Below are positions 1-46,611 of a DNA stretch of 46,611 nucleotides, in pieces. The DNA is from Microcaldota archaeon (GTDB taxonomy: Archaea; Micrarchaeota; Micrarchaeia; Anstonellales; JAGGVH01). The notes below the pieces were generated by a model. That model searched no databases and was not told where the DNA came from. It saw only the letters and a program-made list of their open reading frames with translations. Positions within the stretch are counted from its first letter, which is position 1, and the number at the start of each line of letters is the position of its first letter. Made by a program: the position numbers and the translations under genes. The stretch spans positions 1-46,611 of the forward strand of contig JAGGVH010000031.1 of the NCBI GenBank assembly GCA_021158105.1, read 5' to 3'.

Positions 1-360
1 AAACTCATCTGAAAACTCATTAATCATTGTCTGAAGGTTAGTATCAAGTTCATCCATATAATTTGAAAGAGTTTGGAGGTCACTTATAAACTTATTGTAC
101 GTTTCGTCATTCTGTAATCCTGCAGAACTAAAAAGTTCTTTTGCAAATTTCGGGTCGGAGATAATATCTTCAAAAGTTATCCGGTTTTGTGCCCGAGCAT
201 ATTTCCAAGGATTAACATTCACTGCAACATCCTTCTGTTTCCATTGGCTAACCTTCTGTTGCGCCCGTTGAACAAGTTGCTGATACATTTCTTGAACCTC
301 TTTGCTTTTCTCGTTAACCTGCTCTTTTGTCAGCATCATAGGCCCTTCAGCCACAAACAT
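1..360 (-). CDS. hypothetical protein, cut by the window edge (N-terminal 120 residues)
   Basis: An open frame runs from an ATG at 360 to the window edge without a stop, so the C-terminus is missing. The visible part is hydrophilic and predicted helical, rich in Gln, Lys and Asn, with a Trp-containing stretch near residue 40 and no signal peptide or membrane segment. It begins 3 bases after the stop of the upstream EamA-like gene, and AGGTG lies directly before the ATG, so it is very likely the last visible member of the operon that runs from 3942. A second ATG pair a few codons in (MM after GP) could be the true start. I recognise no family; a role in the cytoplasm is all the sequence suggests. 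Confidence 0.6.
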   Translation of the reverse strand, partial: MFVAEGPMMLTKEQVNEKSKEVQEMYQQLVQRAQQKVSQWKQKDVAVNVNPWKYARAQNRITFEDIISDPKFAKELFSSAGLQNDETYNKFISDLQTLSNYMDELDTNLQTMINEFSDEF

Positions 361-363
361 CAC

Positions 364-699
364 CTACACAGATAATACAACCAAACCTATTATAATTATT
401 ACTATCCCTGCAATCTCCTTTAAAGAATATGATTCGCCTAAAAACAAAACTGATAATATCATTACCATTAACGGTGCACTACTGACAATTGCTGCAACAA
501 CTGCACTCTTGCCGCCTCTCATCGCAAGGTATGACAAACTAAAACCTATCAACGCAGTCGCAATCATTCCAATGACATAATACATGTTTGGCGACTGGAA
601 AAACAAATCTAACCTACCAAAAGGAATCGCACTAACCTTTTTCAAAAGGATTGTTGATGTTGCAAACAAAACCATTGCACCCAATGCTTCTAAAATCAT
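364..699 (-). CDS. half-size EamA/DMT-superfamily membrane protein (111 aa)
   Basis: Predicted inner-membrane transporter-like protein with four hydrophobic helices, ending in a run of Ile/Val typical of the last EamA helix. Features seen are a GGKSAVVAAIVSSAPLM segment followed by FLGESYSLKEIAG, which matches the second half of EamA repeats (the conserved Pro and the Glu after FLGE). Full EamA proteins carry two such units of about five helices each; this one has a single shortened unit and would have to dimerise, as EmrE-like small DMT proteins do. I chose the ATG at 699 because GGTGGTAGT sits directly before it; the frame is open nine codons further upstream to 726, which would overlap the preceding gene. 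Substrate is unknown. Confidence 0.65.
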   Translation of the reverse strand: MILEALGAMVLFATSTILLKKVSAIPFGRLDLFFQSPNMYYVIGMIATALIGFSLSYLAMRGGKSAVVAAIVSSAPLMVMILSVLFLGESYSLKEIAGIVIIIIGLVVLSV

Positions 700-715
700 A
701 CTACCACCATCAAAA

Positions 716-1399
716 TCACCAAACAATTTCTCTTAAAGCATACACATTTCCCTTGTAAAGTATTGATTGGTTGTCAGTATAAAATTCCCGTGTATGTTTA
801 TATATGCAATCATTAATATATGTTTCATTGTTATTGTTTACCATGCATAAGTATGGGTCAATAACATAATACCCATTACTATTCCTTAGCAGTAAAAACC
901 TATGGTATGAATACTTGTTAAGTTTTGAATACGCTTTATAAATCGTTCCGTTAACCACAGGTTTACTGCTCAATAATCCACGAATGAACAATCCCGTAGA
1001 ATCTAAACAATGATATGGTGAAATGTTCATGACACATGAATAAATGTCATATATACTTCCCCCCTCTGCCCCAGTTATGCAATCGTCAAACCGTTCCAAC
1101 CTCTCTTGATCATAATAATAAAACAAACTTTGTTCTTCTTCATCATACCCCCCGGGCTGTTTATAAGTTATGTTGTCAAACGGGTTGAACACAAAACTGT
1201 CAAGCTTTGTTATTGTAACATTTTCTATTGTGCGTGTGCAATACTTGATAAACCCCAACCTGCACCTAAAATCAGACCTGTCAACTTTAACCACTTCAAC
1301 TGTATGATTTTTATACTTGTTAAATATTGGCTCATCAAACATTGAAGAAAAGGATAAATACACAAACAAAAAAAGGATGAGCAAGAAATATGTTTTCAT
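716..1399 (-). CDS. exported transglutaminase-like protein (227 aa)
   Basis: The protein starts with a hydrophobic signal sequence (about residues 3-20) and is otherwise polar with several N-x-S/T sites and Cys residues, so it is probably outside the membrane. A Cys-x-Asp near the middle (HCLDSTG), a His followed by hydrophobic residues (YHRFLLL) and an Asp-Pro (YVIDPYL) are spaced like the Cys-His-Asp triad of transglutaminase-like (papain-fold) domains; this is inference from motif order. The ATG at 1399 is preferred over an upstream one because TAGGTGGCACA precedes it. It follows AMP phosphorylase by 44 bases and overlaps the region leading to the EamA gene, so co-transcription is likely, although no shared pathway is obvious. 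Confidence 0.55.
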   Translation of the reverse strand: MKTYFLLILFLFVYLSFSSMFDEPIFNKYKNHTVEVVKVDRSDFRCRLGFIKYCTRTIENVTITKLDSFVFNPFDNITYKQPGGYDEEEQSLFYYYDQERLERFDDCITGAEGGSIYDIYSCVMNISPYHCLDSTGLFIRGLLSSKPVVNGTIYKAYSKLNKYSYHRFLLLRNSNGYYVIDPYLCMVNNNNETYINDCIYKHTREFYTDNQSILYKGNVYALREIVW

Positions 1400-1443
1400 T
1401 GTGCCACCTAATCTATTCACTGTCTACTGTTCACTACCAAACA

Positions 1444-2985
1444 TCATCTGATAGTGTCCAACACAATCTTTTGAAGTTCAATCGGGTCAAGCCCGTTCTC
1501 GTATGCTTTTATTGCATAATCCAACTTCCCTTCACTTTCTGCATAAATCTCAAACAGCACATCACCTTTATGAACCTTATCACCCTTCTCGCAATGTAAG
1601 TATAACCCTGCACTTTTATCAATTGGTGCACCGGCCGCACGGGCCAGATGAGAAAGTATTTTGTTGTCAACATGGCTAACCCTGCCAGAACGTCCAGCCA
1701 ATACTTCATACTTATATGGCCCAATGGAAACGTCTTCAACCTTGACATTACCGTTCCCTCCCTGTGCGTCAATGATTTCCCTAAACTTGCTCAGTGCTTT
1801 GCCAGAATCAATATACTTCTGCGCCATGTCAAACCCTTTGCCAACCTTAACCTTTCCGGTCATCTCAAAAACTTTGCCTGCCAATAGACAACTCTTCTCT
1901 CTCAAATCCCGTGGTCCTTCACCTGATAAGACTTTTAAAACATCAACGGCTTCAAGTGCAGGACCTACACCGTTGCCGATCGGGTCTGAACCATCAGTTA
2001 TTGCAACTTCAATCTTCATGTCTAATCGTGAGCCGATGTTAATAAAATCCCTTGCCAAATCTTTTGCAACCTTGATATCCTGAATCTTTGCACCCCTGCC
2101 AACTGGCATGTCAATGATGACATATTGCGAACCTACCGACTTCTTCTTTGCTAATATGCTTGCCAACAGTACACCTTTAGGGTCAAGACTGAACGGGTGC
2201 CTAATCTTAATAAGTTTGTCGTCTGCAGAGGCAAGGTTCATCCCCCCGCCCCATACTATCGCGCCATGAGTCTTTAAAACAATCTTTTTCAGTTCATCTA
2301 TATTTATGTCAACAGGTGCAAACACCTCCATTGAATCTGCAGTGCCTGCTGCACTCGTTATCGAACGTGAAGATGTCTTTGGGACCCATAACCCTGCTGC
2401 TGCCAAAATCGGAACCAATACCATCGTAACCCTGCCGTTGACTCCCCCTATTGAATGCTTATCAACAACAGGCGACTTGCCAAGGTCTAAAATTTCACCA
2501 GAATGTGCCACTGCATCTGTTAAATATACAATCTCATCATCATTCAATGTTCTGATGTAAACAGATGTGATGAACGCTGCAAGTTCTGCCTGGCTAAGTC
2601 GGTTCGCCATAAGGTCATCAATTATCTGATTGATTTCGTTCTGTTTTAATGTTTTACCGTCCATCTTCTTCTTGATATAATCTAATGACGGCGGGCGAGG
2701 GATGTGTTCAATCTTAACCTTGTCGCCATCTTTCAATCCCAATGCGTCCGCAACTTCTTTAAAAACACCAATCTCGCCAGGCGAAACAAACTTCTCGCCC
2801 AAGTCAACTGATGCGACAACAGACTGTTTGCCTTTGACAAGTTTTACTCTGAAGTTGGGATATACACCGTTCATGTTGGCCTCTTTCTCGTTCAATACTA
2901 CGATTAGCCCACCAGCGATTATGTCAAAATACCTAACCTTAACAGTCCATTCTCTCAAATTTAATATGTCAACTTTCTTATTCAT
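1444..2985 (-). CDS. deoA: AMP phosphorylase (archaeal type)
   Basis: Converts AMP (also CMP/UMP) plus phosphate to the base and ribose 1,5-bisphosphate, the first step of the archaeal nucleoside pathway toward 3-phosphoglycerate. About 513 residues, as expected for the archaeal enzyme, which has an N-terminal extension of about 85 residues before the thymidine-phosphorylase-like body. Seen are the phosphate-binding KHSIGG motif, the SSRSITSAAGTADSME segment, VWGGGMNLASADD, and the C-terminal domain with AGAPIDKSAGL. The start is taken as the ATG at 2985, preceded by GAGTGGTAGTC; an in-frame GTG at 2994 is possible. The gene lies 12 bases after ribose-1,5-bisphosphate isomerase, the next enzyme of the same pathway. 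The third enzyme, a form III-type RuBisCO, is not in this window. Confidence 0.93.
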   Translation of the reverse strand: MNKKVDILNLREWTVKVRYFDIIAGGLIVVLNEKEANMNGVYPNFRVKLVKGKQSVVASVDLGEKFVSPGEIGVFKEVADALGLKDGDKVKIEHIPRPPSLDYIKKKMDGKTLKQNEINQIIDDLMANRLSQAELAAFITSVYIRTLNDDEIVYLTDAVAHSGEILDLGKSPVVDKHSIGGVNGRVTMVLVPILAAAGLWVPKTSSRSITSAAGTADSMEVFAPVDINIDELKKIVLKTHGAIVWGGGMNLASADDKLIKIRHPFSLDPKGVLLASILAKKKSVGSQYVIIDMPVGRGAKIQDIKVAKDLARDFINIGSRLDMKIEVAITDGSDPIGNGVGPALEAVDVLKVLSGEGPRDLREKSCLLAGKVFEMTGKVKVGKGFDMAQKYIDSGKALSKFREIIDAQGGNGNVKVEDVSIGPYKYEVLAGRSGRVSHVDNKILSHLARAAGAPIDKSAGLYLHCEKGDKVHKGDVLFEIYAESEGKLDYAIKAYENGLDPIELQKIVLDTIR

Positions 2986-2997
2986 GACTACCACTCA

Positions 2998-3942
2998 TCA
3001 CTCAACCAATAAATTTCTTAATTCCTTTTTTGCAATGATTGGAAACCTGGCCGGACGGATTGCTCCCTTCTCAGTAATGTATGCCTTGACAAGTTCCCGC
3101 GGGACGATTTCAAATGCCAGGTTTAAAATCTTGACATCCTTAAAAAGTTTAGGGTCGATAACTTCAGACGGATCCCTATGTTCTATCACTATCTTGGGCC
3201 GCTTGTCATACTTGTAAAGTTCTGCCAACACGTACAACGGCACATTATACTTTTTTGCGATCAGTGCAATGGTGAACGAGCCTATCTTGTTTGCAAAGTT
3301 GCCCCTGCCATCGATCGCATCTGCGCCTATCATTATCTTTTTAACATGATAATCTTTTATGACTGTCCCGACCGCACCGTCGGGAATGAGTGTAACGTCA
3401 ATCCCTGCGCCCGCTAATTCTTTGACAGTCTTGTGCCCCTGCCACCGCGGGCGTGTCTCGGTTGCAAACACCTTAAACTTTTTGCCTTTAGCTTTTGCAT
3501 GGATTAACGATTCTACAACTGTTGATGAATGGCAATGGGTTAATATGACGTCATTGTTCCTTATCAACTTGGTGGCATACTTAGCAATCTTAACCTTGTT
3601 TGTCCTCATCATGCTTTCAATCTGTTGGTTTGTAGTGTAAAGGATTTCTTTTACTTCTATGACCGAACCGCCCTTCTTAACACGTTTAATGACTGTATCT
3701 AAAAAGTTGAACAACATCGGTTCGGTCGGACGCAGTGATTTAAGATAATCAGACGTGTTAATAATGAGAGTAACAAGTTTATTCTTATCCCTGCCTCTGT
3801 AACTCAACCCCTGGATCACTAACGCGCTCAATCCCATGATTGCAACGTTCCGTGCGCCTTGTATGTTAAGGTTTTTTATGTCACTACAGATTTTCTTAAC
3901 TTCTGGGGCAAGCCTAACATTTATCTTTTTTGTTTTTGCCAT
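2998..3942 (-). CDS. ribose 1,5-bisphosphate isomerase (eIF2B-like family)
   Basis: Isomerises ribose 1,5-bisphosphate to ribulose 1,5-bisphosphate for RuBisCO. The 314-residue protein has the eIF2B alpha/beta/delta fold: a helical N-terminal part with QGARNVAIMG, then a Rossmann-like domain with THCHSSTV (Cys about 137), the TETRPRWQG segment, and GADAIDGRG followed by NKIGS. The Cys and the Asp of the GAD motif correspond to the catalytic pair of characterised R15P isomerases, which separates it from translation factor subunits and from methylthioribose-1-phosphate isomerase. Pairing with AMP phosphorylase 12 bases downstream makes the assignment strong. The ATG at 3942 lies about 25.5 nt from the centre of TTTAAA at 3965-3970, so the mRNA is probably leaderless. 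Confidence 0.9.
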   Translation of the reverse strand: MAKTKKINVRLAPEVKKICSDIKNLNIQGARNVAIMGLSALVIQGLSYRGRDKNKLVTLIINTSDYLKSLRPTEPMLFNFLDTVIKRVKKGGSVIEVKEILYTTNQQIESMMRTNKVKIAKYATKLIRNNDVILTHCHSSTVVESLIHAKAKGKKFKVFATETRPRWQGHKTVKELAGAGIDVTLIPDGAVGTVIKDYHVKKIMIGADAIDGRGNFANKIGSFTIALIAKKYNVPLYVLAELYKYDKRPKIVIEHRDPSEVIDPKLFKDVKILNLAFEIVPRELVKAYITEKGAIRPARFPIIAKKELRNLLVE

Positions 3943-3964
3943 GATATTTAAGAGGATTATAAGG

Positions 3965-3970
3965 TTTAAA
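3965..3970. promoter_or_regulatory. TATA box shared by two divergent leaderless genes (3942 minus, 3995 plus)
   Basis: The palindromic TTTAAA core lies 25.5 nt from the start codon at 3942 on the minus strand and 27.5 nt from the start at 3995 on the plus strand. Archaeal transcription starts about 25-27 nt from the TATA centre, so both transcripts would begin at or next to their ATG. No other good box fits either start. Confidence 0.65.
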
Positions 3971-3994
3971 AATCATTCGGATGAAACATGTATC

Positions 3995-4993
3995 ATGGAA
4001 ATATTTAATTATATTCAGTCAAGAGCAAAAAATGAAATCGAACCTGTCATGGAAGAAATTATACCGCGCGACGGCAAGCCCGAGGAAGTTTATAAACTGA
4101 TTTGGGACTTCTTAGACCGCGGCGGAAAACGGTTCAGGCCTGTGCTCACTGTATTGTCATGCGAGGCAGTGGGTGGCAACAAAAAGGAAGCATTATACCC
4201 AGCTGTAGCGATCGAACTGTTTCACAATTTCACATTAATACACGATGATATTGAAGATAATTCTCAGATGAGGCGTGGCAAGCCATGCTTGCACGTTGAA
4301 TATGGCGTGCCACTGGCGATCAATGCAGGCGACGGGTTGTACAATTTTGTATGGAATGCACTGTTGAACGCTGACATTCCAGACGATAAAAAGATCAAGA
4401 CGGGCAAAATACTTTCAAATGCATACCTTGAGGTATTAAAAGGGCAAGCAACAGAGATAGGTTGGGAGCACAATGACGTATTTGATATTACTGAGGATGA
4501 TTACATTAAAATGATCGGTGGCAAAACAGGTGCACTAATCGGTGCATCATGCGAAACCGGGGCATACATCGGCGGAGCAGACGAAAAAACTGTAAAAGTG
4601 TTCAGGGAATTTGGCCAAGCAATAGGGTTATCATTTCAGATACAGGACGACATATTAAACATAACAGGTGATTTTGAGAAGTATAAAAAAGAGATATTAG
4701 GCGACCTAACAGAAGGCAAACGAACACTGATGATAATCAAAACATTAGAACGCGCAACGCCTGACGAAAAAGAATTAATCATTAACACGCTTAAAGAGCA
4801 CACTGATGATAATGATAAACTTAACAAGATTGTTGCGCTGATGAAGAAGTATGGCGCGATAGATTACGCAAAGCAGAAGGCATACGGCATAATAAAAAAC
4901 GCAAAAGAAGAACTCATAAACAATACTGATGATAATGATGCAAGGAATAAACTGTTGGAAATTGCCGACTTCTTTTTAACACGAGAACTTTAA
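3995..4993 (+). CDS. idsA: geranylgeranyl diphosphate synthase (trans-polyprenyl synthase)
   Basis: Makes the C20 (or C15/C20) isoprenoid diphosphate for archaeal membrane lipids from IPP and DMAPP. The 332-residue protein carries GGKRFRP near residue 48, the first Asp-rich motif DDIEDNSQMRRG (DDxxD), KTGALIGASCETGA, and a second Asp-rich motif QDDILNITGD. In that second motif the usual third Asp is Asn, a mild deviation. The first Asp motif is followed directly by RRG as in short-chain synthases. The frame is open upstream into the opposite-strand isomerase gene, but the conserved N-terminus and the TATA at 3965-3970 both point to the ATG at 3995 as a leaderless start. Chain length cannot be read with certainty. 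Confidence 0.9.
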   Translation: MEIFNYIQSRAKNEIEPVMEEIIPRDGKPEEVYKLIWDFLDRGGKRFRPVLTVLSCEAVGGNKKEALYPAVAIELFHNFTLIHDDIEDNSQMRRGKPCLHVEYGVPLAINAGDGLYNFVWNALLNADIPDDKKIKTGKILSNAYLEVLKGQATEIGWEHNDVFDITEDDYIKMIGGKTGALIGASCETGAYIGGADEKTVKVFREFGQAIGLSFQIQDDILNITGDFEKYKKEILGDLTEGKRTLMIIKTLERATPDEKELIINTLKEHTDDNDKLNKIVALMKKYGAIDYAKQKAYGIIKNAKEELINNTDDNDARNKLLEIADFFLTREL

Positions 4994-5016
4994 TTTAAAA
5001 AAGAGAATCAAAAGGA

Positions 5017-7149
5017 TCAAGAGATTGGGCTTGGCTCTTCTCGTTCTGACGGTGACGGTGTAAACTCTTCAAGTGTAAGCGTCACCATGTCAAACCCTTG
5101 GTTGACACCATCAGAACAGTAAACTCTAATATGGTTAACACCATAATAAAGGTCGATTGGAATGTCCCGCTCCTTGCCCGAAACGATCCCGCCGCTCCAC
5201 ACAGCATGACCATTGTCTTTTATGTTGCATACTAACCTGTCTGCATGGTTGTCGTCGGCATAAACTGATAATGTTACTGGTGATGAATGGACTGTTGCAC
5301 CGTCAGAAGGATTGGTAACTTCAACCGTTGGCGGTGTCCTGTCAACATAAACCTCTTTAATCACTGAATGTTCGCCCTCATTGTCTGCACAGTCAACTGC
5401 TGTTATATAATATTGATACACTCCTTCGCTTGGATGGTCAGAATAAAATGTATTGGTTGTCTCGCCAACCTTGGCAAAATATGGTGCACCACCGTGGCCG
5501 CCATCACTGGATTTTGAAGACCTGACAGACATCCTATAAATATAATATTTGTCTGCATCAGAAACACTGCTCCATCCAAGATAAACATAACCTGGATAAA
5601 TTATTACATTAAAATAGTCAGGACTGCCAGGAGGAATGTCATCATAAACTATGCCGTCGTTGGCTACATCGCTTTCACCATGGTCATTCCTGCACTTATA
5701 ACTAACTGTAAACACCCCACCGGACGAGCCGACTTCAACAGGCAACCGAACTGTTGCAGAAGTCGTGTACGGCTGCCATGACTGCCAAGGTTTATAATCT
5801 GTTTTGTATGTGCATTCATCAGCATACCGGGCATGAAGTGATAATGTTACATACTTATCATTTGTGCATTCTGCACCGTTGTTTATCTTAATGCTCAGGT
5901 CATACGGCGGGCCAGAGTATTCCTCGTGATGCTCTTCTTCATGCTCATGAGCAGGTGATTCTTCACTGACAGACTTATAATATATTGAATCAAACGACGT
6001 GCCAATGACCTGTCCGTTTAATGTGCACATAACGAACACATACTTCTTGCCAAAACTGTTTGTAAGTTGCCAGTTTAATGTTATGTTGTCACTGGCCGGA
6101 GTAAATGTGTATGGCGCACCATCCTTTAATATTGTCGTACCCGAGAATTTAATATTGTAAACCTCACAACTTATGTTTTGAATGAACGGGTTGAACGTTA
6201 TTGTAACATTAACATTTTTGTCATAGGTTGTATCATTACCATTGTTTATGACTAATGACACTGTCCCTGTCTTTTTAATAATGAGTTTGCCTGTGTTCGT
6301 AGCAATGTTGCCTGCTAAATCTTCACATGAGAATACGTATGATACAGAATTATTAAGTGTTCTATTTATTGAAACTTCTGCTGTAACGTTCCCAGACCAT
6401 ACAACATCATTGCCAAAATATAATCTGCACATGGAAGGTTCTGAGACTGAAAACCTAAGATTAACGTTTTTATTAACATAATCGTCTGACGGACTTAGCC
6501 TGGTAATGTTTGGTGGAGTAATGTCATAAGTCAAAACAAAATGTGTTATGCTTCCAATGTTGCCCCATTTATCTTTACACCTGAACATAAACAGGTTGTC
6601 ACCTTTGGTGAGGTTTGTTGTTAGTGTGTACATGCCATAGTATGCAAACCAGCCAGTATAATTTATGATTTGGCATTCGACAGCATCAGAATCTGCTACG
6701 ATGTAAAATATTATTTTGTTCTTGTTGGTCGTTGCACTGTTGCCAGTGTTGAGTTTAACCTCTTTTATGTCAGGACCTTTCAAATCATAATAATACGGAA
6801 CCTGCTCATTGCTTAAACTCTCATACTGGCCATCATATGACATGACAGTGTAATAATATGTTGCGTCAGCTGTTGGGTGGTCAATATACTTTGTCCCGTT
6901 AACAGTTGCTACCAGTTTGCCCATGTCACCAAACCGTTCGCTCCTGTACACATTATATCCTATAACATCTGTTGACAGTGAAGGGTCCCATGACAAAACA
7001 ACGTTGTCCGCCTGCCTGGCAACATGCACATTCAAAGGAGGCGAAGGTGGACGGTTGACAACAAGCAGTCCTATGACAAATATCGCCATAACGATTACAC
7101 TAACTATGACAAACAAGATCGCTACATACCAGTATTTACCTTCATCCAT
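5017..7149 (-). CDS. membrane-anchored FN3/Ig-like surface protein (710 aa)
   Basis: A single N-terminal membrane helix (about residues 8-30) is followed by a long extracellular part. A fibronectin type III domain lies at about 36-120 (PPLNVHV to YYYTV), then Ig-like beta-sandwich domains with repeated Cys-x-x-x-(D/W)-x-x-GN patterns, a second FN3 domain at about 510-605, and a final Ig-like domain beginning TPPTVEV. Many N-x-S/T sites suggest glycosylation. Between the middle domains is a His/Glu-rich linker with HEHEEEHHEE. It lies 10 bases after a pilin-like gene and has GTGGT before its ATG, so it belongs to the pilin operon and may be an adhesin or a scaffold on the cell surface. No enzymatic motif is visible. 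Confidence 0.75.
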   Translation of the reverse strand: MDEGKYWYVAILFVIVSVIVMAIFVIGLLVVNRPPSPPLNVHVARQADNVVLSWDPSLSTDVIGYNVYRSERFGDMGKLVATVNGTKYIDHPTADATYYYTVMSYDGQYESLSNEQVPYYYDLKGPDIKEVKLNTGNSATTNKNKIIFYIVADSDAVECQIINYTGWFAYYGMYTLTTNLTKGDNLFMFRCKDKWGNIGSITHFVLTYDITPPNITRLSPSDDYVNKNVNLRFSVSEPSMCRLYFGNDVVWSGNVTAEVSINRTLNNSVSYVFSCEDLAGNIATNTGKLIIKKTGTVSLVINNGNDTTYDKNVNVTITFNPFIQNISCEVYNIKFSGTTILKDGAPYTFTPASDNITLNWQLTNSFGKKYVFVMCTLNGQVIGTSFDSIYYKSVSEESPAHEHEEEHHEEYSGPPYDLSIKINNGAECTNDKYVTLSLHARYADECTYKTDYKPWQSWQPYTTSATVRLPVEVGSSGGVFTVSYKCRNDHGESDVANDGIVYDDIPPGSPDYFNVIIYPGYVYLGWSSVSDADKYYIYRMSVRSSKSSDGGHGGAPYFAKVGETTNTFYSDHPSEGVYQYYITAVDCADNEGEHSVIKEVYVDRTPPTVEVTNPSDGATVHSSPVTLSVYADDNHADRLVCNIKDNGHAVWSGGIVSGKERDIPIDLYYGVNHIRVYCSDGVNQGFDMVTLTLEEFTPSPSEREEPSPIS

Positions 7150-7159
7150 ATTACCACTC

Positions 7160-7687
7160 TCATCTTATTAGTGAAGTGTTGGCGTCGCGCCATACAATGA
7201 CTTTGAGTATTGCCGGCTTAATTCCCTCTCCTGTTGAAGTAAAGTTCGCTGCACCGATCCGTGTGTAAACAGTCGAGTATGCACTGTCAGGCAATGTGCA
7301 GTTTCCTGCCATATCAGAAGAAGTTCCAGTGTTTCCCACAGTTGTTATGTTTATGCACACATGCCACCCTCCAGAATTGAGTTTTTCTTCAATATCATCA
7401 GAAGTTTGACCACTTAACTCCGTCCACTTATCTTCTGAGATCACAGGATTGGTATAATTTGTCGCGAGACCGATCGATTGCGCACTTGAAAAATCACTTT
7501 CCCAATTTTCTGGTATGCCAGGAGTCATCAGAGCATTACCAATCCTCTGTGCAACGTCTTGTGATGACGAATATTGTGTTTCCATGACAGAATGAATACT
7601 GAACCAGTATGATAACACAAACATGAACGTAAGCACAAACAAAGCAAGCGCTACGATAACGTCAAACGAAAAATATTGCCCGCGCAT
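7160..7687 (-). CDS. prepilin-like protein with FSFD-type N-terminus (175 aa)
   Basis: Starts MRGQYFSFD followed by a hydrophobic helix of about 20 residues, then a polar extracellular domain with N-x-T sites and two Cys. This is the layout of archaeal type IV pilin-like proteins, with processing expected after the Gly at position 3. The ATG at 7687 is chosen over an upstream one at 7702 because TTTAAA at 7710-7715 lies 25.5 nt away, giving a leaderless start that also leaves the short basic leader normal for prepilins. It heads the two-gene unit with the FN3 protein. The FSFD motif recurs in the pilin-like protein at 11523-12134. Likely a minor pilin; not proven. Confidence 0.65.
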   Translation of the reverse strand: MRGQYFSFDVIVALALFVLTFMFVLSYWFSIHSVMETQYSSSQDVAQRIGNALMTPGIPENWESDFSSAQSIGLATNYTNPVISEDKWTELSGQTSDDIEEKLNSGGWHVCINITTVGNTGTSSDMAGNCTLPDSAYSTVYTRIGAANFTSTGEGIKPAILKVIVWRDANTSLIR

Positions 7688-7709
7688 AGATAGAATAAAC
7701 ACACAAGAG

Positions 7710-7715
7710 TTTAAA
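7710..7715 (-). promoter_or_regulatory. TATA box for the leaderless prepilin gene at 7687
   Basis: TTTAAA within a T-rich stretch, centred 25.5 nt upstream of the ATG at 7687. Confidence 0.55.
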
Positions 7716-7732
7716 AAAGTTGTGTAGGCGCA

Positions 7733-8656
7733 CTACTTTGAAAATGTCATCTTGCCATTGTGCACCCTATAACCTTTACCTCCTTTTTTTATGTCCCACC
7801 CCATGTCACCCATCCAACCCTGTTTATACATATCAGATATGTTCATCCGAAGAGTAAGAGGTTTAACATTAAAAATTTCAGGATAATTTTTGATTAGATC
7901 GTTAGCAAGTTTATTTATTTTGCCTCTGCCGACATATCTTTCCTTGTTTTTATTAAAATAATCAATAAATGTGTAATACCTTTCCCAGCTGTTGAATGCT
8001 GGCTTTTCAGCATAAACAACAACATGTTTCAGTGCTTTGTAAACTGTTAAAGGCAGTACTTTTTGTTTGTTTTCAAAGAATTTTTCACCAATCTCTTTTG
8101 CAAGGTAGTATGGCAGTTCATACGACGGGACATACTCAAATGAAATATTAAACAGGTGTAACAAATCCTGATTGGTTAGTAAGTTATATACAACTTTAAA
8201 AATAGAAGTGGGCTGTTTTAAAAACTGTTTCCGTATTTTTTCTCTCTTTTCATCATCTGACAACTCTTCAATCTCATTATGTTGGTTTTCAGATTTTATA
8301 AGAAATACTATGTTATGATAGTCTTTATCAGACAGCTTATCATTCTTGATAAACATCTTTAACAGGCCAAACAGTTCATCATCTGAAAACGTATGCAACG
8401 GTTTTATCCTTAGTAAAATGTTTTTGAGACCGTTTTTGACTTTAACCTCACGTAAAATGAACCGCAGTCTTCTTAATTCGCTTTCAGGGATGTCTGACAA
8501 GCTGTGGTATTTTGAAATGAGGTATGATAACATGTCTGATGCCATACTAAAATAATCCTTCTCAACCTTTACAATGAACTTGTTATAAAATTCATTGCCG
8601 GGTCTTCTATGGTTAGCCTGTATAGTTTTGGTTTGACGGATTGCACCGGGCATCAT
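7733..8656 (-). CDS. hypothetical helical cytosolic protein inside the pilin cluster (307 aa)
   Basis: A basic, mostly helical protein without signal peptide or membrane segment. The N-terminus is rich in Arg, Gln and Asn, the centre contains many Lys, Leu and aromatic residues (two conserved-looking Trp), and the C-terminus ends in a Gly/Lys-rich turn (IKKGGKGYRVHNG) that could bind nucleic acid. I do not recognise the family. It is transcribed in the same direction as the pilin genes but has its own TATA (ATATATA at 8677-8684) about 25 nt before the ATG at 8656, so it is probably a separately started, leaderless gene. A second ATG follows immediately. It could be a regulator or assembly factor for the pilins, but only position suggests this. 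Confidence 0.6.
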   Translation of the reverse strand: MMPGAIRQTKTIQANHRRPGNEFYNKFIVKVEKDYFSMASDMLSYLISKYHSLSDIPESELRRLRFILREVKVKNGLKNILLRIKPLHTFSDDELFGLLKMFIKNDKLSDKDYHNIVFLIKSENQHNEIEELSDDEKREKIRKQFLKQPTSIFKVVYNLLTNQDLLHLFNISFEYVPSYELPYYLAKEIGEKFFENKQKVLPLTVYKALKHVVVYAEKPAFNSWERYYTFIDYFNKNKERYVGRGKINKLANDLIKNYPEIFNVKPLTLRMNISDMYKQGWMGDMGWDIKKGGKGYRVHNGKMTFSK

Positions 8657-8676
8657 ATTATATATATGTTAAAATG

Positions 8677-8684
8677 ATATATAA
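8677..8684 (-). promoter_or_regulatory. TATA box for the leaderless gene at 8656
   Basis: The minus strand reads TTTTATATAT, centred about 25 nt before the ATG at 8656. Confidence 0.5.
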
Positions 8685-8698
8685 AATTATGCCTTTGA

Positions 8699-9142
8699 TT
8701 ATGGCCGTACAGTGATCGACCCGTTTATGTTGATAACCTGAATATCACCACCCATTGTGGTTGAGTTGTATGTGAATGTATCACTGCCTACATCATCTTT
8801 AACATCACTTGTAACCAACGGCATTGAAGACACCAAGTCGCGGTCATACCCGTGCGAAACGACAATAACATGGGCATTCTTGAATGTAACATCATACTGT
8901 GCACCTGCAACATCAGTCGGCACGTCAAACGTGCCATTGAACCCGTTGCCTGCAACATAAGATGCATGAATGATGTCAGCAAACCTGGCAGCAGTCTCGT
9001 CAACTGAGTATGAATCATACCGCTGTGATTCGTTGCCTGCAATGGACAAGAAGATTGTCATCACAACAGCCAGCACTAACATAAACATTGCGAGAAACGT
9101 ATAAAATTCTACTGCTGCCTGTCCTTTATTAATACGGCTCAA
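8699..9142 (-). CDS. class III signal peptide pilin (147 aa), TTG start
   Basis: Short basic leader, then KGQAAVEFY and a hydrophobic helix of about 20 residues: the class III prepilin signal with cleavage after Gly and Glu at +5. The rest is a small beta-rich domain with N-x-T sites and no Cys. No ATG is available in a suitable place; the first codon is TTG at 9142, with GGTGA three bases upstream. The gene overlaps the preceding pilin gene by 14 bases, so the two are translated from one mRNA and probably coupled. It is likely a structural subunit of a type IV-like pilus or a related surface filament processed by an archaeal prepilin peptidase encoded elsewhere. Confidence 0.75.
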   Translation of the reverse strand: MSRINKGQAAVEFYTFLAMFMLVLAVVMTIFLSIAGNESQRYDSYSVDETAARFADIIHASYVAGNGFNGTFDVPTDVAGAQYDVTFKNAHVIVVSHGYDRDLVSSMPLVTSDVKDDVGSDTFTYNSTTMGGDIQVININGSITVRP

Positions 9143-9620
9143 TACTCACCACCTTGCCTCCTCCACTGTCAACAAGTGAAATCTTAATCTTTTGCAGTCC
9201 TGACACCATGTATTCATCGCCCGGGTGGCGCCGGAACGTAAACAGTTCACTGTCCTCAACTGGTGCAAACGTCTTCTGGTAAACTTCAACGTCGCCGTCC
9301 CTGGTGTGCATGACAAATATGATTTCGCCGCCAGCACCAGTACTTTTCAGTGTTACATTTTTACAATATTGCGGAACTGCAATCGTTGTAATGATCTGTG
9401 CACCTTGGCCCTGTGCATAAACCTTGTTTACGTTGTCTGCCATGATTTGGACTGATGCGCGCGCCTGGGCAAGCGCAGAACTTGTCCTGTCAACATTAAA
9501 GAATATCATTAGGATTGGGATTGTCAAGAGCATGACAAACCCTATCAATATAATTGATTCCATCGCGCTCTGTCCTTTCAATGTTTTTATCCTGTTGAGT
9601 TTTGTGTTATGCTTTATCAT
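9129..9620 (-). CDS. class III signal peptide pilin (163 aa)
   Basis: The leader of about 15 residues is strongly basic and ends in KGQSAMESI, followed by a hydrophobic helix to about residue 40: a textbook class III prepilin signal with Glu at +5. The mature domain is small and beta-rich, with a single Cys. GGTGG precedes the ATG at 9620. It sits 19 bases after the large pilin-like gene and overlaps the next pilin by 14 bases. Together with its neighbours it forms a multi-pilin transcription unit; no assembly ATPase (PilB/GspE type) or TadC-like platform protein is encoded in this window, so the machinery must lie elsewhere. Confidence 0.78.
   Translation of the reverse strand: MIKHNTKLNRIKTLKGQSAMESIILIGFVMLLTIPILMIFFNVDRTSSALAQARASVQIMADNVNKVYAQGQGAQIITTIAVPQYCKNVTLKSTGAGGEIIFVMHTRDGDVEVYQKTFAPVEDSELFTFRRHPGDEYMVSGLQKIKISLVDSGGGKVVSIEPY
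9146..9150 (-). promoter_or_regulatory. ribosome binding site that fixes a TTG start
   Basis: GGTGA ends three bases before the TTG at 9142, inside the 3' end of the preceding pilin gene. It supports TTG over any downstream start, which would remove the class III signal. Confidence 0.6.
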
Positions 9621-9638
9621 TTTTCCACCTAAACATGA

Positions 9639-11510
9639 TTATTCGCACGGTGCCGCAACATCCTGTCCACAAACAAAATAATTCCAAACACCATAGAAAT
9701 TCTTAGCTGAATCTTCATCTAAAACAAAATGCCCAACTCCGTCCTCATTTGCCTCGTTACTCGAGCACATCTCCTTATTTTTACATCCCGGCATGCCCTT
9801 GACTTTATACGCGGTAGGACAACTTCCCCCCCTCCAACATTTATGATAAATGAAATCAACATTTGACCATTTCACGTCAGGGGTAGAATCATCATCGATC
9901 GCCCATTTGCCAACTGCAAACGATTCAATGCCAAGGCTGCCATCTGATTTCTCATCACCGTTGACAACCATCCTCTGGAAGAATGACGGTGCGCGACCAC
10001 TCTCAACAAAGAACCCGCACACTGCCATGTCACGGAGTGGTTCAATGTTGTAAACATTTGGCACAACTAACAAATCAAACCAAACATCACGAACCTCATC
10101 TGAAGATGCAGATCCAAGGTTATATGTAACATTAGTATCATTCTGTGCATTAATAAGAATTCCAAAGTGCGAACTACTATCAAAACTTTGGTATGGATAA
10201 AATTCATTTTCATTGTAAAGCACTGAACTCGGTGAATAAATATTAATATCGTCAGAATATTCGCCTTTGATTTTTATATAAGGTTTAGAGGTATGGTTTG
10301 AAAAGGTGTATTTCTCACTGCTTAAAATATTAGAACACCAAGGATCGCAATACGTTGGAGAAACGCCTGAACATCCATCAGGTACATTCTCATTGAGACT
10401 AGTATCACAAGAACCTGCTGAGATATTGTAATAATAATCAAAACAATCAAAAAGACAATCAACTTCATAATCACGACAAGTATTATAAGGTTGCGAACAA
10501 TCAACTCTACAATTTCCTGCATTTTCTAGGAAAGACGTTGTTGCTGTGAATGGCCCAACACAATCATCAGGATCACTACGTTCAACCATCTCAACAATGT
10601 ATGCACCGTATGCATCACCACTCTGCGCCCATGCATTTGCAACATGCCCCCAATCTCCTACAAATATATATTTCCATGCCTTGCTCGGGTCAACATCTTC
10701 ATCCCTGGTGGGTATGCCATAAAAGAAACCTTTTGATTGTAAATAATTAGAAACAGAAACACCCTCCAAATCAGCAGGGATATCATCTAATCTTGTGTAC
10801 TTTGGACTTTTGTATATCAACCTATAATAATAGCTCGGGTCAATCAGGCCACCGCCCGCAGGCGCACCAGCCCGCGACAACTGGGTAGTCAACGGGTCTG
10901 GCATGCCAATGATTGAAACATTAACAGAAACATTAACAGGCTGCGCATTGATTGAATACTTGCCAGTCGGGTCGCGGATCGTCTTATTAATCGTGAAATT
11001 AAACCTGACACTCCACGGCGAATCCTGATAAATGTGAACGTTGTACGGTTCTGAGATGTTGCATTCCCACCCGACCGCATCGCACACGTTCTGCGCATTA
11101 TCCCTGAACGATTTGAACGTGTAGGCCATTGACTCGTTAGTATAATTAAAATCGCCACCTGCATTGAACAAACTGCCATGAGCAGAACCGTTGAACATTA
11201 ATCCTGCAAGTGCTGTTGGGACATCATTTTCTGTTTTCAACCTATGACTCTCACTCGTGGCATTCGCATACGGTGAAGATGTATAATTTGCAAGCTCAAA
11301 CACTGCATGCCGTGCAGCAATCTGTGAAAATTTTTCAATCCGTTCATCACTCAATATCTGCGACGCAGTTATAACTGAATCGAGATACACATGCTTAGAC
11401 ATGCGGTACTCGTGCATCTTAGACCCCTGCGACCATTTGACAAGTGCCAGACTGAGCGCAAACAGGAACACGACCATCACAACTGTAAAGAATACTCCTT
11501 TCCTTGCCAT
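9639..11510 (-). CDS. large Cys-rich pilin-like surface protein (623 aa)
   Basis: Begins MARKGVFFT with an uninterrupted hydrophobic helix to about residue 25, followed by a heptad-like helix and a long extracellular domain. The outer part holds many Cys in a middle block of about residues 320-400 and again near the C-terminus, probably forming disulfides, and numerous N-x-S/T sites. The N-terminus resembles prepilins (basic leader, Gly, hydrophobic helix) but lacks the Glu at +5 of class III signals. Its size fits a tip or minor pilin carrying an adhesive domain. It lies 12 bases after the first gene of the operon and has GGTGA upstream of the ATG at 11510. No known domain was recognised. 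Confidence 0.65.
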   Translation of the reverse strand: MARKGVFFTVVMVVFLFALSLALVKWSQGSKMHEYRMSKHVYLDSVITASQILSDERIEKFSQIAARHAVFELANYTSSPYANATSESHRLKTENDVPTALAGLMFNGSAHGSLFNAGGDFNYTNESMAYTFKSFRDNAQNVCDAVGWECNISEPYNVHIYQDSPWSVRFNFTINKTIRDPTGKYSINAQPVNVSVNVSIIGMPDPLTTQLSRAGAPAGGGLIDPSYYYRLIYKSPKYTRLDDIPADLEGVSVSNYLQSKGFFYGIPTRDEDVDPSKAWKYIFVGDWGHVANAWAQSGDAYGAYIVEMVERSDPDDCVGPFTATTSFLENAGNCRVDCSQPYNTCRDYEVDCLFDCFDYYYNISAGSCDTSLNENVPDGCSGVSPTYCDPWCSNILSSEKYTFSNHTSKPYIKIKGEYSDDINIYSPSSVLYNENEFYPYQSFDSSSHFGILINAQNDTNVTYNLGSASSDEVRDVWFDLLVVPNVYNIEPLRDMAVCGFFVESGRAPSFFQRMVVNGDEKSDGSLGIESFAVGKWAIDDDSTPDVKWSNVDFIYHKCWRGGSCPTAYKVKGMPGCKNKEMCSSNEANEDGVGHFVLDEDSAKNFYGVWNYFVCGQDVAAPCE

Positions 11511-11522
11511 TCACATTCACCA

Positions 11523-12134
11523 TTATACACAAACGCCTATCCGCACCACGCCCGTAAACATCTTAGGCCTTATAGCCATGTCAGTGTACGGCTCGCACGG
11601 GGTATTAGTACAATTATTGTCGCCCAAATATGACCCGTTACCCTCATACCCATGGCAAGAGATATAACAGTATGGCATATCACCAGGGTTATAATCCTCA
11701 CCTATGTAATCCGCAACCAACACTGGTGCATAAACCTTAAACTTCCTATACTTTGAACATGATATTGAACTGTCATAACTCGCATTATGTGAACACAACT
11801 CCTGCCATTCATCAGATGTTGCATTATAATATTCAACAGTGTACGCATACTGTGGCGGGATAATACTACTCAATCCCTTATTAAAATTATAACACATATC
11901 AGGATACCCAACCTGTGTAACAATCTCCTTTGCAAGCTCTTCAACATAAGTTTCATTGTCGTCCCAGTTTGCATGATACATCATAAGTCCGGTGTCCCGC
12001 GCCACAACATACGCCTGTTCAAACTCGTTATAATACCCGTACGGCACCATTATCACTATCAATAAAGTATAAATTATCGCAAGCGAAACCAGGAAACCCA
12101 GCAGTGCATCAAACGAAAACATGTATGCCTTCAT
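11523..12134 (-). CDS. prepilin-like protein with FSFD-type N-terminus, first gene of the pilin operon (203 aa)
   Basis: Starts MKAYMFSFDALLG with a hydrophobic helix to about residue 30, followed by a polar domain with about ten Cys and several N-x-S/T sites. The FSFD motif and its placement match the protein at 7160-7687, marking both as one pilin-like subfamily distinct from the class III KGQ-type neighbours. TTATAA at 12159-12164 is centred 27.5 nt before the ATG at 12134, so the operon probably starts with a leaderless message here. The following pilin-like gene begins 12 bases after its stop. Function as a minor pilin or pseudopilin is inference. Confidence 0.65.
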   Translation of the reverse strand: MKAYMFSFDALLGFLVSLAIIYTLLIVIMVPYGYYNEFEQAYVVARDTGLMMYHANWDDNETYVEELAKEIVTQVGYPDMCYNFNKGLSSIIPPQYAYTVEYYNATSDEWQELCSHNASYDSSISCSKYRKFKVYAPVLVADYIGEDYNPGDMPYCYISCHGYEGNGSYLGDNNCTNTPCEPYTDMAIRPKMFTGVVRIGVCV

Positions 12135-12158
12135 TACCCTTTATTTAAAAGGTGAAAT

Positions 12159-12164
12159 TTATAA
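12159..12164. promoter_or_regulatory. TATA box between the pilin operon (12134 minus) and glycogen synthase (12196 plus)
   Basis: TTATAA is centred 27.5 nt from the minus-strand ATG at 12134 (leaderless) and 34.5 nt from the plus-strand ATG at 12196. On the plus side transcription would begin at about 12188, close to GGTGGG at 12187-12192, leaving a leader of only about 8-10 nt. A second box, TTTAAAAG around 12145, could instead give the plus-strand gene a longer leader. Confidence 0.5.
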
Positions 12165-12195
12165 ATCTGTTCTTTGTAAGAAAATTGGTGGGACC

Positions 12196-14016
12196 ATGGG
12201 ATTGAGTGATATAGATTATGTTTTTGAATCATCTTCAGAAGTTGCGCACAAGGTCGGAGGGATATACACTGTACTACGGACCAAGGCGCCTTATATTCAC
12301 CACATCTTAAAAGATAAATATGTAATGATAGGACGGTTATCTTCTGAATCATTGCAAGAAATTAAGCAGGTTGACCCGCCCGAAGAATTCAAGAAAGTGT
12401 TCAACACATTATCACGAGAAGGCATAAAAACTGCTTACGGCAGATGGGTTTATGCTGACAACGTTAATGTCATCTTATTAGATTCAAAAGAATACATGGA
12501 GCAGAGGGTGTCTTATTACCACTCGGGAATGAAAAAGAATGATACAATGTTGAATTATGTCAAATACCTATTATGGCAGGAATACCATATCGATTCATTA
12601 CACTCATCATGGGATTTCAATGATAATGTCGGCTGGGCATGGGCAGTCGGCATATTCCTTGAAGAGTTTTACAACCTAACCAAAAAAAATGTCATAGCAC
12701 ATTTCCATGAATGGATATCAGGAGCGGGAGTGTTATACTGCAAATATAAAAAGCTACCGATCGGCACAGTGTTTACTACTCATGCAACAGTACTGGGGAG
12801 AACGATATCATCAGCAGGAAGGGACGTGTTAACAGAATGCAGCGGCAAGGTTAAACATATCAACGTAAGCGAAGCTTACAGGTATGGTGTTGAAGCAAAA
12901 CATATGCTTGAAAAGGCTACTGTACAATACACTGACATATTCACCACAGTAAGCGAAACTGTTGCAATGGAAGTTGACTACATATTAGGAAGGCAGCCTG
13001 ACGTTATAACGATCAACGGAATGGACTTCAGAAGCAAGACAACCGAATTCAACCCGATCGTTGCAAGGTATGTCCATGATGAGATTAAAGAGTTTATCGA
13101 ATCATACTTTGCACCATACTATGAACAGGACTATTCTGACCCGATATTTGTGTTCACTTCTGGGAGGTATGAATTTGATAATAAAGGATATGATATTTAC
13201 ATTGAAGCTTTAGCAGAAGCCAATAAAAGGTTAAAGGTTGCAGGACTGAAACGGCGAATCTTTGCATTCCTGTTCGTGCCGAGCACCATCAAAGGACCTA
13301 AACTTTCAATAATAAAAAATTACCTGACAACTGATAAGATTTATGAATTGTTAGAAAAGAATGGAGTAAAGGAATATCAATACTCTAATATTTATGAAGC
13401 GTTCAGGCATCTCGATGGAAAAACTAAACTGTTCTTTCATTCACTGATAAAGAATTATGTCAAAGAAGGCGACACGCCGCCGTTGTGTGCATACGACTTA
13501 AACTATCAAAGAGATAAGATTATTAGGGAACTGCAAAAGAACGGACTGACAAATAAGAAAGATGACGTTGTAAAAGTAATATTTTATCCTACATATTTAG
13601 GCCCTGCTGATGGATTGTTAGAACTTCCATACTATGACATCATAAGCGGGATGGACATTGGCGTTTTCACTTCAAGGTATGAACCGTACGGCTACACACC
13701 TGTCGAAGCCGCATTAAAAAACAGTATTGCTGTAACATCTGACATGTCAGGGTTTGGTAGGTATGTCTTAAAAAAAGACATAGCAAACGAGGGGCTCAGG
13801 GTTGTTAACATGTACAATAAACCTAAACACATCGCAGTCAACCAGTTGGCAGACATATTTGAAGAGGCATACATTGCCTCAAGGGACACGATTGACGATT
13901 ATAAAAAGATAGCGTATGACACAATCAGGGAACATACTGACTGGGCAAAACTTATCCATTTTTATGTTGAAGCATATGACATGGCGGCTAAAAGCATGCT
14001 TGTTGCAACACAATGA
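12196..14016 (+). CDS. glycogen synthase, GT3 family (eukaryote-like)
   Basis: Transfers glucose from a nucleotide sugar to an alpha-1,4-glucan. The 606-residue GT-B protein begins with VFESSSEVAHKVGGIYTVL, the N-terminal donor-loop motif of fungal and animal Gsy/GYS enzymes, followed by HFHEWISG, FTTHAT, the FTTVSETVA segment and INGMDF. The C-terminal half has FTSGRYEFDNKGYDI, then YEPYGYTPVEAAL, which carries the family's catalytic Glu region. This is the GT3 layout, not the bacterial/archaeal GT5 GlgA. The ATG at 12196 is chosen because GGTGGG precedes it and conservation begins there. No glycogenin, branching enzyme or phosphorylase is in the window. Sugar donor (UDP- or ADP-glucose) cannot be read from sequence. 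Confidence 0.87.
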   Translation: MGLSDIDYVFESSSEVAHKVGGIYTVLRTKAPYIHHILKDKYVMIGRLSSESLQEIKQVDPPEEFKKVFNTLSREGIKTAYGRWVYADNVNVILLDSKEYMEQRVSYYHSGMKKNDTMLNYVKYLLWQEYHIDSLHSSWDFNDNVGWAWAVGIFLEEFYNLTKKNVIAHFHEWISGAGVLYCKYKKLPIGTVFTTHATVLGRTISSAGRDVLTECSGKVKHINVSEAYRYGVEAKHMLEKATVQYTDIFTTVSETVAMEVDYILGRQPDVITINGMDFRSKTTEFNPIVARYVHDEIKEFIESYFAPYYEQDYSDPIFVFTSGRYEFDNKGYDIYIEALAEANKRLKVAGLKRRIFAFLFVPSTIKGPKLSIIKNYLTTDKIYELLEKNGVKEYQYSNIYEAFRHLDGKTKLFFHSLIKNYVKEGDTPPLCAYDLNYQRDKIIRELQKNGLTNKKDDVVKVIFYPTYLGPADGLLELPYYDIISGMDIGVFTSRYEPYGYTPVEAALKNSIAVTSDMSGFGRYVLKKDIANEGLRVVNMYNKPKHIAVNQLADIFEEAYIASRDTIDDYKKIAYDTIREHTDWAKLIHFYVEAYDMAAKSMLVATQ

Positions 14017-14023
14017 TATACAT

Positions 14024-14554
14024 TCACCCTGCCATCTTCCAATCGTTAAAGAACTCTGGCAATAGCCGGTCGTCGTTGCACATGATTATGGCTGCAAACT
14101 CCCTATTCTTATGAAACGCGCTCCATGAAAAATTAGGACTGCCTATGAACACCTTTTTCCCGTCAATGAGCATAAGCTTGGCATGAGTTATCCGATAATT
14201 CTTTGACGCCCAACGTGTTTCCACACCGTGCGATTTAAGGTAGAGGTATGCGTCCTGATTTATGTCAATGCTGTTCTCAAGGATGACTCTAACGTCAACA
14301 CCGCGGTTGTCAGCATCTGCCAATGCCTCCATGATCCGTTTATTAGTGAACACATACATCTCAACATAAACATAATCCTGTGCAGAATTTATCATGTCAA
14401 CCACTGTGTCATCACTTGACGGGTATGCTTCAAAAGTTACTAAGCAGTCACTTGACATGTTTTGAAAAGAAAAGATGTAGAAAATGAGAAGACCAATGAC
14501 AATACCAAATACAAAAAATAACAAATTGTTCATGTTAATTTTCATTTTACTCAT
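14024..14554 (-). CDS. membrane-anchored phospholipase D-like nuclease, single HKD motif
   Basis: One N-terminal membrane helix (about residues 10-30) is followed by a single PLD domain: VYVEMYVFTN, a VRVILENS strand, then HAKLMLIDG, the HxKxxxxD motif, and GSPNFSWSAFHKNRE. Bacterial Nuc-like enzymes with one HKD motif work as dimers and cleave phosphodiesters in DNA or RNA; the anchor places this domain outside or at the membrane surface. Start choice is uncertain: GTG at 14557 and ATG at 14554 are adjacent, and an ATG at 14545 is preceded by GTGATGAGT. A TTAAAA box at 14581-14586 fits a leaderless start at 14557 or a very short leader to 14545. It is convergent with glycogen synthase, 7 bases apart. 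Confidence 0.8.
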   Translation of the reverse strand: MSKMKINMNNLLFFVFGIVIGLLIFYIFSFQNMSSDCLVTFEAYPSSDDTVVDMINSAQDYVYVEMYVFTNKRIMEALADADNRGVDVRVILENSIDINQDAYLYLKSHGVETRWASKNYRITHAKLMLIDGKKVFIGSPNFSWSAFHKNREFAAIIMCNDDRLLPEFFNDWKMAG

Positions 14555-14608
14555 CACATTACATTATTTTATTTTTGTCATTAAAAATTAAAATTAAAGG
14601 TAAAAAGG

Positions 14609-15517
14609 TTAAAGCTCAACTTTAAGTTTCAGTTCCTTCTTAAGTTCCCTGTACCTGTTACGTATTGTAACCTCTGTTACGTTTGCAACATCTGCAACCT
14701 CTTTCTGTGTCTTACGTTCGCCTTCTAATGCTGCTGAAATGTAAACTGCAGCTGCTGCAACACCTGTCGGTCCTCTCCCCGACACTAATCCTTTCTTCAT
14801 AGCCTTGTTAAGTATCTTTATCGACCTCTCCTGCACTTTTCCTGAAAGTTTAAGTGCAGCACAGAACTTTGGCACATAACTCTTAGGATTGGTTAATGGG
14901 ACATTGAGTTTAAGTTCTCTCCTGATAAACCTGTACGCCCTTCCAATCTCCTTTTTTTCAATGCCTGCAACCCTTGCAATCTCGTCAAGCGTCCGTGGAA
15001 TGTTCTGCGTCCTGCAAACTGTGTATATTACTGCTGCGACTAACGATTCGATCAACCTGCCACGGCCAAGCTCATGCTGGACACATTTCCTGTAAAGCAG
15101 TGCAGCTTCTTCTTTTGTCTCATCAGAAAGACCCAAGTATGAGCATATCCTTGCAAGTTCTGTCAATGCAATCGCAAGGTTGCGTTCCATAGAAGTTGCT
15201 ATCGATGCGCGCTTGTGCCATTTCCTCATCCTGCTAAGCTGGGCAAGCTTCTTCTGTGATATCCTAGCGCCCCTGATATCCCTATCATACTTATCAATCT
15301 CAGTAACCAGTCCCTTGTTTGGACTGGTAAACTTGGTAGGCGCACCGCCGCGCACGCGTGATTTGATCTGGTCACTGTCAAATGCGCGCCATTCTGGGCC
15401 CAAATCCTCTATATTCTCGCTAATAACATAACCACAATCAGCGCATACCAACTCACCATGCTCATAATCCCTGACAAGATTAGTGCTTCCGCACTTTGGA
15501 CATTTCTTTACTACCAT
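14609..15517 (-). CDS. tfb: transcription initiation factor IIB (TFB)
   Basis: Binds the TBP-TATA complex and recruits RNA polymerase. The 302-residue protein has the N-terminal zinc ribbon (CPKCG near residue 6 and CADCG about 20 residues later), the B-reader/linker with WRAFD, and two cyclin-fold repeats (about 105-200 and 205-300), the second ending in a helix-turn-helix (VTEVTIRNRYRELKK). Length and motifs are normal for a canonical TFB. The ATG at 15517 is fixed by an unusually strong GGAGGGGT Shine-Dalgarno; TTATAA at 15570-15575 implies a leader of about 29 nt, longer than for most genes here. Many genes in this window have clear TATA boxes that this factor would use. Confidence 0.95.
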   Translation of the reverse strand: MVVKKCPKCGSTNLVRDYEHGELVCADCGYVISENIEDLGPEWRAFDSDQIKSRVRGGAPTKFTSPNKGLVTEIDKYDRDIRGARISQKKLAQLSRMRKWHKRASIATSMERNLAIALTELARICSYLGLSDETKEEAALLYRKCVQHELGRGRLIESLVAAVIYTVCRTQNIPRTLDEIARVAGIEKKEIGRAYRFIRRELKLNVPLTNPKSYVPKFCAALKLSGKVQERSIKILNKAMKKGLVSGRGPTGVAAAAVYISAALEGERKTQKEVADVANVTEVTIRNRYRELKKELKLKVEL

Positions 15518-15569
15518 ATTACCCCTCCGTTCCCCAGGATAAGAAGACAAACGTTCCTGAAGGATAGAT

Positions 15570-15575
15570 TTATAA
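15570..15575 (-). promoter_or_regulatory. TATA box of tfb
   Basis: TTATAA in the context GTTTATAAATC, about 55 nt before the ATG at 15517, predicting a roughly 29-nt leader that contains the GGAGGGGT ribosome binding site at about 15521-15528. Confidence 0.5.
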
Positions 15576-15629
15576 ACATTGTGTTTAAGTTTAAAGAGGC
15601 GAAAAGTTTAAAAAGGTTTTGCCACTGCT

Positions 15630-16499
15630 TTATTTGCCTTCTTTCAGCCATCTCCAGAAAAGAATGTTGACTGTTAATGTCCAAAAAACCAAAATCAACA
15701 TGAGCCCATACCGTACAATGGCCTGAATGATACTTCCAAAACATAAAAGGCAGCATGTTAATATGCTGACAGCAAGGGTTATGCCAACAAACACTATGCT
15801 AACAGCTATATAAACAATTATGAGAAGAATGAAGAATATCATGACATCTACAAATCTTCTCATAACCAGACTGGCAGATTCTTTGATACTTTCAAATATG
15901 CTGAGTTTTGTGAGAACATATTCGTTTGCCATAAAAGCTAAAAGCAGACTTAGGATTATGTAAACAGGAATGGTTAAAAAACCAAGTACAATGAAGATGA
16001 AGGACATGGGCGCAAGAGCCTGAGTATACTCAGATAAAACTGGAAACATTGAACCGAAAAACCCCAGTATTGCCAATGAAAATGGCAATGCTATAATAAG
16101 ATTTAATATTAATTCAATAAACCATATGACAATTCCCTTTACTGCAACATTACCTAGTTCAAAAGGAATTTCCTTTTCTGCTATCAAAGACCATGAAATC
16201 TCCCTAGCCCTAACATATAAAATACTAAACATAGGCCCCAGAATAAAACTTAAAATAAACATCATCCCATACGTGATACCTATACTAGCAAATTGTGCAG
16301 TTTCTTCTTTAGCGCCAAGAACATTCGCACCAAATGCACCGCCGAGATAAGCAACATAGTACAAAATGATTGATATTATAGAAATTAAAAAATATAGAAT
16401 AAGTGCTATTCCGCCAACATAAAGATATTTCTTATAATTATCTTTCAGTATATATGCTGCAGTCTTGAATATTTCAAGAACCTTGTCAAAACTACCCAC
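15630..16499 (-). CDS. polytopic membrane protein (289 aa), GTG start
   Basis: A short amphipathic N-terminal helix (FDKVLEIFKTAAYILKDNYK) leads into about six hydrophobic helices joined by short loops, ending in a basic tail. The arrangement resembles the DUF4013/DUF975-like family of integral membrane proteins with repeated amphipathic-plus-TM units, for which no reaction is established; the family match is a guess from layout. The start is GTG at 16499, three bases after GGTGAT, and that Shine-Dalgarno lies over the stop of the DtdA gene (4-base gap), so the two are co-transcribed and probably translationally coupled. No charged residues in the helices suggest a specific transported substrate. 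Confidence 0.65.
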   Translation of the reverse strand: MGSFDKVLEIFKTAAYILKDNYKKYLYVGGIALILYFLISIISIILYYVAYLGGAFGANVLGAKEETAQFASIGITYGMMFILSFILGPMFSILYVRAREISWSLIAEKEIPFELGNVAVKGIVIWFIELILNLIIALPFSLAILGFFGSMFPVLSEYTQALAPMSFIFIVLGFLTIPVYIILSLLLAFMANEYVLTKLSIFESIKESASLVMRRFVDVMIFFILLIIVYIAVSIVFVGITLAVSILTCCLLCFGSIIQAIVRYGLMLILVFWTLTVNILFWRWLKEGK

Positions 16500-16503
16500 A
16501 ACA

Positions 16504-17256
16504 TCACCTTTTCTCCCAGTTTATTCCATAATCTTCACAAAACTTTAAAATTTTTTGCTTATGCCTGCTCTTTACACCTTTCCAGTCAAACACAACCTTG
16601 CCGGTTTTTAGTGTAGTCTTTTCAATCCCTTGAACAAAAGTATCATAATCAACATCATCAATCTTATACGACGGCAGTATGTGCCCTATTAAAAAGTCAT
16701 CCTCGGTCAATTCAAGCCTTGTGAACTTTGGCGCATAATGCGGTCCGCCGACGCCGAACACTCCAGTCCCAGGAACAGGCAACGGATTTTTAACAGATTC
16801 TATAATAGTATTTAAGATGACATCCAACGCATTTTTATCGTACCATTCCTTTTCTGTGCTGCCGATTTCAATAAAGGTTATAGGAATATTATAAGTAGGG
16901 CCATGGTGGTCAGCTTCCAATGTAACATCCCACTCAGTAGTATTATTTTTGTTAAGGTTATAAAGCAAAGTTTTAATCATTTGATTGTTAGCATACGGCA
17001 ATGTTTTGGGTTGGCCACCCATCTCTGCAAGTGTCCAATTGCCAGTGGTGTGGACAGTCAAGCACGGTTTTGCCATCTTTGACCTATGTGTACTTGGAAC
17101 GATTACCATGTCAGCATCACCGGGCGGCTTGGGAAAATCCAACACATTAGTATCAGTCTCAAAAATTCCAACATTCTCAGGAAGTGAAACTGTAGACAAC
17201 ATGTCGCCGATTATGTTGCTAACTACATTTTTTTTAGCATGAACGATATAAATCAT
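16504..17256 (-). CDS. dtdA: D-aminoacyl-tRNA deacylase, archaeal/plant type
   Basis: Hydrolyses D-amino acids mischarged onto tRNA. The 250-residue protein shows the DtdA/GEK1 signature set: PCLTVHTTGNW, EADHHGPT, GVGGPHYAPKFT and GHILPSYKID, with conserved His residues expected to hold the metal. This family is distinct from bacterial Dtd. The ATG at 17256 follows GGTGGTTAC, whereas a start four codons upstream would consume the ribosome binding site. It is followed 4 bases later by a membrane protein gene. The enzyme is cytosolic and usually constitutive. Confidence 0.92.
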   Translation of the reverse strand: MIYIVHAKKNVVSNIIGDMLSTVSLPENVGIFETDTNVLDFPKPPGDADMVIVPSTHRSKMAKPCLTVHTTGNWTLAEMGGQPKTLPYANNQMIKTLLYNLNKNNTTEWDVTLEADHHGPTYNIPITFIEIGSTEKEWYDKNALDVILNTIIESVKNPLPVPGTGVFGVGGPHYAPKFTRLELTEDDFLIGHILPSYKIDDVDYDTFVQGIEKTTLKTGKVVFDWKGVKSRHKQKILKFCEDYGINWEKR

Positions 17257-17291
17257 GTAACCACCCATTATACTAATAAACCTCAGTTATA

Positions 17292-17702
17292 CTAGTAATC
17301 ATCAGCCAAATAATTATCATATTTATCTTTGCGCTCTTTATAAATCCTATACAACGTTTCAACAGTCTTATCGTTTATCCTGCCGCCATTATACTTGTGT
17401 GGTAGGAGCGCACCAGAAAACGTTTTAGGAACATGCATCAGTTCATGTATCAATACTTTAATCTTCTCATCTTCTGGCAACGGGTCATAATGCTCTGATA
17501 ATACTTCGATTATGTAAAACGTATGAATGTCAAGTGCGACCTGCCAAACCTTTGGCATCTCCCAAATCCGTGCATACGCATTAGCTTTTGACCCGCGCGA
17601 ACGAACACACAATATCCTGCTCTCTATAAGGTAAGGTTTGCCCAACACATTTATGATGTCGTCAATCTTTTCCTTAACATCATCGGCCTTTTCAACGTGC
17701 AT
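17292..17702 (-). CDS. putative zinc metallopeptidase (HELMH motif)
   Basis: A small (136 aa) protein with HELMHVPKTFSGALLPHK: HExxH gives two zinc His and the catalytic Glu, and the later His of LLPHK could be the third ligand. This pattern matches small archaeal/phage metallopeptidases of unknown substrate (PhageMetallopep-like), a family identification from memory. The chosen ATG at 17702 lies 26.5 nt from TTATAA at 17726-17731, giving a leaderless start; an in-frame ATG at 17735 and a TTG at 17753 would add 11-17 residues, but the first of these lies only about 9 nt from the box. The gene is divergent from the unknown gene at 17756 from the same box. The C-terminus is rich in charged residues. 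Confidence 0.7.
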   Translation of the reverse strand: MHVEKADDVKEKIDDIINVLGKPYLIESRILCVRSRGSKANAYARIWEMPKVWQVALDIHTFYIIEVLSEHYDPLPEDEKIKVLIHELMHVPKTFSGALLPHKYNGGRINDKTVETLYRIYKERKDKYDNYLADDY

Positions 17703-17725
17703 AAGTATAAAATCACAAATTAGAT

Positions 17726-17731
17726 TTATAA
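17726..17731. promoter_or_regulatory. TATA box shared by two divergent leaderless genes (17702 minus, 17756 plus)
   Basis: TTATAA is centred 26.5 nt from the minus-strand ATG at 17702 and 27.5 nt from the plus-strand ATG at 17756. Each would start transcription at its own ATG. Confidence 0.6.
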
Positions 17732-17755
17732 GCATTGACTTCTTATAAGGCAATC

Positions 17756-18295
17756 ATGGAAGATTTTGAACAAAAAAAGGTCATTAAAGATGTTTATAAA
17801 GCAATAACATCAATCAAAAAACCTTTGCCCGGTGCAGGGTTTATAACAAAGTTGTATGACATGATAAAACAATTGGGCAAGGCCCACGGGTTTAAAGTTG
17901 AAAACAACGGCCCGTTCACACCAATCAAATATTATAAAGATGAAAAGTTCTGTGCACAGGTCGAAACACAGTTCGGATCAAAAAGGGACAGTTATAGGAC
18001 AATATATTCATTATCACATTCGGGTGCAATGGTCGGCGTATACATTACAAGTTCAAAAAGCATGGGCTTTCCAATACATTACATAATAAAATTATTGTCA
18101 CGTTCTGAAGATTCTACTACTGACAAATTCATAGTATACGACATTGAAACTGGAAAACATATGCTTGAAAACATTGATCCACAATACAATAAAACATACC
18201 TGGCACACCCTGTCAACCTGTTTGGCGGTCCAAAAAAATATAAAAAAGGATATTCATACACAAGAAGAAAAAGAGTTTATGGGAAAAAGAATTGA
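17756..18295 (+). CDS. hypothetical protein with a basic C-terminus (179 aa)
   Basis: A soluble protein without signal or membrane segment. The first 60 residues are helical; the centre (about 65-140) looks alpha/beta with FCAQVETQFGS and FIVYDIETG; the last 25 residues are very basic (KKYKKGYSYTRRKRVYGKK), suggesting nucleic-acid contact. The alternation of acidic and Gln/Glu-containing strands faintly resembles nuclease-type folds, but I cannot identify a motif and make no functional call. The ATG at 17756 is leaderless with respect to TTATAA at 17726-17731. Its stop directly abuts the stop of the microprotein gene on the opposite strand. Confidence 0.65.
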   Translation: MEDFEQKKVIKDVYKAITSIKKPLPGAGFITKLYDMIKQLGKAHGFKVENNGPFTPIKYYKDEKFCAQVETQFGSKRDSYRTIYSLSHSGAMVGVYITSSKSMGFPIHYIIKLLSRSEDSTTDKFIVYDIETGKHMLENIDPQYNKTYLAHPVNLFGGPKKYKKGYSYTRRKRVYGKKN

Positions 18296-18394
18296 TCACT
18301 CCCAATCTTCAGAATCCCAATCCTCATCAAAATCTTCATCATCGTCCCATCCTTCATCATCCCAATCTTCATCGTCCTGAATCTTAAACATCAT
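18296..18394 (-). CDS. very acidic Trp-rich microprotein (32 aa)
   Basis: ATG-ATG at 18394/18391, preceded by GGGGTGGT, opens a 32-codon frame ending in TGA. After MMFKIQ almost every residue is Asp, Glu or Trp, with four Trp spaced 5-10 apart (DW.DEGW.. DEDW ..SEDWE pattern), two Phe and a single Ser and Gly. Net charge is about -17. The stop codon abuts that of the convergent gene at 17756-18295. A ribosome binding site of the local GGTG type, an AT-rich TTAAAT element about 40 nt upstream and lack of any other explanation for the codon pattern support a real gene. It could be a nucleic-acid mimic or a partner tail binding a basic protein; this is speculation. Confidence 0.55.
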   Translation of the reverse strand: MMFKIQDDEDWDDEGWDDDEDFDEDWDSEDWE

Positions 18395-18443
18395 ACCACC
18401 CCAATCTTTATAATAGATCATTGCGGTTTTTATTTAAGAAAGG

Positions 18444-18451
18444 TTTATATA
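18444..18451 (+). promoter_or_regulatory. TATA box for the leaderless TRAM gene
   Basis: TTTATATA is centred 26.5 nt before the ATG at 18474, in a near-palindromic GGTTTATATAACC context. Confidence 0.6.
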
Positions 18452-18473
18452 ACCTTCGCAACGATTTAGAAAT

Positions 18474-18680
18474 ATGAAAAATGCCAAAGAGATATTCACT
18501 GTGGGGCAAAAAGTAAAAGTACACATTAATGCTGTAAACGGCCACGGTGAAGGAATCGGACATATTAAAGAAGGGGATTCTGATTATATAATATATATCC
18601 CAAACGTAAAAAATAATGAGTATGTTACTGCCGAGATTGTTCAGGTCCATAAAACATACATCGTAGGAAGGAAAATATGA
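18474..18680 (+). CDS. small TRAM-domain RNA-binding protein (68 aa)
   Basis: The whole protein is one TRAM (OB-fold) domain: VGQKVKVHINAVNGHGEGIGHI near the N-terminus with the typical G-x-G-x-G-x-x pattern, then IIYIPNV and VTAEIVQVHKTYIVGR. Stand-alone TRAM proteins are widespread in archaea, bind RNA without strong sequence preference and act as RNA chaperones in some species. The ATG is leaderless with respect to the TATA at 18444-18451. The stop is followed 43 bases later by a surface protein gene in the same direction, so read-through is possible but a functional link is not evident. Confidence 0.85.
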   Translation: MKNAKEIFTVGQKVKVHINAVNGHGEGIGHIKEGDSDYIIYIPNVKNNEYVTAEIVQVHKTYIVGRKI

Positions 18681-18723
18681 AGTGTATGGGGCAACATTGT
18701 AAATTATAAATAAGGTGAATAAT

Positions 18724-20622
18724 ATGAAATACACACATGTCATCCTGTTGATGTTTATGCTTTTTCCGATCTTTTTTTCAAACATAAGTTACATACAAAC
18801 CATGAACGGTGTCAATGATGAACTTAATGACCAATCACACGACTTTGAATTCTCATGCTTATACACTCACAACAAAACACTTTACTTTTGTGATAATAAC
18901 AATAAAGGATTGTATAAACTGAACAAAACAAGTGATGAATCGGAACGGATAAAAAAATGGGGTGATGACTTATTTAGTTTGACAGGTGTGTCAATGCTCC
19001 AAAAAAAATACATTATTCTTGACAGGGAAAACCAAACAGTATATCTGGATGACAATTACCCAGGGATGAAGAGGTTTGGTCAGTCATGGGATCCGCACAT
19101 GTGGGACCCTGTAAGCATTGGCACGATTAATGATACGTTGTTTGTATTGGACAAATCGCGGAACAACATACGCAAATATAATATTTCAACACAGGAATAT
19201 CTTGGATGGGTATGTAAAGAAGGATTGTACAATGGGGAAATTAACCATTCAAATGACTTTGCGATTGATGATGACAAGATTTATATTGCAGACACAGAAA
19301 ACAACAGGATTGAAGTTGTTGACGGGAACTGCTCGTTTATAAGTTATATAGGGATAAGCACAAAAGGAATAAGATTAAGAAAACCTGAAGTGGTTTATGT
19401 TAAAGATTATGTATTCGTCATTGACAAGCCATTAAGTATTTATTCAGAAAGATTGACTGTTTTTGACAAAAAAGGTAATACAATAGAATCACTAACAAAT
19501 TTCAGTTGTGAACGGTACGAAAGGGATGGGGAACTGCGTAAAAAAGATGATTGTAAGATTGACGACATAAATGATATGACAGTTATCAAAGAAGATGATG
19601 AATATTATGTTTATATGGCAACCGACGATTATATTGACGTTTTCAAGTTCACTGACACACGAACACGGGAAGACATTCTAGAACGGATAGAAAACGCAAA
19701 CAAGACATTAGAGTATGCTGAAAAACTGTTCAATGCTTCTGCCACCACCTTCAATTATTCATACGACTTAGAACCAATCATCAAGAAATTAAACCTTGCA
19801 AACGACGAATATCTCTCAAAAGATTTTCATACTTCTGAGATATATCTCCAAGGAGTGGAAAAATGGATTAACGGCACATACCAACATGAAACAGAAAAGG
19901 TTAATAGTATGATAAACGAAACTTTAATCCTTTTTGGAGATAACATCAACACAATAACATTTAAAGAAGATGAAAAAGATATAGTTAATCAACTTGTCAA
20001 CAATTATTCTGCAGCAAACATTTCATACCATGACGGTGCATGGATAGATGCCATGGACAAGATCAACAACTGCCGTGAACTGTTTAACAAACTAAATGTT
20101 AACATAACACCCATACATCATGAAGATAATACTTCAAAAGAGATGTATGAAAAATTAAACTCGTTGAATACCACGATTAGTATGATAAAACAAAAAGGGG
20201 ACAGATATGGCATGAATTTTGACCTGACACAGATAAGTGAATCGTTGACTGTCGCAGAACAATACATTAAGTCAAAGGATTATGATTTAGCCAATGACAC
20301 GTTAGACAGCATCAACAAATCATTGCTTGAATTTGTCAGTGTAATAAAAGACCATGAAGCACAAATATCTGATGCAAACACTACGATCAATGAGTATTAT
20401 TTAAATTTTACAAGAATCGAAAACAGTTCAAATACCGACTTCACGGGTGAAGAAAACGATTTTAAAACTGCATACTCGATCGTTGAAAAACAACCCGCCC
20501 ATGCAATAAACATAGCGAAAAAGGCGTATGACTCTGCCGTCAAAAAAAGCAGAGAACTGCAATTGTGTGCCATGCCACTGCTCACATTAACACTATTATT
20601 TATAATGGTGAAAAGATGGTAA
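18724..20622 (+). CDS. extracellular NHL-propeller and helical-repeat protein with C-terminal anchor (632 aa)
   Basis: An N-terminal signal sequence (about residues 5-22) is followed by a beta-propeller of NHL-like blades (about 40-310): repeated ITDT/IYIADTENNRIEV-type strands with Asn-Arg pairs. The second half (about 320-610) is helical and contains repeats of a hairpin of the type A..YL.S.DY..A...L, also seen in the 1525-aa surface protein at 25197-29774. The C-terminus is a short hydrophobic helix ending in KRW, a probable membrane anchor. N-x-S/T sites are numerous. GGTGA precedes the ATG at 18724. The following gene overlaps by 7 bases and encodes a two-TM coiled-coil protein, so the two probably act together in the envelope. 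Confidence 0.7.
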   Translation: MKYTHVILLMFMLFPIFFSNISYIQTMNGVNDELNDQSHDFEFSCLYTHNKTLYFCDNNNKGLYKLNKTSDESERIKKWGDDLFSLTGVSMLQKKYIILDRENQTVYLDDNYPGMKRFGQSWDPHMWDPVSIGTINDTLFVLDKSRNNIRKYNISTQEYLGWVCKEGLYNGEINHSNDFAIDDDKIYIADTENNRIEVVDGNCSFISYIGISTKGIRLRKPEVVYVKDYVFVIDKPLSIYSERLTVFDKKGNTIESLTNFSCERYERDGELRKKDDCKIDDINDMTVIKEDDEYYVYMATDDYIDVFKFTDTRTREDILERIENANKTLEYAEKLFNASATTFNYSYDLEPIIKKLNLANDEYLSKDFHTSEIYLQGVEKWINGTYQHETEKVNSMINETLILFGDNINTITFKEDEKDIVNQLVNNYSAANISYHDGAWIDAMDKINNCRELFNKLNVNITPIHHEDNTSKEMYEKLNSLNTTISMIKQKGDRYGMNFDLTQISESLTVAEQYIKSKDYDLANDTLDSINKSLLEFVSVIKDHEAQISDANTTINEYYLNFTRIENSSNTDFTGEENDFKTAYSIVEKQPAHAINIAKKAYDSAVKKSRELQLCAMPLLTLTLLFIMVKRW

Positions 20623-21221
20623 AACAAATCAAAAGCATTGATGAAGTGTTAATATTAAATTCAGAAGACAGTTCAAATTCTGATGCTCCTGAAACAAATG
20701 AACCAAACAAATTAAACTTTGACTCTAACAATCTGAAAAAATTGGCCAAGTGGACATTGGGCGGGGCAGGTATAGTCCTAAGCACTATAAACATTATCTT
20801 AGCAATAGCAATCTTCCTAATTTTATCATCAAGCATGTCAAACCTTGAAAAGAGTATGTTAGCGTCATTAGATTCTGTAAACACTGAACTAGAGAACACA
20901 GAAGAAAGTTTAGGTTCATCATCTGAAAGCATTGACAGCATAACTAACACGTTTAACCAGTTAAATTCTATGAATTCATTAGCACAAGTCATAGGGGTTA
21001 ACATTTCAATCTCAACCGATACTGCAAAACTTGTCAAATTAAAAAATGATGTAGATAAAATGAAAACAGGAATGACAAACATAAGAAATAACGTTTCAAA
21101 ATTAAAAAGTAACATACGTTCACTGTTTTCATCGATAAGGATAGTAGTATTAATCTTTTGTGTGATCATAATTTTGGCATCTGCCACGCTTGGCGGCTTT
21201 TCTATCAGTTTATTCTTATGA
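20616..21221 (+). CDS. two-TM coiled-coil membrane protein (201 aa)
   Basis: After about 40 polar cytoplasmic residues rich in Ser, Asn and Asp comes a membrane helix (about 46-68), a long coiled-coil segment of about 105 residues full of Ser, Asn, Leu and Ile in heptads, and a second membrane helix at the C-terminus (about 175-200). The hairpin topology puts the coiled coil outside the cell, or into the cytoplasm if inverted. The ATG at 20616 follows GGTGA by four bases and overlaps the end of the preceding surface protein gene, implying translational coupling and perhaps complex formation. No named family recognised. Confidence 0.65.
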   Translation: MVKQIKSIDEVLILNSEDSSNSDAPETNEPNKLNFDSNNLKKLAKWTLGGAGIVLSTINIILAIAIFLILSSSMSNLEKSMLASLDSVNTELENTEESLGSSSESIDSITNTFNQLNSMNSLAQVIGVNISISTDTAKLVKLKNDVDKMKTGMTNIRNNVSKLKSNIRSLFSSIRIVVLIFCVIIILASATLGGFSISLFL

Positions 21222-21241
21222 AATGGCAGAAATTCAAAAAA

Positions 21242-21574
21242 CTAAATCTGAAAATCAATCTTTGAACCTATCTTAATATTATGCCGTTCACACCACCCTT
21301 CTGGAACTTCTAACAAATATTTAGCATTAGTTTTATTACTCAGCCATAACGTAAACGGTTTGACATGAAATATGTCAACCACATACCCTTTTGAGTTTAT
21401 ATAAACAGCTTCAAAATCACTAAAGACAAAACAAGAATGAATGGGATGTTTATCAGAATAATTAAAGATAAATAATACAGGAACAATGTTTTCTCTGAAC
21501 ATTAATCCTCTGACCTTTGCAAACAACGTGTCTGCAACCTCTACCTTGTCACCTAAAATGCCAACATGTTTCAT
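21242..21574 (-). CDS. DUF192 family protein (110 aa)
   Basis: Matches the DUF192 pattern: an N-terminal VADTLFAKVRGLMFRE segment, then a strand containing a conserved His-x-x-x-x-x-F (HPIHSCFVF), VYINSKGYVVDI and the C-terminal YLLEVPEGW followed by a helix and the IKIGSKI strand. DUF192 proteins are small beta-rich proteins of unknown function, often exported in bacteria; here there is no signal peptide, as usual in archaea. The ATG overlaps the stop of the cis-prenyltransferase gene by four bases (ATGA), so the pair is co-translated. Confidence 0.85.
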   Translation of the reverse strand: MKHVGILGDKVEVADTLFAKVRGLMFRENIVPVLFIFNYSDKHPIHSCFVFSDFEAVYINSKGYVVDIFHVKPFTLWLSNKTNAKYLLEVPEGWCERHNIKIGSKIDFQI

Positions 21575-22248
21575 TTTCCAAACCTTCTTTTTCTGTTATG
21601 ATATTCTTTTATAGCATCAAAAAAATCTTGTCTTGTGAATTCGGGCCATAACTTTTGCGAAAAGTATAATTCTGAATATACACTCTGCCAAGGCATAAAC
21701 CCGCTTGTGCGCATTTCGCCAGATGTTCGTATGATCAGGTCTGGGTCAGGAATACTATGAGTGTATAAATATTTTGAAAATGAATCTTCAGTCACACTTT
21801 TTACTTTATCTTTAATTATATTGTTTACTGCATGCACAATCTCCTCTCTTCCACCATAAGCAGTAAACAGGTTTAAAACATGTGCAGTATTATTCTTTGA
21901 TTTCTCTTCAGCTTTGTGTATTAAATCCTGAAGGTTCTTTGGCAGTTTATGCAATGCCCCAAAAAAGTTTACTTTCACATCATACTTTTTAACATCATCA
22001 TCCAAATGCTTCATAAGTTCTTTCTCAAAAAAACTGAACAACCCGTTAACCTCATCAGGCGACCGATTCAGGTTTTCTGTTGACAAAATCCATAAACTCA
22101 ATATTTTAACCCCTGCCTCATCAGCCCACTTTAATGTATCCTTGAGTTTGCTTATGCCTTTCTTGTGGCCTTCAAGCACAGGAAGGTTATGAATTTTTGC
22201 CCATCTCCTGTTGCCGTCAGGGATTATTGCAATGTGGCCAAGCGTCAT
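21571..22248 (-). CDS. uppS: cis-prenyltransferase (undecaprenyl-diphosphate-synthase family)
   Basis: Elongates an allylic diphosphate with cis-isoprene units to make the polyprenol carrier for N-glycosylation and other envelope glycans. The 225-residue protein has IIPDGNRRWAK (the catalytic Asp and Arg region), LSLWILSTENL, NLFTAYGGREE, and DLIIRTSGEMRTSGFMPWQSVYSELYF-type C-terminal motifs. The rule of Asp in the first motif and Arg-x-Ser-Gly-Glu in the last is kept. GGTGAT precedes the ATG at 22248, and TTTAAA at 22285-22290 implies a leader of about 13 nt. The many N-x-S/T-rich surface proteins around it would need such a lipid carrier. Confidence 0.92.
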   Translation of the reverse strand: MTLGHIAIIPDGNRRWAKIHNLPVLEGHKKGISKLKDTLKWADEAGVKILSLWILSTENLNRSPDEVNGLFSFFEKELMKHLDDDVKKYDVKVNFFGALHKLPKNLQDLIHKAEEKSKNNTAHVLNLFTAYGGREEIVHAVNNIIKDKVKSVTEDSFSKYLYTHSIPDPDLIIRTSGEMRTSGFMPWQSVYSELYFSQKLWPEFTRQDFFDAIKEYHNRKRRFGK

Positions 22249-22284
22249 ACTATCACCTTTATGATATAAACAACAAATCTATTA

Positions 22285-22290
22285 TTTAAA
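22285..22290 (-). promoter_or_regulatory. TATA box of uppS
   Basis: TTTAAA about 39.5 nt before the ATG at 22248, predicting a short leader that begins just upstream of GGTGAT. Confidence 0.5.
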
Positions 22291-22349
22291 AACCTATTAT
22301 ATCGTTTACGATTTCTATGAACATATCCGAATCTAAAATATGGCCTGTA

Positions 22350-23426
22350 TCATAACCTGCTCCATTGGGATATAAACTCTACAAAATTCTTGATATTCAG
22401 AAATGTCATACTTTCCATGTCACCCCACTTTCCCAAAAACTTGTCAACCTTTATACCTTTTAATGCTAAACCTATTACGGGCAACATTTTTGCAGGGATA
22501 ATGTTTGAAATCATGTTTATCGTTCCCATCATGTTAAAATTGAGGTTATACCTTTTATGCCATTCTGCTTCATACTGCTCAGGCGATGATGAAGAGGATA
22601 CATATTCTGCCAACAATTCTGACGACAGTCCGCTGTAATACAACCCGCCGCCAGTGGTGGGCTTGGCATGGCCCGCTGCATCGCCAACCAGATAAACCTT
22701 TTTATTATTTACTGTCCTCCCAAAAACCTTGCGTGGACCAAAAGGTATCAATGAATATATCCTTTTCCCGTTTTCATGCCTATCACTTTTCCCAAGTCCA
22801 GTCTTATGCAACAGGACATCTAACATAGTATTGGGGTTACTGTACGTTGCAATGCCAACTTCAAAACAGTCATCATGCGGGAAAGACCATCCAAACATTC
22901 CATCATAACCCAAATATATCCTTGCCTCGTTATAGTGCTGATCAACATCTCGCAAAAAGGTCTGTGCAGTCAGGAAAACTTTTGAGAATCTTGGAAAGTT
23001 AAACGTGTGTGCCACAACAGAGCACGGGCCGTCAGCACCTATTATGACTCTATCCTTTGCAACACTTGGAGATGACAAAAAGTTATGGGACACATTCCTC
23101 TTCATAATCTTACCATTTTCTGATAAGAATAACTGTGTCAGCGACATGTTCAGCCCTTTCCGCGAAATTACGTATGCAGGTGTTGACGGAGTGATGCTAA
23201 CCTGTGCACTATCAAAATAAATCGTGAGATGGGTTAACTTGTTTAAAACTTTTAGTTTAACATATTTTGAATATAAATCATAAGCCTTCTTTGAAATAAT
23301 GCCCGAACATGTAGCATGGTCATACGCCTTGTCACCCCACCTGTCATAAACAGTAACATCAAACCCCTTCCTTAACAAGTTCAACCCAGTAAGTAGGCCC
23401 GCTGGCCCGCCACCAACAATGATCAT
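22350..23426 (-). CDS. geranylgeranyl-reductase-family flavoprotein
   Basis: A 358-residue FAD-dependent oxidoreductase: MIIVGGGPAGLLTG at the N-terminus (dinucleotide fold), ATCSGIIS near residue 40 (the family's Cys-x-Gly segment), GADGPCSVV in the middle, GWSFPHDD, and GDAAGHAKPTTGGGLYYSG at about 255-275. These are the marks of the family that saturates geranylgeranyl chains of archaeal lipids; related members act on other isoprenoids, so the exact substrate is open. The ATG at 23426 is preferred over a GTG 10 codons upstream because GGTGAATCTA precedes it. It is 36 bases downstream of the PHP phosphoesterase. The C-terminal 60 residues contain hydrophobic helices compatible with membrane association. 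Confidence 0.85.
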   Translation of the reverse strand: MIIVGGGPAGLLTGLNLLRKGFDVTVYDRWGDKAYDHATCSGIISKKAYDLYSKYVKLKVLNKLTHLTIYFDSAQVSITPSTPAYVISRKGLNMSLTQLFLSENGKIMKRNVSHNFLSSPSVAKDRVIIGADGPCSVVAHTFNFPRFSKVFLTAQTFLRDVDQHYNEARIYLGYDGMFGWSFPHDDCFEVGIATYSNPNTMLDVLLHKTGLGKSDRHENGKRIYSLIPFGPRKVFGRTVNNKKVYLVGDAAGHAKPTTGGGLYYSGLSSELLAEYVSSSSSPEQYEAEWHKRYNLNFNMMGTINMISNIIPAKMLPVIGLALKGIKVDKFLGKWGDMESMTFLNIKNFVEFISQWSRL

Positions 23427-23462
23427 TAGATTCACCTTATATTTAATCTTTGTCACCCAATC

Positions 23463-24101
23463 TTATCCTAAAACTCTGCGCAATAGTTTGACCCCGCGTG
23501 TTACACCATGAACAAGGAATATTGTAGGATTACGATGAATGTTGCCTGTTGCGACAACCTTTAAAAAATCCTTTGGACTGTCAATCAAAGAATCGTCGTC
23601 CACGATCACTCCGCCGTGCCCGACCTCAAACGGAAAATGGGCGTCACTGCCGGCTGACATGACTTTACTGTTTTCCTTTGCAAACGCTAACGCCTTATCA
23701 TTCACCGATTGAAACATGACACGGGCATTGAACACTTCTATCATGTCACACCGAGATAATATTTTTGTATTGTTGACTCCTTTTCTCAAAGTGTCAAAGG
23801 GATGGGACGCGCACACTACTGCCCCCTGCTCCTTTGCAATGTCTATTGTCTCATCTGCTGACAACCCTTTCTTTATCGGTTCAGAAGGGTAGTATACAAT
23901 TATGTGGCCCCCTTTTGTACTGATTTCAATCCCTGGAATGAACTTAAACCTTTTCCTCTTCAAAATGTCATGTGCTGACAATGTATTATGGTCTGTAACT
24001 GCTGGAAGGATATTGTTTGTCCTGCAAATCTTAACAAGTGTGTCAACTGAGATTAACGAGTCGTGTGAGTAAGAGGTATGAATGTGAAGGTCTAATTTCA
24101 T
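23463..24101 (-). CDS. PHP-domain metal-dependent phosphoesterase (212 aa)
   Basis: Metal-binding PHP motifs occur in order: DLHIHTSYSHD at the N-terminus, TDHNTLS, GIEIS, CASHPFD, and SAGSDAHF near the C-terminus. Such stand-alone PHP proteins hydrolyse phosphodiester or phosphomonoester bonds (nucleic acids or small molecules, TrpH/RnaAM-like). The shared TATA at 24125-24130 places transcription at the ATG at 24101 (leaderless). It is followed by the GGR-family gene in the same direction. Distinct from the EndoQ protein at 30554, which also carries a PHP domain. Confidence 0.85.
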   Translation of the reverse strand: MKLDLHIHTSYSHDSLISVDTLVKICRTNNILPAVTDHNTLSAHDILKRKRFKFIPGIEISTKGGHIIVYYPSEPIKKGLSADETIDIAKEQGAVVCASHPFDTLRKGVNNTKILSRCDMIEVFNARVMFQSVNDKALAFAKENSKVMSAGSDAHFPFEVGHGGVIVDDDSLIDSPKDFLKVVATGNIHRNPTIFLVHGVTRGVKLLRRVLG

Positions 24102-24124
24102 GATGACTTTTTTATTGCGATAAA

Positions 24125-24130
24125 TTTAAA
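24125..24130. promoter_or_regulatory. TATA box shared by two divergent leaderless genes (24101 minus, 24155 plus)
   Basis: TTTAAA in AAATTTAAATAAAAT is centred 26.5 nt from the minus-strand ATG at 24101 and 27.5 nt from the plus-strand ATG at 24155. Two upstream ATG triplets on the plus side (24141, 24151) are not in the coding frame. Confidence 0.65.
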
Positions 24131-24154
24131 TAAAATAGCTATGAATATTAATGT

Positions 24155-25222
24155 ATGAAAGTGTGCCTATACCAAGAAGGATTAGAATATATGAAGATGG
24201 TTACACAGAGTGGCATCACAAGCGCGTTCAATCATTTAAAGGAAGCATTGGAAAAGGCAGACGTTGAATATACAACGGACATTAACGACGACTTTGACAT
24301 ATTACACATAAATTTCGGTATAGGGCCGACTTCAATGACTTATGCAAACTATTATAGAAAGAAAGGTAAAAAGGTTATTATCCATGCGCACACTACTTCT
24401 GAAGATTTTGCAAACAGTTTTATCATGAGCGACAAGATCGGACCGATTGTTAAAAAGACGTTGCAGATGTTTTATTCGCAAGGCGACATTGTATTGTGCC
24501 CGTCAGTATACACAAAAACAATATTATCTGAATATAACCTTGGCGTGCCGATAATACCTGTGAGCAACGGTGTGGACACTAACAAATTTAAGAAGGATAA
24601 CACCCGCGGGCAATTGTTCAGGGAAGAAAACGGGATTTCAAGGGAATTGGTGTTCAGCGTCGGACAAGTGTTCAAAAGAAAGGGTGTGTTTGACTTCTGT
24701 GATGTTGCAGAACACCTGCCACAGTTTGACTTTAGATGGTTCGGTAAAGTTTATGACAAGTTTGTGGTGGGCAATAAAGAGATAAAATACTACCTTGAAA
24801 CCCCACCGTTCAACCTAAAATTCTCAGGGTTTGTCCCGGACATCATAGCAGCGTTCTCAGCCGGCGACATATTCTTTTTCCCATCATATGAAGAAAACCA
24901 GGGCATTGTAATATTGGAAGCAGCGAGCATTGGCGTGCCGATCATCGTCAGGGACATACCAGTGTACCGCGACTGGCTGTTCCATGAAGAAAACGTATTA
25001 AAAGGAATGAACAATAAAGAATTTATCACTCTGATAACTATGTTAAGTGAGGATGACGGATTGAAAAAGAAACTTGTTTCAAACGGCAGGCGGCTTGCTG
25101 AAAAACATGACTTGAAAAACATTGGACTGCGGTTGAAGAAGATTTATGAGCACTTATACAATTCAGAAATGGAAAACATTTTGGATGATGAAGTTTTCAT
25201 GACTGATCCTGCAATGTTTTGA
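24155..25222 (+). CDS. GT4-family glycosyltransferase (355 aa)
   Basis: GT-B fold retaining glycosyltransferase. The N-terminal domain has the short VCLYQEG start, ILHINFG and IIHAHTT; the C-terminal domain has PVSNGVDTNKF, FSVGQVFKRKGVFDF and the donor-binding EExQGIVILEAA with E-x7-E spacing, typical of GT4. The absence of a signal or membrane helix suggests cytosolic or peripheral-membrane action, for example on a glycolipid or on cytosolic sugar acceptors. The ATG is leaderless from the shared TATA at 24125-24130. Its last 26 bases overlap the 3' end of the giant surface protein gene on the other strand. Confidence 0.85.
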   Translation: MKVCLYQEGLEYMKMVTQSGITSAFNHLKEALEKADVEYTTDINDDFDILHINFGIGPTSMTYANYYRKKGKKVIIHAHTTSEDFANSFIMSDKIGPIVKKTLQMFYSQGDIVLCPSVYTKTILSEYNLGVPIIPVSNGVDTNKFKKDNTRGQLFREENGISRELVFSVGQVFKRKGVFDFCDVAEHLPQFDFRWFGKVYDKFVVGNKEIKYYLETPPFNLKFSGFVPDIIAAFSAGDIFFFPSYEENQGIVILEAASIGVPIIVRDIPVYRDWLFHEENVLKGMNNKEFITLITMLSEDDGLKKKLVSNGRRLAEKHDLKNIGLRLKKIYEHLYNSEMENILDDEVFMTDPAMF

Positions 25223-28200
25223 CTTTTGTAAGTTTTTTAGGATGCTTCTTATTCTTATCAGTGAACAATGCAACCCCGTTTCCACTGTTGCCGTTACTAC
25301 TCCTGCCAAAGATGAAATATAAAATTAATCCTATGACGATGACTGTTGACAGTGATATGATGATAAACGTCATGTCAGCAGGTTTTGATTCTGGGGCATT
25401 AACCTCATCTATTAACGCTTCAACTGCTGCCATGCCAGTGTATGAATAAACCAGTGCCTTGCCATAATCGCCAGATTTCAGATATTTTGAAGCAGAGTCT
25501 AACACTGAATTGATCTCTTCAAGGTCATCATCATATTCTGTAATCCCCTTCTCACTAACCAGATTCTTGCAAATCTCATACTTCTGTCTGCCAGAAAGTA
25601 AATATGTACCTGTCATGTTGACCATTAAACGTATTGTATCATTGAATGTTTTCCTTTTCTGATAGAACAACTGCCTGACCGTAGCCCCCTTATCCCATGC
25701 AGCCTTAAGCTTTTGCGGGTTGTTTGTGTATTTGTCAAGCGTAGTAAGGTGGGACTGTGCCTTTGAAATCGTCTTCTTAAGGTCAGAAGGAGTTATCGGG
25801 AAGTTTAATATATGTTGCCCGCTCGTTGTCTTGTGACTTTTCACAAAACTATACCATACAGAATACTTGTCATTTAAACTTGACATTGACAAAACATCTT
25901 TTCTGAACTTGTCAACAGAACTCAGGAAAGACATGTCAACTTCTGACTTGAGTTGTGAAACAATGGTTTTGAGCTGTTGAAGTTTATCTTTATACTCTGA
26001 CAAACTGTCAGGTGTAACACTGCTGCGCATGTCCCTCTCAATCCGTGCCAGCTCAGATATTAGGTCGTCGGCAGTAGCATTTACGATGTTTAACTGATAA
26101 TATTCGTCACACACTGATTCATAATCTGAATACAGTGAATTGAACAATGTGGTTAGGTATGCTGACGTGTCAATGTCAATCAATGATGATGTATTATCAA
26201 GGAGTTGCGACGCGCCAGTATAATTGCCGTTGAGATATTCTGTGTTCGCCATTGATAACAATTGTTCAGCAGTATCAGTTATACTGCTCAGATTATCAAA
26301 CCCGTTCTGCGACATAATACTACTAAAGTTTTCTAAACTGTTTAATTGCTCAATCGTCCGATTAACATTATCGTCATACCTCTGCTTTGCAATAGTACTG
26401 TCCATTGCACTCTCTTCAATCTCGCCCTGCAACCTTATCAACAACGGCAACGCCTGTTGATACTTTTCCTGCTGGATAAGAGAATTGATATTGTTTAATT
26501 CTTGTTTTTGATCGGCCGTGCCATATTTGGCAACCAACGGCGAAACCTTATCCCTTAAATTCATAACATATTCCGCAATGTTATCGATGACATAACTCAC
26601 ATGAAACGTGTATGTTAAGCCTGGTGCGATCTCGCCAACGTGGAATGAGTATGTTATGCCGTGTGATGATAATGTCTGGACAGCAGTAACAGGTGCACCG
26701 TTATAAGTTATCTGGAAAGATGAAATATCATGAGCATCTGCATCGGTCACAAGGACATTTGTATCCTTAAACAGGTATGACGCATCAGATATTTTCAAGT
26801 CATAACTTGTCATGATCTTGGATGTTTCATTTTTAATGATAATGTTCTCCTTCTCAATCTTAACAGGCGAAGAGCATTGGAAACGGACGTATAACGTCTG
26901 CACGTTCTTATCATTAAGCGTGGTGACGAATTTAACCTTATCACTGCCTACAAGCGAGCCAGTAATTCTTCTCCCGTTCAATGTCGACTCTGTTATGTGG
27001 GAATGTTCTGGAACAACAATATATACAACTGCACCGTACAACGGCGATTCATACCCTTTAAACTTTAAAGTTGCAGACCCAACGCAATCAGACTGTGATA
27101 CATAATCAAAAGATTCTGTCTTTGAGATTGTTGACAACATGACTGCGCAACGCATGATCTTGACAGAATAATGAGAATTTGGTCTGACATAATTCATCTT
27201 AACTTTTACGCCCGACCTGGTGCTTACTACTGAGCCAATATCGCTCGACTTTGAAACAATGTCATTCTGTATGAAATCAATGTTTTTGTTTATCACAAAC
27301 TCGATATTGCTGCCATTCAATTGTGTCGGGTTGTATATGTCAATCGTGATATTGTTGCATGTCTTTGTGTCAATGACCGGCGCACTGCCAACAGTGTGCA
27401 CCTGTGCATACTGCCCCAAGATTTGCGATAATGTAACCTTCTCAGCATTGTCCCATTCATTTTCAAGAGTAGCAAGTTTAGAATCTACATCATTGGCATG
27501 ACAGAAGAATATGTCATAATTAAGATCATCATTGTTAAAATACTTTGAAACATCAGAATATTTGTTTGAGAAGTCAGACGGTAACGCCATCTGAACGCGT
27601 TTGTTGGAAAGTTTAGACTTTAAAGAAGCATAACGGCTAATCAAGCCTGAGTTGGCCTGCTTCTCATGAATTTTAAGTTCGGTTATACGCTGCGCAACCC
27701 TGCCAGGGATATCTACACAGTTTAAGATGCTTTCATCATCTTTTGGGTCAATACATTTACTAAAGGAATTATACAACTCCTTATGGAACGCTGTAACACT
27801 CACCGGAACGTTATCCTTGCCAGCACAGTCAATATAATCTTTGTATGTTGACAGTGTTGATTTTATAAGGGCAACCTGGTCGTCGCTCAACCTATTTTCA
27901 TAATATGCAATTGAACTGTCTGCTAAAGTGTTAGACTCTTCAAGCAACTTAAACCTGTCGCCCAGTGAACCCACATCGTGTGCACCCATAAACTTCTGCT
28001 CAGCAGAATCGCACTTCTCCCTTGCAAGATTGGTTAGGTATTGGCTGTTGGGATTGCTACTATGTTGTTTACAAGTATTAATTTTGTTGCGGACAAAATC
28101 TTCAAACAATGCAACATCGTCAGCGGCATGCGACAATGTATCATTAATTTTTGTGTTGCTCTTTTTGCATAAACTGATTGCAGACATGAAACTCTTATAC

Positions 28201-29774
28201 CTTACTGCATACCCGTTCTCCATAGATTTTTTTGTTGCCTTTGCAACTTCATAATTATAAGTCATGTTGTCAATCACGCTATTGATGCGCCCAAGGTTAC
28301 TATTATAATCATATATTTCATAATCCTCATCAACATTAATGTCGCCCGATAAAACATATTTTGTGACGTCAATCTTTCCAATGTTGTGAAAATCAAGCTC
28401 GCCCTTGTTTTTGTTTAGTGTTTTGTGACATAGGTTGTATTGCGATTCTAACATCGAATCTTTATCATCCATGTCCTGCTTAATGTGCTGAAGAGCATCA
28501 TATGCATTCATTTCTGTTACCAGCAGTCCATTGTCTGAAACCAAGTTATACATGACTATCCTTGAATAGATCAAAGGGTAAACCTGGCTTATTGATGTCA
28601 AACGTTCTGTGTTGAGCGATTCCATGATTGACCTGACGGTGTCTGTTCCCCAATCATTAGCCAACACGCACAACTGGCTGGCCATAGGTCCTATCGGTTC
28701 AAAAACACCAAAAATATTACAGCCGGACATATATATTAAGTTAGCAGTTGACGTACCAAACGATGCTTCACCAATCCTGTTTTTCCACAGTTCACTGTCA
28801 TACGATTGACCTTCTAGCGCATCCTCAACAAACCATGAGCCGATATAACTGTTCCCGTACTTTTTGCCTATCGCCAAATTCCTGTGGCATTCCGGGCTGA
28901 GGCTCATCGAACCAATCTGCTCAGTAACATTTTCAAACTCGCTCCTGATGTCAGGGTCATACTCATCTGATGATGCGCCCATGTACCTTATTGTTTCAAT
29001 CTCGTTCTTGTTTATAGAATGAAGCTGGTTGTAAGCGTCATTCAACTTTTTTAATGAGGAAATAATGTTTGTCAATGATTTTCTGTAATGGTCATTTGAA
29101 CCTGTCAAACCGTTCACAATTTCACCGATGAACCCAAAGACTGGACCTGTATCACCAATCGAAGTGTGCTCAAAACATTCTAACACGTCCTGTGCTGCCG
29201 TATCGCGAATCTTGTCAGATGTCAAGTCAACCTTATCAGGATTCTCAAACTGGGCGATGAGACATTCTTTGATGTTTGCATTGTTGATATAGTTTCCAAA
29301 CATCTCAGATTCGACCAAACAATTTGAATATCCTATACTATCATTCCTATTCAAATATTCATCACAATCAACACCCAAAGACATGACTGATGACAAGTAT
29401 GACTGATATTCGCTGCGGGCAGTGGCGTATTCATCCCTGCTTTCCATTATCAATTTGTTAATGTCAGACAACTGCTTATTATGGTATGTGTTGCTGAGCG
29501 TTTGAAGGTTGGAAAGCGAACTCGAATATGAAATGGGCGACAGTTCCAAACCAAACAATTGGAGGATGTAGTATTTGCTAATACCATTAAACCTTTCAAG
29601 TTCATTGACCCTGCTTGCAATAATGTCAGGCTCATAATAAGAAAACTGTTCAAGGTTAGCATGTGCACCGCTGCACATTGTCCAATAATCAGTAGAAAGG
29701 TTGGCAGTCATGTTTTGTGAGTATAAGACATTGAGCCAGAGCAACAACAAAAATACTATGGATGCACGTTTCAT
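25197..29774 (-). CDS. giant helical surface protein with C-terminal membrane anchor (1525 aa)
   Basis: Starts with a signal peptide (MKRASIVFLLLLWLNVLYSQ) and ends with a single membrane helix (about 1465-1485) and a basic cytoplasmic tail of about 35 residues. The first 800 residues are mostly helical with Cys pairs; about 830-1100 looks beta-rich, with Cys and Pro patterns like Ig-type domains; 1110-1440 is helical with repeats of the type YL.G.Y..A..LL. N-x-S/T sites are frequent. No enzyme motif is visible. GGTGATGAC precedes the ATG at 29774. A role in cell-surface structure or cell contact is inferred from architecture only. A much longer upstream reading is open but has no signal peptide at its start. 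Confidence 0.7.
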   Translation of the reverse strand: MKRASIVFLLLLWLNVLYSQNMTANLSTDYWTMCSGAHANLEQFSYYEPDIIASRVNELERFNGISKYYILQLFGLELSPISYSSSLSNLQTLSNTYHNKQLSDINKLIMESRDEYATARSEYQSYLSSVMSLGVDCDEYLNRNDSIGYSNCLVESEMFGNYINNANIKECLIAQFENPDKVDLTSDKIRDTAAQDVLECFEHTSIGDTGPVFGFIGEIVNGLTGSNDHYRKSLTNIISSLKKLNDAYNQLHSINKNEIETIRYMGASSDEYDPDIRSEFENVTEQIGSMSLSPECHRNLAIGKKYGNSYIGSWFVEDALEGQSYDSELWKNRIGEASFGTSTANLIYMSGCNIFGVFEPIGPMASQLCVLANDWGTDTVRSIMESLNTERLTSISQVYPLIYSRIVMYNLVSDNGLLVTEMNAYDALQHIKQDMDDKDSMLESQYNLCHKTLNKNKGELDFHNIGKIDVTKYVLSGDINVDEDYEIYDYNSNLGRINSVIDNMTYNYEVAKATKKSMENGYAVRYKSFMSAISLCKKSNTKINDTLSHAADDVALFEDFVRNKINTCKQHSSNPNSQYLTNLAREKCDSAEQKFMGAHDVGSLGDRFKLLEESNTLADSSIAYYENRLSDDQVALIKSTLSTYKDYIDCAGKDNVPVSVTAFHKELYNSFSKCIDPKDDESILNCVDIPGRVAQRITELKIHEKQANSGLISRYASLKSKLSNKRVQMALPSDFSNKYSDVSKYFNNDDLNYDIFFCHANDVDSKLATLENEWDNAEKVTLSQILGQYAQVHTVGSAPVIDTKTCNNITIDIYNPTQLNGSNIEFVINKNIDFIQNDIVSKSSDIGSVVSTRSGVKVKMNYVRPNSHYSVKIMRCAVMLSTISKTESFDYVSQSDCVGSATLKFKGYESPLYGAVVYIVVPEHSHITESTLNGRRITGSLVGSDKVKFVTTLNDKNVQTLYVRFQCSSPVKIEKENIIIKNETSKIMTSYDLKISDASYLFKDTNVLVTDADAHDISSFQITYNGAPVTAVQTLSSHGITYSFHVGEIAPGLTYTFHVSYVIDNIAEYVMNLRDKVSPLVAKYGTADQKQELNNINSLIQQEKYQQALPLLIRLQGEIEESAMDSTIAKQRYDDNVNRTIEQLNSLENFSSIMSQNGFDNLSSITDTAEQLLSMANTEYLNGNYTGASQLLDNTSSLIDIDTSAYLTTLFNSLYSDYESVCDEYYQLNIVNATADDLISELARIERDMRSSVTPDSLSEYKDKLQQLKTIVSQLKSEVDMSFLSSVDKFRKDVLSMSSLNDKYSVWYSFVKSHKTTSGQHILNFPITPSDLKKTISKAQSHLTTLDKYTNNPQKLKAAWDKGATVRQLFYQKRKTFNDTIRLMVNMTGTYLLSGRQKYEICKNLVSEKGITEYDDDLEEINSVLDSASKYLKSGDYGKALVYSYTGMAAVEALIDEVNAPESKPADMTFIIISLSTVIVIGLILYFIFGRSSNGNSGNGVALFTDKNKKHPKKLTKVKTLQDQS

Positions 29775-29806
29775 GTCATCACCAATAAATATCACATCTG
29801 GCAGAT

Positions 29807-29812
29807 TTATAA
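29807..29812. promoter_or_regulatory. TATA box between the giant surface protein (29774 minus) and the PH-like gene (29836 plus)
   Basis: TTATAA is centred 26.5 nt before the plus-strand ATG at 29836 (leaderless) and 35.5 nt before the minus-strand ATG at 29774, which would leave a leader of about 9 nt beginning at GGTGAT. Confidence 0.6.
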
Positions 29813-29835
29813 AAATATGTGAACTAAATAAAATT

Positions 29836-30552
29836 ATGAAACACATATCAAAAAAGGTTTTTATTGAATGGGCGGGCATTCCATTGGCTGTGATAACAAT
29901 AATCTTCATTGCCCTGGCGTTTGGAATGTATTATATTGGAGAATTGTCTTTTGGCGGAATCACGCATAATGGAATAATTACTATGTTGGGCATTATATAT
30001 GTTATTATCAGTTTAGGCTTGTTAATCATGGCAACAATACGATATTATTCATACATGTACCAAATCACTGACATAAGTTTGGTGCTGAGCAAGGGCATAA
30101 TACATAAACATGAAATCACTGTTCCGTATATCAACATCCAAGACGTGGAAAGGGAACAGAACATATTAGACATTATTGCAGGCGTGTGCACAATCAAGGT
30201 TGAAACTGCTGGGAGCGTATCAGCAAACATTGAGATCCCCGGGATTGACATGAATGATAATGTCGACATGATCATATTAGAAAAGAAGCAAGAAATCTTA
30301 GAAAAACAGAAAAAGAAGAGTGTTGAAGAGGAGCACAAAAAGGAAGATGAGATGTTGTCATCTGTTGAGAAAGCAATCATACTATTATCAGACCAGATAG
30401 CATCGCTGCGCATGGACGTCAACAGACTGATCGACAAGACAGAAAAGGAGATGTTGCAGTCGTCAGAAGTAATCAAACCAAAAACTATTAAAAAGCATAA
30501 GAAAACTAAACAGAAGTCAAAAAGGTCAAAACGTGGCAAGAAGGGTAAATAA
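29836..30552 (+). CDS. membrane protein with bacterial PH-like (YdbS/DUF304) domain (238 aa)
   Basis: Two membrane helices (about 10-33 and 45-65) are followed by a bPH2-type domain at about 75-150: ITDISLVLSKGIIHKHEITVPY and INIQDVEREQNILD followed by a VETAGS strand. The rest is a long charged helix and a very basic C-terminal tail (KKHKKTKQKSKRSKR), probably cytoplasmic. bPH2 proteins are of unknown biochemical role. The next gene, endonuclease Q, starts one base after its stop, so the two form an operon. A basic tail next to a repair nuclease hints at DNA or RNA proximity at the membrane, which is only conjecture. The start is leaderless from TTATAA at 29807-29812. Confidence 0.75.
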   Translation: MKHISKKVFIEWAGIPLAVITIIFIALAFGMYYIGELSFGGITHNGIITMLGIIYVIISLGLLIMATIRYYSYMYQITDISLVLSKGIIHKHEITVPYINIQDVEREQNILDIIAGVCTIKVETAGSVSANIEIPGIDMNDNVDMIILEKKQEILEKQKKKSVEEEHKKEDEMLSSVEKAIILLSDQIASLRMDVNRLIDKTEKEMLQSSEVIKPKTIKKHKKTKQKSKRSKRGKKGK

Positions 30553-30553
30553 T

Positions 30554-31804
30554 ATGATACGCGCAGATTTTCATTTCCATTCTAAATATTCCCGGGCAAC
30601 GTCGCAACGGAATGAGATCAAGACGTTGTCACAGTGGGCAAAGTATAAAGGCATTGGATTGTTGGGGACTGCCGACTTCACACACCCAAAATGGTTTGCA
30701 GAAATCAGGGATAAACTCAACCCATGGAAGACAGATAATCATGGGACTGTTTATGAATATAATAATGTAAAGTATGTGTTGACTGTTGAGGTTTCAACGA
30801 TATATAATAAGCTTGAAAAGACAAGAAAAATTCATCATGTCATAATCGCGCCAGACTTTGACACTGCTGGGCAGGTTAACGACGTGCTTGGGAAGAGTAA
30901 TGATTTGTCAGTTGACGGCCGTCCGGTCTTGTCAATGTCATCTGCTGAACTGGTTGAGAAGATATCAGAAATATCAGACAATATTGAAATAATACCTGCC
31001 CATATTTGGACGCCGTGGTTTGGCGTGTTCGGGTCAAAGTCAGGGTTTGACTCGCTTGAAGATGCGTATGAAGATATGGTCACAAAGATTCATGCCCTTG
31101 AAACTGGACTTAGCAGCGATCCTGCAATGAACTGGAGACTCAGCACACTTGACAAGTATACATTAGTGTCGTTCAGTGATGCGCATTCGCCCGAAAACCT
31201 GGGCAGGGAAATGACCTTGTTTTATATTAACGAGGATGAATTAAACTTTAAAACGATAATTGAACATATCAGGAAGAAAAAGGTTGGGACTGTTGAATTC
31301 TATCCAGAAGAGGGCAAATATCACTGGGACGGGCACAGGAAATGTAACGTTTCATTGCCGCCTTCTGAAAGCAAAAAGTATAACAACTTGTGCCCTGTAT
31401 GCCATAAAAGATTAACACTTGGCGTGCTCCACAGGATTGACGACTTGGCAGACAGACCGGTAGGGTATGTCCCAGAAGATGCACAGAAAACTGAACATCT
31501 GATACCGTTAAGAGAAATAGTTGCACAAGTGTTAGGTGTCAACAAGATTTCACAGAAAGTTGTGAAGGAATATTTTAACATAATCAAAGCTTATGGCAAT
31601 GAATGGAACGCACTGCATGCACAGGACATAAACATGATTAACCCAGTCATTGGAAAGGCGATACTAAACATGCAGAAAGGTAAAGTCAAGATTAAGCCGG
31701 GATATGACGGTGTTTATGGTGAGGTTGAAGTTATATTAAATAATGAAAAAGATAAAACAATAAAATATTCGCATCCCCAAAAGACATTGTTTGAGTTTGA
31801 ATAA
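30554..31804 (+). CDS. endoQ: endonuclease Q (PHP-type DNA repair nuclease)
   Basis: Nicks DNA 5' of deaminated bases (hypoxanthine, uracil) in archaeal repair. The 416-residue protein begins with the PHP motif DFHFHSKYSRATS, continues with GTADFTHP, TVEVSTIY, IPAHIWTPWFG, FSDAHSPENLG, and then a zinc-ribbon-like segment (HRKC and CPVCHKRLTLGVLHRI) followed by the RPVGYVPE region. This motif series and the length of about 420 match Pyrococcus EndoQ and the COG1379 family. The ATG at 30554 lies one base after the stop of the PH-like gene; no strong ribosome binding site precedes it. The C-terminal 60 residues are helix-plus-strand and basic. Confidence 0.88.
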   Translation: MIRADFHFHSKYSRATSQRNEIKTLSQWAKYKGIGLLGTADFTHPKWFAEIRDKLNPWKTDNHGTVYEYNNVKYVLTVEVSTIYNKLEKTRKIHHVIIAPDFDTAGQVNDVLGKSNDLSVDGRPVLSMSSAELVEKISEISDNIEIIPAHIWTPWFGVFGSKSGFDSLEDAYEDMVTKIHALETGLSSDPAMNWRLSTLDKYTLVSFSDAHSPENLGREMTLFYINEDELNFKTIIEHIRKKKVGTVEFYPEEGKYHWDGHRKCNVSLPPSESKKYNNLCPVCHKRLTLGVLHRIDDLADRPVGYVPEDAQKTEHLIPLREIVAQVLGVNKISQKVVKEYFNIIKAYGNEWNALHAQDINMINPVIGKAILNMQKGKVKIKPGYDGVYGEVEVILNNEKDKTIKYSHPQKTLFEFE

Positions 31805-31862
31805 GTTAGAAGAAAACAAACGCAAAGAAAAGTATGAAAAATTAAATAAAAAAGAAATAGAT

Positions 31863-32363
31863 TTATGCAACCTTCTTAACAACGATTGTTGCATCAGCTA
31901 TCCTGTCAGTTACTACATCATTAGCAAACTTATACTTGATAAACAATTTGCCTTTGAATGTCTCACCAACTTTGAGAGAACTAGCAGCATCATTCCCTGA
32001 AAGATCTTTGCATGATACATTGAATTGTTTATAGCCACCTTGTGAAATATCACCATCACTAACAGTTTGCCAATCTCCTGAATCGACATCATCCGCGACT
32101 GCTGACACATCATCAACACATGCAAGCCCTGTCACAGTAATCTTCTGCTGGAAACCGTTGCCCAACCTAAAATTTAGATTGCTTCCAGAAATCACTGGCA
32201 TTGGGTTATTACATATCAATCCCTGGCTGCTGAAATCACACCGTTCTGGTGCCTGCAAGTTCATTATTAATCCAACGAATATTGCCATCACTACGATTAT
32301 TATCAACAGCGCCCAGCCATATGTCATCAAATATTCCATGGCCGCCTGACCTTTTCTTATCAC
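31863..32363 (-). CDS. class III signal peptide pilin, stand-alone (166 aa), GTG start
   Basis: After a very short basic leader comes RKGQAAMEYLMTYGWALLII: the best class III prepilin signal in the window (cleavage after Gly, Glu at +5, then about 20 hydrophobic residues). The mature domain of about 130 residues has four Cys and a beta-rich pattern, and is likely the major subunit of a pilus. The start is taken as GTG at 32363, because GAGGTGAT sits at 4-base spacing before it; an upstream GTG at 32372 would swallow that site. A TATATAAC box around 32398-32407 gives a leader of about 13 nt. Convergent with endoQ and divergent from herA. Confidence 0.78.
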   Translation of the reverse strand: MIRKGQAAMEYLMTYGWALLIIIVVMAIFVGLIMNLQAPERCDFSSQGLICNNPMPVISGSNLNFRLGNGFQQKITVTGLACVDDVSAVADDVDSGDWQTVSDGDISQGGYKQFNVSCKDLSGNDAASSLKVGETFKGKLFIKYKFANDVVTDRIADATIVVKKVA

Positions 32364-32397
32364 ATTTATCACCTCATGAGCATTTATGTTTAGATGC

Positions 32398-32407
32398 GTA
32401 TATAACT
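32398..32407 (-). promoter_or_regulatory. TATA box of the stand-alone pilin gene
   Basis: The minus strand reads AGTTATATAC about 39 nt before the GTG at 32363, placing transcription near 32376, just upstream of GAGGTGAT. Confidence 0.45.
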
Positions 32408-32466
32408 TTAATAAGATTTATAAAGTTTGCGAAATACTGCCCTAACACAAACACAAATGTAAAATG

Positions 32467-32472
32467 TTATAA
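32467..32472 (+). promoter_or_regulatory. TATA box of the leaderless herA gene
   Basis: TTATAA centred 25.5 nt before the ATG at 32495. Confidence 0.55.
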
Positions 32473-32494
32473 ATATTACTGGGAAAGGATATGT

Positions 32495-33955
32495 ATGAGC
32501 ATAGGCACTGTCATTTCAACACAGGATTCTCCGAACACTACAAAGTTTTCTTTTGTGATTAGCGGCGACATTAAAAAGAACATGTATGTTAAAGTTAACA
32601 ATGTCATCGCAGTCGTTGAAGAGATTTATACTTTCAACCCGTATTATGAACATGCTGACTCAGTTTCATATTATGAAAAAGAAAAGTCGTTGTCACAGAT
32701 TTATCCCACAACAGAATCAGAATTCAAGGTTGCAGACGCATTAATAATGGGCGAGATTAAAGGCGACAGAGTTGAAAGAGTAATATTTCCAGTCAATCCC
32801 GGAGAGAACGTTGAGATTGCAGACAACCAGTCAATATCAAAAATCTTAGGATTGGACGATAAAGGGTTATGGCTTGGCAACATCAATACTCACAACTTAA
32901 AAGTAAAAATTAATATGAACAGGCTATTAAAAAAACACCTGGCAATCCTGGCAATATCAGGTGCCGGGAAGTCATACTTTGTTTCAGTCATATTAGAGGA
33001 ATTAATGAAAAGAAAAACCATGCTCCCTATAATCCTTATTGATGTCCACGGCGAATATTCAAAACTCTTCAAAAGTCTTCCAAAAGAGTTTAACGGAAAA
33101 GTTAAAGTAATACAAAACATTAAAATAGGGTTTAAGAATGTTGACCCGATGATGTTGGCACATTGGATGTCATTGACAGGCATTCAAACCAGGGAAATCT
33201 CGTCACAGTTGGCAAAGATCGAAAAAGAGGTCCAGGGGACGTATGACATTGACCTGGTGATAGATAAGGTTAAAGAATCAAACATCAGCACCAACACAAA
33301 AAATAGTTTGATTAAATGGCTGGAATACCTTAAGACGTTTGGCATGTTCGGCAAAGTTGACAGTATCAACATCCATGAACTTGTTAAGCCCGGGCAGTTG
33401 TCAATCATTGACCTGAGAGAGATTGACAGTTTAACCATCAAACAGATAATTGTGTCATACTACGCCCGTAGGATGTTCAATAAAAGGAAAAAGGATGAAC
33501 TGCCACCGTTCTCATTAATAATTGAAGAGGCGCACAATTTTGCTAGCCAGGCAAAGGAGGACAAGAATATCAGCAAATCAATCCTTCAAACAATCGCAAG
33601 AGAAGGAAGAAAGTTCGGTGCATCGCTCGTCGTCATATCACAACGTCCTGTGCAACTGGACACGACAGTATTATCACAGTGCAATTCTCATGCAATACTG
33701 CGCGTTACAAACCCTAACGACATTAAACATATCCAGGAAAGTTCAGAAGGGTTCACAACACAGATGGCAAAGGATATACCAGGATTGGCAGTGGGCGAAG
33801 TTTTTCTTACGGGCGAAGCAGTGAACAAGCCCGTGCTGTTCAAAGTAAGGAAAAGGATTATCGACACCAGTGAAAAGGATAAGACTTTGGACGATATGCT
33901 AAAAGAATGGATGGGTAAAGGTGATAAGGTTGACAACGTCAGCACGTTCATATGA
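32495..33955 (+). CDS. herA: HerA-family DNA helicase/translocase (486 aa)
   Basis: Hexameric ATPase that moves along duplex DNA in end resection. Domains: an N-terminal HAS-barrel (about 1-90), a RecA-like core with Walker A at ISGAGKSYF (about residue 158), a LIDVHGEYS strand, a helical insertion, Walker B at LIIEEAHNF (about 340) and sensor-like VISQRPV, and a C-terminal VGEVFLTGEA segment. Length is typical. In most archaea HerA sits with NurA, Mre11 and Rad50; none is here. Instead a GalT-family gene overlaps its end by 26 bases. The ATG at 32495 is leaderless from TTATAA at 32467-32472; an overlapping out-of-frame ATG lies at 32491. Confidence 0.92.
   Translation: MSIGTVISTQDSPNTTKFSFVISGDIKKNMYVKVNNVIAVVEEIYTFNPYYEHADSVSYYEKEKSLSQIYPTTESEFKVADALIMGEIKGDRVERVIFPVNPGENVEIADNQSISKILGLDDKGLWLGNINTHNLKVKINMNRLLKKHLAILAISGAGKSYFVSVILEELMKRKTMLPIILIDVHGEYSKLFKSLPKEFNGKVKVIQNIKIGFKNVDPMMLAHWMSLTGIQTREISSQLAKIEKEVQGTYDIDLVIDKVKESNISTNTKNSLIKWLEYLKTFGMFGKVDSINIHELVKPGQLSIIDLREIDSLTIKQIIVSYYARRMFNKRKKDELPPFSLIIEEAHNFASQAKEDKNISKSILQTIAREGRKFGASLVVISQRPVQLDTTVLSQCNSHAILRVTNPNDIKHIQESSEGFTTQMAKDIPGLAVGEVFLTGEAVNKPVLFKVRKRIIDTSEKDKTLDDMLKEWMGKGDKVDNVSTFI
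33920..33925 (+). promoter_or_regulatory. ribosome binding site inside herA that favours a TTG start
   Basis: GGTGAT, four bases before the TTG at 33930. The same GGTGAT-plus-short-spacer pattern precedes most non-leaderless starts of this window. Confidence 0.5.
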
Positions 33956-34907
33956 TAAACGGGTTTATGTTTTCCCTGGGCATTATACTATTCCTGAAAA
34001 CGAATTCAGGAAGGATGTATTCGGACGATGTGTAATATACACTGCAAACCGCAGTAAACGGCCTAAACAGTTCGTTACTCCTAAAACTAAAAAGAAAATC
34101 TTGCCACGTGACTGTATATTCTGCCCGGGAAATGAAGACAAAACGCCCCCTGAGATTTATAGAGTTGAGGAAAATCATAAGTGGATAATCCGTGTAATTC
34201 CCAACAAATATTATGGTGTTCACCCTTTATACCCAAAGGCGTATGGGTGGCATGAAGTCATAATAGAAACACCTGACCATTATAAAACGTTTTCAGACAT
34301 TTCAAAACACCATGCGGTTCAGTTGTTTAAGGTGTTCAGGAAAAGAATCAAAGAGAACATGAAAGATAAAAAGATAAAAAGCGTATTGATTTTCAAGAAC
34401 GAGGGAATAACGGCTGGAGCATCATTAGAACACACCCATTGGCAACTTGTATCATCAAACAAAAAGTTCCCCGAAAGTAAAAAATATATCAAATATTTTA
34501 GGAAAGAACCTGAGAACAAGTTGGAAAAACTATTATCATTTGAAAAGGAAAGAATGGTTTTTGAAACAAAAAATACTATTGTTTTTTGTCCATACGTTTC
34601 AAAGTTCAATTTTGAAGTGTGGGCGGTGCCAAAAAAATTTCATCCTAGATTGGATGAAATGAACGATACTGTACTGAATGACCTTGCAATGAGTGTTCAT
34701 AAGACGATTATATTACTTGATAAAATGTTAAACTACCCCAGTTATAACATTGTAATATTGACGTCACCAAAAGGCAGCTCTTTGCAAACACATGTCCAGA
34801 TCTACCCGCGAATTGCCAAGTGGGCAGGGTTTGAGTTTGGCACAGGATGCGCATTCAATTCTGTACTGCCAGAAGTTGCTGTTAAGGAATATAAAAAAGT
34901 ATTATGA
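33930..34907 (+). CDS. galactose-1-phosphate uridylyltransferase-family nucleotidyltransferase (325 aa)
   Basis: HIT-superfamily transferase. Seen are FRKDVFGRCVIYTANRSKRP near the N-terminus, CIFCPGNEDKTPPE (zinc Cys pair), WIIRVIPNKYYGV, WHEVIIETPDHY, and the active-site GASLEHTHWQL, where the family has His-Pro-His-x-Gln; the second His is the expected nucleotidylated residue. A second HIT-like half follows with PKGSSLQTHVQIYPR. The family includes GalT and ADP-glucose phosphorylase, so the sugar is uncertain; a link to the GT3 glycogen synthase in this window is possible. No ATG is near the conserved start; TTG at 33930 with GGTGAT before it is the best choice, GTG at 33921 the alternative. 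It overlaps herA by 26 bases. Confidence 0.8.
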   Translation: MTTSARSYDKRVYVFPGHYTIPENEFRKDVFGRCVIYTANRSKRPKQFVTPKTKKKILPRDCIFCPGNEDKTPPEIYRVEENHKWIIRVIPNKYYGVHPLYPKAYGWHEVIIETPDHYKTFSDISKHHAVQLFKVFRKRIKENMKDKKIKSVLIFKNEGITAGASLEHTHWQLVSSNKKFPESKKYIKYFRKEPENKLEKLLSFEKERMVFETKNTIVFCPYVSKFNFEVWAVPKKFHPRLDEMNDTVLNDLAMSVHKTIILLDKMLNYPSYNIVILTSPKGSSLQTHVQIYPRIAKWAGFEFGTGCAFNSVLPEVAVKEYKKVL

Positions 34908-35750
34908 TTGGATACGTTTCATTTCCTTTTCAATTTGTTCCTGCTTCATCTTTCTATACTCTTCGCCAGGCACAGTTTTATTTATCTTAAGTGCTTCTTT
35001 ATAACAATCAAGTGCAAGTTCAATGTTGCCCTCATCTTCTGCCTTTTTAGCCATCACTTCCCATGCAAATATGCGTTTTAATCTTGGAAGTTTTTCTACC
35101 TCCAACATGGTATTAGCAAAAAGAAATTGGCCGTCATTAGCATAAACCCACGCGGCGTTCACTATGTAAAACATTTTTTCTTCTTTTTTGGTTTCAGGAT
35201 CGCATAATTTTGCAGCTTTTTGATACATGAAAGATATCTCGGAAAGGGCATCATAACGACTTGATTCTCCTATCAAATTATTTTCCAACTTAAACAAATA
35301 AATTGCATACAAAAGGTCGCCCTTTCTACCCCAAATTTCGGGAATGCCTGCAGATATTTTTTTCGCTGCATCTTTGATTTTATCAATGTTAGCATACGTG
35401 TCCTTAGTTCGGAATGACGGATCATGTTCGTATAATGTTAAAAAAAATCTTAAGGCAGCATAATCATACCCCAAATCTTTACCCTTTTCAACATTCTTAA
35501 GAACACTGCCTACAGCTTTTCTTAATTCTCTGTTGAATGTATCTTTTGCAGCTGGAAACTTTTCTATGGCTTCTAAATAGAGATTTACTGCATTGTTTAA
35601 TTTATTAGGGTTTTTCCCAGCTTTAGTTAAAGCTTTTCTTAATTCTAGAGTCAAACCAGCAACATCCCATGCAACTCCCTTCCCATATTGTGAGCCTATA
35701 GAAAGACCGTAACGATACGGATCTTGCAATACTTTCTTATACCCATCCAT
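34902..35750 (-). CDS. helical-repeat (TPR-like) cytosolic protein (282 aa)
   Basis: No signal or membrane segment. Helical hairpins recur: NNAVNLYLEAIEKFP, DYAALRFFLTLYEHDP, GDLLYAIYLFKLE and ELALDCYKEALKINK have TPR-like spacing of A, L, Y and P residues, giving about six hairpins. TPR-type domains bind peptides or partner proteins. GGTGGTATC precedes the ATG at 35750. It follows an exported helical protein gene (35797-36369) in the same direction with 46 bases between; the same exported-then-helical pairing recurs at 44156-46193. Its stop codon overlaps that of the GalT-like gene on the other strand within TTATGA. Specific function unknown. Confidence 0.6.
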   Translation of the reverse strand: MDGYKKVLQDPYRYGLSIGSQYGKGVAWDVAGLTLELRKALTKAGKNPNKLNNAVNLYLEAIEKFPAAKDTFNRELRKAVGSVLKNVEKGKDLGYDYAALRFFLTLYEHDPSFRTKDTYANIDKIKDAAKKISAGIPEIWGRKGDLLYAIYLFKLENNLIGESSRYDALSEISFMYQKAAKLCDPETKKEEKMFYIVNAAWVYANDGQFLFANTMLEVEKLPRLKRIFAWEVMAKKAEDEGNIELALDCYKEALKINKTVPGEEYRKMKQEQIEKEMKRIQS

Positions 35751-35796
35751 GATACCACCAAACATTGTTAACATATTTTATTTAAATAACTATGTC

Positions 35797-36369
35797 TTAT
35801 TCCATGTCCTTTTCCAGTATTAACCTAGCATTTTTAAAAAATTCTTCTGCTTTATCATTTTCCCCCAAATCTTGAAGGATATAAGCTGCTGAAACATAAG
35901 CATTTTTCCTTTCAATAACACTTCTTGAAATATCTGCTCCTCTTTTTTCGCATTCATTAATATATTTAAGAAAAATATTATGATAAGTTTTCAGATTTTT
36001 TAGATAAATCTTTTCACCATTGTCATCAAAACTAAACTTTGGCATTCTTAGACTTCTAACTATGTCTTCCAAAATGCTAAACCCCTTATCAGAAATTAAT
36101 GGAACTGGACTTTCCAGGAGTGCTTCGGCAATTTTAAATGTTTTTTTATATTCGTTTTTGTCCATGAAATATATTGCATCAAAAATACGATCGTAAATTG
36201 AATCAGGAATAGATGTTTGTATTGAATCCTGAACAGAATTCTTTTTACCATACATACGAATTCTTTGTCCAATCGGCTGAGTAAACCCAACCATTGGGGA
36301 AAATGTTATGAAAGCTCCGGTTAACAATAAACATACGGAACGATGGACCTTTGGTTTATACTTTGGCAT
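35797..36369 (-). CDS. exported helical protein (190 aa)
   Basis: A basic N-terminus (MPKYKPKVHRS) and a hydrophobic stretch of about 18 residues ending GFTQP look like a signal peptide or anchor, with a possible cleavage near position 31. The rest is helical and polar, with a TPR-like end (AAYILQDLGENDKAEEFFKNARLIL), and no Cys in the mature part except one. The ATG at 36369 is about 27 nt from the TATATAAA box at 36393-36400, hence leaderless. It heads a two-gene unit with the helical protein at 34902. The layout resembles the exported protein at 45540-46193. No family recognised. Confidence 0.55.
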   Translation of the reverse strand: MPKYKPKVHRSVCLLLTGAFITFSPMVGFTQPIGQRIRMYGKKNSVQDSIQTSIPDSIYDRIFDAIYFMDKNEYKKTFKIAEALLESPVPLISDKGFSILEDIVRSLRMPKFSFDDNGEKIYLKNLKTYHNIFLKYINECEKRGADISRSVIERKNAYVSAAYILQDLGENDKAEEFFKNARLILEKDME

Positions 36370-36392
36370 GTTAATGTTTATGGCAAATAATG

Positions 36393-36400
36393 TTTATATA
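36393..36400 (-). promoter_or_regulatory. TATA box for the leaderless gene at 36369
   Basis: The minus strand reads CCTATATAAAC, centred about 27 nt before the ATG at 36369. Confidence 0.55.
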
Positions 36401-36423
36401 GGTTTTGATTGATTAAACTAATA

Positions 36424-36432
36424 GTTTAAAAG
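36424..36432 (+). promoter_or_regulatory. probable TATA box of the tRNA-Arg gene
   Basis: GTTTAAAAG about 30 nt before the first tRNA base at 36458. A second AT-rich run (TTTTAAAAAATAG, about 36438-36450) lies too close to be preferred. Confidence 0.4.
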
Positions 36433-36496
36433 CATTCTTTTAAAAAATAGTTAATATGGGCCCGTAGCTCAGCTTGGATAGAGCGGCTGCCTCCTA

Positions 36497-36654
36497 AACC
36501 ATTTTTAGGGATGTGCTCCTGCGGTTCGGAAATAATTCCCTTGTAATTCAGGGGGATCAGGAATACCCTAAAACTGAGGGGGACCAAATGAATCGTTCAG
36601 ATTCATGTGTGCATTGAACGTTAGTTCAATAGCATGTGCCCCCGCGGTTCGGAA
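36497..36654 (+). other. tRNA intron 1 (anticodon loop, position 37/38), about 158 nt
   Basis: Lies after A37 and before A38. AACC at its 5' end can pair with GGTT near its 3' end, with TCC of the anticodon pairing to GGA, giving a relaxed bulge-helix-bulge rather than a perfect one. The interior is a chain of hairpins: CCTAAA/TTTAGG, GGAA/TTCC, AGGG/CCCT, ATGAATC/GATTCAT (36588-36606) and ATTGAAC/GTTCAAT (36613-36630), the last two enclosed by GGGGG/CCCCC. Most archaeal tRNA introns are far shorter. No open frame longer than a few codons. Confidence 0.7.
36511..36532 (+). repeat. direct repeat copy 1 inside tRNA intron 1
   Basis: 22-bp unit beginning ATGTGCTCC and ending GGTTCGGAAA; matches copy 2 at 36634-36655 in 20 of 22 positions. 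Confidence 0.85.
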
Positions 36655-36655
36655 A
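36634..36655 (+). repeat. direct repeat copy 2, containing the 3' splice site of intron 1
   Basis: 22-bp unit beginning ATGTGCCCC and ending GGTTCGGAAA, abutting the anticodon-stem 3' strand GCAGT. It differs from copy 1 by two T-to-C changes. Confidence 0.85.
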
Positions 36656-36673
36656 GCAGTAGGCCGAGGGTTC

Positions 36674-36711
36674 TGTCCTTTTTTCTTTCAAAGAGAAAAA
36701 AGGGCGCCTAA
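36674..36711 (+). other. tRNA intron 2 (T loop, after position 56), 38 nt
   Basis: Inserted between TTC and AAAT of the T loop. Holds a perfect 10-bp hairpin, CCTTTTTTCT (36677-36686) with AGAAAAAAGG (36694-36703). Its removal restores TTCAAAT and the GAGGG/CCCTT stem. T-loop introns are non-canonical and are known mainly from archaea with broad-specificity splicing endonucleases. Confidence 0.75.
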
Positions 36712-36762
36712 AAATCCCTTCGGGCCCGTTTTAAACATCATAAATATTGGAGTGGTGATATT

Positions 36763-37299
36763 ATGAATGAAAAGACATTAGTAATAATCAAACCTGACGG
36801 TGTTAAAAAAAAGATAGTTGGCGAAATCATAACACGATTCGAAAAGGTTGGCCTGACAATCAGCAGAATGAAAATGATGGTTGCCAGTGAAGAACTCGCA
36901 AGAAAACATTATAATAAAGATGATGTATGGTGTAAAAAGGTTGGCAAAAAAACCATCAGTGAGTTTAAAGAAAAAGGGTATGATGTGGTTAAGACTTTGG
37001 GGAGTGATGACCCGTTGACAATCGGAAAACAAATCTTAAACAACCTGATAAAATACATAACACGAGGCAAGGTAATAGTAATGGTGTTAGAAGGTCCCTA
37101 TGCGATTGACACTGTCAGAAAAATTGTTGGCAGCACATACCCATTAACTGCTAACCCCGGAACGATCCGCGGTGATTATGCAATTGACACTGCATTTCTG
37201 TCAGCATACGAAAACAGGTCTGTTGAGAATATAGTACACGCTTCTGAGAATGATGACGACGCAAAAAGGGAAATAGAGTTATGGTTTGGAGAATATTAA
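36763..37299 (+). CDS. ndk: nucleoside diphosphate kinase
   Basis: Transfers the gamma phosphate between nucleoside di- and triphosphates. KTLVIIKPDGVKK opens the protein, and NIVHASENDDDAKREIELWF carries the phosphorylated His (about residue 159) in the family's NxxHxS position; NPGTIRGDYA precedes it. At 178 residues it is longer than the usual 140-155 because of an insertion at about 50-90, as in other archaeal NDKs. GGTGATATT precedes the ATG, and the 3' end of the tRNA lies only 34 bases upstream; the TTTTAAAC next to the tRNA end is too close to act as a box without losing the ribosome binding site, so read-through from the tRNA promoter is possible. Confidence 0.95.
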   Translation: MNEKTLVIIKPDGVKKKIVGEIITRFEKVGLTISRMKMMVASEELARKHYNKDDVWCKKVGKKTISEFKEKGYDVVKTLGSDDPLTIGKQILNNLIKYITRGKVIVMVLEGPYAIDTVRKIVGSTYPLTANPGTIRGDYAIDTAFLSAYENRSVENIVHASENDDDAKREIELWFGEY

Positions 37300-37309
37300 A
37301 ACTATCCTT

Positions 37310-37834
37310 TTACTTTTTCCCGATTGAAAAACTACAATCACCTTTGTTATACTCTTTACCTATATGGATTACAACGTAATTTTGATGGAATTCAAACGTG
37401 TGGCTGTCACCGGGCATGATTAAGATGTATGGGTATTTTGAATACTCTTTCACACATTCACTAGTAGTTATTGGAGTGTCCGGCCATTCACTTTCATTCT
37501 TTCCATAATCAGTATAATAACACAGATTATTATCTATCTCATAATGAACCAGTCTGCCGCTTGCTATAAACGCACCCATGGAAGAGATATAGTCAACCGC
37601 ACAATTCATCATGTTTTGTCTTATTTGATTATCTTGAACATTGGTTAGATCGACAACCAGGCCGACCTTGTCAGCCTTAATAAAGTTACTGAAAAATATC
37701 TCTGGACTATTATTATTGTTAAAGAATAAATATAATGTTGCGCCCAATGCAATAAGGACGATTATGGATATTATGATTAATTTAGTTTTATTGTTTTTTG
37801 TATTGGTTGAAGTTGATGAATCTTTTTTTGCCAT
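37310..37834 (-). CDS. anchored extracellular protein with a four-Cys domain (174 aa)
   Basis: A cytoplasmic polar tail of about 17 residues (Lys, Ser, Thr, Asn) precedes one membrane helix (about 18-37). The outer part (about 53-174) is a compact domain with four Cys in the pattern M-x-x-C-A, C-Y-Y, S-E-C and D-C-S-F, and strands such as VGLVVDLT and PYILIMPG. The same domain, with the four Cys in register, forms the C-terminus of the upstream gene product (37852-39993). GGTGATAAA precedes the ATG at 37834, 17 bases after that gene. Both are probably in one operon and may interact or sense the outside. The domain is unnamed as far as I can tell. Confidence 0.65.
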   Translation of the reverse strand: MAKKDSSTSTNTKNNKTKLIIISIIVLIALGATLYLFFNNNNSPEIFFSNFIKADKVGLVVDLTNVQDNQIRQNMMNCAVDYISSMGAFIASGRLVHYEIDNNLCYYTDYGKNESEWPDTPITTSECVKEYSKYPYILIMPGDSHTFEFHQNYVVIHIGKEYNKGDCSFSIGKK

Positions 37835-37851
37835 TTTATCACCTTTCCATT

Positions 37852-39993
37852 TTAATCATTAAACATATAAAACACTTCACATTCGTTGAATATGTCAGCT
37901 TCGCCCGAGATAGTTATTGAACCTTTATCACCATTAAAGAAGTATCCCTTCTTTGCATCATCGCGGTTGTAAACCATGTAAATATTGGGTGTTGTTTCCA
38001 AATCTGCATAACACTCTTCTGGCGTCTTTGTTGCACCGTTGTACAAACACCTGTCAGGCTCGATAACATAATATTTTGCATTGCTAAGTTCTGAATTCTT
38101 TAACAGCTCTGCTGCACATGATTTCATTGCAGATATTGAATCTGTTGACGCGCCCGATGCATCAACGGCTATGATCGTTTCGTTTGCCCCCTTTATTGCC
38201 GCTATCGCGCCGTCAACATCTGTAGGCGAGGCGCCCTCAGTCATAAGATACCATCCTGCAACTGATGCTGCACCCACAATGGTTATTATCACTAAAAACC
38301 CTAACGCCCAGGTTATCACTATCCTCTTCCTCACAAGGTAAAACCTGTTCGTGTAAACCAGTCCCACAAACGCAAGCGCGATGATTGAAATCACAGACAA
38401 GTCAGTAACAACCAATAAAGATATGGGTATCACCGGCTCAAGACTTTTCTTTGTTCCTGTATCAAGTGAAACAAACGATGATGCCAACGTAAAGGCACCA
38501 TCAACCGCTGAATGTTTGACATTGGTTGCCACCTGTGAAACAGTACCGCTCTGCGTACTTAAAATCTCATTATAAAGCACTGAAAGGTTGTATGAAATTG
38601 CAGAATATTTTTCATAATAATTCTTATAACCGTTCGGCGTCAGTGGGGGGGAATAGGTCTGTTCCAGTTTATTATATTCTTCACCTATTGCATTATACTT
38701 CTCAACATACTCCTTTGTCTTTGGAATGATAAACTTTTCCTTAGTAAACTGTGATGCAATCTCTTTTCGTAGTTGTGCGATTTTATAATAATCAGCTGTA
38801 ATGTTTGTCTTTAACAATTCTTCAAGTTTAAGATAATCGTTTCCCAACGTTTTAATCTCGTTTTCTGTATCGTTTGTAACATTGATAGTATCAATCTCTG
38901 TCCGGATTTTAGTTCTCAACTCCTTAATTGTAGTAGTAAGGTTGGCAAGCTCAGCATGATTGACAAGCAACAACACGTCATCAGCTTCTTTCAAAGATTT
39001 GTTGTGCATGTTCTCAACACCGTTGAACGAAATAGTTAACTGTGTAAGCATGCCCTTTTTTGTAGAATAATCCTTTCTTTCGGTGCCTTGCTTAGCCAAC
39101 TCAGCCGATATGTCATCCGCTTTGCTGATTGGTTCAGCAGAATCTAATAAATCGTCAACGTCGTCAATTGCGTCATCCAATGCATCAATATCATACGGGA
39201 GTTCTGAACAGAACCCAAAACATTTGCCATGCTGTTCAATGTATGCAGCATCATAAAGACAAGGTGCAGTCGTACTGTCGGGATATCTTGCAGGAGTTTC
39301 TTTTACGTCTTCTGCATATGTTTTTATGCTTGCAATCGCAGACTTTAACTGCATAAGGTTATCATATAACGTGTCAACATCTGACGTGGTTGTTAAGTTC
39401 ATTGCCTTTTCAAGATTATTGTTTATGCCCACTATGTCATTCCTATAATTTAATATCACTTCTGCAAAGTGAGGAACGTCGTCATAATCAATCTTCTTGC
39501 CTTCAAACCTCATCGCCAAACCAAGGGCAACATTGTAGCATGACTCGTTGTCATAGCACATATCCAAATCAATGCCCCCGGACGTGTCAACAAAACCTAA
39601 TGAATGCGTGCATGAATCCTCAGGAGTGTGCGCTGTGAAATCCCTTGTAGAATAATTATAATCCATATTCCTGCTCTTGTTAAATTGGACCAACTTATCT
39701 TGAATGCCAGACAGGTCTACTCCGTTTGGGAAGTATTTATTTGTGTAATATGACCTCAACACAGGTTTTACAACATCACTGTCTGTGACAACGTCATCAT
39801 CATAAACAAGAAGCAAAGGATTATCATCGTACAAATAAAGCGTATAATTCTCATTATGATATGTTATCATTTCAGATGTTATTGAATCAATAGATTCGTT
39901 TGGATAGAGGTATTTTGAAATGCTAAACCCTGCAGCGTGCACTGACCCGACCACAACAAAAACCAATACTATTAACCATAACCTTCTCACCAC
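37852..39993 (-). CDS. large exported coiled-coil protein with two TM helices and a four-Cys C-terminal domain (713 aa)
   Basis: A signal peptide (residues 1-20, ending VHAA) leads to a Cys-containing N-terminal domain, a long helical/coiled-coil stretch (about 190-470) rich in Lys, Glu and Asn, then two membrane helices (about 525-550 and 565-590) and a C-terminal domain of about 110 residues. That domain shares VD, M-x-x-CA, C-x-Y, EC and C-x-x-F with the protein at 37310-37834, and lies on the same side of the membrane as the signal-peptide-led part. The start is GTG at 39993 with GGTGAT just upstream; an adjacent GTG at 39990 is equally possible. No known domain recognised. Confidence 0.65.
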   Translation of the reverse strand: MVRRLWLIVLVFVVVGSVHAAGFSISKYLYPNESIDSITSEMITYHNENYTLYLYDDNPLLLVYDDDVVTDSDVVKPVLRSYYTNKYFPNGVDLSGIQDKLVQFNKSRNMDYNYSTRDFTAHTPEDSCTHSLGFVDTSGGIDLDMCYDNESCYNVALGLAMRFEGKKIDYDDVPHFAEVILNYRNDIVGINNNLEKAMNLTTTSDVDTLYDNLMQLKSAIASIKTYAEDVKETPARYPDSTTAPCLYDAAYIEQHGKCFGFCSELPYDIDALDDAIDDVDDLLDSAEPISKADDISAELAKQGTERKDYSTKKGMLTQLTISFNGVENMHNKSLKEADDVLLLVNHAELANLTTTIKELRTKIRTEIDTINVTNDTENEIKTLGNDYLKLEELLKTNITADYYKIAQLRKEIASQFTKEKFIIPKTKEYVEKYNAIGEEYNKLEQTYSPPLTPNGYKNYYEKYSAISYNLSVLYNEILSTQSGTVSQVATNVKHSAVDGAFTLASSFVSLDTGTKKSLEPVIPISLLVVTDLSVISIIALAFVGLVYTNRFYLVRKRIVITWALGFLVIITIVGAASVAGWYLMTEGASPTDVDGAIAAIKGANETIIAVDASGASTDSISAMKSCAAELLKNSELSNAKYYVIEPDRCLYNGATKTPEECYADLETTPNIYMVYNRDDAKKGYFFNGDKGSITISGEADIFNECEVFYMFND

Positions 39994-40051
39994 ACATCAC
40001 CCTTTATACCTATTTTACCTGGTTGCTCTGTTATGTTACAACAGATATCTT

Positions 40052-40057
40052 TTTATA
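40052..40057 (+). promoter_or_regulatory. TATA box of the thioredoxin-like gene
   Basis: TTTATA is centred 25.5 nt before the ATG at 40080. AGGAG at about 40070-40074 would then lie upstream of the transcript start, so the gene may be leaderless. Confidence 0.5.
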
Positions 40058-40079
40058 CCTATTCGTGAAAAGGAGAAAT

Positions 40080-40679
40080 ATGGGGAAGGACAATTGGAGC
40101 AAGTTAAAAATATTTTTTATTATGTTACTGATCATCCTGATAGGAATAATCATCACCACTAAAATCTCAGAAAATGTTGAACTGAATAAAGAAAATAACC
40201 AGACAGTGCACAAAAACAACTCTTTATTGAACCAGACTATCAACAATCGTTACGAAACCACTGTGCCCACTAAACAAAATATAACTACCCAAAACACTAC
40301 CCAGAACCGATATAACATCACATTACTATACCTTTACACTGATCCGCACGACAGTGATTGTGGTTATTGTAAGCAGGGCAAGGATGAACTTGAACATTCA
40401 AACCTTGAAAATGAGTTTAATGGGTTGATCATTCAGACCATTGACATAAACAAAAACCAAACTATTAAGGATAAGTATGTGACTTCTGGAGAGGTTTTAG
40501 CAATACCTGCATACATAATACTGATGAACAATAAAACAATCAGCATAAATGGGTATGTGTCGATAGAAAATGTTGAGTTTATGATTTGTTTATATCTTGA
40601 AGATCGGCCCGATAAGTGTAATGAAAATGAGTATATGAAAAAGATTTATGAAATGAGCATAAACAAAAAGGAGGATTAA
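40080..40679 (+). CDS. membrane-anchored thioredoxin-like protein with CGYC motif (199 aa)
   Basis: A short basic tail, one membrane helix (about 9-28), a Ser/Thr/Asn-rich linker with five or more N-x-S/T sites (about 40-80), then a thioredoxin fold: LLYLYTDPHDSDCGYCKQG (Cys 94 and 97), a helix, and AIPAYIILMN with the cis-Pro at about 143. It would act as an extracellular thiol-disulfide oxidoreductase, which fits the many Cys-rich surface proteins in this window. The ATG at 40080 is supported by the TATA at 40052-40057. Its stop codon directly abuts the stop of the convergent wHTH gene. Confidence 0.82.
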   Translation: MGKDNWSKLKIFFIMLLIILIGIIITTKISENVELNKENNQTVHKNNSLLNQTINNRYETTVPTKQNITTQNTTQNRYNITLLYLYTDPHDSDCGYCKQGKDELEHSNLENEFNGLIIQTIDINKNQTIKDKYVTSGEVLAIPAYIILMNNKTISINGYVSIENVEFMICLYLEDRPDKCNENEYMKKIYEMSINKKED

Positions 40680-41408
40680 TCAGGCCAGATGATATTTGCC
40701 ATCTTTGAAATAAACCTCACCCTTGTTTCCCATTAATAGCAATATACTTTTGCATGCCAAAGTATTCATTTTCAAAGATGACGCAATCTCAGACAACGAC
40801 AAAGGTTTAGATTTCAGTATAAGACTAATCCTGGGCGCGTATGAATCATAAAAAGATTTTGAAACAATATAATAATTCTTATCTTTGAAATCTCTCACGC
40901 CGCTTAACAACCCGTTCTTGATCTCGTCTGCATACTTGAGACTGATTTTTGATGCTTCACCCTGTGTTGAAAGGATCAGGTAGTCGGGAAGTTCTTTGGT
41001 TTTTTGTTTTTTTTGTGAACTGTTATTCTTAGACTTCTCAGATTGCAGTATTGAAAATATCATGTTTGGGATTACATAAACAGGATCATTTTTATATTTG
41101 CCACGTGAATATATTGAGATTACACCCTTTTTTAATAAAGTTTTAAGGACTTTCTGTTCATCAGCCGAGAAAGTCGGTTCAATTTTCTTTAACTTCCTAT
41201 CCTCAAACTTTACAGACGATAACTTCTTAAGAACTTCTATCTCTTTAGAAGAAAAACCGACTATTGAAGAGAACAATGGAACAGTTAACACTCCATTGAA
41301 TATATAACCTTTAATCTTTGTAGTCTCATTAGGGTCCCAAAAATCTACAGGAAAAGAAATGAATACCCTGCCTTTTATTTTCTTAACATCCAATTCAATC
41401 TCTTTCAT
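40680..41408 (-). CDS. hypothetical protein with a C-terminal winged-helix-like domain (242 aa)
   Basis: No signal or membrane segment. The N-terminal half is mixed alpha/beta (VFISFPVDFWDP) and contains a helical DNA-binding-like segment (FSADEQKVLKTLLKKGVISIYSRG) that reads like a winged helix. The C-terminal 60 residues (KPLSLSEIASSLKMNTLACKSILL, then GEVYFKDGKYHL) look like another winged helix with a wing. A Lys/Ser-rich linker joins the halves. This suggests a transcription regulator or chromatin protein. GGTGAACAT precedes the ATG at 41408; the previous gene (AMMECR1) ends 21 bases upstream, so they are probably one unit. Confidence 0.6.
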   Translation of the reverse strand: MKEIELDVKKIKGRVFISFPVDFWDPNETTKIKGYIFNGVLTVPLFSSIVGFSSKEIEVLKKLSSVKFEDRKLKKIEPTFSADEQKVLKTLLKKGVISIYSRGKYKNDPVYVIPNMIFSILQSEKSKNNSSQKKQKTKELPDYLILSTQGEASKISLKYADEIKNGLLSGVRDFKDKNYYIVSKSFYDSYAPRISLILKSKPLSLSEIASSLKMNTLACKSILLLMGNKGEVYFKDGKYHLA

Positions 41409-41429
41409 ATGTTCACCAATCTTTATCAA

Positions 41430-42059
41430 TCATTGGATAAGTTTAACCCTTTTAACCTTTCCCTTGGGCTTAATCTCACCATAAACAAATGCACTGAACG
41501 ATTCTATGATTACTGTTGGGCTCATCCACATGTTTTTCGGTAGCCCTGCCTTTTGGCATAATGCTTCAAGATATTCCCTAACATTCCAATGATATTCTAC
41601 TGGGACCTGAGGAAGCAGAAGTCCTGAAACTGAACCGTAATGGATAAACAAGCCATGTTTGCCGATCTTGATCTTCTTAAGATAATCTTCGGGAGAATTA
41701 GCTTCAATCTTTTTTGGAGGGGTAAGGATTGACACTTCAACAGTCACATGACCCAACTCGTTCTTGTTAAGCTGAGGAAATCGCGGGTCGCTGAACGCTG
41801 CCGACAATGCGTTGTCTATGACTGCATCGCCCAAAGACATCACAGGTTTGGGATACCCAATGCACCCCCTTAATTCGTTGTCAGGGTATGTTTTAAGTGT
41901 AACGAACGCGCCCATCGGCTGCATCAGGCCCGGGTATTTTTCATAATCACACTTAACCTTTTCTCCAGTGTTAAAATATTCTTCTAACGTCTTTCGCGCT
42001 AATTTTACAAGGTAAACGCAATCCTTTTCAGTAAGGTTGTATTCTTTTAAAGAAGACAT
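41430..42059 (-). CDS. AMMECR1-domain protein (209 aa)
   Basis: Contains the family hallmark LRGCIGY at about residue 64, the QPMGAFVTL and AAFSDPRFPQL motifs, and SGLLLPQVPVEYHWNVREYLEALCQKAG. AMMECR1 (COG2078) is conserved across archaea and eukaryotes; its function is unknown, with LRGCIGY proposed as a possible catalytic or binding site. TTTAAA at 42083-42088 is 26.5 nt from the ATG at 42059, so it is leaderless. It heads a two-gene unit with the winged-helix-like protein. Confidence 0.92.
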   Translation of the reverse strand: MSSLKEYNLTEKDCVYLVKLARKTLEEYFNTGEKVKCDYEKYPGLMQPMGAFVTLKTYPDNELRGCIGYPKPVMSLGDAVIDNALSAAFSDPRFPQLNKNELGHVTVEVSILTPPKKIEANSPEDYLKKIKIGKHGLFIHYGSVSGLLLPQVPVEYHWNVREYLEALCQKAGLPKNMWMSPTVIIESFSAFVYGEIKPKGKVKRVKLIQ

Positions 42060-42082
42060 AGTATGATGAATACCTGTAATGT

Positions 42083-42088
42083 TTTAAA
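42083..42088 (-). promoter_or_regulatory. TATA box of the leaderless AMMECR1 gene
   Basis: TTTAAA within GTTTTAAAAAA, centred 26.5 nt before the ATG at 42059. Confidence 0.6.
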
Positions 42089-42184
42089 AAAGTATCGGTA
42101 GCTGAAAAGTAAAAATCAAAATGTGGCGAACTTAAAACAAAAAACATACATTTTAAAAACATATCCTTTAATAAATTATAACAT

Positions 42185-43330
42185 ATGGGGCACAAGTCAG
42201 CTGTAAAAGAAAACAATGCAAAAGACAAAAGCACAAAGAGAGATATGCAAAACCCGTTCTCGCCAGAAAATAAACGCCCATTGATAACTATGTTGGACAA
42301 AAACCCCAAAAAAATAATGGAAGAGTTGATACTTAAAGGGTTGAACCTTAGCAAAAGGCCACCGTTGACGATTGATGTTGCAGTGCAGGAATTTGGCGCA
42401 ATACTTGAGAGGGTGTCAACAAAACCTAAAAAGAGAAAGCATGGAGTCGCAATACTGAAAAGATGGAGGCAATTGTTGATAAGGTATCAGGAACTCATAA
42501 ATTTTATGGACAGAAACGGCGTATCACCAAAAAGCAGGATATATGTAATAACTGAAAACAAATACTTATTCATGCGGTCGCTGTACAGCGAAGCAATAAA
42601 CATACTAAACAGTCTGGGGAGTGTGAAGACTGCAGCACATAAAAAGATGGAATATTATGAAAAACTTAAAGAGCAAAGGATAGAGTACTATAATCCATTC
42701 AAAGAAATCATGGCAAAAAAATTTTCATTTGAAGAGTTTGCTAAAAAACTTACTGCATCTGTCACAATGACTGCAACAGTATGGAGCGCTGCACGTTCTG
42801 AAATAATCAATAAATTGTCAGATGTTTGGCAGGGTATGGGGAACGCAGCATACATACTACTCATTGCGGTTTTTATGGTGACATGGGAAGTGTCAAAAGT
42901 TTTGATAAGGGCGTACGGATGGAAAAAAACATTAAACATCCAAAAATGGTTCCTTAAAAATGTTGAAAAGATAGACAGGTGGGAGCAGGAAAAGGTTGAC
43001 CAGAAGATTGCACTTTACCGAGTTCATGTCATGGAGATGTGTGCAAAGTATGGTTTTTGGGAAGAACTTGCTACAGTAATAACCGAAGACAGTCCTAAAC
43101 AGTTCAGTAAAGCCGTAGAACAAAGGGACATGGCAACAGTACTCAAATATTTAAGGGATGCGCGGGCAAACATCCTAAACAGAAGCAGAAAACATAACAT
43201 TTTATTTGTGTTTTTTGACACACTCAAGAAGGCACTTAAAAGGAATAAGAAGATTGACACTGATGAGATTGCTGAGGACAGTTGGGACAAATCGCACGAG
43301 ATCGACGGAGTGATCGCAGTTGAAAGATAA
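42185..43330 (+). CDS. basic single-pass membrane protein (381 aa)
   Basis: Very basic and helical, with one clear hydrophobic helix (about 222-243, AAYILLIAVFMVTWEVSKVLI region) in the second half and a weaker amphipathic stretch before it. The N-terminal 40 residues are Lys-rich and polar. A Lys/Arg-rich surface and helical repeats (YRVHVMEMCAKYGFWEELA and similar) suggest contact with nucleic acid or acidic membranes. No family recognised. The start at 42185 is the only ATG that keeps the full frame; the candidate TATA elements upstream (TTTTAAAAAC near 42155) are about 30 nt away, slightly too far for a clean leaderless call. Convergent with the flavin reductase gene, one base apart. Confidence 0.6.
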   Translation: MGHKSAVKENNAKDKSTKRDMQNPFSPENKRPLITMLDKNPKKIMEELILKGLNLSKRPPLTIDVAVQEFGAILERVSTKPKKRKHGVAILKRWRQLLIRYQELINFMDRNGVSPKSRIYVITENKYLFMRSLYSEAINILNSLGSVKTAAHKKMEYYEKLKEQRIEYYNPFKEIMAKKFSFEEFAKKLTASVTMTATVWSAARSEIINKLSDVWQGMGNAAYILLIAVFMVTWEVSKVLIRAYGWKKTLNIQKWFLKNVEKIDRWEQEKVDQKIALYRVHVMEMCAKYGFWEELATVITEDSPKQFSKAVEQRDMATVLKYLRDARANILNRSRKHNILFVFFDTLKKALKRNKKIDTDEIAEDSWDKSHEIDGVIAVER

Positions 43331-43331
43331 A

Positions 43332-44033
43332 TCACCATGCCTCAGTAACAATGTTGGTTTTTTCAACACCGAAGGATAACAGGATATTTTCTATTGATTC
43401 AGAAAACCCTTTTGATCCGCAGATGAAATAAGCATTTTGTTTGAAATCAGTAACATATTTCTTTATCATTTCGCTGTCAATCCTTCTATGTTCGCCGGGA
43501 GCATCATTGTCACGGGTAAACACAAAAACAACTTTTATGTTTGGATTGTTGTCTGCGATTCCTTTTAATTCTTCATAGTTTATGTTTGAACTGCGCGTCC
43601 TGCACGAATGGAACAGTAATATCTTCCTATCATTATTGTTTAGAATGAGATGTCTTATATAACATATCATGGGTGTTATTCCTATGCCGCCGGCAAACAT
43701 GACAAGCGGTTTATCAGGTAGTGATGACAAGTCGTGGATGCCAAAAGGACCGTCAACACCTAAAATGTCACCCTCTTTACATTCCCATAACTTATGAGTG
43801 AACACTCCCTGAAGTTTGATTTCCAGCCTGAGCATGGGATATTCTTCTGGCGGGGATGCTATTGAATATGCCCTTGTAACGTCCCATAACTTATCATTGC
43901 CAGCATCTTCAAACAGGTAAAGAGTAACAAACTGGCCACAGAAATGTTTGTCAATGCCTTGCTCCTTTGGGACAAGGATAAATTCTCGTATGTCATCCTG
44001 TTCTGTTATCTTTTTGATTATGTATTTATACAT
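43332..44033 (-). CDS. FNR-type flavin/NAD(P)H oxidoreductase (233 aa)
   Basis: Ferredoxin-reductase-like two-domain enzyme: RAYSIASPPEE binds FAD, GPFGIHDL follows, then FAGGIGITPMICYI of the NAD(P)-binding domain, LLFHSCRT, FVFTRDN, and CGSKGFSESIENIL near the C-terminus. No 2Fe-2S ferredoxin domain or other fusion is present, so it would pass electrons between NAD(P)H and an unknown soluble partner. The chosen ATG at 44033 follows GGTGTGCGTG; in-frame ATGs further upstream (to 44063) would add a poorly conserved extension. A TTAATATTTG element about 35 nt upstream could serve as the box. Confidence 0.85.
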   Translation of the reverse strand: MYKYIIKKITEQDDIREFILVPKEQGIDKHFCGQFVTLYLFEDAGNDKLWDVTRAYSIASPPEEYPMLRLEIKLQGVFTHKLWECKEGDILGVDGPFGIHDLSSLPDKPLVMFAGGIGITPMICYIRHLILNNNDRKILLFHSCRTRSSNINYEELKGIADNNPNIKVVFVFTRDNDAPGEHRRIDSEMIKKYVTDFKQNAYFICGSKGFSESIENILLSFGVEKTNIVTEAW

Positions 44034-44155
44034 CACGCACACCAATCTAAACATACACTGCAAATATTAAGGTCTTAAGTTGTATTTTTAAACCTTTTTG
44101 ACGCGCCCATTGAATTAAAAACATGATATGAAAATTGGCTTAAATATATGTTCAC

Positions 44156-45529
44156 CTATCTTTGAGTAATTTCAACTTTATAATTCTTAATCATATATTT
44201 TACATCACTATCATTCTTAAAGTCTGATAATATTTTATTTCCAGTTTTAACATCATTACACTTCTCGAGAGACTTAACCATGTCTTTAAACTTGTTAAGT
44301 GCACTGTTGCGTATGGGTTTGTCATTTTCTGAGTTACCGTATGCAGAATTCTTAAACACTGCTTCCATTAACAGTAATGCGTCCATCATATCTTTGTAAA
44401 ATGCCTTTTCATTTGCACTGATTTTTGGATTGTTCATTTTACGTTTATAATACAAATAACCGTCAGTGCCTTTAAAATCCCAGTCAACAGTATACCATTT
44501 CCCTGTTACATAAGACAAAATTGATGGTGATCCCGAGTCTAATATTGATCTGATTCGAGAATTTACAGTATAGTCTGTTTCCTTTTTCTGTTTAGGTTTG
44601 TTTTCGTTAGGTTTAATCAGATATGTGTAAACTGTTTTATCATTATACTTCTCAGAATATTCTTCAAACATCTTCTTAAGTTCTGGCTTATGTTTTTTAT
44701 CAAGCAAATCCCAAAAAAACGCAAACTTTTTAGAAAGTTCTTTATCTTTTGAAACGATAACACTGCCAGACCTGTGTTCACATGACATTAGAAGTTCAAT
44801 AGGGGCATTGGCCTGGATCAGTTGAGTTTTTGAATACCTCTGTGATAACCAATCGACTGCCATTCTGCCAACCTTGACATAAACATCACTTGTGAAGTTG
44901 ACTGGTGCACCTTTATACTTATTCTTACCCATAATATAATTATAAATAGCACTATAATCTTTAATTTCCATCCAATACTCGACCGCCTTCTTACCATATT
45001 CTGTTGAAAGTTCTGATACTGCAATGAGTGCACATGTCTCTGCAATTCTTCCAGTTGCTGTAATGTATGAACTTTTATTATTATATCTTCTTGCTTCTTT
45101 CCTGGCAGTTTCATAAAGTTTAATTTTTTCCTTATTATTTTTTTCATTATCTGCTTGTGAGATGTAACTTGAGATATATAATTTTATTATTGCACTTTTT
45201 GGGGCAATACTTTTTGCAGGAGAATAATTTTCAATAGCAAGGTTGTACAACGCCCTTTCAGTATCATAATCAGTTGCAATGTTGCCCAACTTTACAGCAT
45301 ACTCTACCAATTGACTCTTCTGCTGTTTGGTCAATTTCATTTTAAATGCTTTTTTTAATAAAGACAATCCTTTCTTAGTGTTTGATTTAACTCTTATGTT
45401 GTTCAATAATGCATTCATCCTATTTTGGGGGATAGTATATTTTGAATATTTGCCAAGCTGTTGAATTATTGTATCAAACTCATTCTTTGATTGCTTACTG
45501 TTTAAAACATCTTGAGTTTTATATGCCAT
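44156..45529 (-). CDS. large helical-repeat cytosolic protein (457 aa)
   Basis: No signal or membrane segment. Almost entirely helical and rich in Lys, Asn and Tyr; helix pairs such as NLAIENYSPAKSI, IKLYETARKEARRY and EYGKKAVEYWMEIKDYSAIYNYI have TPR-like spacing. A more varied segment at about 240-350 includes KWYTVDWDFKGTDGYLYY, a possible small beta domain. GGTGATAAGT precedes the ATG at 45529. It lies 10 bases after the exported protein gene 45540-46193, mirroring the exported-plus-helical pair at 34902-36369. No family recognised; a scaffold or partner-binding role is plausible. Confidence 0.55.
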   Translation of the reverse strand: MAYKTQDVLNSKQSKNEFDTIIQQLGKYSKYTIPQNRMNALLNNIRVKSNTKKGLSLLKKAFKMKLTKQQKSQLVEYAVKLGNIATDYDTERALYNLAIENYSPAKSIAPKSAIIKLYISSYISQADNEKNNKEKIKLYETARKEARRYNNKSSYITATGRIAETCALIAVSELSTEYGKKAVEYWMEIKDYSAIYNYIMGKNKYKGAPVNFTSDVYVKVGRMAVDWLSQRYSKTQLIQANAPIELLMSCEHRSGSVIVSKDKELSKKFAFFWDLLDKKHKPELKKMFEEYSEKYNDKTVYTYLIKPNENKPKQKKETDYTVNSRIRSILDSGSPSILSYVTGKWYTVDWDFKGTDGYLYYKRKMNNPKISANEKAFYKDMMDALLLMEAVFKNSAYGNSENDKPIRNSALNKFKDMVKSLEKCNDVKTGNKILSDFKNDSDVKYMIKNYKVEITQR

Positions 45530-45539
45530 ACTTATCACC

Positions 45540-46193
45540 TTAATCTTCTAAATATTCTTCATTTATTAGTGTATCACCTATTTCTTTTTTCAATTTTTCA
45601 TATGTTTCTGAAACGTATTTGAACATATTGCTGCTCATAATCAAATTCCGTAATTTTTTATCTTTAATAGGAAAATATCTTACAAAGACAATAATATCAG
45701 CGGACAATTGGTATGCGTTCCCATGGTCACCTTCTTCTATAAGTTTTCTAATCAAACTGGCCGCATCCCATAAGTATTTAACATCATATCTTGCAACATC
45801 CATGTAACCTTTACCTGCAAGATGATGCATATAATCACACACATCATTTTCACTGCTTCTTGCATAATAGATCGTCCAAAACAAGTCATCTGCTTCTTCA
45901 GGCGACATAATCTTTTTTACTGACTTTGAAACTGCCTGCACAGAATCAATCTTTGCAAACAATGAAGGGTCTTCGTTAAACTCAGCAATTTTTGGTTTTA
46001 CACTGTCAAAATGTTTTGGGTAGAATTGTCGTTGATATGTTTTCGCAACAGAATCAATACTTTTTTGATTATTGCCAGAAGTCTGTGCGCCTGCAATGCT
46101 TGCCGCAGTGATTGTACCAATCATCACACCAGTGCGCGCAATCTTGCCGAGCTTTTTAAGCTTAAGTTTTTTTGTGTCATTATCTTTTGCCAT
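45540..46193 (-). CDS. exported helical protein (217 aa)
   Basis: A Lys-rich N-terminal region of about 18 residues (MAKDNDTKKLKLKKLGK) is followed by a hydrophobic stretch ending AGAQTSG, probably a signal peptide with cleavage near residue 37. The mature part is helical and polar. GGTGATAAT precedes the ATG at 46193, and TTATAA at 46226-46231 is 35.5 nt away, so the leader would be only about 9 nt, starting at GGTGAT. It is the first gene of a pair with the helical protein 44156-45529, and resembles in layout the exported protein at 35797-36369. A cut-off exported gene on the other strand starts 151 bases upstream. Confidence 0.55.
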   Translation of the reverse strand: MAKDNDTKKLKLKKLGKIARTGVMIGTITAASIAGAQTSGNNQKSIDSVAKTYQRQFYPKHFDSVKPKIAEFNEDPSLFAKIDSVQAVSKSVKKIMSPEEADDLFWTIYYARSSENDVCDYMHHLAGKGYMDVARYDVKYLWDAASLIRKLIEEGDHGNAYQLSADIIVFVRYFPIKDKKLRNLIMSSNMFKYVSETYEKLKKEIGDTLINEEYLED

Positions 46194-46225
46194 ATTATCA
46201 CCATTATAATTGCGAATTTTGATGT

Positions 46226-46231
46226 TTATAA
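46226..46231 (-). promoter_or_regulatory. TATA box of the exported protein gene at 46193
   Basis: TTATAA in GTTTATAAATT, centred 35.5 nt before the ATG at 46193, giving a leader of about 9 nt that begins at GGTGAT. Confidence 0.55.
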
Positions 46232-46315
46232 ATTTATTTGCGCGAACTTACGTTAAAATGATTTTCAGTTGTCATCAAGATTTTCCAAGTTTGATCATGC
46301 GCCAACCGAAAAAGA

Positions 46316-46321
46316 TTTAAA
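46316..46321 (+). promoter_or_regulatory. TATA box of the cut-off exported protein gene
   Basis: TTTAAA centred 25.5 nt before the ATG at 46344. Confidence 0.5.
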
Positions 46322-46343
46322 CTTAAAAATGCATAAATTAAGC

Positions 46344-46611
46344 ATGAAAATGAACAATTTTCATGAAAATAAGGAAAATAAAAAGAAAATAAGTAAACTA
46401 TTACCTTGGGTCATAGGCGGAGTTATTGCATTATCACCCAATGTTGTTAAAGGACAAATGAAAACGTTTAATGATAAGTTACCGTTAATTGAAAATAAGA
46501 ACAAGATTGAAACTGTTCAAAAACTAAACAGGACCACTACTGATGATGAATATGAATGGAGGAAACTATGGTATATTGTTGATGTAGATGGATACCCTGT
46601 TGAATTTGATT
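46344..46611 (+). CDS. exported protein, cut by the window edge (first 89 residues)
   Basis: ATG at 46344 opens a frame without a stop to the window end. A polar, Lys/Asn-rich start of about 20 residues precedes a hydrophobic stretch (LLPWVIGGVIALSPNVV) that looks like a signal peptide or anchor, with KGQ after it; then a charged region with YEWRKLWYIV near the cut. The layout (basic leader, weak hydrophobic core, then GQ/AQ/TQ and a polar helical part) matches the exported proteins at 35797-36369 and 45540-46193, suggesting a family of such genes, though no convincing residue-by-residue match was seen. Leaderless from TTTAAA at 46316-46321. Confidence 0.55.
   Translation, partial: MKMNNFHENKENKKKISKLLPWVIGGVIALSPNVVKGQMKTFNDKLPLIENKNKIETVQKLNRTTTDDEYEWRKLWYIVDVDGYPVEFD

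Follow-up and report, generated by a model that had tools for sequence, protein, structure and literature searches.

Two introns and a dispersed, putatively triplex-forming repeat in a tRNA-Arg(CCT) gene of an ARMAN-like archaeon

The gain of introns by archaeal tRNA genes is a standing question. Transposition of tRNA introns in archaea has been proposed without a mechanism (PMC4090602), and for the Thermoproteales the movement of introns among tRNA genes has been described (Fujishima et al. 2010, as summarized in PMC4090602 and PMC4033280). In Caldiarchaeum, intron gain in tRNA-Thr(GGU) has been explained by an integrating element (PMC3293823), and relaxed splice motifs are cut by epsilon-2 endonucleases (PMC6379350; PMC12397907). 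Moreover, introns occur in 92-95% of the tRNA genes of the Asgard archaea Atabeyarchaeia and Freyarchaeia, often at non-canonical positions and several to a gene (PMC11291895).

This paper describes a tRNA-Arg(CCT) gene in which the recent gain of one intron and the recent growth of another can be followed against an ortholog of the same genus, in a genome where nearly every tRNA is interrupted. On the sequence comparisons given below, it is likely that this gene gained its T-loop intron by transposition and that its anticodon-loop intron was enlarged by a dispersed repeat, designated element E, together with an insert nested in it, broad-specificity splicing permitting both events. Element E is a concrete candidate for the entry of DNA into tRNA introns; it appears undescribed and class-wide, sequence covariation within it points to a triple helix, and its right end marks gene boundaries.

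The window, i.e., the whole stretch of DNA analysed (46,611 nucleotides), is contig 8 of an assembly of 962 kb in 50 contigs that is ~89% complete. Positions 36458-36728 of the forward strand comprise a tRNA-Arg(CCT) gene of three exons and two introns, with a gene for nucleoside diphosphate kinase (NDK) directly downstream:

36458-36496, + strand: exon 1, with the acceptor 5' strand, D arm, anticodon stem 5' strand, and nt 32-37; anticodon CCT at 36493-36495
36497-36654, + strand: intron 1, 158 nt, at 37/38 in the anticodon loop
36655-36673, + strand: exon 2, with nt 38, anticodon stem 3' strand, variable loop, T stem 5' strand, and TTC (54-56)
36674-36711, + strand: intron 2, 38 nt, in the T loop at 56/57, between C56 and A57
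36712-36728, + strand: exon 3, with AAAT of the T loop, T stem 3' strand, acceptor 3' strand, and discriminator G73
36763-37299, + strand: NDK gene, synteny anchor with genome G001

The joined exons, GGGCCCGTAGCTCAGCTTGGATAGAGCGGCTGCCTCCTAAGCAGTAGGCCGAGGGTTCAAATCCCTTCGGGCCCG, are 75 nt long with every arm paired, and CCA is not encoded in exon 3. ARAGORN named tRNA-Arg(cct) only after removal of both introns and made no call on the unspliced sequence, while the gene was missed by the Rfam tRNA model. A custom parser for spliced tRNAs, in which introns are permitted in the D loop, anticodon loop, variable region, and T loop, detected a single tRNA when both strands of the window were scanned (score 53, nothing else at 46 or above), and its best score over 60 Markov-shuffled windows was 40. 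The exons delimited by the parser are identical to those of the initial annotation, and the two introns proposed there, 36497-36654 and 36674-36711, are confirmed by ARAGORN, the parser, and the 60 shuffles. Removal of intron 1 gives back a normal tRNA, as befits a 37/38 intron, with cut sites that are ambiguous by one A. A second, uninterrupted tRNA-Arg(CCT) gene was searched for in the ~89% complete assembly and not found; judged from its sequence, the locus is probably the working and sole tRNA-Arg(CCT) gene of an ARMAN-like archaeon, itself probably a member of the Micrarchaeota.

The relaxed tRNA splicing previously proposed for this lineage is supported by its splicing endonuclease and by recurrent D-loop and T-loop introns in other tRNAs. 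The endonuclease encoded in the genome is a single chain of ~390 aa of the epsilon-2 (ARMAN) type, i.e., the broad-specificity type. It aligns over its full length with EndA of ARMAN-2 (4fz2, E=1.5e-98; Pfam domains were also examined) and keeps the residues matching Y236, H251, K282, and the loop lysine K161 of that protein, the numbering of active site and loop lysine being that of PMC6379350. As detected by the custom parser and ARAGORN, no fewer than 29 of the 32 tRNA genes parsed carry introns. The anticodon loop holds 26 of these introns (16-180 nt), the T loop 10, and the D loop 4; a covariance model of T-loop introns adds tRNA-Glu (C9) and tRNA-Arg(TCT) (C2), bringing the T-loop introns to about a dozen. 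The genome resembles ARMAN-1 and ARMAN-2 in endonuclease type, multiple introns, non-canonical intron positions, and relaxed bulge-helix-bulge (BHB) motifs (PMC6379350, PMC4033280, PMC12397907), but differs in that more than 90% of the parsed tRNAs bear introns, some of them three, and in that one intron holds a repeat resembling a mobile element. A very high tRNA intron content is shared with Atabeyarchaeia and Freyarchaeia; these are, however, Asgard archaea, and no intron-borne repeat element is mentioned in the part of PMC11291895 used here. In the tRNA-Arg(CCT) transcript, the epsilon-2 endonuclease would cut both introns, and a ligase, presumably RtcB, would join the three exons.

Several other tRNA genes of this genome have unusual structures. 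Two tRNA-Lys genes carry three introns each, in the D, anticodon, and T loops (G000:C20:4708-4944, - strand; G000:C1:31280-31628, + strand), and the T-loop intron of the former is composite, a 48-nt segment being added within the simple form. The tRNA-Arg(TCT) gene at G000:C2:22368-22545 (+ strand) cannot be fitted by the parser and would, by eye, require an extra intron of ~16 nt near 25/26 besides its T-loop intron.

Intron 2 belongs to a family of T-loop introns with a relaxed BHB, in which nt 51-54 (GGGT) form a helix with intron positions -6 to -3 (GCCT), with a 3-nt bulge on each side. The intron in tRNA-Arg(CCT) has this 4-bp central GGGT:GCCT helix with the bulges TC^T and AA^A; by inspection, an outer helix is lacking in it and in the other T-loop introns, which gives the HBh' form. 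In seven aligned members, 98.3% of the cells are paired in this register vs 22-51% when the register is slid, and the pairing is kept by ACCT in tRNA-Arg(TCG) and by GCCC in tRNA-Met. About nine other tRNAs of the genome share the sequence family of intron 2 at the same position. Such a spread over tRNAs is the pattern that was called intron transposition in Thermoproteales; relative to what PMC4090602 and PMC4033280 relate of that case, the lineage is another one, the endonuclease is of the epsilon-2 type, a T-loop 56/57 family is dominant, and a separate dispersed element lies inside one intron. The 139-nt T-loop intron of tRNA-Leu(TAA) (G000:C12:5309-5573, + strand) is unlike the main family and holds a near-tandem repeat, GGTGTCCTTCGGACATCCTAAAGAACCTCC, that is also present in other tRNA introns of the genome.

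The sole other genome of the genus, G001, has an orthologous tRNA-Arg(CCT) gene adjoining the same NDK gene. Its anticodon-loop intron measures 31 nt vs 158 nt in the window, and a T-loop intron is absent from it. Given this ortholog, intron 2 is most simply regarded as a gain on the lineage of the window, loss in G001 being the alternative, and would have come by transposition of a T-loop intron, while intron 1 appears to have grown. As to the neighbouring NDK gene of the window, its closest relatives in the scanned genome collection are bacterial (Patescibacteria and Alphaproteobacteria, 44-47% identity) and archaeal relatives were not found in that collection; the gene may have been acquired by transfer.

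Intron 1 had been characterized as exceptionally long and structured. It is indeed the third longest of the 26 anticodon-loop introns of the genome, after introns of 180 and 173 nt, but this description is incomplete because the ortholog has only 31 nt and the extra length consists of a dispersed repeat with a nested insert:

36515-36529, + strand: partial right end of an older E copy, GCTCCTGCGGTTCGG, inside intron 1
36550-36652, + strand: element E (match to model R1 at 36545-36652, 60.8 bits)
from 36550, + strand: left part of E, with tract 1 GGGGGA followed by TCAGG
36572-36576 paired with 36645-36649, + strand: E hairpin (AACTG), within intron 1
36578-36583 and 36639-36643, + strand: tract 2 GGGGGA and the C tract of E
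36584-36634, + strand: two-hairpin insert CCAAATGAATC...TTCAATAGCA, nested in the loop of the E hairpin
36644-36652, + strand: right end of E, GCGGTTCGG, 2 nt upstream of the 3' splice site of intron 1

The older remnant is followed by a 20-nt spacer (36530-36549) that ends in ATTC and resembles the spacers of tandem E units elsewhere in the genome, and the two-hairpin insert recurs in the E arrays at C13 and C1. In the set of 26 anticodon-loop introns, nt 32-35 form a helix with intron positions -6 to -3 in 90 of 104 pairs, a number that was reached by 0 of 2000 shuffled-tail controls (mean 68.8 pairs). Intron 1 is among the weakest of this set, with 2 of 4 pairs in the canonical BHB helix (CTCC:TCGG), and has an alternative, non-standard or relaxed pairing of TCC:GGA plus AACC:GGTT, which makes its excision plausible. 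The E copy of the window has no flanking direct repeat, and consequently its insertion is deduced from homology and from the short ortholog. According to the covariance model search, E is not found in G001, and since the ortholog there already has an E-less intron of 31 nt, E would have entered an existing intron in the window. Intron 1 would thereby have grown from 30-35 nt through insertion of E beside the 3' splice site, and the insertion would be tolerated through its removal together with the intron.

Element E is a dispersed unit of ~55 nt with the layout GGGGGA-TCAGGA-N~10-AACTG-A-GGGGGA-loop-TCCCCC-G-CGGTT-NNG and the fixed right end GCGGTTNNG. Elsewhere in the genome of the window it forms arrays 3' of tRNA-Phe (C13) and tRNA-Lys (C1), with units spaced by ~21-nt repeats, and it also occurs near tRNA-Val/Leu (C30). 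BLAST revealed E in seven genomes of the order, and its covariance model gave matches in 37 of the 83 genomes searched at that rank, with as many as 30 copies in a genome, in 48 of 196 genomes of the class, and in 49 of a phylum-wide sample of 295, all 49 belonging to this same class. The hairpin shows compensatory changes with a covariation score that was reached by none of 500 shuffles. Neither E nor intron 1 matched an Rfam family at gathering or relaxed thresholds, and E had no match in the viral and plasmid collections as searched. Judged from these comparisons, E looks new as a class-wide element, the introns themselves being of known kind.

The two purine tracts mirror each other, tract 1 lying before TCAGG and tract 2 after AACTG: with tract 1 in reverse order, a G is faced by G and an A by A or T. 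This triplex code is followed by 124 of 133 cells in 19 distinct tract pairs vs a shuffled maximum of 106, a comparison whose significance is overstated because the copies are related by descent, which the use of distinct pairs lessens but does not remove. Tract 2 has its Watson-Crick complement in the C tract, and the resulting order (reverse-Hoogsteen purine, purine, pyrimidine) is that of the class I purine-motif intrastrand triplex defined in PMC4666352, so that E has the sequence of such a triplex as a predicted structure. This triplex layout has been reported for DNA and not for RNA, and because the mirror covariation fits it, we take the evidence to mean that the structure of E matters at the DNA level. 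Like the potential intrastrand triplex elements and the BoxC motif of that study, E is a dispersed multi-copy repeat. E differs from them, however, in a first loop of ~24 nt with conserved TCAGG...AACTG, vs the loops of 1-6 nt searched there, in its fixed right end, in its preference for tRNA-gene boundaries, and in its direct repeats.

These last properties were seen in a set of 68 E copies with flanks, taken mainly from the highest-scoring matches. A direct repeat (score of at least 14) between the left and right flanks was present in 15 of the 68 copies and in none after shuffling, the null being single-base shuffling. In all 15 the right repeat copy starts within 5 nt of the right end of E, while the left copy lies 0-133 nt from the left end; among 39 further copies from outside the order, 11 likewise had a direct repeat at the right end, again vs none after shuffling. 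The repeats are 15-98 bp in length and include pieces of tRNAs and gene starts. Repeats of 55-98 bp lie beside copies L125, L187, and L196, and for L187 and L196 the two repeat copies differ mainly by what look like synonymous changes, as though the sequence had been copied from a related lineage rather than arising by simple target duplication. Moreover, 15 of the 68 copies have their right end no more than 3 nt from the end of a tRNA gene, 5' and 3' ends both being involved, and none has its left end so placed; ~0.04 cases would be expected by chance at ~45 tRNAs per megabase, and the independent number is slightly below 15 as some of these copies are orthologous (tRNA-Thr, G014 and G051). 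The second set of 39 copies contains one such case, as well as an E within the T loop of a tRNA-Gly(GCC), possibly a damaged copy.

From these data, E would be a mobile DNA element of small size that has a fixed right end, a core able to form a purine-motif triplex, and a preference for the boundaries of tRNAs and genes. We tentatively propose that E is a new mobile DNA element of ARMAN-like archaea, tiny, non-coding, and triplex-built, which duplicates its target and both inhabits and helps form tRNA introns, and that its single fixed end is set precisely at the ends of tRNAs, at splice junctions, and at the starts of genes; as a joint claim this is possible rather than probable. The Caldiarchaeum model likewise ties tRNA intron gain to mobile DNA and to duplicated tRNA fragments, but invokes an integrase-bearing, plasmid-like element, whereas E is ~55 nt, non-coding, and not accompanied by a large island (PMC3293823).

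The known classes of mobile DNA with which E was compared did not accommodate it. For 13 copies associated with tRNAs, up to ~19 kb of leftward sequence held no distant direct repeat that would make E the end of a large integrated island, apart from matches resembling other tRNA genes. E does not have the make-up of a MITE, which would share terminal inverted repeats with a transposase-encoding element, as only one fixed end was seen and no parent element was found. A REP of the Y1/RAYT transposase and a retroelement were also rejected, Y1 being absent from the genome of the window and from the E-rich G014, G051, and G071, and reverse transcriptase from the genome of the window and from the E-rich G014, G050, G051, and G071. 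Cas1 is lacking in the genome of the window and in relatives rich in E, G014 and G071 among them, and none of these three enzymes co-occurs consistently with E, which speaks against mobilisation by any of them.

The direct repeats and the boundary preference could alternatively stem from recombination at breaks induced by the triplex rather than from transposition of E. Intrastrand triplex motifs have been tied to rearrangement in bacteria (PMC4666352), and the variable distance of the left repeat copy agrees with this explanation; it is nevertheless unlikely, considering that the strong repeats start without exception beside the right end of E, that this was replicated in independent copies, and that E is present in multiple copies at unrelated sites.

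A comparably low probability is assigned to E being a maker of introns, which would supply the BHB when its right end comes to lie at a splice-competent position of a tRNA. Besides the copy in the window, E is found antisense in the anticodon loop of tRNA-Arg(TCT) of G047 and, by inspection, of tRNA-Ser(GCT) of G126, directly after TAA. In these three tRNAs its right end lies within ~3 nt of the 37/38 junction; the terminal CCGA of E forms the intron helix CCGA:TCGG in G047, and the copy in the window pairs through GGT with ACC. The cases are, however, just three, and the G001 ortholog has its short intron without E, in line with the enlargement by E of an intron that was already in place.

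It is improbable that the locus is a decaying pseudogene, in which the splice motif of intron 1 was ruined by the insertion of E and AGG codons are read by another tRNA. The weak central helix of intron 1 fits such decay, and a second gene may be missing from an assembly of this completeness, but every stem of the spliced tRNA is intact, the BHB of intron 2 is kept, no other CCT gene was found in the assembly, and ortholog and synteny with NDK are preserved. Slightly less probable still is that E works as an intron-borne RNA, for instance a guide or regulatory RNA comparable to the C/D-box RNA of certain tRNA-Trp introns in archaea: its sequence and hairpin are strongly conserved across the class, but its copy number varies from 0 to 30 per genome with absence from the same-genus G001, it lies in both orientations inside tRNAs, direct repeats flank it, it has no Rfam match, and its mirror pattern fits a DNA triplex, purine-motif triplexes being reported not to form in RNA (PMC4666352).

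Finally, two E copies with identical model scores are situated at contig ends (G000:C14:56-116 and G000:C28:3418-3478), where the repeat probably breaks the assembly. In several genomes, unrelated two-hairpin inserts occupy the two loops of E (L127, L109 on C30, and window positions 36584-36634), and the loops thus resemble hot spots at which other short palindromic elements insert.
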